Below, in pieces: positions 1 to 64,000 of a stretch of DNA of 64,000 bases. The notes under the pieces were generated by a model. That model was not told where the DNA came from and did not search any database. It saw nothing but the letters and a program-made list of their open reading frames with translations. How positions within the stretch are numbered: position 1 is the first letter of the stretch; each line of letters opens with the position of its first letter. Origin of the DNA: Tetracentron sinense (lineage: Eukaryota; Streptophyta; Magnoliopsida; Trochodendrales; Trochodendraceae). The stretch lies in contig CM026571.1 in NCBI GenBank assembly GCA_015143295.1, positions 33,198,505 to 33,262,504 on the forward strand, in the 5' to 3' direction. Made by a program: the position numbers and the translations under genes.

Positions 1-250
1 TTAATTTAAATGCTAAAAGGATCTCTAAATCCTTAAGGGCTATAATCAAATTTAGATATCTCTAAATACCTATCCCTGTTAAATTTCGAGAGGTTTTGGA
101 ATCATCCAAACTTGAAATTAGTATCACACTAATTTCTCAGGGCTAAATTATTTCCTCAATAACTAGAGAGGTGGCCGAAATTCATAGGGAAGGCCTTAGT
201 GATATAATTAAAATTTGATTATACCATAAAATCAAAGAGAAGCATAGCCA
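1..250 (-). other. 5' leader of LTR retrotransposon C (internal, non-coding)
   Basis: This AT-rich stretch lies just inside the primer-binding site of element C, whose LTR starts at 266. The element is read on the minus strand, so its internal region runs leftwards out of the window. No coding signal is visible in these 250 bases, as expected for the untranslated leader before gag. Lineage of C cannot be told because no protein domain is in view. Confidence 0.5.
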
Positions 251-265
251 AGGCTCTGATACCAC
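251..265 (-). other. Primer-binding site of element C (initiator tRNA-Met type)
   Basis: The minus strand reads GTGGTATCAGAGCC directly after the LTR end. TGGTATCAGAGC is the usual complement of the plant initiator tRNA-Met 3' end used to prime reverse transcription. It fixes the orientation of C (minus) and the LTR boundary at 266. Confidence 0.85.
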
Positions 266-595
266 TGAAAGTATGCCTCTTTTTAATTTTAGAAAAACAG
301 TTCTTGGGGGGTATACATCGAATCTCAAGATCTGACTAAGATTTTAATTGATTTTATTCAATGAAGATTGAAACAATAATTACCTTTGCGACTTTGAAAT
401 TGTTAAGTCAAATCCATGATAGAAACGATACCGGCAATACTTCACAAGTGAAAGTATGCCTCTTTTTAATTTTAGAAAAACAGTTCTTAGGGGGCATACA
501 TCGAATCCCAAGATCTGACTAAGATTCTAATTGATTTTATTCAATGAAGATTGAAACAATAATTACCTTTGCGACTTTGTAATACTTCACAAGTG
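266..595. repeat. 183-bp tandem duplication at the PBS end of LTR C
   Basis: Position 266 onward (TGAAAGTATGCC...) repeats from 449 with few differences. Both copies run through a GCGACTTTG word and end in AATACTTCACAAGTG. The second copy lacks about 38 bases present near 400-438 of the first. The duplication creates two candidate LTR ends, but only the one at 266 adjoins the PBS. Confidence 0.8.
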
Positions 596-892
596 CTAAG
601 TCTCCTTCACAATCCACACGGACCTTCTTTTTCTTTAAAGCTTTCTCCAATGGAAACTAATGGCCCATCCAAAAATTCCAGCTCTTGATTTTTGATTAAA
701 AGATCCAACCTTTATATTCAAGAATGTAGATCTTCTTCTTGATATTCAATACTTAGAACACAAGAGCAGAGAAGGGGGAAAGGGGGGCTGACCGTACACC
801 TCTAGGGAGAGACGGGAGGGCATGAGATTGAGGAGAGGAGAGGGAGAGAAATCTGGAAAATAAAATTGTCCCAAAGCCTTGGACTTCCTCCC

Positions 893-903
893 CTTTTATA
901 GAG
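893..903 (-). promoter_or_regulatory. TATA box of LTR C
   Basis: The minus strand reads CTATAAAAGGGG here, a canonical plant TATA box, followed by a purine-rich leader. The repeated TTAGTAACTAA words lie roughly 120-300 bp upstream on the minus strand. Confidence 0.6.
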
Positions 904-999
904 TATCTTGGGTTGCTTGCAACCCAAGTCTCCTCTTTTTAATCCAATTAGAATACCTCATTATATCTATTATTGATTTCTCCCAATTAATTAGGATTA

Positions 1000-1205
1000 A
1001 TCATGAATAGAAACTAACCTTATCCATTAGTAACTAACTAACCATATCCTTAACCAATAACAAATCTTAATTAGTAACTAACTAATTAATTATTAGTAAC
1101 AAACTAATAGAATCCCTAACAATTAAGGACTCTTTAATTAGTAACTAACTAAATAACTAACTAACCTTATCCAATAGGGAATTATTAGTTATTAGAAACT
1201 AATTA
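1000..1205. repeat. Array of TTAGTAACTAAC-type words in LTR C
   Basis: Several near-copies of ATTAGTAACTAACTAA occur between about 1000 and 1205, some overlapping. The core TTAGT-A-ACTAA is a palindrome around a single base. The array is upstream of the TATA box on the minus strand, the same placement as the palindromic arrays of the other LTRs in this window. Confidence 0.6.
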
Positions 1206-2362
1206 AAGCAACCTCCTTGAAGTGGGCATGCCACCCTAGGTGGGCCCCACTCCCACACGCCCCCTTAGGGTTCCAAACCCTAATTAGGTCACTTCTTTGA
1301 TCTTCTATCAAAATCCCCAATGGGTCTTACCCATTTGGTTTTTCACATCCAATGTGATTCCACCTTATAGAGCTTCACTATACCATATAGTGATCACTTA
1401 AAGAAATTAATTAATTTAATTAATAATTAAATTAAATACTTTAAGAAACTCCTTGTGTGTGGGATCTAAAGGGATCTCCTATTTCCGGTTGTGGGACCAA
1501 GTACTCAACCTTTTGTTTAAAGCATTGTTACTAGGAAACACCTTTCCTACAATCCATTAGGATTATAGAATTTTATTTATATCCTTGAACTTCCACCAAT
1601 CACAAAAATGTCCATTAACACAATGTAGTTAACCTCCAGAAAATAGATAATTACTTGCAGGTATTTCTATCTCAAGATTTGTTTACAGATGTGTCCCTTC
1701 ACTTCTAATATTGCTATAAGCTTACGGGCAATATCTAATACTGTCTTTAATCCATAGCTTATATTGAGAACCCATTCTCTTTGATACTTTTAGTCAAACT
1801 TGGACTTTCAAAAATTTTAAGAAATTCTTTAAAAGAAATAATAATAATAATTACATTTCTTTTATACAGAAAATAAATTTCTCAATAAAACCATTTCATC
1901 AATAAATAACAACGCTGGGGTTTTCAAGTCCGGTTTTGACAAGTATCAACTTAATATTAATTACTCTGTAAGAGTATTAGAATCCTTGCTGAGTGTACAC
2001 ACTTCTTTTAATATAACGTACATAACTCAACAATCCGGTATTTAGTCCGGTGTGTTGGATATTGGCAATTGACTACATCAAAGCTATATGGGCAAATACT
2101 AGAGAAGATGTCGACCTCTCATTTTGAGGACAATTTGTCAAATGGACTACCCTAAATATAAAGATAGTATATTTCTAAGGGTATCCATTGAGCGATCCTG
2201 TTGCAATATAAGTACTTCTTACTTATATCCACATCTTAGTCAAGAGACCCTTCTCTTAGTGATTGAGATTCATCACTCCATCATTTGGAACTAACTGTAG
2301 AACCCCGAATCTTTATTTAACGAAGTAGTGAATAGTGTGTGAATAATGCTTAAGTGGAGACT

Positions 2363-3151
2363 TGATATCGCTCAAAGATATGCGGTACTTTGCAGTACAG
2401 TAAAGGGGGTTGTCAAACCACAGAGAGCAGTGAAGATGAGGAACGATAATGGAGAAGGGGTTTCTAGGATCTTTGGTAGAGAATTTTAACTAAATTGAGG
2501 AAGATATCAGTGAGAAAAAGCGTCATGGCATCAGGTTTCCTCCTCTTAATGGTGTAATGTCAATTTGATTGTCCAAGGTATAACTCAATTGAGGCTTTCA
2601 CATCCCAAACCTTCAATCGGAAGATTTTAGAAATTCAGATAATAATAAAAAGTTAAAATAGATTTCTAGTCAATTATTCAAAATGAATTTTAACCAAAGC
2701 CTGCACTTTATCAGAAAAACTCGAGGACGACGATATACCCTGAGGCAATACCACAACAAAGAATAATGTCCACTAAGATGAAGGTTAAACGTTCGAGAAA
2801 TCAAGAATTATAACTCAACTACGAGAAAAGCCTGACTGAACTTGTGAAAAGGTTTAAATCCCAGAGATTCAATTGAAAGAGATCAAACAAGAACAACAAC
2901 TAACATAGAAATCATAGACGTTAAAAACACTAATTGGATTAACTCAAACTAACATTACCTCATCAAGTGAATTCCACCCTAGCCTAGGCTAGGGTTTTAG
3001 CAATCCATACAGAGAGAAAAACTAAAACAATAAGAGAAGAGAGATGATTCAAGGGTTAGAGGTTCAGAGATATCCTCACCACACTCTCTATGAGTTTTAA
3101 ATAACTAAAAGGGAAAAAGAAGAATGAAACTAAGCAAAAAGGGAAAGTTCC
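2363..3151 (-). mobile_element. Athila 3' LTR, left part
   Basis: This stretch matches 22733-23520 of the other Athila LTR base for base with scattered differences. It stops at the GTTCC target duplication of solo LTR S2. The matching remainder resumes at 15146. Reassembled, this LTR is about 1.22 kb, the same as its partner. Confidence 0.9.
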
Positions 3152-3273
3152 TGTAGAGCCCCGGACCTTTTCACATTTAATGCATGACACTTTCGTTGCC
3201 ATTTTGCCTTTAAAGAGGTATAATTAATAAATAAGGAAGAAATTGAAAATTATGAAACATCAGAAATGTTCCT

Positions 3274-3457
3274 TTTCGAAGTACGAACCCAACGCAAGTT
3301 AAATCGTCAAAATCCGACGAACGAGTCAAAAGATACGGCCAAAACAGTCTGGACCTGCAGGCAACCGATCGCTCGGTCCATAGAGCGATCGATCGGTCCA
3401 AAACCGATCGATCGGTAGGCAACCGATCGCTCGGTCATAAGCACCAATCGCTCGGTA
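3274..3457 (+). promoter_or_regulatory. U3 of S2: conserved box and palindromic array
   Basis: Positions 3274-3340 hold a box shared with LTRs A, S3 and the LTR ending at 51469 (core CCAACGCAAGTT...AATCGTC and GAGTCAAAAG). Positions 3363-3457 hold five copies of a palindromic word, ACCGATCGATCGGT or the variant with CGCTCGG. No clear TATA box follows in this copy. Confidence 0.7.
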
Positions 3458-3744
3458 CTCGCGTTTTTGCAGAAATTTCAGTAAGGGTATTATGGTCTTT
3501 TGCCCGAGCCTTAGGGCATCATTCGACACTTAGAGAGTTTGAGAGAATAGGAGAAAGGGGAGAAGGCGATTCCAACCTAGGGCTTGTCTTTGGAAGAGAA
3601 ATCAAAAGGTTTTGAGACCCTAGATCACTTCAAGTCCGGCTTTTCTCCAAGATCACGGCTCAAGCACCCGTGGAGAGCGTTCCCCAAGCTAGGGCAGCAC
3701 CTCACGGTCGTTTTTGGAAGGGGTTTCTTCCTCATTTCTTCAAG

Positions 3745-3746
3745 GT
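3745..3746 (+). other. Candidate splice donor in S2 (CAAG/GTCGGTAC)
   Basis: A donor-like AAG/GT occurs at the place where A (AAG/GTTAGTAC), S1 (AAG/GTAGATAC), S3 (GAG/GTTAGTAA) and the LTR at 50763 have one. The shared position suggests a leader intron starting inside Tekay LTRs. This is inference from position only. Confidence 0.4.
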
Positions 3747-4247
3747 CGGTACTTCTTGCTACCCTCCTAGCTATAGCTCCTCTTTTCCTTTATTTCTCTT
3801 TGTTTCTTTCATTTGTACATGTGCTATGAGTTTGGAAGTGTGAACGTGGTGAATGGAGATGGAATAGGCGATTGGATGCCGTGTGAAATGATGTGATGAA
3901 TGAAATGGGGAGGGTATTGTATCCATAATGAACAAACACGTATGATGTGAGTAAACTCACTGTAACGCCCCAAAATACCCCCTAGGAGTTTTAGGGATAT
4001 TTTAGGTGTCACACTGCGTACCTATCAAACCATCCTGTAATGCACAAGATAAAATACAGTACTAACAACGATAATCAGAGCGCGGAAGCTATCATATATG
4101 CGGAAGCGTGAACAAATTTTCATTTTTCTTCGGATGATCCAAAATAGTATTCCAAGTTAACATAAATACAAAACATGTCTAAGTCTAAGGTGGACAGGCC
4201 CACCTATCAAAATATCAAAATACACAAGACCCTCTCATACTCTCCCC

Positions 4248-4388
4248 TCAACAGTAGTCGAGGTATGGCCACGCATCGAGGTCTCGGTCCGCCTGAGACT
4301 GTAATGGAATAGCCGGTTCTCTCTCTTCTATATACTCTTCCTCGACCCAAGGCTCCGGGTCGAGGGCTCCCTCAGTACCTGCCGACAT
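4248..4388 (-). CDS. Conserved LTR micro-ORF, 46 aa (3' LTR copy of A)
   Basis: I do not recognise this peptide. It starts MSAGTEG, has PEPWVEEEYIEE at residues 11-22 and ends LDAWPYLDYC before TGA. It is strongly acidic and has no signal peptide or membrane segment. The same frame recurs in S2, S1 and the LTR at 48740, with largely synonymous codon changes within PWVEEEY and PYLDY, which points to selection on a protein. It follows immediately on a hairpin, GCTGAG-9 nt-CTCAGC. The two differences from the 5' LTR copy of A noted in this ORF (GAA to GAG twice) are silent. The alternative is that GGCAG/GT just after the ATG is a splice acceptor and this is only the last exon. Confidence 0.6.
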   Translation of the reverse strand: MSAGTEGALDPEPWVEEEYIEEREPAIPLQSQADRDLDAWPYLDYC

Positions 4389-4418
4389 GAAAGTACGGCT
4401 GAGCATGGAATACTCAGC
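4381..4418 (-). promoter_or_regulatory. Conserved double hairpin before the micro-ORF (A, 3' LTR)
   Basis: The minus strand reads GCTGAG-TATTCCATG-CTCAGC, followed by GCCGTAC...GTCGGC. The first six-base arms pair perfectly and the second pair shares GCCG/CGGC. It recurs at 11825-11862, 14689-14727, 25216-25256, 31238-31276 and 48709-48747, mostly unchanged in the arms. Whether it acts as RNA or DNA is unknown. Confidence 0.7.
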
Positions 4419-4676
4419 GAGTACAAGCTACTAGCAGACCATAACAATAATAAAACACACAATAGTAATATCATACAAGCAGTAACAGAAACATCACAAA
4501 GAAACAGTATAGGGCATAACACAATACAAGCATCCTGACGTGCGTACATGAATGCGAAAACGCCGATAAAACTCATGCTTGAAAACCCCTGTCATGTCCC
4601 GGTATGCCTCATAGAAATCATGTATGCGTGCATGCATGAATGCATGATCATCATCTTGTAAACCTCCATCTTGTAA

Positions 4677-4932
4677 CTTGTGAGCCAGAGGCTAGCGCCC
4701 GAATCTCCCTGGGCTGCCAACCTCCTTGATATGCAATGCACTTGTGAGCCAGAGGTTAGTACCCGAATGTCCCTGGGCTACCAACCTCCTTGTTATGAAA
4801 TGCACTTGTGAGCCAGAGGTTAGTACCCGAATGTCCCTGGGCTACCAACCTCCTTGTTATGAAATGCACTTGTGAGCCAGAGGCTAGTACCCGAATGTCC
4901 CTGGGCTACCAACCTCCTTGTTATGAAATGCA
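4677..4932. repeat. 64-bp tandem repeat, 4 copies (A, 3' LTR)
   Basis: Units start CTTGTGAGCCAGAGG at 4677, 4741, 4805 and 4869. The first is the most diverged; the last three are almost identical. The 5' LTR of the same element has five units, so the copy number changed by one after or during insertion. Confidence 0.97.
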
Positions 4933-5908
4933 CTTGTGTTCATTATATGCACATGCTCTTGAAATCTCGGTTCATGCTATCATGCGTGCTCGTGTACGTG
5001 TCCATAGTGACAATCATGATAATGGGAATAACCAAAATATGACATTTCAATTCAATTCATGATATGAACATAGGTAACATAAGTAGTTTGCATAACATTT
5101 GATCAATTTATCGTTTATAAGAACGCATGCATAAAACCCATTTCCATATCCTTCATTGAGATTATTTATTCATAGTTTAGGCATTTTGTCAAACACTTCC
5201 ATACATTATTCCTTAGTAGTTTATCTCCTTCTTTTAAATGCATATTTTTCATTCAATCACACAATGGTAAGTTTGTTATTTGTACAATGCCCATCCTCCA
5301 TTTTCCAATCCACAACCCACACATCATACATCACACATTCGGCATCCAATCGCCGTATCCAACCTCCATCCAAGCATTCCTACCCTTTCTTTATCTTGTT
5401 TATATTTGTTATAGATGACACATTTTGCAAGGAATAAAACACACTAACAAGAATCATATTTCATAAGGAAAACCTAGATTTATTGCTAGGGTAAGTTAGT
5501 AGGGTGTACTAACCTTAGATCAAGGCTTGATCTTGAAGAAACCTTGAAATAGAAGCTCTATTTGGAAGAAGAACACCTTTGCTTGAAGGAGACTCGAGTT
5601 AGGGAAGAAACCCCTTTCAAAAACGTGCTTGGGTTGCTGCCCTAGGTTGGAGAATGGTTCACACACGAGCTTGAGCCTTGAACTTGAAGCAACTCGAGTT
5701 GGGGTGAGCTAGGGTTCTTAAACCCCCCTTGATTCCCTTCTCAAAACCAAACCCTAGGTTAGAGCTTTCTCCTCTTCTCTTTCTATCTCTCAAAATCCCT
5801 CAAATGTTGTAAGTGAGGTCTCAAAGAGTCAAGAAAACCCTTATGGGTAAGGGTTTAACACCCAAAAGACGAAAACGCCCTTACTGAAATTTCTGCAAAA
5901 ACGCGAAG

Positions 5909-6164
5909 ACCGAGCGATCGGTGTTCATGACCGATCGATCGGTTGCCTACCGAGCGATCGGTGTTTATGACCGATCGACCGGTCAAAAACTCACTCTCTG
6001 GAAAATTTCCCCATACAAAATTTCTGACCGTGCGATAGCTACCGATCGATCGCTGACTGGACCGAGCGATCGGTGCTCTGTATGTCTGGACTGTTTTGAC
6101 CATATCTTTTGACTCGCTCGTCGGATTTCGACGATTCAACTTGCGTTGGATCCGTCTTTCGAAA
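5909..6164 (-). promoter_or_regulatory. U3 of A (3' LTR): palindromic array and conserved box
   Basis: Positions 5909-6071 contain about six copies of ACCGATCGATCGGT-like words, some as CCGAGCGATCGG. The conserved box at 6099-6164 includes, on the minus strand, CAAC-GCAA-GTTG flanked by GAnGA/TCGTC, a possible stem-loop with a GNRA-type loop. No canonical TATA box is seen downstream in this family. Confidence 0.65.
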
Positions 6165-6286
6165 ATGAACATTTCTGACGTTTCGAAATTTCCGATTTCT
6201 CCCTTATTTATTAATTAGACTACAAAAACGGCCAATTAGCTACGAAGGTGCTATTCATTAAGGATGAAAAAGTCCGGGGTGCTACA

Positions 6287-6299
6287 TTCTCCCCCCCTT
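6287..6299 (-). other. Polypurine tract of element A
   Basis: The minus strand reads AAGGGGGGGAGAA directly against the LTR start TGTAGC at 6286. This is where plus-strand DNA synthesis would be primed. It confirms the minus orientation. Confidence 0.9.
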
Positions 6300-6378
6300 A
6301 CAAAAATTTCTTCCCCGAAATTTGGACGATACATACATGCACAAAATCAAAACAAAATTACAAGCCATATGCACAAGT

Positions 6379-9300
6379 CTATTCAAACAACTCGGGATAC
6401 TTTGCTTTGACTTCGGCTTCACGCTCCCACGTGGCTTCTTCTCGTGCATGATGTTGCCATTGCACGAGGACTAGCGGAATAGTCTTGTTGCGAAGCACTT
6501 GATCTCTCCTATCCAAAATATGAACCGGCTTCTCAACTAAAGTGAGGTCCTCTCGGATCTCTATCGGATCAAGCTCGATGACATGAGAAGGATCCGAGAT
6601 GTACTTCCGGAGCATAGAGACATGGAATACATTATGGACCGCCGCCATGTGAGCGGGCAAAGCAACACGGTAAGCCACCTCGCCAACTCGAGTAATGATC
6701 TCGAACGGACCCACATATCTCGGGCTAAGCTTGCCTCTCTTCCCGAATCGCATAACACCTTTGGTCGGTGAAATCCTTACAAACACAAAATCACCGACTC
6801 GGAATTCAAGATCCCTCCTTCGATTGTCGGCATAGCTTTTCTGCCTATCTTGGGCTGTCTTTAACCTCTCCCGGATAAGCTTGACCCTATCCGCAGTTTG
6901 TTCAATTAACTCGGGGCCCAAAATCTTTCTTTCTCCCACTTCATCCCAATACAACGGGGATCTACAACTCCTTCCGTACAAAGCCTCGAAAGGCACCATT
7001 TGTATGCTTTCTTGATAACTGTTGTTGTAAGCGAATTCCACCAAAGGTAGGTGATCTTCCCAACTCCCCTTGAAGTCTAGCATACATGCTCGGAGCATAT
7101 CTTCAATAACCTGATTCACCCTCTCGGTTTGCCCGTCGGTCTGTGGGTGAAAAGCTGTGCTAAAGTCTAACCGGGAGCCCATTGCACCTTAAAAACTTTT
7201 CCAAAACCTGGATGTGAATCTTGGGTCTCTATCCGATACAATACTCACTGGCACCCCGTGTAATCGGACTACTTCCTTGATGTATAGCTCCGCTAACTGA
7301 TTGGAGTTGAATGTAGTCCGGTACGGTAAGAAATGAGCGGACTTCGTGAGTCTATCAACAACTACCCATATAGCATCGGTCTTCCTAACCGTCTTCGGCA
7401 ACCCCACGATGAAGTCCATAGAGACCTGTTCCCATTTCCACTCGGGAATAGGGAGAGACTGCAAAAGACCCGCCGGTCTCAAATGCTCCGCTTTCACCTG
7501 TTGGCACACCAAACACCGTGCCACGTACTCCTCAACCTCCCTCTTCATGTTTCGCCACCAAAAGTGACTCTTGAGGTTCCGGTACATCTTTGTCCCCCCG
7601 GGATGCACTGTATACTTAGACCGGTGAGCTTCGTCCATAATCTCTCTCCGAAGGTCTGCATTGGCTGGGACACAAAGCCTTCCCTTGAATGTAATAGCAC
7701 CTCGGCTAGTGAGAGAGAAGTCCGTACTACCCTTGGCCACTTCCTTATCCCGGAAAGCCAACAAGTCAGTTTCCGTGGCTTGATACTCCTGGATCAAGTC
7801 TATAAGGTACGGCCGAACTGTAACATTTGCCAAAACCGGACTGCGGACAGAATCGTTCACACTGATGTCTAGATTTGCCAAATCGTCTAACAGTCTCCAT
7901 TCCCGCACCAACATGTGAGCCAACAACCCCGATGGTTTCCTACTCAAAGCGTCTGCCACCACATTTGCTTTTCCCGGGTGATATTGGATCGTGCATTCAT
8001 AGTCTTTGAAGAACTCAATCCAACGCCGTTGTCGTAAGTTTAGCTCTTTTTGGGAAAAGAGATACTTGAGGCTCTTGTGATCCGTGTACACATAGAACTC
8101 CACCCCGTACAGATAATGTCGCCAAATTTTAAGTGCAAACACGACCGCCGGAAGCTCCAAGTCGTGAGTGGGGTAGTTCTTTTCATGCTCTTTCAACTGC
8201 CTTGATGCATAAGCAATGACCTTCTTGTGTTGCATTAGGACACACCCGAGTCCAACATGCGAGGCATCACTGTACACCTCATACACAAAAGGTCCAGATG
8301 GCACAGTAAGGACAGGGGCTGTGGTGAGGCGTTTCTTCAACTCTTGGAAACTTACCTCACATCGGTCACTCCAACTGAACTTTGCATTTTTCCTTGTCAA
8401 GTAGGTGAGAGGTGCAGCCAAATTGGAGAATCCCTCCACAAATCTCCGGTAGTAGCCTGCCAATCCAAGGAAACTACGTATCTCCGTGATGCTCTTGGGC
8501 CTCTCCCAACTCATGACTGCCTCAACCTTGGCCGGATCTACAGAAATGCCCTCAGCCGACACCACGTGTCTAAGAAATGCGACCTTCTCTAACCAGAACT
8601 CGTACTTACTCAATTTGGCATATAGCCTATGTTCTCTCAACATCTCCAGAGCAAGGCGGAGGTCTCGTGCGTGATCTTCCCGTGTCTGGGAATACACCAA
8701 AATGTCATCAATGAATACAATCACGAATCGATCCAAGTAAGATCGGAACACCCGGTTCATCAAATCCATGAATGCCGCCGGTGCATTCGTCAGCCCAAAA
8801 GGCATGACAAGGAACTCGTAATGCCCATACCGAGTCCTGAAAGCCGTCTTCGGAACATCTTCCGTCTTGATCCTTAATTGATGATACCCCGATCTAAGAT
8901 CAATTTTGGAGAAGAATCTCGCTCCCTTCAGTTGGTCAAACAAGTCGTCTATCCTTGGCAAGGGATAACGATTCTTGATAGTTACCTTGTTCAACTGACG
9001 GTAGTCTATACACATCCTCATAGACCCGTCCTTCTTCTTCACAAAGAGAACCGGAGCTCCCCACGGTGAGACACTTGGTTGAATGAAACCAAGTTGTTGT
9101 AACTCCTCAATCTGTTTCTTCAATTCTTCCAGCTCTATAGGGGCCATTCTATACGGTACCCTTGAAATCGGAGCGGTGCCCGGAGTAAGCTCTATAGCGA
9201 ACTCAATCTCCCGATTCGGAGGTAACCCGGGAAGTTCCTCCGGAAACACGTCCAAAAAATCACTCACGACCGGAATGGCCGAGGAGTTTTGTGCTTCTAG

Positions 9301-9710
9301 GTTTGCTATACTCAAGGCTGCGAGGCGAGCAATGTCCCTCTCTCTTAATCCTCGGAAGTGAAAAGGCGTACCCCCTTCCGGCTTGAAATTCACCATCTTC
9401 TCAAAACACGCAACATGCCCGTGATGGTTTGACAACCAATCCATCCCTAAGATGACATCAAAATCCAAGTCTTGAAAATCTAGGACGATGAGATCGGCTA
9501 GCAGTTCATTCTCCCCCACTTGAACCACACTATCCCTGAATATCTTGTCTGTATCAACTGACTTGCCGAGTGGAGTTGCAATGGTCAACTCCTGCTTTAA
9601 CGGAGTAGCCTCAGTCAAAAATCCATTTGCGAAACTAGGCGACACAAAGGAGTGAGTGGATCCTGTGTCGATCAACACTCGGGCAAGACATTCGTTCACT
9701 AACAAGGCGC
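6379..9710 (-). CDS. pol: Pol of element A: protease, RT, RNase H, integrase, chromodomain (exon 2, one stop)
   Basis: This is the second exon of gag-pol. Its first codons ([10 protein letters not shown]) join gag in frame once the 9711-9842 intron is removed. In order: protease with DTGS about 13 residues in; RT with FIDD at about 8702-8711; RNase H with [15 protein letters not shown] and YTDH; an HHCC integrase finger ending CLVCQQ; integrase core with MDF near 7411-7426, SDRDP near 7230-7240 and QTERVNQ near 7110-7137; and a C-terminal segment (MLRKY...ILDRR...EEATWE) typical of the Tekay chromodomain region. One TAA at 7189-7191 interrupts the integrase between its second and third catalytic residues; the frame continues unchanged afterwards. 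Length, about 1110 codons, is normal. Confidence 0.93.
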
Positions 9711-9842
9711 CTGTGCGATTAAGTGACTACTATTAGTAGATTTCAAACAACAAGCATCATACATAGGTAACCCCTAGTATAGAAACTCACAAAACAAACC
9801 ATAGAAATTTTACACAATTTAAACTCTAGAATTCATGCGTAC
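9711..9842 (-). other. Predicted 132-nt spliceosomal intron between gag and protease of A
   Basis: On the minus strand the donor is CAAG/GTACGC and the acceptor TCGCACAG/GCGCC. Removing it joins ...DDVVQ to GALLVNEC in frame. Without splicing, the frame meets TAG six codons later (after GTHEF). The same intron, 137 nt, is present at the same site in relic D. The insert is AT-rich and non-coding, unlike the exons. RNA data would be needed to prove splicing. Confidence 0.75.
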
Positions 9843-11083
9843 CTTGCACAACATCGTCGGATGCACATGCGTCTCTCTCTGATAGGGCGAAAACTCGACC
9901 CTGTGTGGCTGGGCGAGGAGGCCGTGTAGACGGTGAGGCCCTCGAAGCCTGAGAAGAGCTAGGCTGAGATGTCTGCCTAACCGGGGGCCTGCTCCCTGAA
10001 GACTGAGTTGGCAATTGACGCCGGGGACAATCTCTGACCATGTGGCCTTGGTCACCACAATGGAAGCAACTTCCTGAAACTCTCCGGCATTCTCCCGCTG
10101 GATGCCTCCTCCCACAAAGTGTGCAAACATCATGCAAATAGGAGCTAGGAAGGAGCATATCCCGTAGCCTGAGTAACTGTGGGGCGAGGAGCATATGAGG
10201 TAGCCGGGTGAAAGGCCAGTGGAGCAAAAGAGCGGGGAGCCTGTGGTGCTGAATACATCCTCTATGACTGAGCCGGCCCTGCGGACTGATACAAGCTCGT
10301 CCTTGCTCTTTTCTCCCCTGAACTACTCGACTGTCCTTTTTCCATTCCTCTCCTTTTGAAGAACTCCTCGGAGTTCGACTCGGCCAATAGTGCTTTATCA
10401 ACAACTTCGGAATATGTCTCATGTCTAAACATCGAGACTCGGTCCTTGAGATAGGCCTTCAACCCCCTCTCGAATTTCTGGGCCTTCATAGCCTCGGTCG
10501 CTATCATGTGTGGAGCAAATCGAGATAGCTCCGAAAATTTGGCTTCATAAGCCGCTACGGACATATTACCTTGCTCCAAGGTAATGAATTCGACTTCCAT
10601 CTTTTCTTTCATCCAGACCGGAAAGTACTTCTTGTTGAAAACCTCCAAGAATTCCTCCCAAGTCCAATCTTGAACTTGCCGGGTCAACTCTCGGGTCCGA
10701 AGTGCAGACTTCCACCAATGATCGGCCTCGCCTTCAAGCATAAAGGCGGCCCATGTGACCCTTTCCACTTCAGTAGGTGCTAATACCGAGAATATCTTCT
10801 CCAGTTGCCGGATCCAACCCTCGGCAACAAGTGGATCAATGCTTCCACAAAAAGTTGGAGGCCTCATCCTCCGAAAGGCTTCTATCGCGGCTTGGGCTCG
10901 GTTAGGAGGAGCCGGTATAAGTGCCGCATTAGGCGGAGTGGCCGGTTGCCTTGCCGCCAACATAGCCAAAGTCTCGGCTATGGATGCGAATGCTTGGGCA
11001 AAGTCGGGTTGATCATCACCCAATGGAGCATCACCTCCATTACCCCTCGTGTTGTACCCGCGACCCCGGGTATTGCGTCTCAT
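9843..11083 (-). CDS. gag: Gag of element A (exon 1; one stop, one frameshift)
   Basis: This is the capsid and nucleocapsid precursor of the Tekay element. The ATG at 11083 (MRRNTRGRG) is chosen because it lies 8 nt after an acceptor-like AG and is shared with D; the frame is open upstream only through a non-ATG codon. The retrotransposon gag domain (WIRQLEKIF...WTWEEFLEVFNKKYFP...FVxLEQG-like) is followed by a KR-rich linker. Two zinc knuckles follow, a short CTLCGRRHPAGEC and a standard CFHCGDQGHMVRDC (CX2CX4HX4C), near 10050-10130. A TAG at 10262-10264 and a frameshift near 10150-10165 separate the capsid part from the knuckles. Confidence 0.88.
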
Positions 11084-11388
11084 GATTTCTCCTAAGAACG
11101 ACAATACAACGTGAGTCTAACTTGGATACGCATTTAGTACAATTTCGCAATTCACTCAATACATATTCATCAAGCACATTTAATAAGTACAACACAATTA
11201 ATGCACATATCGTATAAAACACAACATCATTCATACAATCCGTGTTCCTAGCGTAGGACTCTAAGTTTGGTTGAGATTCAACCTATTTTGACTAGGACTA
11301 ACTTGTTAGTCCATACTTGGAAGACAACTAATGCCTTGTTCAATCATGGTCTCTAGTACTACGCGACCCTAGGGACTCTAATGCCTAG

Positions 11389-11402
11389 AGCTCTGATACC
11401 AC
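11389..11402 (-). other. Primer-binding site of element A (initiator tRNA-Met type)
   Basis: The minus strand reads TGGTATCAGAGC three bases after the LTR end at 11405. This is the standard plant initiator tRNA-Met primer site. Confidence 0.93.
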
Positions 11403-11691
11403 TCTGTAACGCCCCAAAATACCCCCTAGGAGTTTTAGGGATATTTTAGGTGTCACACTGCGTACCTATCAAACCATCCTGTAATGCACAAGATAAAATA
11501 CAGTACTAACAACGATAATCAGAGTGCGGAAGCTATCATATATGCGGAAGCGTGAACAAATTTTCATTTTTCTTCGGATGATCCAAAATAGTATTCCAAG
11601 TTAACATAAATACAAAACATGTCTAAGTCTAAGGTGGACAGGCCCACCTATCAAAATATCAAAATACACAAGACCCTCTCATACTCTCCCC

Positions 11692-11832
11692 TCAACAGTA
11701 GTCGAGGTATGGCCACGCATCGAGGTCTCGGTCCGCCTGAGACTGTAATGGAATAGCCGGCTCTCTCTCCTCTATATACTCTTCCTCGACCCAAGGCTCC
11801 GGGTCGAGGGCTCCCTCAGTACCTGCCGACAT
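11692..11832 (-). CDS. Conserved LTR micro-ORF, 46 aa (5' LTR copy of A)
   Basis: The peptide is the same as the one at 4248-4388. In the 5' LTR it would lie in the leader of the element's own RNA, upstream of the PBS and gag, so it could be translated first, or spliced out if the predicted leader intron is used. Function unknown. Confidence 0.6.
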   Translation of the reverse strand: MSAGTEGALDPEPWVEEEYIEEREPAIPLQSQADRDLDAWPYLDYC

Positions 11833-12120
11833 GAAAGTACGGCTGAGCATGGAATACTCAGCGAGTACAAGCTACTAGCAGACCATAACAATAATAAAAC
11901 ACACAATAGTAATATCATACAAGCAGTAACAGAAACATCACAAAGAAACAGTATAGGGCATGACACAATACAAGCATCCTGACGTGCGTACATGAATGCG
12001 AAAACGCCGATAAAACTCATGCTTGAAAACCCCTGTCATGTCCCGGTATGCCTCATAGAAATCATGTATGCGTGCATGCATGAATGCATGATCATCATCT
12101 TGTAAACCTCCATCTTGTAA

Positions 12121-12440
12121 CTTGTGAGCCAGAGGCTAGCGCCCGAATCTCCCTGGGCTGCCAACCTCCTTGATATGCAATGCACTTGTGAGCCAGAGGT
12201 TAGTACCCGAATGTCCCTGGGCTACCAACCTCCTTGTTATGAAATGCACTTGTGAGCCAGAGGTTAGTACCCGAATGTCCCTGGGCTACCAACCTCCTTG
12301 TTATGAAATGCACTTGTGAGCCAGAGGTTAGTACTCGAATGTCCCTGGGCTACCAACCTCCTTGTTATGAAATGCACTTGTGAGCCAGAGGCTAGTACCC
12401 GAATGTCCCTGGGCTACCAACCTCTTTGTTATGAAATGCA
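12121..12440. repeat. 64-bp tandem repeat, 5 copies (A, 5' LTR)
   Basis: Units start at 12121, 12185, 12249, 12313 and 12377. There is one unit more than in the 3' LTR of the same element. Confidence 0.97.
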
Positions 12441-13415
12441 CTTATGTTCATTATATGCACATGCTCTTGAAATCTCGGTTCATGCTATCACGCGTGCTCG
12501 TGTATGTGTCCATAGTGACAATCATGATAATGGGAATAACCAAAATATGACATTTCAATTCAATTCATGATATGAACATAGGTAACATAAGTAGTTTGCA
12601 TAACATTTGATCAATTTATCGTTTATAAGAACGCATGCATAAAACCCATTTCCATATCCTTCATTGAGATTATTTATTCATAGTTTAGGCATTTTGTCAA
12701 ACACTTCCATACATTATTCCTTAGTAGTTTATCTCCTTCTTTTAAATGCATATTTTCCATTCAATCACACAATGGTAAGTTTGTTATTTGTACAATGCCC
12801 ATCCTCCATTTTCCAATCCACAACCCACACATCATACATCACACATTCGGCATCCAATCGCCGTATCCAACCTCCATCCAAGCATTCCTACCCTTTCTTT
12901 ATCTTGTTTATATTTGTTATAGATGACACATTTTGCAAGGAATAAAACACACTAACAAGAATCATATTTCATAAGGAAAACCTAGATTTATTGCTAGGGT
13001 AAGTTAGTAGGGTGTACTAACCTTAGATCAAGGCTTGATCTTGAAGAAACCTTGAAATAGAAGCTCTATTTGGAAGAAGAACACCTTTGCTTGAAGGAGA
13101 CTCGAGTTAGGGAAGAAACCCCTTTCAAAAACGTGCTTGGGTTGCTGCCCTAGCTTGGAGAATGGTTCACACACGAGCTTGAGCCTTGAACTTGAAGCAA
13201 CTCGAGTTGGGGTGAGCTAGGGTTCTTAAACCCCCCTTGATTCCCTTCTCAAAACCAAACCCTAGGTTAGAGCTTTCTCCTCTTCTCTCTCTATCTCTCA
13301 AAATCCCTCAAATGTTGTAAGTGAGGCCTCAAAGAGTCAAGAAAACCCTTATGGGTAAGGGTTTAACACCCAAAAGACGAAAACGCCCTTACTGAAATTT
13401 CTGCAAAAACGCGAA

Positions 13416-13691
13416 GACCGAGCGATCGGTGTTCATGACCGATCGATCGGTTGCCTACCGAGCGATCGGTGTTTATGACCGATCGACCGGTCAAAAACTC
13501 ACTCTCTGGAAAATTTCCCCATACAAAATTTCTGACCGTGCGATAGCTATCGATCGATCGGTTATGAACCGATCGATCGCTGACTGGACCGAGCGATCGG
13601 TGCTCTGTATGTCTGGACTGTTTTGACCATATCTTTTGACTCGCTCGTCGGATTTCGACGATTCAACTTGCGTTGGATCCGTCTTTCGAAA
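13416..13691 (-). promoter_or_regulatory. U3 of A (5' LTR): palindromic array and conserved box
   Basis: The ACCGATCGATCGGT array at 13416-13604 has one palindromic unit more than the 3' LTR (19 extra bases near 13553-13571). The conserved U3 box follows at 13626-13691. This copy would drive transcription of the element. Confidence 0.65.
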
Positions 13692-14199
13692 ATGAACATT
13701 TCTGACGTTTCGAAATTTCCGATTTCTCCCTTATTTATTAATTAGACTACAAAAACGGCCAATTAGCTACGAAGGTGCTATTCATTAAGTATGAAAAAGT
13801 CCGGGGTGCTACACTCACCTAGAAAAGCATGATTTAGGTTTAAAAGAATAATGAATAATGAACACACCATGTTTGATGAAATGCCAAGGTGAATAAAGTG
13901 AGTTGTAAATTGGGAAATGCATGCCTAATAAATTATGGATATTGCTAGGGCCTATAATAGTGTGTTTTCTTGCTTTCCCTAAATGATGTGAATATTACAT
14001 TGCTCAATCATTGATGTTATATGTGTTGTGAATTACCCAAATGTCATATTTAAATTTAAATGCAAGTATGTACACGATTCCCACGAGCACGGCATGCATG
14101 ACATGATTTATCGAGGTTTTTAAGAACATGTTTAGAGGTGGGACATATCCTACGATATGTTTTACCTCGCTTTTCACAAGAAAACAAGAACCAACATTC

Positions 14200-14400
14200 C
14201 ACGAGGGGTCTCCCCTCACTCACAAGTGCATATCATGAAGAAGGGCCTCCCTTACCTCGCAAGTACATACGTATCATGAAGAAGGGTCTCCCTTCCCTCT
14301 CAAGTGCATCGCATAAAGAAGGGTCTCCCTTCCCTCTCAAGGCATCTCTCAAGCGCATCTCACAAGGATATCTCACAAGTGTATCTCACAAGTTACATGA
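14200..14400. repeat. Degenerate short repeats in S2
   Basis: CATGAAGAAGGG(C/T)CTCCCTT recurs three times, about 50-60 bases apart, followed by CACAAG(T/G)-type short repeats. S3 (about 30900-31090) has an AGCTCACAAG array at the matching place before its hairpin. The repeats sit between the splice-donor-like site and the hairpin. Confidence 0.6.
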
Positions 14401-14719
14401 TCACAAGCAAGCACGCATGACATGCATGACATGACACGTACGACACGCTCGACAAGATCAAGCAAGACAAACACGACAAGCTTTCAAGTACGAAAAGATA
14501 TTTCAAGCCAAGTCAAGTGCACGATGTTTTCAAGAGGTTTTATCGGCTTTCTACGAAATACAAGCATGATTATAAATTGCTTTACTTCCTTGTATGATAT
14601 GAATTGTTTCCGTCTAACATATATGAATTGCTCCTGATTTATGTATTGCCATTTTTATACTATGACTATTGGTTAGTATTTGGTACCCGCTGAGTATTTC
14701 ATGCTCAGCCGTACTTCTT

Positions 14720-14839
14720 ATGTCGGCAGGTTCTGAGGGAGCTGCTGCTCCATTTGATGTTTGTGCTCCTGGTCCATGGGTGGAAGAGGAGTACGTCGAG
14801 GAGCCTTTGGAGGATCCTCTTGTAGAGGGTTATCAGTAG
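14720..14839 (+). CDS. Conserved LTR micro-ORF, 39 aa (S2)
   Basis: The frame starts MSAGSEG, has GPWVEEEYVEEP at residues 18-29 and ends EGYQ before TAG. Compared with A, the codons for PWVEEEY differ mainly at third positions (for example CCT/CCA, GTC/GTG, GAA/GAG, TAT/TAC). The WPYLDYC tail is absent. The conserved hairpin lies directly upstream at 14689-14727. Confidence 0.55.
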   Translation: MSAGSEGAAAPFDVCAPGPWVEEEYVEEPLEDPLVEGYQ

Positions 14840-15145
14840 GTGTGTTAGATTCTGAGTGGATTAGCTGTGGGTGAGCATGAGTGATTATATCTATGTATTT
14901 TGGCGGGCATGTCCGCACTTTTTTTGTTTTGAATTCTTTGTATTAAAACTTGGACCATGTGTATATACTTAGAGGTTTGTTAGACTTCCGCTGTGTTTTA
15001 TAGTTATGCTTCCGCTGTTATCCTCTATTGTATATGCTCTGTGGGTATTTTGCAGGTGGTTTGTCAAGCAAGTCATGTAAGTCATGATTTAGTCGTCCGC
15101 GATTCACTCTAACTCCTAGGGTGGGTTTTGGGTCGCGACAGTTCC

Positions 15146-15574
15146 CAATACAAAATCTCGCTTAAAATAGTCAATTCGAGGCCAAAAACGTTAGTCCCGT
15201 AACCACCGATCGATCAGGCAAGGGTGCTGATCGATTGGGCCTTCAATCGCAAAAATCTAGAAAAATCACCGCCTTCCGATAGATCGGCGATTCTGGCCGA
15301 TCGATCACCGGGGATTGCTAATCGATCGCCCAGATCGCCGTTTCGCCACTTTGCCTGTTTTTTCGTTTTTTTGATTCTTTTCTTTTTGTTGATTTCAACA
15401 AGACTTCTTTACTCGAATTCCCTACATAAAATATCATTGAAAATGATTAGAATTTACAATTAATAAATGGGGAAACAAGTTTAGAATGTAGGCTTTAAAT
15501 CAAGGATTCAGACTAAAAGGGGCTTTAAAGGGTTACAAAATAACTGGTTTTGAGTGTACTTTTGCACACTCATC
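15146..15574 (-). mobile_element. Athila 3' LTR, right part
   Basis: The sequence matches 23521-23947 of the 5' LTR. It contains the CGATCGATC palindromic words (15205-15335) and ends CACTCATC next to a polypurine tract. On the minus strand this is the start of the 3' LTR. Confidence 0.9.
15205..15335 (-). repeat. Palindromic GATCGATC words in the Athila LTR
   Basis: Six or so variants of CCGATCGATC occur in 130 bases, for example ACCGATCGATCAGG, CTGATCGATTGGG, GGCCGATCGATCACC and CTAATCGATCGCCC. The partner LTR has the same set at about 23575-23710, partly altered. Both lie upstream of a weak TATA-like TTTAAAA on the minus strand. Confidence 0.65.
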
Positions 15575-15590
15575 TCACCCCCCAACCTGA
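15575..15590 (-). other. Polypurine tract of Athila
   Basis: The minus strand reads GGTTGGGGGGTGA against the LTR start. This is consistent with minus orientation. Confidence 0.8.
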
Positions 15591-17142
15591 ATATTGCTAG
15601 TCCCTAGCAATAAATCAACTCTCAAGCAAATCACTTAACCAATCGATCTTCATGAATATAGGCTACAACATTCAAATCATTCAAACAAGGGTTTTGCAAG
15701 AAATTCACCACAACATCCAAGTTTCTCCATCAATAAGCAAACTCAGAATTTGTGTGTGTGTGCTAAGCTCATAACCATTCTTGCCAACAAATCCAAAACA
15801 CATACAAATAAGATAGACATCTAGATAAAAGCTTTGCCAACAAATCTCACAAGGATTTTAAATTACTCAGAATAATGCACTCAGAGATTTATAGGTCTTC
15901 TCTCAATCATATGAAAAATAGAATGCAAGAGCCAAAACAAATAATAAGAAGATCTCAAGAAAGGAATGTCATCCATTGAGAATTCCTCTATTCACACCAC
16001 AAACCCACCTAAGATCAAAAGGTCAGCAACAGGGATTGTAATGGGGCTAAATGGTAGGGTTTATAAGAATGAAGGAATAACGACAATCAACAAAATCAGG
16101 TATATGCTAGGAATATCGATACATCTTCATTGTGAAACAACTATTCCAAACATCCATAAGTTCCTTTTGCTTTTCCAACTCAGAATTTCCTTATTGATTC
16201 TTCTCTTTTTCTGATTTTTCCCATTCTAGAACAAAACTTGTACTTCTACTTTGTCAACACAAATTTTTTTTTTGAACAGCATTATCCCAATTGAATTTTC
16301 CATTACCTGAATTTGCAGTCCTTTTTTTTAAAAAATTTCCAATATACCACTTGAATTTCCAATACCACAGAACTATCATCCCTAGCATAAACTCTGGTTT
16401 AAAGGGTAATGGAATATATAATTAGGCTCAACTCCAATGTGGAGTGGGTAAGATCATGTGGTTTTCTCAAGAAAGGCTTCTTTTAGGCTCAAAGTGGCTC
16501 TTATTGTTAATGATAAGGGTTGGCTTGAAAGGCTCAAACTTTTTACACTGACCTTTATCATTTCTTAGGTAATTCAACCAAACTAACCATAGCCCATGTA
16601 ATGACATTTCCAATGGACAACCAAGTGAAGAAATTAATGAGATCTAACAAGGGAATAATGCCGTATGAAATAAAACACCGAGTAATAATAATAATCGCTC
16701 CCAAAGACGAGAAGGGCTTAAAAACTCACAGGTGTTATAAGTCTTAGCTAAAATCTAAGATGTCTTCTTAAAGTACGAGTTTAACAACCAATATCCACTA
16801 TGACTTACGTGCACAAGAAAAATTTGAGTTTGCTCATAACAGATGATAAGAATAGTTTAGATGACTAAATTAAAACACCCTATTTTCATACTCAACAGCA
16901 AAGCCACAATTCATGCAAAAAGATATGACAAAGATATTTGAGTAAGATTTGACTATCATCCCCCCCAACCTAAATCAGGCATTATCCTCAATGTTCCATA
17001 AAGGAAATAAAAGATAAGTAAAAAGAACACATAGAAAGTGTAGATACACCTGAGAATATGAGTGAACTAGTGGGAACCTGCAAGGTGAGCTCAAACAAAC
17101 AGAAAACTACTATACAAAGAAGCGGAGACTCACATAGGTAAG
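15591..17142 (-). other. Athila 3' non-coding region
   Basis: This lies between integrase and the 3' LTR, where many Athila elements carry an env-like ORF. I see no long frame and no env-like features; the sequence is AT-rich with many stops. Either the env-like gene was lost or this subgroup lacks it. Confidence 0.55.
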
Positions 17143-18589
17143 TCAATCCCGGTAAACGAGATCCGCAAGAGAGGTAATTTCTTTTTCGGGCAGAAGCCTC
17201 TCGAGAGCTGGCTTGAGTCTGTGGCCATTGACTTTAAAAATTCTGCCGTCTCGGGGGTCTTCTACCTCAACAGCCCCGTGATCAAATACTCTCTTAACCA
17301 TGACGGGGCCATACCATCTAGACCTTAGTTTTCCCGGATGCTTATGGAGTCTAGAATCATACAAGTACACTTTTTGATTCGGTTCAAAATATTTTCTCAA
17401 AATTCTTTTATCATGAAAAACTTTCATCTTGTGTTTGTAGATTCTAGAGCTCTCATAAGAGTCATGTCTAGGCTCCTCCAATTCAGTTAATTGAAATTTT
17501 CGTAACTTTCCTACCTCACCCAATTCAAAATTGAAGGCTTTAATAGCCCAAAAAGCTTTATGTTCAAGTTCCACAGGCAAGTGGCAAGGCTTTTTAAAAA
17601 CAAGCCTATAGGGGGCATACCAAGGGGAGATTTATAAGCAGTGCAGTATGCCCAAAGCGCGTTGGTTAGTCGTAAAGACCAATCCTTACGGTCAGGATTA
17701 ACCGTCTTTTCAAGAATTTTTTTTATCTCCCTATTGGCAAGTTCCACTTGGCCAGTTGTCTGGGGGTGGTAAGAGGTGGAAACTTTATGAATAATTCCAT
17801 ACTTTTTCATTAAGGTCTCAAAAGGTCTATTACAAAAGTGGGTGCCTTGATCACTAATGATGGCACGTGGCATCCCGAACCTGGACAAAATATGTTCTTT
17901 TAAGAATTTAATAACAGTCCTATTATCATGGATTTGCAAGCCACGGCCTCAACCCACTTCGACACATATTCCACACCAACCAAAATATACAGGTAATCAA
18001 AAGATGGGGGAAAAGTGCCCATAAAGTCAATACCCCAACAATCAAATATTTTAATTACTAGAATGGGGTTTAGGGGCATCATATTCCGGCGAGAAATTGC
18101 CCCAAATTTTTGGCATCTATCACAAGAACGATAGAATTTATCAGTGTCTTTAAAAAGGGTGGGCCAATAAAATCCACACTGCAGAATTTTTACAGCAGTC
18201 TTTTTCATAGAAAAGTGCCCACCACATGCCTCAGAATGACAAAAGTTTAAGACACTCATAAATTCGTCATTAGGAACATACCTCCTCATAATTTGGTCAG
18301 GGCAATATTTGAACAAATAGGGATCATCCCAATAAAAATTGCGTACCTCAACCAAAAATTTGCATTTATCCTGGGTGTTGCAATTCAATGGGATCTCTCC
18401 TACAGCAAGATAATTAACAATATCAGCGTACCATGGCAGGTTAGAGATAGAAAATAAATGTTCATCTGGAAAATCATCATTTATAGGCATTGTTTCCTTA
18501 TTATTTTCACAAACAAGTCTTGATAGGTGATCAGCCACTACATTCTCCACACCCTTTTTATCCTTAATTGTGATATCAAACTCCTGCAA
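17143..18589 (-). pseudogene. Athila integrase (three frames)
   Basis: RNase H tail and integrase of the Athila polyprotein. FDITIKDKKG...VADHLSRL at the right end closes RNase H. The integrase finger is H...H...CDRC, the core has GIDFMGTF, SDQGTHF and [11 protein letters not shown] (the D, D and E positions), and the C-terminal domain [19 protein letters not shown] is characteristic of Athila. Frameshifts near 17920 and 17600 split it. No chromodomain, as expected for this lineage. Confidence 0.88.
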
Positions 18590-18610
18590 TAATAAAATCC
18601 ACCTAATGAG

Positions 18611-19591
18611 TCATGCTTTAGCATCCTTATTTGTAAGAAGGTACTTAAGCACCGCGTGGTCCATAAAGATACAAATAGGCGAACCAATCAAATAGGCACA
18701 AAATTTATCTAAAACAAATACTACAGCTAGCAACTCCTTTTCAGTTGTTGTATAATTCATTTGAGCACTGTTAAGGGTTCTACTAGCATAGTAGATCACA
18801 CATGGTTTCTTATCTCTCCGCTGTCCTAAAACTGCTCCTACAGCATAATCACTAGCATCACACATAATTTCAAATGGAAGATTCCAATCTGGTGGTTGCA
18901 TGATGGGAGCAGACGTAAGTTTACCAATTAGCTTTATAAAGGCTTCTTGGCACGCTTTAGTCCAGTCAAAGGGAGCATCCTTGAGAAGGAGATTACATAA
19001 AGGTCTAGAAATAAGACTGAAGTCTTGTATAAATCTCCTGTAAAAATCAGCATGACCAAGAAAAGATCTTACATCTTTCATGGTCTTGGGGGTGGGTAAA
19101 TTTTGTATTAATTCAATTTTTGATTTGTCTACTTCTATCCTGTTAGTAGAGATAATGTGGCCTAAAACAATTCCAGAAGATACCATAAAATGGCACTTCT
19201 CCCAATTAAGCATAATGATCTTTTCTTCACACCTAATCAATACCCTTTTAAAATTAAGCAGACAAGCATCAAAAGAATCTCCAAAGACTGTAAGGTCATC
19301 CCTGAAGACTTCCATACAATCTTCTACCATATCACTAAACATGCTCATCATACATCTTTGAAAAGTGGTTGGGGCATTGCATAGTCCAAATGGCATCCTT
19401 CAAAATGCATAAGTGCCAAAAGGACAAGTAAAAGTGGTCTTATCCTGGTCCTCTAAGGCAATTTCAATTTGATAATAACTAGAATAGCCATCTAAAAAGC
19501 AATAGAAAGAATGCCCAGCCACCCTCTCCAATATTTGGTCAATGAATGGTAAAGGAAAGTGATCTTTTCGGGATGCAACATTTAATTTTCT
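18611..19591 (-). pseudogene. Athila reverse transcriptase and RNase H
   Basis: The RT region has MPFGLCNAPTTFQRCM and VFRDDLTVFG: the catalytic pair DD is kept, but the preceding residue is R instead of the usual M or V. RNase H follows with CDASDYAVGAVLGQ, TTEKELLAVVF and FMDHAVLKYLL. The RT fingers between 19396 and 19591 are in the same polyprotein but separated by stops, one TAG near 19590 and another near 19397. Confidence 0.88.
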
Positions 19592-21324
19592 CTAGTTAAT
19601 GCACATTTGCCACCCAGTCACTAATTTAGTAGGGACTAGCGCTCCAAGCTCATTCTGCACAACAGTGACTCCTAACTTTTTAGGTACCACCTGCGTAGGA
19701 CTAACCAATTTACTATCGATAATTGGGTAAATAATACCCGTATCCAATAGTTTTAAAACTTCAGATTTTACAACTTCTTTCATAGTTGGGTTTAGTCTAT
19801 GCTGGGGGTCTCTAGAAGCCTTAGCCTCTTCTTCAAGATTTATCTTGTGGGTGCATACTAAGGGGCTTATTCCCTTAATATCTGCTATAGTCCACCCAAT
19901 AGCAGATTTATGGTCATTTAAAATTTTCAGCAATTTACCTTCTTGAAGTTGAGATAATACAGAAGAAATTACAACAAGAACGGTATCACCTGGGCCCAAA
20001 AAGGCATGTTTCAAACCATTTGACAGTTTCTTAAGCTCTAGATTTGGCACTTCAACATTGGAGGGTGGAGACTTTGGCTTTTCCTTAGATAACTCCTCAA
20101 ATCGTGGATGCCAACCTTTTGTCCCTGGAACCTGTGCATTAAATAAAACACAAATTTCAACAAGCTCATTTTTATCGAAAGAATTAATATCAATTTGAGA
20201 ATTAGCAAGAAGAGTTTCAAGAGAGTTAGATGAATTTGGTGATTCGAATTCTTCTTGCACAACTGCTTCAATCCAATTTGTAGTTTCACACTCATCATAT
20301 CCCGGCAATTGTTTACCAATATTGAAAATATTAACCTCTAAGGTCATATTTCCAAAATATAATTTTATTAGCTCATTCCTGCAATTAATTAAAGCGTTAG
20401 ATGTAGCAAGGAAAGGTCTACCAAGAATAATTGGGATTTTAGAGTCAGCATTCACCACAGATTGTGTATCCAAGATAAGAAAATCAACAAGATAATAAAA
20501 TTTATTTATCTGGACTAAAACATCCTCCACTACCCCCCTCGGTTTCCTTACAGATCGGTCAGCCAATTGTAACACCACAGTAGTGGGTTGTATTTCTCCT
20601 AGGCCAAGCTGTAAATAAACTGAGTAAGGCATTAAGTTAACACTTGCCCCAAGATCAAGCAAATCTTGTTCAAAATCATGGTCCCCAATAAAACAAGAAA
20701 TTGTAGGGCACCCAGGGTCTTTATATTTCAGAGGAATCTTGTGTTGAATTAGAGCACTTACCTGTTCAGTGAGAAAAGTAGTTTTCTTCACATGGTGCTT
20801 CCTTTTGATGGTGCATAAATCTTTTAAAACCTTGGCATAAGTGGACACTTGTTTGATAAAATGCAGAAGTGGGAGATTTATTTTCACTTGCCTAAGATTT
20901 TCTAAGATTTGATTATGACAATCTGATTTTCTTGATGATTTTAAGGCTTGACGAAATAGCACGGAGATAGGACTTCGAACTACCTCACTAATTTCGGGCA
21001 CATTAATATCAGTATTACTCGTGTCATTGGTTTCATCCTCTAATTCTTGGGTAGAGTTAGGGATATATTTTGCTTTTCCACTACGAGTAGTAATGACATT
21101 AATTTGCTCAAATTTTTCTTTTCGAGGGTAGAGTCTTGTACCATGTGTTGACCTTGAGGGTTTTGTTGAGTTTGGGAAGAAAATCTCCATTTCTCATTAA
21201 AACTCAAAGAATTTTTCAATTTAGATACATGACTTTTAACTTCCTTAAATTCCTTAGCCATTTGAGTGAACAATGCTTCAAATTTTTGATTGGTTTTACC
21301 TTGAACATTTATGAAAGCATGCAA
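19592..21324 (-). pseudogene. Athila gag C-terminus, protease and RT start
   Basis: The protease has DLGASVNLMP near 20640-20660, with leucine in place of the usual T of DTGA, as in other Athila elements. It is preceded by a long linker and followed by the RT start (DTGIIYPI...WVSPTQVVPKK-like). A short overlapping frame at 21040-21324 continues gag sequence and shows a frameshift near 21150. The frame ends at the stop near 19592. Confidence 0.85.
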
Positions 21325-21394
21325 TGTATCCTCAAGAGAACTCCTAGATGGTAATGATATATTAGGTGCAGAAAATTGAGGTGTAGTGAAATTT

Positions 21395-22572
21395 CTAGGG
21401 GGGTCTGTTGTTGAGGGGGTTGAGAATTATTACTCTAGCTAAAATTAGGATGATTTTTCTAAACTGGGTTATAAGTCTCAGAGTAAGGTGAATAGGGCTT
21501 CCTGTAATTACCCATAGCATTACAATGGTCCTCATACACCCCCTCATCTCCTGGAGTGTTGGACACTCTTTGGTAGGATGCTCAGTCTCATGGCAAACCT
21601 CACAAATCCATCTGGTCTCTCCTTGATAAAAAGGGGTAGTTGCCATTCTTTCTTTCATACGTAGAGCTTCAACTTCTTTCGTTAAGCTCTCCAATTTAGC
21701 CTTTAGGTTATCATCTTCTCTCAGGTGAAAAATCCCTCCACTAGAAGGAGTGGAGGTGGGTCTCGACCTATTAGTGCTTTCAGTAGCACTAGGTCCTGGC
21801 CAAGTATGGGCTTTTTCAGCCAACTCACCCAGGTAATCCATGGCCTCATCGGGGTCTTTTTGAAAGAATTCCCCATTGCACATCATCTCAATAAATTGGC
21901 GTTCCCTAAGAATAAGTCCTTCATAGAAGTAACTCACTAGATGCCAGCTTTCATACCCATGATGTGGGCACAAACTCATAAGATCCTTATATCTTTCCCA
22001 GGCCAGATACAAGGTTTCACTCTCTTTTTGAGTGAATGTAGAAATTTGCCTCTTCAAAGCATTCGTCTTATGATTAGGGAAATATTTATGGAAGAATGCT
22101 TGAGTCATCTCCGCCCATGAACCAATCGACCTAGGCCTCAAAGAATACAGCCAGCTCTTTGCTCTATCCTTCAGAGAGAATGTAAAAAATTTGAGCCTGG
22201 CAGCATCTATGGTGCTTAGTTGATTGTGAAACGTGGCTACCACCTCTTCAAATTCTCTAATGTGCACATATGTGTTTTCATTATCTAAACCATGAAAAGT
22301 GGGGAGGAGTTGAATCATCCCTGGTTTAAAATCAAAATTTTGCACATTAGGAGGAAATATAATGCAAGAAGTTGTGGCAGCCCGTGTAGGGTGTAAATGC
22401 TCATGAAGAGTTTAACTTGATCCTTGTGTTCACTCATTGTGTTATGTGTAGAGTCAAGTGAAACAAAATCAGATTCTGCTGGTGTATCAAATAAATTTGT
22501 AAAGAGAGTTTCAGATTCTTCCGGTCTCTTCGTAAATCTACCTAATTCGTTCCGGTATCGATGCATGCACAA
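21395..22572 (-). pseudogene. Athila gag
   Basis: The capsid region has FHGLDNENTYVHIREFEEV, AKSWLYSL, WAEMTQAFFHKYFPNHKT and TLYLAWERYKDLMSLCPHHG, all typical of Athila gag. A zinc knuckle CX2CX4HX4C (CEVCHETEHPTKEC) lies at about 21560-21605. The N-terminus (ELGRFTKRPEE) is in another frame, so there is a frameshift near 22330-22390. Confidence 0.87.
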
Positions 22573-22709
22573 AGCAAAAATAAGAGAATCAATTAAACTA
22601 CTAAATCAAAAAGGAGAAAGGAACGAGATTACCGCTTCGACGAGTCAATTGAGCAAACCTCCTTCGGAATAAATAAAAAAGAATATATGCTCCTTAGCTT
22701 TCGCCTTGC
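22573..22709 (-). other. Athila 5' leader
   Basis: Short non-coding stretch between the PBS and gag. Nothing else is seen. Confidence 0.6.
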
Positions 22710-22728
22710 TCCCCGGCAACAACGCCAA
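22710..22728 (-). other. Primer-binding site of Athila (tRNA-Asp type)
   Basis: The minus strand reads TGGCGTTGTTGCCGGGGAG four bases after the LTR end. It is close to TGGCGCCGTTGCCGGGGA, the tRNA-Asp primer site usual in Athila. Confidence 0.85.
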
Positions 22729-22732
22729 AATT

Positions 22733-23947
22733 TGATATCGCTCAAAGATACGCGGTACTTTGCAGTACAGTAAAGGGGGTTGTCGAACCACAGAGAGCAG
22801 TGAAGATAAGGAACAATAATGGAGAAGGGGTTTGTAGGATCTTTGGTGGAGAATGTTTAACTAAATTGAGGAAGATATCAGTGAGAAAAAGCGTCAACGC
22901 ATCAGGTTTTCTCCTCTAAATGGTGTAATGTCAATTTGATTGTCCAAGGTATAACTCAATTGAGGGTTTCACATCTCAAACCCTCAATTGGAAGATTTTA
23001 AAAATTCAGATTATAATAAAAAGTTAAAATAGATTTCTAGTCAATTATTCAAAACGAATTTTAACCCAAGCCTGCACTTTATCAGAAAAACTCGAGGACG
23101 ACGATATACCCGGAGGCAATACCGCAACAAAGAATAATGTCCACTAAGATGAAGGTTCTTCTTTGGAGAAATCAATAATTATTACTGAACTACGAGAAAA
23201 GCCTGACTGAACTCGTGAAAAGGTTTAAATCCCAGAGATTCAATTGAAAGAGATCAAACAAGAAGAAAAACTAACATAGAAATCATAGACGTTAAAAACA
23301 CTAATTGGATTAACTCAAACTAACATTACCACATCAAGAGAATTCCACCCTAGCCTAGGCTAGGGTTTTAGCAATTCATACAGAGAGAAAAACTAAAACA
23401 ATAAGAAAAGAAAGATGATTCAAGAGTTAGAGGTTCAGAGGTATCCTCACCACACTCTCTATGACTTTTAATCAACTAAAAGGGAAAAAGAAGAATGAAA
23501 CTAAGCAAAAAGGAAAAGTTCCCAATACAAAATCTCGCTCAAAATAGTCAATTCGCGGCCAAAAACGCTAGTCCCGCAACCACCGCTCAATCGGGCAAGG
23601 GTGCTGATCGATCGAGCCTTCAATCGCAAAAATCCAGAAAAATCACCGCCTTCTGATTGATCGGCGCACCGATCAATCGCCGGGGATCGCCGATCGATCG
23701 CCCAGATCACCGTTTCGCCACTTTGCCTGTTTTTTCATCTTTTTGACTCTTTTCTTTTTGTTGATTTCCACGAGACTTCTTTACTCGAATTCCCTACATA
23801 AAATTTCATTGAAAATGATTAGAATTTGCAATTAATAAGTGGGGAAACAAGTTTAGAATGTAGGCTTTAAATCAAGGATTCAGACTAAAAGGGGCTTTAA
23901 AGGGTTACAAAATAACTGGTTTTTAGTGTACTTTTGCACACTCATCA
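22733..23947 (-). mobile_element. Athila 5' LTR (about 1.2 kb)
   Basis: The LTR pairs with 2363-3151 plus 15146-15574. It differs from it by many substitutions, clearly more than the LTRs of A, so Athila is older than A, as the nesting demands. The palindromic GATCGATC words are at about 23575-23710. Confidence 0.92.
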
Positions 23948-24120
23948 AGTCTTGTACACTAATGGGTTTTATGCTAATGATAATGTTTGGATATATGGTG
24001 TGCATGTGTTGATAGATGTGTATGGCCTAAGGGAGTGTGTTTTGGGTGTACAAGGTGCTAGAGTTGAAATGGAAAAGGTCTAAGTAGTGGGAAAAGGGTT
24101 TTGCAGCAAAAACAGGGGAG

Positions 24121-24331
24121 AACCGATTGCTCGGTGATAACATTGATCGCTCGGTCAACTAGCAATCGATCAATATCTATCGACTGGTCAAAGATTTTGT
24201 ATGGGGAAAAATTCTAGAGAAGGTGTTTTCAACCAATCTCTCGGTCCTAACCACCGATCGATTGGTGATACTCAAACTTTCTTCATTAAGGGTTTTTAAG
24301 TCTTTAACCACCACCCCTTTGCCTATTAAAG
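24121..24331 (+). promoter_or_regulatory. U3 of S1: palindromic words and TATA-like box
   Basis: Words such as ACCGATTGCTCGGT, TTGATCGCTCGGT, GCAATCGATCAA, ACCAATCTCTCGGT and ACCGATCGATTGGT occupy 24121-24270. A TATTAAAG box follows at 24324, about 55 bases further on. The words are more decayed than in A and S2. Confidence 0.6.
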
Positions 24332-25249
24332 GCCCAACTCGTGCCTTAGGGTTTCAGAAACCCTTTAGGCATATTTTTGAGAGATTTTGAGAGGAGAAGA
24401 AAAGGGGGAAAGCTAGGGTGTTGCTCAAGCTTGAAGAGAATATCAAGATCATCCCTTCTTTGGTGTTCTCCATCTAAGAACTCAAGGTTCTCACTTGTTC
24501 CAAGCCCTTGGAATCGAATTCATGGATTTCACCAAGGTAGATACATTCTACTACCAAACTTGTGATAATACTAGTTCACCATATGATGCTCTTCTAATTC
24601 TATACCAAAATCTTAGTTTGATATGGTATGTGATGTTGCTTTTATACTTGGATATAAACTACAATTATTAGGCACTCTATGTGTTTGGTTTAATGCCTCT
24701 AAGGGCTTTTGTGTTTAAATATGTTATTATTCTCATATGTTTCGCATGTCTCGCATGAACCAGGTTTTTCATGGATTTCTCAAAGTTATAAAAAGGGTTT
24801 TAAGTAAGGGATTCACATGATGATTTTAAGAAACCCCATGATATTGTCCAAGATCAGTTCACAAGCTCCAAGGATCATACTAAACTTACAAGAAACTCGA
24901 TGATAATGTCTAAGATCGATGTACAAGCTCCAAGGATCATAAATGTAAATGTTCTAAGATCTCTATGGTTTGCTCTATCGTTTTGCTCCAAGGCTCTATG
25001 GATCATAAATGACTCTAAGGAACTCTATGAACTTAACATGACTCAAAGAACTCACAAGGCTATGATTATCGCAAGACTTACACAGTTTTGGTTTTCGGAT
25101 GTCATTTCACGTGCTATTTCACGGTTTCTACGCTTCGATATGTTTTAAGGATTTCAGTCTCCATGTCATGCATGCTTCCATGATATTATTGCTTTGTTGT
25201 TAGTAGTATGTATACGCTGAGTATTCCACGCTTAGCCGATATTTCTTAT

Positions 25250-25392
25250 CATCGGCAAGTGCACGGGTTCCTTTCGACTTGTGTGGTTCAGAACCTTGGG
25301 TGGAGGAAGAGTACTACGACTCGGAGCCTTCTATGGACAACTACCAGGATGATGGATCGCTAGACAGGCGGCCCGACTTTGACTTTTACTGA
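25250..25392 (+). pseudogene. LTR micro-ORF without its ATG (S1)
   Basis: The frame is open through GSEPWVEEEYYDSEP and LDRRPDFDFY to TGA at 25390-25392. The ATG found in A and S2 is replaced here by sequence with an extra base (TTATCATCGGCA). The tail matches LDxWPYLDYC of A in spacing. Retention of the frame without the ATG fits either decay or use as a spliced last exon. Confidence 0.5.
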
Positions 25393-25652
25393 CTATGTTA
25401 AGAAGAGATGATATTTTGTTTATGTTGAGAGTGAGACTTGTCCACTCCATATTTTGGATATATATTTTGTTGGTTCAGATTTGAATAGAATGATAGGAGT
25501 AATTGATTTTAAATCGTTTCCGCTATGTATAACTTTTGTACTTTGACAGGTTGGTATGTGTGCCTTATGTGTCATACGGGATGGTATGACACGGCGGTCA
25601 CGAGCTAAAGTATCCCTAACTCCTAGGGGGTATTTTGGGTCGCGATACTAAC

Positions 25653-25902
25653 AATGTGTAAGTTATTAGGAATACATTGTCCAAATGTATCCTGATTAAC
25701 TTAGAACAATTTTAGGTCTACAAGGAACCGGAAAACCATATCTCCTTTGCGATTAGTTATTAACTAATTGGATGATTTTCCTACAATGTTACCTAAGGGA
25801 CAAAGTAGTCTCATCCAATGAGATACTTTTAGTGTGTTACCCAATGTAGAAGACAATGTGTGAATGTAAAATATGCATTTATTGATTAAGTAGATAAATA
25901 CA
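25653..25902 (-). mobile_element. 5' LTR of element C, outer portion
   Basis: The sequence continues LTR C from 2295 after the S1 insertion. It ends (plus strand) GATAAATACA at 25902, where the protease of D begins abruptly. So C is inserted in D; its other end lies outside the window. Confidence 0.7.
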
Positions 25903-27219
25903 ATTCCGGAATGGCTTTCGTGGGCATATATGTCTAACACAACCGACTTGTCAAGCGGAGTCGAAACAGTCAACTCCTGACATAGAAGACTCGACTCAGA
26001 AGAGAAAACTTTGATCAAGTTAGGTGACACAAAGGAATGTGTCCCGTGTCGATCAACACACGAGCTATATACTCATTCACTAGTAAAACGCCTATGCATT
26101 ATAATTAGCTAAAATTAATAATTTCAAGAACACCCATAAAGTAAAAGTATAATGATATACACATAAATAGACATATACAATATAATAACCATCAATTCAT
26201 CCTTGAAGAAATTACAATTTTCGCGTACCTTACACAACATCGTCAGATGCCTGTGCTTTCCTTTCCGTCAAGGCAAAGACTCGGCCTTGATTTGCCTAGT
26301 GAAGCGGCCATATAAACTGTGAGGGCCTCGATGCCTGTGAAGAGCCCTGCTAAGAAGGCTGCCTGATTGGGGGTCTACTTCCCTAAGATGGGGATGGTAA
26401 CTGCCGGCGAGGACAATTTCTAATCATGTGGTTCTCGTCACCACAGTGAAAGCATCCACCGGACACGTTCCAGCACTCTCCTACCACATGTCTCCTACCA
26501 CAATGAGCACAGACCTCATAAGAGAATATAGAGGGTGTAGGAGGCATATATCCCATGGCCTGAGATGGTGCAGGGGGAGGAGCCAGCGTAGTAGTAGAGC
26601 AAGGTGCTTATGGTACTAAAGGAGGCCTCTGTGTCTGTGTAGACCCGGTTGTCTGGTATGGGGTTGTCCTAGCCCTCTTCTCTGGTGGCCCAGAGTCACT
26701 GGACTGGCCTCTCAAAAAGCCTTTGTCTCTCCTCTTGAAGAACTCATCAGAATTCTTCTCGGCAAGCTTCGCCTTGCTTAACAGTTCTCCCCAGGTGCCC
26801 ACTTGGAACATCGAGACCCTACCTCGAATGGAGGGCTTCAACCCTCATTTAAACTTTCTAACTCACATGTGTTCTGAGGTGATCAGATGAGGTGCGAACC
26901 TTGAAAATTCTAAGAATTTAGCCTCAAAGTCAACTACACTCAACTCTCCCTACTCGAGAGTCATGAACTCGATCTCCTTCTGCTCTTTTACAGTAGTTGG
27001 AAAATATTGCTTGTAGAAGACATCCAAAAATTCTTACCATGTCCACGGCTCCCCACCCTAGTGGATTCCCTCTACCTCTATGCCACTCTCCACTAATGCC
27101 CGGCCACACCTTCCATCACGAAGGTGGCCCAGTCAACTCGTTGCTCATCGGTACAACGGATTACTCTGAAAATATTTTCCAGTTGCATCACCTATGCTTC
27201 TGCAACCATAGGGTCGGTA
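25903..27219 (-). pseudogene. Tekay relic D: gag and start of protease
   Basis: The reading is homologous to A. It includes FFKRRD...SSDSGPPEKRARTTPYQ near 26640-26760, a zinc knuckle (CFHCGDENHMIRNCP) near 26400-26470, a conserved 137-nt intron (26092-26228), and a protease start with VLIDTG near 26050 and SPNLIKVF...LTVSTPLDKSV. Multiple stops and shifts are present. D is cut at 25902 by LTR C and at 27219 by element E; its gag N-terminus is at 47910-48143. Confidence 0.82.
26092..26228 (-). other. Gag-protease intron of relic D (137 nt)
   Basis: The minus strand has donor GTAAG/GTACGCG and acceptor AATGCATAG/GCG. Position and phase equal the 132-nt intron of A, while the intron bodies differ strongly. 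A stop in the codon before the donor (CAA to TAA relative to A) marks decay. Confidence 0.65.
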
Positions 27220-29305
27220 GTACCTATGAGCGCCGAAATTCACTCCCTCTCACAAAAAGGGGTCTGGATTACCTGTGTATCCCTCACGGGTGTGAAAGGG
27301 TTCTTAGAGTCGCCACCTATTCATTCAGAAGGGATAAGTCCCCCGAGTTTGGATAAGGTCTTGGTCTACGAGTGAGATCAGGGTAAGAGGTTCGGTTAAG
27401 TCCGGGGAAGGTGTTAGACACCCCGAGGCTTCCGTCTTTCAGCGGTTCCGTACTTCTCGAGTTTAAGCCAAATAAAGTTAATCTTGATTGTAATACCGAG
27501 GTGTTTCAATTAACACTAATCCAAGAAATGAAAAGCTAACTGGGGTCAGGCCCGTCTTGGGCTGCCTACGTACTCACAGGGTGAGATCAGACTAAGCGTA
27601 GTTCTGGCATGTAAGCCTGTGCCGAGACTAGGGGCGTGTGTGTGTGCACCAAGGGTAGCTAACATGGACTAGTCTGGTAGACTAGGTTTTGGTTGACCAA
27701 TGAGAGTCAAGTGCATGGTATTCAAGCCCGGTAGGCTTAGGGGGTAGTCTGGTAGTCTAGGGCAAAGTCCGGCTTGGGTTAGGGTTGCTAACCTGGGTTA
27801 GGACGAACTAACTATGGTTAGGGTTGCTAACCATAGTAAAGGGGATGTGGTGTGTAGCCTGGTAGGCTAAAGGGAGGCACGGTAGGCCGAGGATAGTCCA
27901 GTAGACTTGGTTTTTAGGCCCAGTAGGCCGTAAACTGAAATTAACTACGATTAGGGTTGCTGTAGAACCCCGGAAATTTGGTTCACTGTTCAAGTGAATA
28001 GTGCCGAGGACACTAGTATTGTAAGGGCCAAATGCCCTTATTATAAGTTGGGTTTGGTTAATGAGGGTGAGGGTTTCCCTCATAGCCTAAGTGCGATGTG
28101 AGTTTCATGTTAGAATCAAGAAGTGTAAGGTGTTTTGAGAAAACATGCAAAGAGTATAAAACCATACTCAAAGCATTAAATGTATAGTGGTATGAATAAT
28201 GTCGATTCAAAGGATTTGTGGTGGCCTGGGCCTCCCATGCATATGGGTTGTGCCCAATAGGTTACCTTGGTTTGGTTTAAGAACCTAGGGTCGTGAATTA
28301 TGAGAATGGAGTAAGGGTTGGATTCAAAGTAGATGGGGTATGAAAATACCCTTAGTATGTATGAAGAAACCCGGAACCGAGTTCCCTGGGCTGGGAATAG
28401 TGTCATGAATAGTGTGTGGATAGTGCCCTTGTGTGGTGTGTGTAAAGGCTTAAGGCCTTTACACTTTGTTCTTGGTAGCATGGTCCATTTGGTCTAAGTA
28501 GTTTGGCGATTTAAATAAGGGTTTAAAGTGTGTATGTTGAGTCTCAAAATAAGAGTATAATAATACTCAAGTATTTAGGGTATAAAATACCATAAGTGTG
28601 AACGTAGAACCACGGGAAACCATTTCACAATGTTGTGAACAGTGCCATGGGCACAAGTCTTGTAAAGGCCGAGGGCCATTTATGTGACTTGGTTAAGGGG
28701 CATGATAAGAGTAGTCAAAATTAGCTTAAGTGTTTATTGTTGGGTGTTTGGGATGAATAAATAAGAGTATGACATACTCTAAGTGGGTAAAAAGATGGGT
28801 ATAAGGTACCCTAAGTGTTAATGAGTTGCGAGTGAATAGTGCTGTTACGCGAGGCATAAAGAGACCGGGGCCTCTCATGCATGTTGGGGTGTGCCCCATG
28901 ATCACCTAGGTGTGTTAAAAAACCTATGGAGTAATGAGTCATGAGGTGTTAGTATGGTTTTGGAACCGAAGGAAAGGAGTGTGAAACACTCGAAATGTTC
29001 TAAGTGTCAAGAATGGGAATGCCTTAGCATACCCTTAACTTTAAATAGCCCTACTGTTCACACCGCTCATCGGAATCAAGTGATTCTTGAATTTTTAGAA
29101 AGGTATTTAAACCCTCTTCGAGGTTCATGTTTACCATTTTTCTTGGTTATGAGTCAGGGATAGGTTAAAAGAAGGAATTCTGAAGTAGGACCGGGTGAAA
29201 ATCTGGACTGACGAAACCCAGTTTCGGATCAGTCAGCTTTAGGGGCAATATGGTCCAATAAAAATAGAGAATTAGAAATTATGTAAAACACAAAAGTTGT
29301 TCTCC

Positions 29306-29666
29306 TTCGAAAGACGAATCCAACGCAAGTTGAATCGTCAAAATCGAACAAGCGAGTCAAAAGTTATAGCCAAGATATGAAAACGCAAAAATGCTGAAGC
29401 TTTCTGCAAAAGTTGCGATCGCTCGTAGGGACCCTACGAACGATCGTAGCGGAGCTACGAACGATCGTAGAGTTGCTACGATCGATCGTAAAGCCCCAGA
29501 AAGTGCTGGAAACTCACGGGTGAAGCTACGATTGATCGTAGGAAGCTACGATCGATCGTAGAAAGCTACGATCGATCGTAAATCACTACGAACGATCGTA
29601 GATACGCGATTTTACTTTCTTGGATGCGATTTTTTTAGGGGTTTTTCACCCCTTGCACTATAAATA
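29306..29666 (+). promoter_or_regulatory. U3 of S3: conserved box, palindromic array, TATA box
   Basis: The conserved box is at 29306-29371. From 29417 to 29605 there are seven to eight copies of CTACGATCGATCGTAG or CTACGAACGATCGTAG. A canonical TATA box, CTATAAATAGAGG, lies at 29658-29668. This is the clearest case of the box-palindromes-TATA order. A splice-donor-like GAG/GTTAGTAA is at 29901. Confidence 0.78.
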
Positions 29667-30869
29667 GAGGACTTTAGGGGGTTTTTGGTTTACCCTAAAC
29701 CAAGGAGAGTTCCTAGAAAGAGAAGGAGAGGATCTTGAGCATTTCAAAGAGGGTTTTGATTTGGAATCAAGAAAAGCTTCAATCAAGGGTTTGATCTTCC
29801 CCACTCCAAGCTTGGATCACTTCCTTCAAGTAGGATCTTCCTCAATCAAGTAATGATTCCACTCAAGGGTTTCCTTCAACCTAGAAATTGATTCTAAGAG
29901 GTTAGTAAAACTACTATCTAGCTTTGTTATCATACATGGATGGGAAAAGATGACCCAATGGGTGATTTAGCTTTACTAGGATGCCAAGATCTAAATGTGA
30001 ATGAAAGTATGTTTGAATGGAATGTTAGTGATTCTACCTATCTAACTTTGGTATTGTGCAAAATATGAAAAGATGATAAAAAGGGGTTTATAAATTGGGG
30101 GTTTTTCTACGTTATGATCAAATAGACAAATAGTAGTTTATAAATTGGGGGTTTTTCAATAACAAGAATGAACATGGCTATAATTGTAAGTAAATGATAG
30201 TATCTCTAAATGAAACATGGTTTCAAGTATACTATGATACAAATATTAAGTGTGGGAATTTTGGGTGAACTAGAACATGATCAAACAAGTAAATAAGGGT
30301 TTATGATTTTGGGGTTTTCCAATGAAAGGGATGAATGTTGTTATGCTAGTGTGTAAGTATTATTATCCTCCAATAAACCATGATTTTAAGTGTGATATGA
30401 TGAAGTGGGCTTAGAAGCCATGATTGTTATGATGTGATGCAATGAATGAAATGTTCTACATTCTAGAATTGTCTAAGTATGCTATGATGCTAATATACCT
30501 TGTATGAACCATATGAGTTAATTAAGGTATTCAAGTATACTATAATGATCATTGTGCCTTGTATGAACATGTTTAATTAGTTAAAGCTTTCCACATAGAT
30601 GTTATACTGCTCACAAGCACTCCACGCACGATAAGTATTGCACGACCGTGGTTTTCTCATAAGCATGAATTTCAAGAAATCATAAGAAGGGTTTTCAAAG
30701 GCATTCATAAGCAAGAAGCATAGATGCATAAGAGTTGACTAAGCCAAACTTTGGGTTGGCATTCTAAGATCGGTTACTTCATGCTCTCAAGGATCAAGTC
30801 TAAGATCTCGCATAAACTCCACGGATCATAAGTCTCGCAAGGCTTTTCAAGAACTCATAAGAAACTCAC

Positions 30870-31090
30870 AAGTCTAAGATCTTGCATATGTCTCCAAGGA
30901 GAACAAGCTCACAAGGATCATAAGCTCACAAGAAGCTCACAAGTACTCATAAGCTCACAAGTACTCATAAGCTCACAAGAAGCTCATAAGCTCACAAGTA
31001 CTCACAAGCTCACAAGAACTCTAAGCTCACAAGAATTCATAAGAAAACATGAGGCTCACAAGCATTCATAAGAACTCATAAGCATACATG
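30870..31090. repeat. AGCTCACAAG short tandem repeats in S3
   Basis: About ten copies of (A)GCTCACAAG and CTCATAAG variants occur, separated by 5-15 bases. They lie in the LTR between the donor-like site and the hairpin at 31238. They add no coding frame. Confidence 0.75.
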
Positions 31091-31237
31091 AGAGGGTTTG
31101 TTTTCCATGAAAAGAACAAGTTTTATGAAAGGTTTTTCATGACGGGTTTTAAGCATGGATTTGGTGATTTGTATTCTTTTCCGCACTGTATTAAATATTG
31201 TGATTATGATAGCATTGTTAGCTAGTAGATTTTGCTC

Positions 31238-31311
31238 GCTGAGTATTCCATGCTCAGCCGTACATGTTATGTCGGCAGGTACGCTATACGATACATGTAC
31301 TCCGGTTCTTT
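31238..31311 (+). pseudogene. Hairpin and micro-ORF remnant in S3
   Basis: The hairpin GCTGAG-9 nt-CTCAGC is intact (31238-31276) and ATG at 31269 starts MSAG, as in A and S2. The frame ends after 14 codons and the PWVEEEY block is not found, so this copy is broken or diverged. Confidence 0.5.
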
Positions 31312-31955
31312 GAAACGAGGCGACTCATGGGGAACAGGAGATTGCTCGGGTGGTCATCCAGATGTTGGGGGTTTGACACGTGACCCCATGGTTGGGAAGA
31401 GAGTGAGAGAGACATGTATTTTGGGTTTTATGTCTGGGGATATTGTATCACTTGAGTTTGTAACCCAGGTGAAGGATTGCTTGTACATATTTCGGTTTCT
31501 ATTCATTTATTGCAAATAGTTGTACTTGGAATACAGTTAAGTTATTAAAGAAATTTTCAGTTCACTATTCAGCTTGCCTTATATGCTTCCGCAGGATGAT
31601 TGTATGGTAGGTAACGAGCCCAAATATAGCCTAACTCCTAGGTGGTATTTTGGGGCGTTACAGTTGCTAACCTCAGTTAAGGGGGGTCTAACTATGGTTA
31701 GGGTTGCTAACCAAGGTTAGGGAGAGGGCTAAAGTTAGTTTTATGGTCTGATTGATTTTTAGGAATTTTCGTTTAATTTCCCAAAGTTGGTAGGGTTAAG
31801 GGGTACTTAACCGCAGTTAAATGATAATTGGAGGTGTATTTAACTATGCTTAAGGGTCTAGTGAGGTCCAAGATGGGCCCAAGGGGCTAGGCAGGGCCTA
31901 AAGTGGCCTCCTACCAGGCCTGAGCCCCTGCAAAAGCCCAGAATAAAAAAACAGT

Positions 31956-33166
31956 TAATGTCGGTAATAGGATTACTGACATTATGAACATTATTTTTAG
32001 CTGTGTTTTTGCCTCTACTAACTAGGGTTAAGGTGTAACCTGAGGTGAGCCAAGGTGATGGGAGTTTAGAGGGGACTCCTGGGAAGGGTTCAGGCTTTGT
32101 GTGGGCCGTCGGGGATGCCTGGAGGGGGCCCCAAAAGGCTACAAAACCATTGCAATAGTAACAACATATTGGTGGTAGTTATTCTACTGCCAATACAAAA
32201 TAAGCCAAAACAAGATTGTCGGTAGAAGGACTACCGACAGTAATGCACAGTTTGATTTTCAGGGATTTAACTAGGGTTAGGCTTTACCCTAGGACCTGGA
32301 AGGACCAGGTCTGGTCCAGGGAAGTAAGAGGAGTTCAGTTTGGGCCCTGGACATGGACCAGGGCCCAACGAAGTTGGAAAGATGAAGCTTCAAAATAGAC
32401 TGCTAGGAATGGCAGTACTGAGATTACCGCCATTCCAGGTTTTGCTTGAAACAGGGATGGTGGCCAAGGGGCTGTGCTCAGAGGCATCTAAGGGTTCCCT
32501 CATGAGTTGGGGGACCCTTAGAAGGTCTTGGGGTGGTCTGCACGCCCATGGGAGATGCTATACCAGAAAGGGTTCACCACACCTATGGTTTAGGTGGGTG
32601 AACACCCTGTGAGGGCCAGGGTTATTAACCAAAACACCAAGAAAATACAAAAAGACTCCCCTGGAGATGACCAAGGGCTCACAAGAATGATCAAGTAATA
32701 GAAAGATGGGTAGGGAATGGCCCTACCCTATGCTCTGTTTTGCTCGAATAGGTGGATGTCTGTAGCCGTGATGGTGAGTGGTGCTCTAGTGGTGCTACAG
32801 CAACTGGGAGGCCTAGGACAGACCAACAAGGGTCTTGGGATCTGAGTTCACGGTGTAGAAGAAGCTGAGGGAGGGGCTTTGGACAAGACTTCACCTGAGA
32901 GGATTTTGCAGACCGCTTTCAGTGAAGGGGCAATGGGCTTTATAGAGGAAGCTTCAAGGGACCTAGGTGGGATTAAGAAGAAGGGGGAAGAGGTGTTGGA
33001 CCAAGGGGAGGTCGTGTGAGAGCTGAGTCATGATGGAGGAGGGGATGGTGGAGTGTGTAGGGTGTTTGTAACCTGCAAACTCGGCACTCACAGTTGTCAG
33101 TAGAAGGTTTACCGCCAATGTGAATTCAGGCCAAAAGCTAATGTCGGTAGATCTTCTACCAACATT
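31956..33166 (-). repeat. Six TGTCGGTAG-type hairpins in the 3' LTR of E
   Basis: Inverted repeats occur at about 31956-31984, 32166-32194, 32215-32241, 32407-32436, 33093-33120 and 33139-33166. Each is two arms of 9-13 bases around a 3-9 base loop, built on TGTCGGTA or TGGCGGTA. They match the set at 46426-47640 of the other LTR, with the symmetry better kept there. Confidence 0.8.
32938..32946 (-). promoter_or_regulatory. TATA box of the 3' LTR of E
   Basis: The minus strand reads CCTCTATAAAGCCC. Two of the hairpins (33093-33166) lie about 150-230 bases upstream of it on that strand. Confidence 0.65.
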
Positions 33167-33439
33167 CTAAGTTTTGATTTTGAATGGGCCTAGCCCATAC
33201 ACACTCGGTTCTGGAGGCTTGGCTTAGGGTTTTTGGGCCTTTATGGGCCCACCCTGAGGTATAGGCCTTATGGGCCATAGCTTCGAGTTTGAAGCCCTAA
33301 GGGCTCTAGGGCTAGGGCATCGGCTAGGGCCACCTAGGGTTTTAGTCCCAAGGGTAGAGCTAGGCCGGGGGGGGGGGGGTAACCATAGTTAAAAGGATTT
33401 AACTACAGTTAGATGGGGTGTAAAAATTGGGTACTTACA

Positions 33440-33465
33440 ACTACCCCTCTTTGCTGGAGAATGCC
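33440..33465 (-). other. Polypurine tract of E
   Basis: The minus strand has AGCAAAGAGGGGTAGT against the LTR start TGTAAGTACC at 33439. Confidence 0.75.
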
Positions 33466-33732
33466 AAGGTTGGCAATTTGAACGGCAAAGACTGGAATCA
33501 TTCTATTTTTACACCGAGCTCAGATAACAAGGATGCAGGATGATAACATGTATGCATGCAGTGAAAATGGTGAGTGCAACGTAGTGGCATGGCCATTGCC
33601 GGGAAGGGCGAGTAGTTCAGACTACTTAATAGGGAGTGATGGATGTAGGGATGACATAGCCTGGAGGCGTCGGTTGGAGGGATTCGATCGAGTTTAATTG
33701 AAGGGACACCTAGGGTGCTGAAGGGGTGATAT

Positions 33733-34110
33733 GCAAGTGGTGTACACTGTAAAGGTACACACGGGATGTCGAGGACACACTAGGTGTCAGAAGAGAGGAC
33801 ATGCAGGTAGTATACACTGTAAAGGTATACACTGGATGTTGAGGACACACGGGGTGTCAAAAGAGAGGACATGCAGGTGGTATACACTGTAAAGGTATAC
33901 ACGGGATGTCAAGGAAACACAGGGTGTCAAAAAAGGAGGACATGCGGGTGGTATACACTGTAAAGGTATACGCAGAATGTTGAGTAATGTACACTGTAGA
34001 GGTACACACAGAAAGAGTGGTGTACACTGTAAAGGTACCCATAAATGTGAGAAATGTACACTGTAAAGGTACATTCAGAAAGGGTGGTGTACACTGTAAA
34101 GGTACCCACA
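33733..34110. repeat. Minisatellite with GTATACACTGTAAAGGTATAC core
   Basis: Eight copies of the core occur. The first four are in units of about 70 bases (with GGACATGC and GGGTGTCAAAAGAGAG); the rest are in shorter units of about 25-40 bases. The hexamers GTATAC or GTACAC flank ACTGTAAAG, so the core is near palindromic. Confidence 0.88.
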
Positions 34111-34568
34111 AATGTTGAGATTTGAGGCATAGCCAGGGGCACTAGCCAGATTGATGTTGATATGGCCGAATGGCACTGAAGTTTAATCATGAATGATGCT
34201 GAGGAGTTTGATCACACAAGGTATGATGTTATGCGGGGATGTCATGTAGGGGATAAAGGCGAGGATGCTTTCCTATGACTCTGCTGATTGTGACTTGTGG
34301 GGATGCATGGTGTCGGCTTCTTCCATTTTGTTCTGTTGGGGCTGCACATGCAGGTTGGTATGATCTGGTCAGGGTACCAAAGAGGAGCTGCTTTTTGAAA
34401 ACATTTCATAAAAGGGTTTGGGCCTTTGTAAAATTGTTTTGCTTTCAACAAAAGAATGTTCAACTAGCTATCAGTTTTGCCAAGAAAGTGCCTTAGTCAG
34501 GGCTTGGGGATCATGTATTCTGCCTTTCACTCTTGGAGAATGGAGTATGACCCAGAAGAGATTTTGTT

Positions 34569-34823
34569 ACTGCTGGGGAAGTTCATAGATAGACCGGTTT
34601 GTCTTGTCACCGCTGGATATTAGACACTGGCTGGGGAGAAGCTTACTGGGGAACAAATTAGATGCCTCTGCTCGGGGATCTGCTGAGGAATGTAATACTA
34701 TTGTAGACCATTACTGGGGATATGACCTTGTCGTAGATCACTGCTGGGGATCTGAACTCTACTGGAGACTAGTGTTGGGGAAGCTGCTCTTCCATGTCAT
34801 CTGCTGGGGACTGCTGCAGGGGA
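34569..34823. repeat. Array of CTGCTGGGGA words, complementary to the element's PBS
   Basis: Exact CTGCTGGGGA is at 34570-34579, 34741-34750 and 34801-34810. Variants are near 34629, 34643, 34669, 34680, 34711 and 34773 (for example TTACTGGGGA). On the sense (minus) strand of E this reads TCCCCAGCAG, the exact complement of CTGCTGGGGA in the PBS. Confidence 0.7.
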
Positions 34824-34877
34824 TTTATCTGGCTATTCTGACTACTGCCGAATTTTGTTGCCAAGCTGCTCTTAAGA

Positions 34878-35090
34878 TTTTTTCTCCCTTTTTTACCCTT
34901 GGAATGACTAAGTCATGGGGTTCGCATAATTTTTGTGTGATGAGGCCGTTGTCGGTTTTCCTCATGCCTACGAAGCTGATTGATTTTTGTCCCTTTTTTA
35001 CCCCTAGTCGCAAGACTAGGTCTGGGGATCGCGTGATTTTTGCGCAATGAGGCCGTTGCCCATTTTTACTCATACCCACGACTTATTGGG
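34878..35090. repeat. 105-bp imperfect tandem duplication in the 3' region of E
   Basis: Two units share CCCTTTTTTACCC, a GACTA(A/G)GTC-type word, GGGGnTCGC, ATTTTTG and GAGGCCGTTG, in the same order. Confidence 0.7.
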
Positions 35091-35935
35091 GAAGCTTTGT
35101 TTATGCTAGGGAAAATAGTTCTTATCCCATCATTGCCCTGAATGGCGCTCCTCTAGAGATCTGAGGATGATATTTCCGTTGAGGAATCAGATGTGATATT
35201 GTGCTTGCACTCGTAGTTCCTAAGGGATTGAGAAGGACTTTACAGTGGGACCAAATGTAGGCTGAGGGACCGATGTTTGGGACACCTTGGGATTTCTCTT
35301 ATTTGTTGTTGATTTGCACTCCCTTGGAGGTTTTGGTTTTGATATAATTGATTTTCACTCTTTGGAGAATTTATACTTTCTGGGTTTCCCGGCGGAGGGA
35401 CACACATTTTTTCTGAAAGGTTCTTCTGTTGGGTAAAGAGTCCGGAGAGATCATCTCTGTGGGGAGTTCCTAACTGTTGAAATGTTTCGACTTCAATTTT
35501 GGGTTTTCTTTTGATAGAAATTTTGTTCCCTTGAGAATCGACTCGCCTGGGAGGCTGGGAGAGCTTGTCACTGCTCGGGGGAGCGACCTAGTGGGGGATA
35601 GTTGATGACTTTTTTGTGGAGAAAGAGGGACTCTATTTGGGGAGAGTCAGGGAGTGGGTACCCCATTTGTGACCGCACCTAATTTGGCAGGTTGCCTACG
35701 TACCTTTGTAAGATCAGGTCATGACGTTGTTCGGGCCTATGCCGCAGAGGGCGAGGGAGGGTGTCCCTGAAAAGGTGTAATGAAAGAAAGGCTGTCAAGC
35801 TCGAGGGACTAACTAGCGAATTTCATTTGATTTGTAAGCGGGTTACAGGAAAGAGGGATGAAGAGGGTGCCAAGGATGGCCTCTTGTCATTTCCCAGAGA
35901 AACTATAAGTGCAAAGCGCCTATCAAATCTAGACC

Positions 35936-37044
35936 CTAAGCGTAGTATTTTTTGACTTTGTCCATGTTGACAGGCTCTGGGAGGTCTTCATCATCCATAC
36001 ATCCGAGTCGAAGGGCACCACCGGAGAATTTATCTCGAATAACGTATGGGCCTTCATAGTTGGGAGTGAATTTGCCCCTTGGGTCAAGGCAGTTTGGCAA
36101 TATTTTTTGGAGAACTAGGTCATTGATCTCGATGCTTTTTGGCTTGACCTTCCTGTTGAATGCCCTAGCCATGTGCCTCTGATAGGCTTGAGAGTGGTTG
36201 ATGGCTTTCAGTCGCCGCTCTTCGATCAGATTCAACTGCTCATACCGGGTCTGTACCCATTCTGCCTCTGAGAGCTCTGCTTCCATTAACACCCTGAGTG
36301 ATGGAATCTGTACTTCGATGGGGAGGACTGCTTTCATACCATAGGCCAGAGAGAATGGTGTTGCCCCTGTTGAGGTTCGGATGGACGTTCTGTAGGCCAT
36401 GAGTGCGTAAGGGAGCATCTCATGCCAAGCAGAGTACTTGGTGGCCATCTTCTCGATGATTTTCTTTAAGTTCTTGTTGGCAGCTTCAACTGCACCATTG
36501 GTCTGTGACCTATATGGAGTAGAATTGTGATGTTGGATCTTGAATTTCTGGCAGAGGTCAGTCATCCCTTTGTTGTAGAAGTTAAGAGCATTGTCTGTTA
36601 CAATCTCATGCGGGACCCCATATCTGCAAATGATGTAATTTTTGAGGAAACACTGAACCACTGAGGCTGTGACATAGCATAAGAGGCTACCTCGACCCAT
36701 TTTGTGAAGTAATCAAATTCTACCAGAATGAATCGATGTCTGTTGGATGCTTTCAGACTTATGGGTCCAATGACGTCGATGCCCCATGTCGAGAATGGCC
36801 AAGGAGCAGTGAGATTATGTAGCCTGTTTGGCGGTGCATTTACCCTGTCGGCATAGATTTGGCACTGGTGGCACTTCTGTACGTGCTTACCATAATCTGA
36901 TTCCATGGTGGACCAGTAGTAGCTTAGCCTGAGTATCTTCTTAGACAACATCAATTCGTTCATGTGTGGGCCGTAAGTTCCTCCGTGAACTTCATCGACT
37001 ACCCGTACTGCTTCATTGGTATCTAGGCATCTGAGCCAGAGCAA
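35936..37044 (-). pseudogene. Integrase of E (Tat lineage)
   Basis: Finger: EVHGGTYGPH then CHQCQIY. Core: WGIDVIGPI, then EIVTDNALNFYNKG, then NGAVEAANKNLKKII (D, D and E positions). The C-terminus has the LDPRGKFTPNYEGPYVI motif. The frame changes near 36650 within the core. No chromodomain, as expected for Tat. Confidence 0.87.
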
Positions 37045-37254
37045 GTTTAGCTACTTTTTGTACAAGATGCCCCCTAATAGGACAAACTGGATGGCCAATC
37101 TTCTGATTGCCCGGTGGTCTATTTTGGTGGCATCGAGGGGGAAGGTCCTGTCCTCGAGGTACTGCTTGATGTCCGTATACCAAGGCTTATTGTCTGATAC
37201 CTCCACAATCGGAAGGCAATAAGTAAGCTGATCCTGTTGTTGAATTTTGATTGG

Positions 37255-38170
37255 CTAGAGCATGATGTCTGTAGGGATCTGTACCATAGAAGTAAGAGTG
37301 GCCAGGGCGTCGGCGAATCTGTTCTGGTTCCTGGACTGGTGGCTGAAGCTGATTCTTCTGAACTGACTGATTAGCAGATTAAGATAGGCCAAGTATAGGA
37401 CTAGCCTTGCTTCTCGGATGACCCAAGATTCGTTCGCCTGACTAATTACCAGAGATGAGTCACCGTAGCAGTCTACCTCTTCAATCCCGATGTCCAGGGC
37501 TTCTTTCAGTCCTGCGATGCATGCCTCGTATTCTGTCTCATTGTTGGAGCATCTAAACTTCAACTTGACTGAGATAGGGAGGTGTGCTCCCTTAGGTGAG
37601 AACAGGACTGCTCCTGCCCCATGCCCATGATTGTTGACAGCTCCGTCAACGTATAACTCCCAACCGGAGTATTCTTATTTATCTGCTTCTGCATACAAGA
37701 TGGCTTCATCAGGAAACCGATCATGTACAGACATGTAGTCCCATGCCAGACTGTGGGCAAGGTGATCTGCTATTGCCTGCCCCTTGATTGACTTCTTCAT
37801 CATGTACGTGATGTCGAATTCAGACAACATCATAAGCCGTCGGGCAGTTCTTCCGGTGGTGGTTAGCTTTTCTAGTAAGTACTTGAGTAGGTCCATCCGG
37901 GAGATCAGAATTACTGGGTAGGAAAGTAGATAGTGCCGAAGACGCTGAGTAGCCCAGACTAGTGCCAAACAAGTTTTCTTAAGAGGGTTGTATGCTCTTC
38001 ATACTCTTGCAGGCTCTTACTGATGTAGTAGATGGCTTGTTTTGTTCTGCCTGTCTCTTCATGTTGTGCCAGGATGCACCCCATGGAGGTTTCTTATACA
38101 GAGATGTAGAGTAGCAATGGCCGTCCCGGTGTAGGAGGCACAAGTACTAGAGGATTCAGAAGATACTACT
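37255..38170 (-). pseudogene. Dual RNase H of E
   Basis: The right half (37675-38170) is the Ty3-type RNase H remnant (ALVWATQRLRHYL, SEFDITYMMKKSIKGQAIADHLA). The left half (37255-37670) is a second, archaeal-type RNase H with VDGA, ETEYEACIAGL, YGDSSLVI and FADALATL, holding the acidic residues. A second RNase H is a hallmark of the Tat branch. Frame changes separate the parts. Confidence 0.82.
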
Positions 38171-39122
38171 TTATTCTGTCAAAGGCTTTCTGGCATTCTG
38201 CTGTCTAGACTGTCGGTGTGTTCTTCCGGAGAAGCTTAAAGATCGGCTCTCATATCGAAGTGAGCTGAGAAATGAATCTGCTGATGTACTGAATTCTGCC
38301 AATGAAATCATGGATTTCCTTTTCAGTTTGGGGTGCTGGCATTTCAGTGATAGCTCTGGCTTTAGCTGGATCGATCTCAATACCTCTTTTGCTGACTATG
38401 AAGCCAAGGAGTTTTCCTGATGAGGCTCCAAAGACACACTTGGCTAGATTCAGTCTCAGGCCGTACTCTCGGAGTCGTCGCAGAGTTTCTTCAGGTCTTC
38501 TGGATGCTGCTCAGCAGTAGGAGACTTGACGATCATGTCATCTACATAGATTTCAGTGGACTTGTGGATCATGTCATGGAACAAGGCTGTCATGGCCCTC
38601 TGGTAGGTGGCCCCTATGTTCTTGAGTCTGAAGGGCATGACCTTGTAGCAGAATGTGCCCCCAAGGTGTGATAAAGGAGGTCTTCTCCATGTCTTCTTCC
38701 GCCATTCTAATCTGGTTGTACCCGGAGAAGCCATCCATGAATGAGAGAGTTTCATGCCCAGCAGTATTGTCGACCAGTATGTCGATGTGCGGGAGAGGAA
38801 AGTTGTCTTTGGGGCTTGCTCTGTTCAGATTTCAGTAGTCAATACACATTCGGACCTTGCCATCCTTCTTGGGTACCGGTACGATGTTGGCTAACCACTC
38901 AGGGTAGTTTGCAACTGCCATGAAGCCTGCGTTGATCTACTTTAAAACTTCTTCCTTGACCTTCTGTGACCACTCGGGCCTCATCCGTCTCAGTTTCTGC
39001 TTAACTGGTCTGACGTCAGGGTTTAGGGGCAGTCTGTGTACCACCAATGCTGGGTCTAAGCCTGGCATGTCAGCATATGACCAGGTGAAGACATCACTAT
39101 AGCTTCTCAGGAAACTGATCAT
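38171..39122 (-). pseudogene. Reverse transcriptase of E
   Basis: The fragment begins at 39122 (MISFLRSYSDVFTWSYADMPG) and runs through PEWSQKVKEEV, the SFMDGFSGYNQI block and EIYVDDMIVKSP (YVDD near 38540). At least three frame changes and stops interrupt it. Element F has the same gene in plus orientation in better condition (53877-54734). Confidence 0.85.
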
Positions 39123-40430
39123 GTCTGCTCTCTACTGCGGGCTCATGGCTGTGCCGATCTTGACTAGCTAAGGATTGTTTTCAGAACCGAGGTTGATGGT
39201 CTCAGTGTCTTCCCTATTAGATTACAGAAGTCCTTCGCTATGCTCAAGGAGGTCCAGAATTTTCTGAGGCGGTTCCTCTTCCTGTTCTAAGTCATACTCT
39301 ACTTCAATGAGTTCGAGGAGGGTTTGAGGGGTAGGCCTGTCAGAGGTAATTTCCTAGCAAATCAATTAGAATCAGTTTAGCATATTTTTATGATGATGAT
39401 TTTGTTGGCTTCAGGACACTAGGCCTTTTAGGGGAAGAGTCCGTGTAATTTCGTTATCAGCCGATATGAAATGATTTTTTGAAAACATGATTTGTTGAGT
39501 CAAAACAATTTGATTTTCATTAAAATGATGACTTGTTACAAAAAGACTCAAACAAATAGAGGCTGACAGTGTGGCCTGACTTTTGGATTTTAGAAATGGG
39601 AGCAAAAGAGAGATAGATGAAGGAGAAGGATGATGCTTGGTCACTATTGTCTCAGGCCAACCTGTCCTGCACTGTGTTTACCTCGGCCCTGACTGGCCTC
39701 GATGGTGAGAGCCTCAGTCCACCAATAGATCAGTGGCTGGCGACTGGATGACGCTTCAGCACTGTTGGAGAAGGTGCAGACCCGCTCTCCCGCTGGTATT
39801 TTGCTTCAGTAACATCTTTGACAGTCAGCTCATCGAACATCTGGGCCACACTGAACACTTCTGGATCTGGAATCCCTGAAGACTCGGAACTGGGCTGGGG
39901 TGTTAAGGCAACGGGTGTGGCAGAGGTTTCTGGGTAGGTTTCAAAGATTCCCACCGGAAAGTTCATAGAGATGTGTGGTCGGGCTCAGGTTTTGCCGACT
40001 GCCTACTCCTCTTAGTCAGCTTTGAGAGGTAATCCTCGTATCTGGGCTTGTACCCTAAACCGTAGGGAGGTGTATTGCGAGGGGGTGTGTATCTCTTCTT
40101 CACGCCCTGAAACCTGGCATCGAGACCATTCCCAGGCTAATAGTTCATTCTGACCATCATTCTGACAAATGGTGGCACTGCTTGCTTGCTTTGCTATTCT
40201 ACCTAGGTGATAAAACTAACTTGCTCGAAACGGAATGTCATGAAGGCAGTGCCTTACCCCAGCTCTTGGGGATCCCAAAAGGAACTTGCTAACTCTTCAG
40301 AAGAAATGACAACCAGACATTCATCCTGGATGAACTTGATTCATTGGTGCAGGGAGGAGAGAATGGCTCCAGCCACATGGATCTATGGCCTCCCTAGGAG
40401 CAGAGTGAAAGAGGCTGGCACATTCACGAC
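39123..40430 (-). other. Protease to RT linker of E
   Basis: There are short pieces in several frames, one of them (39730-39966) with SVAQMFDELTVKDVTEA, matching AQMFDKLTIEDATEME in F. No intact domain. Ogre elements are known to carry an intron in this part of the genome; I could not place splice sites here. Confidence 0.5.
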
Positions 40431-40898
40431 CTAAAAGTTCGTTGAGAACTGAGCAGGTCCGACCCCGATGGTTAAATCAATGTCACCCAGGTTTTGCCTG
40501 GTGGTGTTATGAAAAGCCCTAATGGTCATGGGTCTCTTCTTCACTTGACTGAGGTTCAGGCCCAGGTTTTGCAATGTGGAGAGTGTGCAGACATTCAGGC
40601 CGGAGCCATTGTCGATGAGCACTGATGATAACATTCGGTCCATTTGCCCTAGTTTCTCGGGCGTTATGTCTGGTGTTACATGGGCATTGCCGAATACTCG
40701 GAGCAGTTGCTTCCTGTGATGCTCTGAAGTGAGAAGAAGCCCTAAGATGGATATTTGTGCTGGGACCTTGCTCAGTTGCTGAGCGATACTGAACTCCTCT
40801 GCTTTTTCTAGGCTTTTCAATAAAATTGCCAAATCAGCTGCTTCCTTCTGCGAGTCTGACACCCCTGCTTTCTCTTTCTCTTTTTCTGTACTCTTCAC
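40431..40898 (-). pseudogene. Protease region of E
   Basis: An open frame of 155 codons with LIDNGSGLNVCTLSTLQNLG: the active-site triplet is DNGSG, as seen in Tat elements, instead of DTGA. Upstream is a KEKEKAGVSD linker and GNAHVTPDITPEKLGQM. The counterpart in F (52200-52560) has DNGSYLNTCTL. Confidence 0.8.
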
Positions 40899-41312
40899 CT
40901 TTACCGGCTTAGTTACAGGAGGTTGATATACTCAGCCAGATCAGGTTAGGTTGGCAATGCTCTCGTCCTCAAGGATGATAGAGTGGGGAGCGGGTACTCG
41001 GTTGAGGTTAAAGGGAGGCTCTAGGATGTAAGGGATCCGGACAAGTCCTGAAGAGGTTGGGGCCTGAGCTAGAGCTGTAGGCTAATTTACAGGGCAAGGA
41101 ATTGTGTAGATGATTTATTCGGGAACAGTTATCTGGGTTTGAGACTGAATAGTCTGTATGTTTGACTGGGGGAAGGGGATTATGACAGGTAATCGGTAAA
41201 AAGGCCTGATGATGCCATCATTCACTGCGGGTGTGCTGGGTCCTGGCTGCCCTGTCCTGGGCTCTTCCCACTGGATAAAGTTGACTTGATTGTTATGTGG
41301 GGGCAGTGGCAC
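40899..41312 (-). other. Gag to protease linker of E
   Basis: Proline- and glutamine-rich remnant (VNFIQWEEPRTGQPGPSTPAV...) in broken frames, joining gag to the protease region. No domain recognised. Confidence 0.5.
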
Positions 41313-42880
41313 CTAATTGATGCTGGTGTTGCTCAGAGCCAGCTCAACCCTTCTGTCATCCAAAAGATTTTGGATAGAACATTTTAGGCCTATACAATAG
41401 TCTGTAGCATGGCTTGGGCCTCTGTGAAAGGTGCAGTGATGATCGACATTATAATTCTTGCTCTGTTTATCTGGAGGTAAGAGAGGTGTAGGACCTCTCA
41501 ACTCGAGAAGGCCCTGCTTGGTGAGGAATTCAAACAACTGGCTGAGTGTATATGGAAGGGGTAAAGTTTCTAGGAGGACGATTTTGCCCCTGGACTGGTC
41601 GGGCTGGCCAGGTATTCCTGATTACTGACTGCTACTGAGCTGCTAGAGCTGGTAGTCGGATGGGTGTTGTATACGCAACCATGTGTACATCTTTCTTCTT
41701 TTTGTGGTCCCGGGGACCGATGTTTCTACTGGATGAGGCTGTCGCCTTGGGGGGATCAAGTCCTAGACTGGAATGAATGGCCCCGCTCTTGATAGCAATT
41801 TTGATACAGGCACCTGTCCTGACGATGGTGCTGAAGTCCACCACTGGTAAGGTCACCATGAGTGTAGAGTAGGGCTGCTTTAGAGTGCCCATGAACATGC
41901 CTATCATCTCTTCCTTAAAGATAGGAGTCGGGATCTTTGCTGCCATTTCCCTCCAGTGGGTGGCGTACTCCAGAAATGATTCATTGCTATGCTGGCTTAA
42001 CTGCTCAAGCTGGCTTCTCTGAGGGGCGGAGTTCCTGGTTAAAGGAGTACTGTTCCACGAAGCTATCCATGGTATCTTGCCAGGTCTTGACCTTCTGCTT
42101 ATCCATAGACATCCACCATGTAAGGACTGCCCCCATCAGACTCTTTTGGAAGTACTGGATGAGCAAGGGCTGGTTCCTGTTATGTTGGAGCATGTCCCCC
42201 AAGTATAACTGTAGGTGTTGTTTTGGAAAGCCCGAGCCGTCGTATTTTTCAAAGTCTAGTATCTTGAAACCTGTGGGAATAACATCCCCTGATGAGAAAG
42301 TTAAGTCCTCCAGTGATAGACTCGTACTGGCGGATGCACCCCTCATTCTTCTCATCTCTTCTTTCATCTGCTTGATCTCTTCTTGTAAGGAAGGGGTAAG
42401 ATTGGAGGATGAAGGTTGGTCCTGATTAATGTGCGAGGCCTTAGGCTGCTCTTCGTACTGGTCATACTCCTCTCCTCCTCCTGTCGCGGGTATAGGGTCA
42501 GGTATGATGAAGGGGCGAGGACGAGGCTCTAGTATAGGTTGCTCAGTTGGTTCTCCGATCGGGGATCCGGGTAGAGGGTTCTTTGGTTCGGGTACCAATT
42601 AGAATCTTCAGGGATTCCAAAACACTATCAAGCTTTGACTGTATGGCTGTTATATCCCTGTCATGTGACTATAGGATCTCAGTGGTTCGCTGGTGCTAAT
42701 CTGCAGGTTCTACCATCGATCCCGAACTGCTTTCTGATTGTATTGTGCAAGGGAGTATCTCCGTGATTGGTACTTCCGTCAAAACTGTGTCTGCGGCTAC
42801 TGCTTTTGTTAGAATCGCAGTCAGAGAACAAGTCACAGGTCGACTCATGCAACTGAAAAGAATGCAACGGCTAATCATGA
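41313..42880 (-). pseudogene. Gag of E
   Basis: The main frame (42005-42598) contains KQMKEEMRRMRG and the gag core FEKYDGSGFPKQHLQLYLGDM...SLMGAVLTWW, then a frame change to MAAKIPTPIFKEEMIGMFMGTL and finally HCTFHRGPSHATDYC, the zinc-binding tail of Tat gag. At least three breaks. The N-terminus near 42880 is uncertain. Confidence 0.82.
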
Positions 42881-42984
42881 TTTATGCATGATGACAAAAA
42901 GCAAATGCTAGAAAAAGGATTTCATTAATGCATGAAGAGTGTAGTGAGTACAGGGATAGTGTGACTTAAAGAAGTGAAAAAGGA

Positions 42985-44460
42985 CTCGATCCTAGGCAGG
43001 CCCTTCAGGGATCGCGAAGTCAAGTGGATGGGGCACGCCCTTAAGATCCATGATCTGCTGTTGGAGGGATGTGACCTCAACCTCCATGTGCTTAAGGGTC
43101 TCGGTAGCGTTGAACATGTGATATCCAAATTGTTGGATACGGGAGGTCATCTCCGCCTTTGCACTGTTAAGCTGGGCCCGGATGATGGCTGCTTCCCTGG
43201 CGTCGCCTCTGCGTCTCTTGTGAAGAGACTGGATTGTCTACTCCAATTGTTCAACATGTTCTTGTATGGCTTGGAGTTAACAGCCCTGCTCCGCTTCCTG
43301 CGGCCTGAATACACCCTGGGCTTTCCATAGCCTTTTCCATTTCTGCTGGATCTAGAGTTGTCTCTCCAGGAAGAAGTCTGTCCAGGGAACCACCATTTCT
43401 GCTAGGGGTATAGTCCCTTGTGATGGAGCTGAGACTGGTGTGGGCAGTTCCCTAGGTGCAGGCATGCTAGGTAGAATGTTAGGATTTTTCACCCATTATC
43501 GGTATACTGAGTTGGTCGGTGGTCCTAATGTAACCATGAAATCCGGCCACTGGGTCTCGTCTGGAGCTGCGCTAAGCTGACTGGAAGTGTCGGGCAAGGT
43601 TGTCGGTGTGCACTGTGAAAGTAATCCAATCATTTTTCTGCCAGTCTATCACTGGGATACGTTGAGGGAGTCCAAACTGTCGAAAGAATCGGAGTGGTGT
43701 ATAGACTACGGAGCCTGTTAGACCAGCAAGAATCATGCAATTACTATCGGTCCTTGATTATGAGAAATCTTCTGAGATAAACTGTAGGAATCGTGGATGC
43801 CGTCCGGTACCGATATGATTATAGGCAAACGACTTACCAACCAGAGGTGTAGGAGAGGTGTACTGACATGGAAGATGCCCTTTCTACGTTCTACCGACTG
43901 GTTAAGAGCCCTAAGAAGCTCGGATAGGATGACTGGTACAACTGAGCAGGAGTTGTGCATGTCCTCGACGATCCCGACCAGAACTGCTTCGACAAGTGAT
44001 CAGCACCTTGGGAATACCAGCAGAGACATGGCTATCAGTGCAAGGGCAATGAGACAGGGAAGTTCCACTGAGATAGATTCAGGGTTCCACTTGCGCTTAT
44101 ACCTCTTTTCAAGAAAAGACATGGGTATCCGATCAAAAGAGCCGTTAGGACCAGGCTACAAGTTGTCTTGTAGCGCGGTACTATGGCTTTACCATCCATG
44201 TTTAACCCTAAAATGCACTGAATCTCTTCCAGTGTTGGGTAGAGCTCGTTCTTACCAAAACGGAATGCCATGTGAGATGGGCTCCAACACTGGATAGCAG
44301 TGTTTATGAGGCGCAAGTCTAGGTTAACCACAGATAGGTTTAGGATAGTTCCAGTTTTGTAGTATTGAGCCCAAACGAGACGTTGACTCGAGGTAAAAGC
44401 CCCAATTATCTCTTGGAGGTTGTCGTCACATGCCCCTTGAGAAGTTAGATGCACGGGCCG
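42985..44460 (-). pseudogene. Ogre-type ORF1 upstream of gag
   Basis: The right part (44035-44454) has LRLINTAIQCW, FRFGKNELYPTLEEIQCILGL, resembling the plant mobile domain-like ORF1 of Ogre elements. 43733-43960 continues with a PLLHLWLVSRL-like block. The left end reads RIQQFGYHMFNATETLKHM...SLQQQIMDL, a likely coiled coil, then a stop near 42988. Function in Ogre is not established. Several frame breaks. Confidence 0.65.
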
Positions 44461-45375
44461 TGACTATCGACCCATTGACTGGATTATCCCTGAAGGACCT
44501 GCCATATCTACCTAGACAATGATACAGACTCTGTGAGTGTACTGTGTATGCAGATGGGATGCAAAATGATGATGCAATATTTTTTCGATTTTTTATTTTG
44601 GTTGGGTGTGACAAGGCACATGTGATTCGATAGGGCAGACGGACGGAGGTTCAACGTGCTTTAGCCCAAGTTGTTGGAAATCGAGGGACCTATCAGATCA
44701 AGGTTGGGATAGGCCCAGTGAAGGCCTGTCTGCCTGAGATTTGGACCCCAAATGCTATGTCGGGAAGCAAGGTTGGATGTAGTTTATTACAAGCATAGGT
44801 TTGGCTCATTACATGCCCCTGAGTGGGTGGCTATCCAGGTAGAATGTGCCCGGGTAGTCAACCATGACTGGGGACAGGTATAGGGTGCAAGCAAGTTAGG
44901 GTTTATAGTAGCCCTCCCTGAATGGGCTGCTTGTAGACTATACCCTAGCCTAGACTACATGTATAAATGCTGGTTTGATGCAAGTGTGTTCCTAGCAGGA
45001 TGGGGGGATCACTTAACACCGTATATACGACTCCCCGGTATAGAACATACCTGAAAAGGGACGATTGGTGTAAGTGAGAGCGTTTAGAATCCTTCCCTGA
45101 GGGATATCACCCAACAAGAGTAACTCCGCGAACCTCCAAGATGTTTAAGTCACTGACACTGAGGATGATCATCCAGTAGCCGTTAACGTAATATACCTAT
45201 CTACTGGGTTGAATGGGATAATTACACTACTATGACATGTATGGATGCACACTACACATTTAACCAAGAGATGTAAAATGATTGGTGTTAAGTTAAATGC
45301 TTAGTCATTTTAATCAAGATTAGGCTTAGTTGGCTTAAACCCGAGTTCCTGGTTAAACCCTGAAATGAACAGTCT
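44461..45375 (-). other. 5' leader of E
   Basis: Non-coding region between the PBS and ORF1. I see no domain or repeat. Confidence 0.6.
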
Positions 45376-45398
45376 GTGTCCCCAGCAGAGTCGCCAGA
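45376..45398 (-). other. Primer-binding site of E (tRNA-Arg type)
   Basis: The minus strand reads TGGCGACTCTGCTGGGGAC a few bases after the LTR end at 45401. TGGCGACTCCGCTGGGGA is the tRNA-Arg primer site usual in Tat/Ogre. Confidence 0.9.
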
Positions 45399-46425
45399 GC
45401 TGTGAGCGTGGGAATTCACTCCCTCTCACAAAAAGGGGTCTGGATTACCTATGTACCCTCACGGGTGTGAAAGGGTTTTTAGAGTTGCAACCTATTCATT
45501 CAGAACGGATAAGTCCCCCGAGTTTGGATAAGGTCTTGGTCTACGAGTGGGATTAGGGTAAAGGGGTTCAGTTAAGCCCAGGGAAGGTGTTAGGCACCCC
45601 GAGGCTTCCATCTTTCAATGGTTCCGTACTTCCCAAGTATAAGCCAAACAAATTTAATCTTGATTGTAATGTCGAGGTGTTTGAATTAACACTAATCCAA
45701 GAAAGGAAAAGCTAACTGGGGTTGGGCCCGTGTTGGGCTGCCTACGTACTCACAGGGCGAGATCAGACCAAGCGTAGTTCTGGCACATGAGCCTGTGCCG
45801 AGGCTAGGGGGCGTGTGTGTAGGCACCAAGGGTGGCTAACATGGATTAGTCCAGTAGACTAGGGTTTGGTTGACCGAGGAGGGTCAAGTGCATGGTATTC
45901 AAGCCCGGTAGGCATAAGGGGTAGTCCGGTAGACTAAGGCGAAGTCCAGCCTAGGTTAGGGTTGCTAAAAGGGGTTAGGCCAAAATAACTATGGTTCAGG
46001 TTACTAACCACAGTAAAGGGGATGTGGTGTGTAGCCCAGTAGGCTAAGGGGAGGCCCGGTAGGCCGAGGATAGTCTAGTAGATTTAGTTTTTAGGCCCGG
46101 TAGGCCGTTAACCGAAATTAACTATGATTAGGGTTACTAACCGCAATTAAGGGGGGTCTAACTGTTGTTAGGGTTGCTAACCAGGATTAGGGAGAGGGCC
46201 AAAGTTAGTATTATGGTCCGATTGATTTTTAGGAATTTCTGTTTAATTTCCCAAAGTTGGTAGGGTTAAGGGGTGCTTAACCGCGCTTAAATGATAACCA
46301 GAGGTATATTTAACCGTGGTTAAGGGTCTAGTGAGGTCCAAGGTGGGCCCAGGGGACTAGGCAGGGCCGAAAGTGGCCTCCTACTAGGCTTGGGCCCCTG
46401 CAAAAGCCCAGAATAAAAAAATAGT

Positions 46426-47640
46426 TAATGTCGGTAATAAGATTACCGACATTATAAACAGTATTTTTAGCTGTGTTTTTGCCTCTGCTAACTAGGGTTA
46501 AGGTGTAACCCAAGGTGAGCCAAGGTGATGGGAGTGTAGAGGGGACTCCTGGGAAGGGTTCAGGCTTTGTGTGGGCCACAGGGGATGCCTGGAGGGAGCC
46601 CCACAAGGCTACAAAACCACTGCAATAGTAACAGCATATTGGCAGTAGTTATTCTACCGCCAATACAAAATCAAGCTAAAAACAAGATTGTCGGTGGAAG
46701 GACTACCGATAGTAATGCATAGTTTTATTTTCAGGGATTTAACTAGGGATAGGCTTAACCCTAGGACCTAGAAGGACCAGGCCTGGTCCAGGGAAGTAAG
46801 AGGAGTTTAGTTTGGGCCCAGGACATGGGCCAGGGCCCAACCGAGTTAGCCAAACTAAGCTTCAAAATAGACGGCCAGGAATGGCGGTACTGAGATTACT
46901 GCCATTCCTGGTTTTGCTTGAAATAGGGATGGTGGCCAAGGGGCTGTGCTCAGAGGCATCTAAGGGTTCCCTCATGAGTTGGGGGACCCTTAGGAGGTCC
47001 TGGGGTAGTCTGCACGCCCATAGGAGATGATATACCCGAAGGGGTTCACCACACCTATGGTTTAGGTGGGTGAATACCCTGTGAGGGCCTGGGTTATTAA
47101 CCAAAACACCAAGAAAAATACAAAAAGACTCCCCTGGAGATGACCAGGGGCTCACAAGGATGATCAAATAATAGAAAGATGGGTAAGGAATGGCCCTACC
47201 CTATGCTCTGTTTTGCTCGAATGGGTGGATGTCTGTAGCAGTGTTGGTGAGTGGTGCTTCGGTGGTGCTATAGCAACTGGGAGGTCTAGGATAGACCGAC
47301 AAGGGTCCTGGGATCTAAGTTCAGTGTGTAGAAGAAGCTGAGGGAGGGGCTTCGGATAGGACTTCACCTGAGAGGATTTTACAGACCATTTTTAGTGAAG
47401 GGGGCAATGGGCTTTATAGAGGAAGCTTCAAGGGACCTAGGTGGATTACAAAGAAGGAGGAAGAGGTGGTTGGACCAAGGGGAAGTCATATGAGAGCTGA
47501 GTCATGACGGAGGAGGGGATGGTGGAGTGTGCAAGGCGTTTGCTACCTACAAACTCGGCACTCACAGTTGTTAGTAGAAGGTCTACCGACAATGTGAATT
47601 CAGGCCAAAAACTAATGTCGGTAGATCTTCTACCGACATT
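46426..47640 (-). repeat. Six TGTCGGTAG-type hairpins in the 5' LTR of E
   Basis: Positions: 46426-46454, 46636-46664, 46688-46713, 46878-46907, 47566-47591, 47614-47640. The last has perfect 12-base arms around 3 bases; the first perfect 13-base arms around 3 bases. Only the last two are upstream of the TATA box; the others would be transcribed. Confidence 0.83.
47412..47419 (-). promoter_or_regulatory. TATA box of the 5' LTR of E
   Basis: The minus strand reads CCTCTATAAAGCCC. Hairpins at 47566-47640 lie about 150-225 bases upstream. Confidence 0.65.
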
Positions 47641-47909
47641 CTAAGTTTTGATTTTGAATGGGCTTGGCCCATACACACTCGGTTCTGGAGGCTTGGCTTA
47701 GGGTTTTTGGGCCTTTGTGGCCCACCCCAAGGTATAGGCCTTATGGGCCATGGCTTCGAGTTTCAAGCCCTAAGGGCTAGGGCTAGGGCATCGGCTAGGG
47801 TCACCTAGGGTTTTAGTCCTAAGGGTAGAGCTAGGCCAGGGGGCTAACCATAGTTAAAAGGATTTAACTACAGTTAGATGGGGTATAAAAATTGGGTGCT
47901 TACAGTACC

Positions 47910-48143
47910 ATAGAAAGTAGGAGGATGCAATCTCCTAAATTCCTCAAGTCCTGAAGTATGGTGGACAGGAGGAGGTGTAGGTGTAGCAGGAGTAGCAACA
48001 GCAGGCCTGACTGCCAGCATAGCCAAGGTCGCTGCTATAGATGCAAAGGCCTGAGCAAAGTCGGGCGGTGCATCCCCTGATGAAGAAGGAGACATCCCAT
48101 TACTCCTACTCTGGTATCCTTAACCTGGATTGCCACGTCTCAT
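47910..48143 (-). pseudogene. Gag N-terminus of Tekay relic D
   Basis: The ATG at 48143 starts MRRGNPG, then a stop, then DAPPDFAQAFASIAATLAMLA and LEEFRRLHPPTFYGT, matching QPDFAQAFASIAETLAMLA and AFRRMRPPTFCGS of A. It is cut by E at 47909 and continues at 27219. Confidence 0.85.
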
Positions 48144-48452
48144 GACTGAAGCCTGAGAACAATAGCAACACATGAGTCTAACTTGGAAACCAACTTTATT
48201 TCAATCATAACTTCGAGATCATTCAATATTTATAAAGTATATAATAGTAATGCATCGAGGTATACATTGCAATAGTGTAAGCATACAATTTGTGTTTCTA
48301 GCGTAGGATACTAAGTTCGGTTGGGTTCCAACCGGTTATGGACTAAGACTAAAGAATTAGTTTATACTTGGAATACGACTCCTTTCTTAAACCTAATGCC
48401 TTGTTTCAATCACGATATCAAATATTAAGTGACCCTGAGGAAATTTAACACC
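48144..48452 (-). other. 5' leader of D with acceptor-like site
   Basis: The leader matches that of A in blocks (GAGTCTAACTTGGA, CCTAATGCCTTGTTTCAATCA, GACCCT). TTGTTCTCAG/GC at 48153, 10 nt before the gag ATG, equals the acceptor-like site of A. The PBS itself is missing; homology ends near 48450. Confidence 0.6.
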
Positions 48453-49159
48453 TAGTATCATACATGAACTTTGGAATTTATCTAAGTTCTAAGTTCAACT
48501 CAGAGAACAACCTAGCCCTAGTGAACCTAATAAAGGGAATCCAGATAAAAATTTATGTGGAAAACTGGATCCCGAGGATCTTTACACCATTGAAAGCAAC
48601 TAATACTATCTACATGTTTCTCATGCATGTCATGTACATTTATGTCATTTAAATCAAAATCATGAATTTGTTTATGTTATTACTATTGTTAGCTAGTAGC
48701 TTGTGCTCGCTGAGTATTCCATGCTCAGCCGTACATTTCATGTCGGCAGGTCCGGTGGATATCTTCAATCCCAAACCATGGATTGAGGAAGAGTATGTTG
48801 AAGAAGATGCGCCTATTCCATTGTAGCCTTAGGAGGACATGGATTTAGATAGGTGGCCTTATCTAGACTATTGTTGAGAGGAGAGTCAATGAGGTTTCCT
48901 TATTTTGAATTTTGATGGTGGGCATGTCCACTCTTATATTTAGTCATGTTTTTGTATAAAACCTTGGAATACTCATCATGTATAGAAAAGAAAAATTGAT
49001 TTCACGCTTCTACATAGTTTAGCTTCCGCATTGTTTCATTTTCGCATTTATTTCGTTTCCACTATAGTACGCCTTATATATTTTGCAAGATGGTTTGCCA
49101 GGTTATGTTAGTAATGCCTAAAGTCTCACCTAACTCCTAGGGGGGATTTTGGGGCATTA
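48453..49159 (+). mobile_element. 3' part of a Tekay-type LTR, 5'-truncated
   Basis: It contains the hairpin (48709-48747), the micro-ORF and the LTR end AACTCCTAGG...GGGGCATTACA at 49159. No start, TSD or internal region is visible. It abuts the leader of D in opposite orientation, so a deletion or inversion has happened here. Confidence 0.7.
48740..48877 (+). CDS. Conserved LTR micro-ORF (48.7-kb LTR)
   Basis: ATG at 48740 starts MSAGP, then KPWIEEEYVEEDAPIPL, and TAG at 48824. After a second TAG the same frame continues with LDRWPYLDYC to TGA at 48875-48877, the same ending as in A. Both TAG codons stand where A has CAG. The codons for EEEY and WPYLDYC differ from A mostly at third positions. 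Intact length would be about that of A. Confidence 0.55.
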
Positions 49160-49311
49160 CAAAGATAATCCAAAGCCAATGCTAAACAACCAACAATTTT
49201 CTGGGCTTCATCTTTTTTATCTTTGGTGGTAGGCAAGTTATGACAGTGGGCAGAACCACTGATTTTATCTTTGATTAGTCTGCCGAATTGATTTGCACTC
49301 TTGGTTCTCAC
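49160..49311 (-). other. Unrecognised open reading frame fragment
   Basis: The minus strand is open for about 55 codons before running into the LTR at 49159 (SANQFGRLIKDKISGS...DEAQKIVGCLALALDYL). Composition is more like a cellular exon than like LTR sequence, but I do not recognise it. It may be a captured gene fragment or chance. Confidence 0.25.
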
Positions 49312-50340
49312 AGACGTTTCACTTGCAAGCTAACCTTCCAGTACTAACACGAGTTAACTGCAAGAGAATCTGTAGCCTAGATAGACGTGTCACACAATGA
49401 CAAGCTTAAATAGGCCACAGGCTATTAGTCAAGCAGTTTGACAAGTGTATTCCCAAAAGAATAACTTGAGCTAGATTGTGTTCCTAAGTCGACAAGTATA
49501 GTTAACCAACAATAGTTTGAGGAGGCCACTTAAGAGCTCAGTATACGAAAGTAGTAGGGACCTATGGGTATGTTAGAAAACAGGGACCCGTACTCGTGGT
49601 CTTATTCGACTCAATAAATGAAGGAGTCACTGATTTTGTGATGGTCCTGTGAACATCGAGCTAAATTTGGCTTTAAATCTTGGTTCCTTTTATTAAATGG
49701 CTTTTGGGTTCACATAGCTAGAGTGATGAGGTGGGTGATGAAATTCCATCAGTTTCAAGTAGAGCTGGGTTGTGCTCTTTTTAATTAATGTATTTTTTGA
49801 CCATCCATGCAGTTCGAAAAAAAACAAAATTAAATAAACAATCATCACCTAGATGCTCAGTCACCCGGGATAGCTTTCAAGGGAGGTTTAGAAAACGTAC
49901 CTACCCGTGGGCTATGCCACGGGGTCGCCTTCATGAGCTAGGGATGGGTAATGAGCTTAGGACCCCTCCAAGCTATACTCTTGACTCACACTCCTCTGCA
50001 GAAGAGTTAGTTCACAAAAAATAGGTCAAGTTAGGGAATTGATTTGGAATGTTGCTACCTTTAGGATTTGCATAAGTCAGTCGAGGAAATTAAGGTAGGC
50101 TTCAAATAGTTTTCAATTCGAATTTAGAAGTTTTCTAAATAAGGGAACTACTATTTTTGAATTATTCCAAAGTTGGAAACCTTCCAAATAAGAATTTTGG
50201 GCACACTCGAAAATTTCCAAGAAAATTGCTGCTTTTGTTAGACTTTTTCCAAAGAAAGAAAATGCATAAATGAGCGAAAACTCTTTTTGAAAAATTCCTT
50301 TGCCATTCTCATGTAGCAACATCCTTCCCCTTGAAATCAC
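49312..50340. other. Unassigned intergenic sequence
   Basis: I see no domain, LTR end, tandem repeat or convincing frame here. It may be older host DNA or very decayed repeat. Confidence 0.4.
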
Positions 50341-51469
50341 TTACACATGCCATGTTGTCTTGGCCTTGATTAGGTTGCCTGAAGGAACTACACATATTCA
50401 TGCTTTCATATTCTTCATTGATTGGGGAACTTTTCATTTAGGCATTTAATCAAACACATGACATACGACATGTCATAGTCGTTTAATTTCCTCTTGTTCG
50501 TGCATACATTCCATGATAACATCAAGGTGTATTCATTATTTGTAGGATACCCTTCCCCCATTTTCCATCACACACATTACACCACATCCACACGACATCC
50601 AAACGCCTCAAACTCCTCATCCATCCATACATTCCACACATTCACTTATTCATCTTGTTTAGATTTAGGGAAATTGCATATTTCAAAGAAAAGGGGAAAA
50701 CACATCATCATTTACAAAAGAAACCCTAGTTATTGCTAAGTTAGTTAGTAAGGGTGTACTAACCTTGAGATTAACTCCTAATCTTGGAAGAAAACCCTTG
50801 ATTGAGCTCCCAATTGAATAGCGATGATCCCTCTTTGAAGAAAATGCTCCAACCTTGGAATGGGGAAAGATTCTTGCAATCCAAAACCCCCTTGAGCAAA
50901 AGCCCTAACCCTTCTTCCTTCTTCTCTCTCAATCTCCCCAATTTTTTGCTTGAGGGTTTGTTAAGACCCAAACCCACGAAATTTGGGTTAAATTGGAAAA
51001 AGGGGAGGTCAAAGACTATTTTACCCTTAATGATTCGGCTTAAAAGACCGAACTGGGCAATTTTCGACATGACCGGTCGACCGGTGGTGACCTTTAGTTG
51101 ACCGGTCAAAAATGACCTCTCTGGAAAAATAACCCATACATTTAGTGTAATGTTCGGTCGACCTGTAATGGGCATCGGTCGACCGGCGGCTGTTCGGTCG
51201 ACCGGTAGCAAATTCAGTTGACCAATTCCCTTGTATTTTTCCTATTTTCTATTTTTCTCATTTTTCCCACTTCGTTATTTTAGCCATAACTTTTTACTCG
51301 TTTGTCGGATTTTGACGATTCAACTTGTGTTGGATTCGTCTTTTGAAGGGGAATATTTTTAGTGGTTTAGAATCATCCGATTCTTCTTTATTTATTAGTT
51401 GGACTACGTAAAAGTTCAAATTAGCTATGAAACGTTATTCATTAGGTACTAAAGTTTTGGGGTGCTACA
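50341..51469 (-). mobile_element. 5' part of a Tekay-type LTR (minus)
   Basis: On the minus strand it starts TGTAGCACCCC at 51469. In order: conserved U3 box (51281-51346), palindromic array (51064-51225), leader and donor-like AAG/GTTAGTAC at 50763. It parallels 5150-6286 of A (TTTAGGCATTT...CAAACAC, TAGTAAGGGTGTACTAACC). The second half is missing. The exact end against F suggests insertion into F followed by deletion. Confidence 0.72.
51064..51346 (-). promoter_or_regulatory. U3 of the 51-kb LTR: palindromic array and conserved box
   Basis: The word is TTCGGTCGACCGG or GACCGGTCGACCGGT, six copies or part-copies between 51064 and 51225, each centred on GGTCGACC. The conserved box (51281-51346) keeps GACGAATCCAAC and GTTGAATCGTC on the minus strand. 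Confidence 0.68.
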
Positions 51470-51690
51470 ATGCTGATCAGCATTGCACCTTTCATCGAGG
51501 CCCAGGTCATTCAACTGATTATTGCATCAGCTTGAAGTGCACCATCCAGGATCTTCTAGATGAGGATAGGGTTGAACTGGCCCCTGGTAATACCAGGTGC
51601 CACTGCTCCCACACAACAACCAAGTCAACTTTATTGAATGAGAAGAGCCCGGGGCAAGGGGACCTAGACCCAGCACACCCACAGTAGATG
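51470..51690 (+). pseudogene. Gag tail of F
   Basis: It carries the HCTFHRGPGHSTDYCISLKC motif of Tat gag and DLLDEDRVELAPGN. It runs directly on from the LTR end at 51469. Its upstream part is missing. Confidence 0.8.
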
Positions 51691-52199
51691 ACGGCATCAT
51701 CAGGCCCTCTTATCAGTCTCATGTCATAATTCCTTTCCCCCAATCAAACATATAGACCATCCAGTCCCCAGTACAGATCCCTATCCCTGAAAAAATCGTC
51801 TACACTATCCCCTACCCCGCGAACTAGTCCAAGGCCCCAGCACAAGCCTCCACCTCAACAGGCCCCGTCCAGATCTCTTACATCCCTTCTCCACGTTTTA
51901 ACCTCAACCAGGTACCCACTCCCCACTCTCTCATCCTTGAGAGTGAGAGCATAGCCTATCTCACTCGATCTGGCCAGGTATATCAGCCTCAAGTGACTGA
52001 GCAGGCAAAGGCAAAGGGGACAAAGAAAGAAAAAAAGAAAGCAGGGGTGTCAGACCCTGAGAAAGAAACAGTAGATTCGACAGTATTACTGAAAATATTG
52101 GAAAAGGCAGAGGAGTTTAACATTATTCAGCAGTTGAGCAAAGTGCCTGCGCAGATTTCCATCTAGGGTCTCCTCCTGACTTCTGAACATCACAAAAAG
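51691..52199 (+). other. Gag to protease linker of F
   Basis: Degenerate proline-rich linker with stops, matching 40899-41312 and the KEKEK stretch of E. Confidence 0.5.
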
Positions 52200-52830
52200 T
52201 AGTTGCTCTGGGTATTGAACAATGCCCACGTAACACCAGACATATCGCCCGAGAAACTAGGGCATATGGTAGGGCAAGTACTTGAATATAGAATCATCTC
52301 CTTCACAGAGAAAGAAATATCGAACAGTGACAGGGATCATACCTGGGCCTTATACATTGCAGTTCAGTGCATGGATAGGACACTATCATTAGTGCTCATC
52401 GATAATGGCTCTTACCTAAATACCTGCACTCTCTCAACACTGCAAAGCTTGGGGCTGAACCTCGATCAAGTGAAGAAGATACACATGACCACCAGGGCCT
52501 TTGGCAACTATACCAGGTAGAACCTGGGTGATATAGACTTGACCATCAGGGTCAGACCAACTCAATTCACAACAAACTTTTAGGTCATGACCGTACCAGC
52601 CTCATTCACCTTACTCTTGGAAAGGTTATGGATCCACGCGATCGGAGTCATTCCCTCCTCTCTCCATCAAAGAATCAAATTCATTCAGGATGACCATTTG
52701 GTCGTGATCCTTTTAGAGGAGATGGTTAGTTCCCTTGGGGACATCCAGGAACTGAGGCAGGGTACAGCCTTCATGACATACCAGTTCGAGCAGGTCAGTT
52801 CTATCGCCAAGGTAGAAGAGCAGAGCAGGT
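52200..52830 (+). pseudogene. Protease region of F
   Basis: NNAHVTPDISPEKLGHM precedes LVLIDNGSYLNTCTLSTLQSLGLN, the active-site region; then TRAFGNYT, a stop, NLGDIDLTI. The block after it (WIHAIGVIPSSLHQRIKFI) is the rest of the fold. Two stops. Confidence 0.8.
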
Positions 52831-53876
52831 AAGCAATGTCGCCATTTGTCAAGATGATGCCCAGAAAGAATTATCAACCAGGGATAGGCATCAGAGTTAG
52901 AAGCCAAGGGATGAAGAAGAGATACACGCCTCCGCGCTACACGCCGCCATTCGGATTGGGGTACAAGCCTAAATTCGAGGACTATCTCTCTAAATTTACA
53001 AAGAGGAACAGTTGGTCGGTGAATCCAAAACTCTAACCCCATATCTTTGTAACTGTCCCGGTAGGGATATTCAAAGCCTACCTAGATATACCTCTCGCAC
53101 CAGTTGCACCAATCTTAAACCTCCAGCTCAGTGTTGAGTCTTCAGGGATTCCGGATCTGGAAATATTTAGCATGGCCCAGATGTTCGACAAATTGACTAT
53201 CGAAGATGCCACAGAAATGGAAGATCCAGTGGGAGAGCAGATTTGCAAACTCCCCAACAATATCGAAGCATCCTCCAGTCGCCGACCACTGATTCGTTGG
53301 TGGACCGAGGCTCTCAAAATCGAGGTTATTCAGGGTGAGGCAAGCAGCTTACAGGTCAGGTTGGTTTGATCAAGCAGTGACTGGAACACCATTCTTCTCC
53401 TCCTTCTATCTCTCTTTTGCTCTCGTTGCAAAATCTAAATGTCAGGCCACTGTAGGCCTCTTTTTGTTGAGTCACATTTTGTAAACAGTCATCTATTTTA
53501 TCAATGAAAATTGGATGTTTCGACTCAAAAATCATGTTTTTAAAAAAAAAAATTTCATATCGGCTGATGACGAAATCACACGGACTCTTTCCCTAGAAGG
53601 CCTATTGTCCTGAAGCCAACAAAAAATAAAAAAAATAAGCATGCTAAACTAAGCTAATTGATTTGTCAGGAAATCACCTCTAATAAGGCTATCCCCGAAA
53701 CACTCCTTGAACTTTCGGAAGTTGAGTATGACTCAGAATAGGAAGAGGAACCGCCTCAAGAGCTTTTGAACCTCGTAGAACACAGTAAAGGGATCCTGTA
53801 GTCAAACATCGAGGACACTGAGACCATAAACCTCGGTTTTGAAGACAATCCTCAGCTTGTCAAAATTGGCACAACC
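52831..53876 (+). other. Protease to RT linker of F
   Basis: It contains YTPPRYTPPFGLGYKPKFEDYLSK (given here in part) and AQMFDKLTIEDATEME, both shared with E. Frames are broken. No catalytic domain. Confidence 0.5.
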
Positions 53877-54734
53877 ATGAACCCACAGCAGAGAACAAAC
53901 ATGATCAGCTTCCTGAAGAGCTACAGTGATGTCTTTGCCTGGTCATATGTAGGCATGCCGGGCCTGGACCCAGCATTGGTGGTACACAGACTACCCCTAT
54001 ACCTAGAAGTCAGACCAATTAAGCAGAAACTGAGACGAATGAGGCCCGAATGGTCACAGAAGGTCAAAGAAGAGGTAGAGAAGCAGATCAGTGCGGGCTT
54101 CCTGGCAGTAGCAACCTACCCTGAATGGTTAGCTAACATTGTACCGGTACCCAATAAGGACGACAAGGTCCAAATGTGTATTGACTACCAAAATTTGAAC
54201 AAGGTAAGCCCTAAAGACAACTTCTCTCTCCCGCACATCGACATTCTAGTCAATAATACTGCAGGGCATGAGACACTTTCATTCATAGATGGTTTCTCTG
54301 GATACAACCAGATCAGAATGGCAGAAAAAGACATGGAGAAAACCTCATTCATCACACCTTGGGGCACATTCTGCTACAAGGTAATGCCCTTCAGGCTCAA
54401 GAATACAGGGGCAACCTACCAGAGGGCCATGACAGCATTATTCCATGACATGATCCACAAGTTAGTTGAAGTCTATATGGATGACATGATTATCAAATCG
54501 CCTACAGCAAGGCAGCACCCGGAAGACCTGAAGAGACACTGTAACAGACTCAGAGAATTCGGCCTGAGACTGAATCCGGCCAAATGTGTCTTTGGAGCCT
54601 TATTAGGAAAGCTCCTCGGCTTCATAGTCAGGAAAAGAGGCATTGAGATCGATCCAGCCAAAGCCAAGGCTATCATCGAAATACCGACTCCCCAGATTAA
54701 AAAGAAAATCCATGGGTTCCTAGGCAGAATTTAG
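53877..54734 (+). CDS. Reverse transcriptase of F, open for 285 codons
   Basis: Longest Tat frame in the window. FAWSYVGMPGLDP and RRMRPEWSQKVKEEV open the domain. RT motifs follow: IVPVPNKDDKVQMCIDYQNLN, DGFSGYNQI, FCYKVMPFRLKNTGATYQRAM, EVYMDDMIIKSP (YMDD at about 54475-54488) and LLGFIVRKRGIEIDP. A TAG stands at 54732-54734 where the thumb should continue. An isolated domain of a dead element. Confidence 0.85.
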   Translation: MNPQQRTNMISFLKSYSDVFAWSYVGMPGLDPALVVHRLPLYLEVRPIKQKLRRMRPEWSQKVKEEVEKQISAGFLAVATYPEWLANIVPVPNKDDKVQMCIDYQNLNKVSPKDNFSLPHIDILVNNTAGHETLSFIDGFSGYNQIRMAEKDMEKTSFITPWGTFCYKVMPFRLKNTGATYQRAMTALFHDMIHKLVEVYMDDMIIKSPTARQHPEDLKRHCNRLREFGLRLNPAKCVFGALLGKLLGFIVRKRGIEIDPAKAKAIIEIPTPQIKKKIHGFLGRI

Positions 54735-55740
54735 TACATCAGCCGATTCATCTCTCAACTCACTCCAATATGTGAGCTAATTTTCAAGCTTCTCCAGAAG
54801 AACACACCCACAGTCTGGACTATCGAGCGCCAAGAACCCTTTGATAAAATAAAGCAATATCTTCTCCATCTTCTAGTACTTGTGCCTCCTACACTAGGAT
54901 GGCAACTGATACTATACATCTCAATGCAAGAAACCTCCATGGGGTGCGTCTTAGCACAACATGATGAGACAGGCAGAACAAAGCAAGCCATCTACTACAT
55001 CAGTAAGCGCCGGCTAGAATACGAAGAGAGGTACAGCCTGCTCGAGAAAACTTGTCTGGCATTGGTCTGGGTTACTCAGCGACTACGGTATTATCTATTT
55101 TCCTATCCGGCAATTCTGATCTCCCGGATGGACCCACTCAGATACCTACTGGAAAAGCTAGCCACTACCGGGAGGACAGCCCGATGGCTCATGATGTTAT
55201 CTGAATTCCATATCACGTACATGACTCAAAAATTTAATCAAGGGGCAAGCAATTGCAGATCACTTGGCCCACAGTCCAGCACAAGACTATGTTTCAGTAC
55301 ATGATCAATTTTCAGATGAAGCCATCTTGTATGCAGAAGCGGAAGATCAATAATACCTCGATTGGGAGCTATACTTCGACGGAGCCGGTAATAATCATGG
55401 ACACGGGGCAGGAGCAGTCCTGATCTCAACTAAGGGAACACACCTCCCCATCTCAGTCAAGCTACGATTCAAATGTTCAAATAATGAAGCGGAATATGAG
55501 GCGTGCATAGCCGAACTAAAAGAAGCCATGGGCATTGGGATTGAAGAGATAGACGTCTACGGTGACTCATCTTTGGTAATCTGTCAGGCAAATGAATCAT
55601 GGGTCATCCGAGAAGCAAGGCTGGTCCTATACTTGGCCTACCTCAACGTGCTAATCACTTAGTTCAGAAGAATCATATTCAGTCACAGGTCCCAGAACCA
55701 TAACAGATTCGCCGGTGCACTGGCCACTCTCGCCTCCATG
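54735..55740 (+). pseudogene. Dual RNase H of F
   Basis: Ty3-type RNase H (LYISMQETSMGCVLAQHDE...LEKTCLALVWVTQRLRYYL) in 54882-55304, then after a frame break the archaeal-type RNase H with YFDGAGNNHGHGAGAVL, EAEYEACIAELKEA, VYGDSSLVI and a FAGALATLA end (GAL where E has DAL, so a catalytic aspartate is lost). Confirms the Tat lineage. Confidence 0.82.
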
Positions 55741-57037
55741 GTTCAGATTCCCAAGGGAGTCATGCTTTGTCCAATCAAAATACAACAACAGGATCAACTC
55801 GCCAACTGCCTTGAAATCAAAGAAGTATCAAACAACAAGCCTTGGTATACAGACATCAACAAGTACCTCGAGGACGGGACCCTCCCACTCGATGCTACCA
55901 AAACAGATCGCCGAGCAATCAGAAGGCAAGCCATTCAATTTATCCTATTAGGGGGAATCTTGTACAAGATATCACCGTACCTAATCTGGCTCAGATGCCT
56001 TGACACTCGTGAAGTAGCACAGGTAGTCAAGGAAGTTCACAGAGGAACTTGCGGACCATACTTAAACAGGTTGATACTCTCCAAAAAGATACTCAGAGTG
56101 GGCTACTACTGGTCTACAATGGAATTTGACTGTTGCCAGCATGTATAGAAGTTCCACCAGTGCCAAATCTATGCCGACAGAATCAATGCACCGCCAACCA
56201 GGTTGCACAACCTCATTGCTCTTTGGCCATTCTCAGCTTGGGGGATCAACGTCATCGGACCCATAGCTCCGAAAGCATCAAATGGATATCGATTCATCCT
56301 GATTGTAATCGATTACTTCACCAAATGGGTCGAGGCAGTCTCTTATGCCAACGTCACAGCCTCAGTAGTTCAGCATTTTCTAAAAAGGGACATCATTTAC
56401 CGGTACGGTATCCCGTTTGAAATTGTAACAGACAATGTTCTCAACTTCTATAACAAGGGGATGATAGATCTTTGCTAAAAATTCAAGATACAGCATCACA
56501 ACTCCACGCCATACAGGCCTCAGATCAATGGTACAGTAGAAGCCGCCAACAAGAATATGAAGAAAATCATAGAAAAGATAGCAACCAACTACTCTACCTG
56601 GAATGAGATGCTCCCATATGCACTCATGGCCTACAAAATGCCCATCTAACCTTTAACTAGGGCAACACCATTTTCTCTGGCCTATGGTATGGAAGCAGTC
56701 CTCCCTATTGAAGTAGAAATTCCATCACTCTAAGTGTTAATGGAAGCAGAAGTCTCAAAAGTAGAATGAGCACAGACTTGGTACGATTAGTTGAATCTGA
56801 TTGAAGAGCGGTGACTGAAATCCATCAACCATTCTCAGGCCTATCAAAAGCACATGGATAGGGCATTCAACAAGAAGGTCAAGCCTCGAAGCATTGAAAA
56901 CGGTGACCTGGTTCTCTAGAAAATGTTGCCAAACCATCCTGACCCAAGGGGTAAATTCACACCCAACTACAAAGGCCCATACATCATCCGAGACAAATTC
57001 TCCAGTGGTGCCCTTCGACTCAAACATATGGATGATG
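55741..57037 (+). pseudogene. Integrase of F
   Basis: Finger EVHRGTCGPY...KFHQCQIY (first cysteine replaced by F), core WGINVIGPI (first catalytic D replaced by N), then EIVTDNVLNF and NGTVEAANKNMKKII. Several stops. The C-terminal LDPRGKF-like region ends at 57037 where LTR G starts. Confidence 0.83.
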
Positions 57038-58860
57038 TGTTGGCCAGGAAATGACCCTAAAGGGGGGGTGAATAGGGTCTATGACAGATTTAAATTTTAT
57101 GAACAATAAGTTCAAGATACGGAATAAAATAAAAATATAGCAAGCAATAGAAATATTGTAAGAGAAAGAGAGAAGAGATAAAGAGAGTGCAAACTCAGGA
57201 TTTGTTCACGAGGTTCAGCAAACTGGCCTACTCCCCACCTCAGCTTCCAGCTAGAGGATTCACTACGATTCCTTATTCGCACAAACTCCTTCACTGGTGG
57301 AGTCCAAACCTTTACAATCTCTCTTACAGGTCAAGATATTACCTTTACAAGCTCTCATTTAGGCTGAGCTAAAACCTCTCAAGAGCACTACCTTCTCTTG
57401 ATAAAACTGAAGCAACAGCTTCAGTGCAAGAATCCAAGATTCTTGTCTAACCTCAATAAATGAGTTTGGATTTGAAAATATGAAATAAAGGTGCAAAGTC
57501 CATGTTTTTTTTGTCTTGGCATATTCCAGTGTCAAAACAAGTGAGTCTAGGTGTGTATCTTGTGTCTTTTCCGTCAAGCATCCGCAAACAAGTGAAATTG
57601 AAGACCATTGAAGACTCGGTTGATCATTTCCTTCATAGGATGGTAAGTGACCTAGATACCATGCTACCATAGGTGGGAATTGACTTAGAATAAACCTAAC
57701 ATGATACCTTAGGTGGTAAGTGACCTAGACTAATCATACAGACCCTAGGTGATTAGATATGCAGTGCAAAATAAGCTAAAAATTCTGAAATTTTCCAAAA
57801 AACCAAGGTTACTTGTAGGTGGCATATTTCTCAAACCGTAGCTCCAATTTTGCTCTATAATATATCAAATCAATCATGTCGAAAAGAGCTACAACTTTTG
57901 TGAAGGATATGAGAGCCAAAAATGAATTTTTAAAATTGGATTTGCACCTCAAGGTCGACCCTGACCACTTAGGGTTGACCCTGAGTATAAAAAATAATGT
58001 ATGGGAAAATTAGGCAGAAAGCAAGAAATTCCAGGGTCGACCCTGGAAGACCTTTTGGTTGATCGAAGTGAGACTATGGGTTGACCCAAGTGACTCCCAG
58101 GGTCGACCCTGATATGAAAATTTTGCCTATACGGTTTTTTCTTGCCTTCTTTGGTTTTTAAGCCTTTTAGCAACTTCTAAACATGGTTTTCACTTCCCTA
58201 TATATTGTGAACCCCTCTAGTTCATGGAGAATAACTTTGGGAGATGATTCAGAGGGTTTTTACATATCTCTAGAGTTCATAAAAGCTCTAATTCTTATTG
58301 TCTCTCCTCCTCTTTGATTGATGCTTTCAACCTAGAGTTTGCAACCCTAAAGCCTCATACTTGCTTGTTTGGACTTGTCCATTGAGGGAGTCCATCTAGC
58401 TTTTGATTTTTATAAAATCATCAATCCGTTCTGGATAGACCAACTTGGCTGGAGCGTTTTGGAGCCTTTGTAAAGGAGATCGATCCGAGACGGATTGTGG
58501 ATGTGTGATTTAGTCAGTGGAATCCGAAGTCATCATTGACGGAGATCGATTGGAAGGTCGTGGATTGTTTTCGAGACACAAAGAGAAGTACAAGCGGCTG
58601 CGGTTGATCACGGGACTTATGAGTACATGATAACTTTTCAAGGGTGGAGGACTAAGAACTGAAGGATCGAAGTGTCGAGTTCGAAGGAGTCAAGTTCGAG
58701 TCTTGTAAGTTCTTGTTTACTTTGTCTTAGTGGATTCTCATGGCTGGACTAGGTCCCACGGTTTTTCTCGGAAGGGTTTCCACGTAAAAATCCTTGTGTT
58801 GTGGTTTGCTTGGTTTTCTATTTTCCACACTTAAAGTACATCATCCCGTAATTCATAACT
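57038..58860 (+). mobile_element. Copia-type LTR G
   Basis: It starts TGTTGGCCAGGAAATGACC, followed by a G-run and TGAATAGGG, a beginning common in plant copia LTRs. U5-like words (GGTTTTTCTCGGAAGGGTTTCCACG...TTTTCCACACTTAAAGTACATC) lie near 58760-58840. The right edge is not exact. No PBS follows, so it is a solo or 3' LTR. Confidence 0.55.
57951..58205 (+). promoter_or_regulatory. U3 of G: CAGGGTCGACCCTGG array and TATA box
   Basis: Words at about 57951-58110: AGGTCGACCCTGA, AGGGTTGACCCTGA, CAGGGTCGACCCTGG, GGTTGATC, GGGTTGACCC, CAGGGTCGACCCTGA. TATA box CTATATATT at 58198-58206, some 90 bases beyond the last copy. Confidence 0.68.
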
Positions 58861-59940
58861 TAATTGTTAAAACATCAAAAAGGGTAGATAGACTTATAGG
58901 AAGCCCTAACCATCCCCTTGACTTTGTGAGTTCTCAACTCAAGCCTTAGATTTGAGGTTCACCAAATTGATTTTTCAAAAGGCTCCTTGAATGACCTGGA
59001 TAGCAGTGAAATACAAACTCTAATAAAGTCTCTCAAAAGAAATTGGAGTTGAATGAGTTCAAGAGTGATTTGGGGATTTTCTATGTATGTGAGTGAGTGA
59101 GAATCAAAAGCAATGAATGAGTGATCAATAGAAGTTATTGTTGTGATAAAGAGTTGTAGTTAGTTCATAAATGAACTCCTTTTATAGCATTTGATCCAAT
59201 AAAGTTGTTGAAGGTTTATTAAATGCTCTTTGGTCTGTTGAAAACTAGCCATTATAGCAAGTTTTTAGTTTCAGACATGAATTCGTCAACGAAGTGGAGT
59301 TCCCACTTAAGTTCATCACCGAATTTCAGAAGATAGAATGCAATTTTAAAAATACTGTAATGATTTCATCGCCGAATTCAATTTCCCTTGAGAATTCGTT
59401 GACGAATTCAGATTAATTTTTCTAAAATCAGTCTGGGATCAGACCAAAGTAATGGAATTGATTTCCTAGGTCAATTAGCTATATTTTAACATGATTTTAT
59501 GATCCCTTAAGGCCTTAGAAAGATTTCCATAAAATGTCCTAGGCTCCTATGGTCAATCTATGATCTTGAGCTTTTCAACTTACCATACTTTTGAGGACTT
59601 CTTACATAAGTCCTAGGTACTCTAAAAAATTAAGAAAAATTTCATTTGAAGCTACTTGAGAGTTGATCATTTCTTGTCTTGGGTCTTGTATTTTGTCTTT
59701 GTCTTTAATGAACCCGACTTGGACTATGGTCTTATCTTGGATCTTCATCTTGTATACAATGAGTTGAACTTTCTCTTGGGTAAACTTTCATCCTTTCTCA
59801 TGATTGAAATGCTATCAACTTTGTATTCTGAAAAGTTCAAGCACTTAAACATTATCATTAGTACCAAATATATTCATTTCATTATTATGTTATTATCAAA
59901 ATTATTAGGGGTACCCATGGTTGTAACCCTGAGACTAACA
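58861..59940 (-). mobile_element. 3' LTR of Sirevirus H
   Basis: On the minus strand it starts TGTTAGTCTCAGGG at 59940, next to the tract AAAAAGGGGGAGAT. Length is about 1 kb; the left edge is not exact. TATA box CTATAAAAGG at 59180-59187 (minus). Confidence 0.65.
59180..59412 (-). promoter_or_regulatory. U3 of H: GAATTCGTCGACGAATTC-type boxes and TATA
   Basis: Four boxes at about 59279-59412 vary around TTCGTCGACGAA: GAATTCGTCAACGAA, GTTCATCACCGAATTT, TTTCATCGCCGAATTC and GAATTCGTTGACGAATTC. The TATA box is about 90 bases downstream on the minus strand (59180-59187). Confidence 0.68.
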
Positions 59941-59957
59941 ATCTCCCCCTTTTTGAT
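59941..59957 (-). other. Polypurine tract of H
   Basis: The minus strand reads CATCAAAAAGGGGGAGAT against the LTR start. This tract is typical of Sireviruses. Confidence 0.85.
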
Positions 59958-60136
59958 GATGACATAACAATATAATGAAATGGGGTTCAGCTCCCCCTCA
60001 CAACATGCTTTTCATTAAGACTGTTGAAGAAAGCTCCCCTTAAACATATGCATTTAAAAAAATAATCAAAATTGTTGCTTGGATGCATATTTTAGATGTT
60101 TTATAAGACATATCACCATGTTAAAATATCAAGAGA

Positions 60137-60650
60137 AGTTCCACTAGGGCTGTCAATGGACCGGATCATGATCCGGATCCGATCCGATTAGCTGGACTTT
60201 GGACCCTATATGTGATCCGTCGGATCGGATTCGGATCGGATCGGTGGAATCCGATTATAATCGGATCGGATCTGGATATAGGGTGATCCGATCCGATTAA
60301 AATCCGATCCGATAATAATAATAATTTTTAATTATTTTAAATATATTATTTAGATTTTCTATGTATAAAATATTAATTTTTAAAAAAATTAACATTAATT
60401 AGTATTAATTAAGGTTTTATTAGATTTTTTATTATTAAAATAGATTTTTTTTTTTTTAAATAACCTTACTCGGACCGGATCGGATCGGATTCGGATTGGA
60501 CGATATATAATCGGATCGGATTCGGATCGGTTACTTCATGATCCGACGGATCTCGGATCGGATTCGGATCAGTCGGATTCTTAATCGGATCGGATTCGGA
60601 TCTAGGCAGATCCGGTCCGAATCCGATCCGTTGACAGCCCTAAGTTCCAC
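60137..60650. mobile_element. hAT-type MITE (498 bp) with 8-bp TSD
   Basis: Terminal inverted repeats TAGGGCTGTCAA(T/C)GG start at 60145 and end at 60642. AGTTCCAC is repeated at 60137-60144 and 60643-60650; 8-bp duplications are typical of hAT. Subterminal parts are packed with (G)GATCGGATTC on the right and its complement on the left, so the element folds back. The centre (about 60310-60465) is AT-rich. No transposase. It sits in the 3' untranslated region of H. Confidence 0.92.
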
Positions 60651-60962
60651 AAAGGTAAGTATCAAACTTAATTTTTATTCATAACAAATTGGATTAAGAT
60701 AGATTAATCAGAGATAAAGAGTTGATCAAATTGTATTGTGAATCAAAAGAAGTTCCATGTATTTGAATAAGTTATTAATTTTGAACAACCAAGAGAAATT
60801 TCACAAAGTTAGATAAATAAAAAGCATTTTTGTATATACTGCCAAAGACGCAAAAAATGGGGATAAACAAGATTTCATTCATTCAATCAAAAAATTTCAT
60901 TACATTCTATATTCCTCCCCCTATGGCAACATCAAACAAGAAGGAAAGCACAAAAAAAAAGG
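60651..60962 (-). other. 3' untranslated region of H
   Basis: AT-rich, no coding frame or repeat seen besides the MITE to its left. Confidence 0.6.
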
Positions 60963-62965
60963 CTACAGTCCATCTTTCTTCTGTTTCTTCAAGAGATCTG
61001 TAACTTTCTTAAAGATATCTTCTGAGGGACCAGCTTCTTTTTCTTGAGTCTCCTTGTTTTCTTGCACTGCCTCTTCTTCATCTGGATCTTCATCTCCACC
61101 CAAGCTGCTGCTACTAGATATTTCATTTGAAGAGGGAGGAGAGGAGTGAAGTTTGGAGGATTTTGGAGGTTTGGTCTTGACAACTTGAAATGATTGGTTC
61201 TTCAATTTTGAGACTTCAAGCTTGAGATGGTTCACATCTTTTGCCATTTGAACCATCACAGGGCGTGTTGTCCAAGATGGGAGGACATCTTCTCAACAAT
61301 GGGTCCTTGGCTCTTAAGATGCTTCTCAGAAACTTCAATCTTCCCTTTCATCGTTGAAATTAGTCCATGAAGCTCAATTGCTTGCTCAGAAGCATCAATG
61401 GATTTTCTCTTAATAAGGCCTAAAGCTGAGTCCACCCTATTTTTGGTGACATCTAGGGAATCTTCAATTGCAGCTAGCCTTGGCTCCACAGATTCTGTCA
61501 AGGTCTGCACTTCCTTAGGGATGTTGACCATCCCAGTCTCAAGAGCTGAAAATCTGGTAGAAGTAGATGACTGGAGGCTCTGGAAGCACTCCCTAGACTC
61601 TGACCGAATGGCAACAATGCTTGCCCTGGTCTCAGCTATGAAAGAGAGCATAGAGGCTCTCATCTCCTCCTGAAAAGCCTGTTGGCTCATCCTCATCTCC
61701 AGCTGAAAGTGCTCCAAACTAGAGGAAATGGAGGCAATCTATCCTGTCATGATGCTCAACTGCTCCTATGATGCAGCTGGCCTGCTGGGCACCTCATAAA
61801 ACTGACCAAGGTCCACAAAGTGAGGAGACACCTGTCTATGAGAGCTTCCGGAATCTCTCTAGCATCCACAAAGTCTGACCAGTCGTGCATCTCATCCCTA
61901 GGGTGCTGCTCACCCTGAGGGTCCTCAGCTGGGACTGAAACTGGTTGTTGCTCAGCCTAGTGCTCCTCTGCTGGTGCTACTGAAGTGGAAGGGACAGAAG
62001 GAGTAGGAACAGAAGTAAGGATGGATGGAGTAGAATCTGAGACAGGAGGAGGTATGGAAGTAGTAGAGGAAGGAAGAGTGGAGGACTAAGAGGCAGAGGG
62101 TTTGGGAGTCCAAACATTTTGGGTTTCATTCCAAATATAGCCCATTCTTTGAATAGTTGTCTTGCTATATATGGAGTCGTCTGCAATGACAAAATCTGTT
62201 TGGGAAGAGAAAGGGACATTGAAATATCTAAAGATTTTTGTTAGGGCTTGACCAAAATAAAGACACCCTGATTTCCTTTTAAAGGCATCATCCATACAGT
62301 GGACAATGATGTAAGATAAATCTATGGGTGTGGAGGTCAAAATACACCACATAAGAAAGACATCGAAATAAGTGAGATACCCTCTACACCAGCCCTTGGC
62401 ACTAAATTATAGGTTATGATATGGTGGATGAGTCTAGATGTGAGTGTAAGGTCTTTAACCTTGGGTTGAAAAGGGGTGGTAAAACCTTGGCTAATGCACA
62501 TCATTTTTAGTGCTTCTACTACATCAAACCCTTCATGCTTAGTCCACTGACCATTTACACAGGTCTGAAGATTGCACTGAGGTATTCTTAGATGAAAAGA
62601 AATGTTCTTCCCTAAGACAAAAGAGGTTATGAGAGATTTAGATTGGTCGAAATAAAGTGAGTGTAGAACAATCTAACTAACTCAGGAAACATGATTCCGT
62701 TGGATTCTAAAAAAGAGTCCCATTTAAGGGCAAAAAAGAGGGTTTTTATTGGTTTTAAACCGAAAGCAGAGAGATTTAGGAAGTTGACCACTTTACCATA
62801 GAGAGGAGAATGAGGGAGAAATTTATCCTTGAACAGCTTCTCGTATTTGGCTTCCTTGAATTTGACTAGTACTAGCGCTGAGCTCGTAGCAGGTTCCTTC
62901 CCCTTGTCAGTTCTAGATTTCTTCCTTGGCAGCTCTACTGAGGCATTCTTTATCTTGGGAGGCAT
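60963..62965 (-). pseudogene. Env-like ORF of Sirevirus H
   Basis: Sireviruses carry an extra ORF, called env-like, after pol. The ATG at 62965 starts MPPKIKNASVELPRKKSRTDKGKE, a basic N-terminus. Next is a conserved-looking block (AKYEKLFKDKFLPHS...ALKWDSFLES) to 62627, then pieces in other frames (YFGQALTKIFRYFN at 62086-62352). The C-terminal half (60963-61717) is a long likely coiled coil (MRMSQQAFQEEMRAS...), then an S/E/D-rich tail. At least three breaks. No clear signal peptide or membrane anchor, so the env name is by position only. Confidence 0.7.
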
Positions 62966-63084
62966 GTTTACAGATTAAGGTTTGATTTTGGAAGGGTTTG
63001 GAGTGGATTTTGGTGAAGAAGCAATGAAACAGGAGCTTGGAGGGAAAAACTAGGTTAGAAATGAAAAATCAGATTTGGGGTTTT

Positions 63085-63320
63085 TATTTATACCCACGAC
63101 CTATTTCATCACCGAATTGAGCTTTAGCCCAGATTTCGTTGCCGAAATCAAGTCAGGAAACTTACTAATTTCATTTTTGGATGGACTTCGTCAATGAAAT
63201 GGATGAACCATTTCAATTCATCCCCAAAATGAGTACAGAAAACATTCTATTTTCATATAAATTCATTGAATTGTCGCCGAAATCAAATTCTAGACTGAAT
63301 TCGTCGCCGAATTCAGTACT
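63085..63320 (-). promoter_or_regulatory. Putative internal promoter of the env-like ORF
   Basis: Six boxes of the LTR type (for example TTCGGCGACGAATTC, TTTCGGCAACGAAATC, AATTCGGTGATGAAAT on the minus strand) lie at about 63105-63320. A TATA box GGGTATAAATA follows at 63085-63095. The env-like ATG is 120 bases downstream. Same order and boxes as in the LTR. Confidence 0.55.
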
Positions 63321-63498
63321 GAATTTGAAGAAATAATTTCTCTTAGATTTTTCAACTATTTTTCTTCCAATTAATGATTCTTTTAAGCATCCAAAGGCAT
63401 CATTATTCAAATTAAATTCAGAAAAAAAAAAATGAACAAATTTAAAGCACATTAATTCATATTTTTTCATTTTTAATTACATGAATTCCTAGACATGA
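63321..63498. other. Spacer between pol and the env promoter of H
   Basis: AT-rich spacer of about 180 bases without features. Confidence 0.5.
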
Positions 63499-64000
63499 TT
63501 AGTTTAGCTCATTTAGACTAGCCATACCCAATTCTCTTCTCAAAACACTAAACCTATCAAATTGAAAGGGTTTAGTAAAAATATCAGCAAGCTAATTAAT
63601 TGTATCCACAAACTCCAAGATAACATTTCCATTTTGCACATGATCTCTTATAAAATGATATCTTATTTCTATGTATTTAGTTCTTGAGTGATGAATGAGA
63701 TTTTTAGTCATACAAATTGTACTTGTATTATCACACTTAATAGGAATTTTAGTGTAGATTAGTTTGAAGTCTTCTAGCTGTTGTTTCATATACAAAGTTT
63801 GAGCACAACAAAATCCAACTACCATATATTCAGCCTCAGTTGTGGATAAGGCCACTGAATTTTGTTTCTTACTAAACCATGAAACAAGAGAATGTCCTAA
63901 GAAGTAATAAGTTCCACTAGTGCTTTTTCTATCCACTTTGCGTCCAACAAAGTCTACATCTGAATAGCTTATTAAGTCTAGATTCGTGTCTTTACGATAC
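63499..64000 (-). CDS. pol: Pol C-terminus of Sirevirus H (copia RNase H), partial
   Basis: Copia-type RNase H: YSDVDFVG, DRKSTSGTYYFLG, SKKQNSVALSTTEAEYM, CDNTSTICMTKN and YIEIRYHFIRDHV, then LADIFTKP and the pol end LGMASLNELN at 63499-63501. A TAG at about 63592-63594 precedes LADIFTKP where CAG or CAA is usual. The gene runs out of the window to the right. Acidic positions of the first motifs are kept. Confidence 0.85.

Follow-up and report, generated by a model that had tools for sequence, protein, structure and literature searches.

A short acidic reading frame with the signature of purifying selection in the long terminal repeats of a retrotransposon group of Tetracentron sinense

The window, i.e., the whole stretch of 64,000 nt of Tetracentron sinense DNA that was analysed, contains on its minus strand a long terminal repeat (LTR) retrotransposon, here called element A, with the target duplication CTCAC at 3956-3960 and 13814-13818. 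Its LTRs are:

3961..6286, minus strand: 3' LTR of element A, 2326 nt, TGTAGCACC..GGGGCGTTACA in sense, with both edges and the target duplication
11405..13813, minus strand: 5' LTR of element A, 2409 nt

The internal Pfam domains follow each other on the minus strand in the order Retrotrans_gag, zf-CCHC, RVP_2, RVT_1, RT_RNaseH, Integrase_H2C2 and SH3_Tf2-1, which is the gene order of Ty3/gypsy chromoviruses (gag, protease, RT, RNase H, integrase); a Chromo match reached 23.5 bits, under the curated cut-off of 25.1. The elements presumably belong to the Tekay/Del clade named in the original prediction. In element A the gag ATG lies only ~320 nt away from the LTR. The gag of element A (9826-11116, minus strand) is split over two overlapping frames (10262-11116 and 9826-10458), and the gag of this copy therefore looks frameshifted. 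Tandem 64-bp repeats occupy 4612-5039 and 12056-12547, in the intron-like part of both A LTRs, and their copy number differs between the two LTRs.

Both LTRs of element A carry a short frame on the minus strand, which recurs in other LTR families of the window:

4248..4388, minus strand: coding frame copy A1, in the 3' LTR of element A, read 4388 to 4248 from ATG to TGA, 46 aa
11692..11832, minus strand: coding frame copy A2, read 11832 to 11692, 46 codons and TGA, two silent differences from A1
14720..14839, plus strand: coding frame of the S2 family, 39 aa, TAG stop
25252..25392, plus strand: coding frame of the S1 family, without ATG, 46 codons and TGA
48740..48877, plus strand: coding frame of the fourth family, with two in-frame TAG codons
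31238..31258, plus strand: first hairpin (HP1, see below) of a sixth LTR, where the frame is lost (14 codons to TGA)

The frame lies on the U5 side of the LTRs, and in element A it ends 287 nt short of the 3' terminus of the LTR. Its peptide has the core E-P-W-(V/I/L)-E-E-E-Y and frequently the end L-D-R-W-P-Y-L-D-Y-C, and comprises some 35-50 residues from the SAG codons onwards. The original prediction had described a short frame with PWVEEEY at five places, and the frame is indeed present at all of them (as PWIEEEY in the 48740 family), but the copy at 48740 is interrupted by its two TAG codons, and the described WPYLDYC-type end before TGA does not extend to S2, which ends in VEGYQ-TAG. 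It had rightly stated that the core codons vary among families largely at third positions, that both differences between the A copies are silent (GAA/GAG twice), and that S1, which has no ATG, is an exception to the MSAG start. The sixth LTR (27961-31662, plus strand), absent from the earlier list, resembles a solo LTR, ~3.7 kb long and flanked by the target duplication GTTGC, and it sits in a repeat of which an uninterrupted relative lies at 45456-47904. It has upstream DNA in common with the others (block 31214-31283) while the frame is gone; the 70-nt block ending at the frame start is 93% identical between the LTR at 31214 and that at 48685.

Two abutting hairpins (HP1 and HP2) directly precede the frame and a third (HP3) follows it. 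In copy A1 these are:

4398..4418, minus strand: HP1, GCTGAGTATTCCATGCTCAGC, with GC in common with HP2
4381..4399, minus strand: HP2, GCCGTAC..GTCGGC, whose 3' arm includes ATGTCGGC, the codons M-S-A
4380-4378, minus strand: AG/G directly after HP2, the acceptor if the frame were a last exon (see below)
4188..4205, minus strand: HP3, AGGTGGG-CCTG-TCCACCT, after the stop codon

HP1 is a 7-bp stem with a UCC triloop in three of the four versions folded, and the four folded hairpin versions have z from -2.0 to -3.0; in the minimum-energy fold of the S1-type version HP1 is accompanied by another second stem, and HP2 is seen in the centroid structure instead. The ATG type of HP2 is GCCG-U-ACAU..AUGU-CGGC, the other types being GCCGAU..AUCGGC, GCCGAA..UUCGGC and GCCGA..UCGGC, and the back-translation of P0004, a protein hit, points to an HP1 whose loop differs and to GCCA/UGGC as the arms of HP2. 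HP3 is located ~60-80 nt after the stop; its motif was found in 63 of 65 loci and its stem is kept by paired changes (GAGTG/CACTC, AGGTG/CACCT, AAAGTG/CACTTT, GCGGG/TCCGC), with a minority of loci folding poorly. The SAG codons form the 3' arm of HP2 and, unlike the rest of the frame, are nearly invariant, third bases included; most of 'MSAG' thus coincides with that arm.

The genome searched comprises 1.16 Gb in 1479 contigs. Three peptide searches gave 25,985, 30,445 and 27,477 candidates, of which 150 were scored each; with the A peptide, all 150 places scored out of its 25,985 first-look candidates matched at 100%. Since copies from protein searches had already been chosen for the peptide, they did not enter the selection test. 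Patterns in the DNA preceding the frame matched 539, 416 and 106 genome places, and the reversed control matched 0 for each. From each pattern 20 loci were picked, non-randomly and to span hairpin types, among the ~100 matches listed, yielding 60 stretches of 356-461 nt, 59 of them usable (L087 was wrongly cut). The SAG codons are partly imposed on this set because the patterns fix TCGGCAGG (or TGTCGGCAGGTC). The frame as such was found again in these loci, chosen blind to the peptide, and this recurrence, like the matches of the A peptide, exceeds chance. Together with four window copies this makes 63 loci, of which 50 keep the frame well enough for alignment. The 13 left out are frameshifted between SAG and core (L069, L070, L094, L106, L115, L120) or in the C-terminal part (L073, L077), or their core is degenerate or lost (L085, L098, L099, L102, L103).

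Pooled over the 50 aligned loci, pN/pS in the frame is 0.416, a ratio that, like the others given here, is descriptive only, in view of the saturated pS between families and the relatedness of the loci. The other five frames of the same loci gave 0.87 and 1.10 and, on the reverse strand, 1.11, 0.55 and 1.72; antisense coding was rejected on these reverse ratios, the frame with 0.55 having 3.4 stops per sequence. For 40 core codon columns the observed pN/pS of 0.383 was reached in none of 2000 column permutations (which went down to 0.52, with a median of 0.81); at positions 1, 2 and 3 of these codons the heterozygosity is.313,.238 and.505. Four tight groups of loci gave 0.14-0.30, and a smaller set of 19 sequences 0.40 (bootstrap range 0.32-0.49, 60 replicates). 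A ratio near 1 was thus found neither in the pool (0.42) nor in the tight groups. Specificity for one frame is clear in these alignments and, given the low pN/pS in that frame only and the outcome of the permutations, the frame is, judged by its substitutions, coding and under purifying selection, which lends support to the predicted LTR-encoded peptide or last exon under selection. It is very improbable that there is no peptide and that constraint on RNA or DNA (packaging, splicing, polyadenylation) mimics a frame. HP1, HP2 and HP3 are all constrained, and the LTR at 31238 (wL3) and L103 keep HP1 and HP2 without the frame, both of which are in line with such a constraint, but it does not account for a third-position bias and a low pN that are confined to one frame, nor does structure explain silent changes at nearly every core codon.

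Frameshifts do occur: in the 59 peptide-blind loci, taken irrespective of copy age, six have the shift between SAG and core, two more that in the C-terminal part, and in five the core is degenerate or lost. In a subset of 39 of these loci, 34 have the core, loosely matched (at most three substitutions), in the frame that TCG-GCA-G sets, and 5 have it in another frame; the number of codons between TCG-GCA-G and the core differs among loci, and a strict rule leaves 23 of the 39 intact. No internal stop precedes the stop used in 40 of the 50 aligned loci, four of which (L081, L090, L114, L122) use an early stop in the C-terminal part. DNA conservation equal to that of the frame was encountered on one side of it, i.e., over ~45 nt upstream, which we attribute to the hairpins and a splice-site-like stretch, and it drops sharply after the stop codon. 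The prediction that the surrounding LTR DNA is much less conserved consequently applies, in S1-type LTRs, immediately behind the stop codon and throughout the intron-like part, but not to the upstream DNA, which is at least as conserved as the frame.

An in-frame ATG is absent from 20 nt before HP1 to SAG in 25 of the 50 loci, and these are constrained equally (pN/pS 0.35) to the 25 with an ATG (0.38). The predicted MSAG is, therefore, not the general start, and these 50 loci do not agree with a stand-alone small ORF that has its own ATG in all families. Three frame classes were distinguished relative to HP1, depending on which of its triplets is in frame, namely ATG (ACG in S1; class 0), CTG (class 1) or TGA (class 2). 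Among the 127 loci with a recognisable core (of 133; protein-chosen and related loci included), 51 belong to class 0, 70 to class 1 and 6 to class 2. In class 2, L049 and L120 have no TGA at that place, L106 and L120 are frameshifted near the core, and L069, L070, L071 and L106 keep the in-frame TGA, the frame of L071 being otherwise intact. The class counts favour a start inside HP1, with the provisos that families are non-independent and that some class-1 loci (L072, L119, L126, L127) are even without CTG. A fixed coding extension upstream through HP1 was rejected, as the spacing from HP1 to SAG varies (30-33 nt) and in-frame stops occur just before HP1 in many loci.

Splice-like sites were found in the LTRs and before gag:

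4427..4450, minus strand: T-rich stretch ending CTAGTAG, 3'-splice-site-like; putative exon 2 start at 4430 or 4427; TAG in 65/65 loci
5514..5870, minus strand: ATG-free putative leader exon, as inspected over 357 nt; 5' limit unmapped
5505..5513, minus strand: putative start of the LTR intron, donor CTAAG/GTTAGTACA
11084..11105, minus strand: acceptor-like TTGTCGTTCTTAG/GAGAAATC directly before the gag ATG (11083)
24501..24545, plus strand: S1 leader end and donor CACCAAG/GTAGATAC; exon end 24536, ATG at 24522 private to this copy

TAG stands 6-21 nt before the first hairpin (GAGTATT) in all 65 loci, following a tract that is 48% T, and in 47 of them an AG lies exactly 15 nt ahead of GAGTATT. 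The A leader, free of ATG over its 357 nt, ends in CTAAG/GTTAGT, the sole donor that a scoring matrix put above 4 bits in that LTR. The donor-like site is conserved across S1-type LTRs and was found in the expected range in 26 of 30 S1-type loci; in half of these (13/26) the 180 nt preceding the picked donor are free of ATG, and in the other 13 they contain one or more, six of the latter picks looking like a later donor site. A start at the S1 leader ATG (24522) was rejected, since the aligned relatives have ATC, ATT or the like at that place. Across 12 S1-type LTRs obtained by protein search, conservation peaks at a TATA-like CTATAAATAG, in the presumed transcription-start region and at AG/GTAGATAC (0.84), is low over the next ~640 nt, increases again over the part that begins shortly ahead of HP1 and reaches the stop, and amounts to 0.42 after the stop codon and then 0.91 at HP3. 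Ahead of the gag start, 12 of 13 loci show by motif an acceptor-like (C/T)TCAG or CTTAG followed by GA, and in the thirteenth (L001) such a site is recognisable by eye; a T-rich acceptor-like site lies directly upstream of gag in the families examined (L001-L068). The site before gag suggests that the Gag-Pol mRNA is spliced, in elements to which introns are not usually attributed, and in combination with the conserved donor-like site in the LTR it indicates that LTR transcripts are probably spliced, from which we infer a single leader with alternative acceptors.

The best model, which we put forward tentatively as nearly but not quite an even bet, is that LTR transcripts with a spliced leader encode an acidic micro-protein whose translation begins inside the hairpins, at an AUG or near-cognate codon. 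RNA from the LTR promoter would carry the ATG-poor leader, which would be spliced either to the TAG acceptor, giving the micro-protein RNA, or to the acceptor directly before gag, giving the Gag-Pol RNA. On the former, the start codon used by ribosomes in the hairpins would be an in-frame AUG if there is one, or else near-cognate CUG or ACG. The peptide may, as a guess, be a trans-acting accessory factor of the element; wL3 and L103, i.e., LTRs with HP1 and HP2 but without the frame, would fit a product supplied in trans. Several observations speak against this model. With 25 of the 50 loci lacking an in-frame ATG, half of the loci need a non-AUG start or another mechanism, and HP1 is conserved as a structure, so that its ATG and CTG may be by-products. 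The TGA kept in frame in four class-2 loci, the ATG-bearing S1-type leaders and the class-1 loci without CTG also count against it.

The main rival, which seems unlikely, holds that the frame is the C-terminal, last coding exon of a longer spliced accessory protein, with the acceptor GGCAG/G at the foot of HP2 (phase 1) and the AUG provided by a coding exon elsewhere in the element. It would explain both the missing ATG and why constraint starts just behind GGCAG/GT, from where the phase is kept, but not upstream (30-33 nt from HP1 to SAG); families without an ATG are constrained like the rest. The acceptor-like GGCAG/G is kept across loci but was required by the search patterns; P0002-P0004 also keep A-G at the acceptor place. 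A comparable case is the spliced CERV mRNA of the nematode element Cer1 (PMC10309623), which, like the product considered here, encodes an accessory product of an LTR element beside Gag-Pol; CERV, however, has 517 aa and five exons, including gag-frame exons, and is needed for export of genomic RNA, whereas here the frame lies in the LTR and the junctions are putative. The partner exon is the difficulty. No conserved phase-1 donor was found at the gag N-terminus or the pol end in the parts of gag and pol examined in other families. The internal donors of A above 4 bits (with the same scoring matrix) are two in pol with phase 0 and one in gag with phase 1, and the latter is not kept in the S1-type relatives examined. 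Splicing from the gag N-terminus (GGAG/GTGATG, phase 1 in A) was rejected as a general solution, being absent in S2, L062, L064 and L068, and no convincing donor was seen at the pol end in A or in three S1-type ends. Joined at GGCAG/G, the LTR leader contains an in-frame stop that is not followed by an ATG, both in A and in 17 of 26 S1-type loci (of the remainder, 2 are open without ATG and 7 have an ATG) and is, therefore, not a general partner. Moreover, a last exon leaves the rarity of the TGA class (6/127) unexplained.

By analogy with regulatory nascent peptides, the frame might also be a uORF, situated in the genomic RNA's 5' leader, with a peptide that controls Gag translation by acting on its own ribosome. 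This we consider improbable: although the copy in the 5' LTR lies upstream of gag and both the small size and a peptide-level constraint up to the stop codon would agree with it, the C-terminus varies by family (LDYC, DFDFC, SDYW, VEGYQ), half the loci have no ATG and the splice acceptor-like site before gag would bypass the frame. Plant conserved-peptide uORFs encode short selected peptides upstream of a main ORF; in contrast, the frame reported here has no general ATG and a variable C-terminus.

Accessory frames inside or overlapping the LTR occur in retroviruses, i.e., sag of MMTV and nef of lentiviruses, which encode much longer proteins with their own start. The present frames share the location in the LTR, but their peptides are short and without Pfam match. 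Elements of the same kind as ours, those of the Tekay clade, carry an extra frame conserved among copies (5'aORF; 500/523 in sunflower), also of unknown function, according to the survey describing it (PMC11728184). That frame is large (400 aa in sunflower) and located between the 5' LTR and gag, whereas the one described here comprises ~45 codons within the LTR (141 nt in A) and so does not classify as a 5'aORF. The same survey gives a minimum ORF length of 300, in the passage concerned without a unit, and long-ORF cut-offs of this sort would make a 45-codon frame invisible to surveys. Spliced subgenomic RNAs that provide separate Gag or other RNAs have been reported for the plant elements EVD, Ogre and BARE (PMC12786077, PMC7730604), even though plant LTR elements are generally intron-less according to a review among these sources. 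Splicing is common to those elements and, putatively, ours, but here the donor-like site lies in the LTR leader and one acceptor-like site directly before gag. No paper found contains the string PWVEEEY, PWIEEEY or WPYLDYC, and no description of an LTR-internal frame of this kind was found in the portions of the literature searched, which lay mostly outside subscription papers.

The LTRs of plant retrotransposons are usually read as non-coding control DNA, and here the LTRs of an abundant group carry a short, acidic frame under selection. Should a selected product indeed be encoded there, any copy of an LTR, even a solo one, might be a gene, splice choice could account for how Gag-Pol is balanced against other products, and a factor that may act between elements or on the host would become directly testable. 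A more far-reaching proposal is that a very abundant plant LTR group bears within its LTR a gene for a trans-acting regulatory micro-protein, complete with promoter, leader exon, intron and a tandem-hairpin start (AUG, ACG or CUG by family), that alternative splicing of one leader picks micro-protein versus Gag-Pol, and that any LTR, including solo LTRs, could express the regulator. This is possible but, in our view, rather doubtful. The donor, acceptors and hairpins offer a concrete RNA anatomy for the element group.

The peptides are acidic, with W, Y and F; the net charge of 50 of them averages -9.4, none being above -4. This composition, which we take to resemble that of acidic activation domains and acidic tails, suggests, as a guess, an activation-domain-like or basic-protein-binding tail. 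Neither 14 peptides nor their profile matched Pfam or PDB sequences (E<=1), and viral contigs gave one pattern match, none being confirmed. Four proteins of the same type, of 44-87 residues, came from ENA contigs of 647-1261 bases, with E down to 8e-14.

Seven of the 12 internal stops in the 50 aligned frames replace the core TGG (L074, L084, L097, L105, L109, L111, L118), a codon that stands in the context CC(A/T)GG; stops at this place would presumably fit methylation-driven decay.
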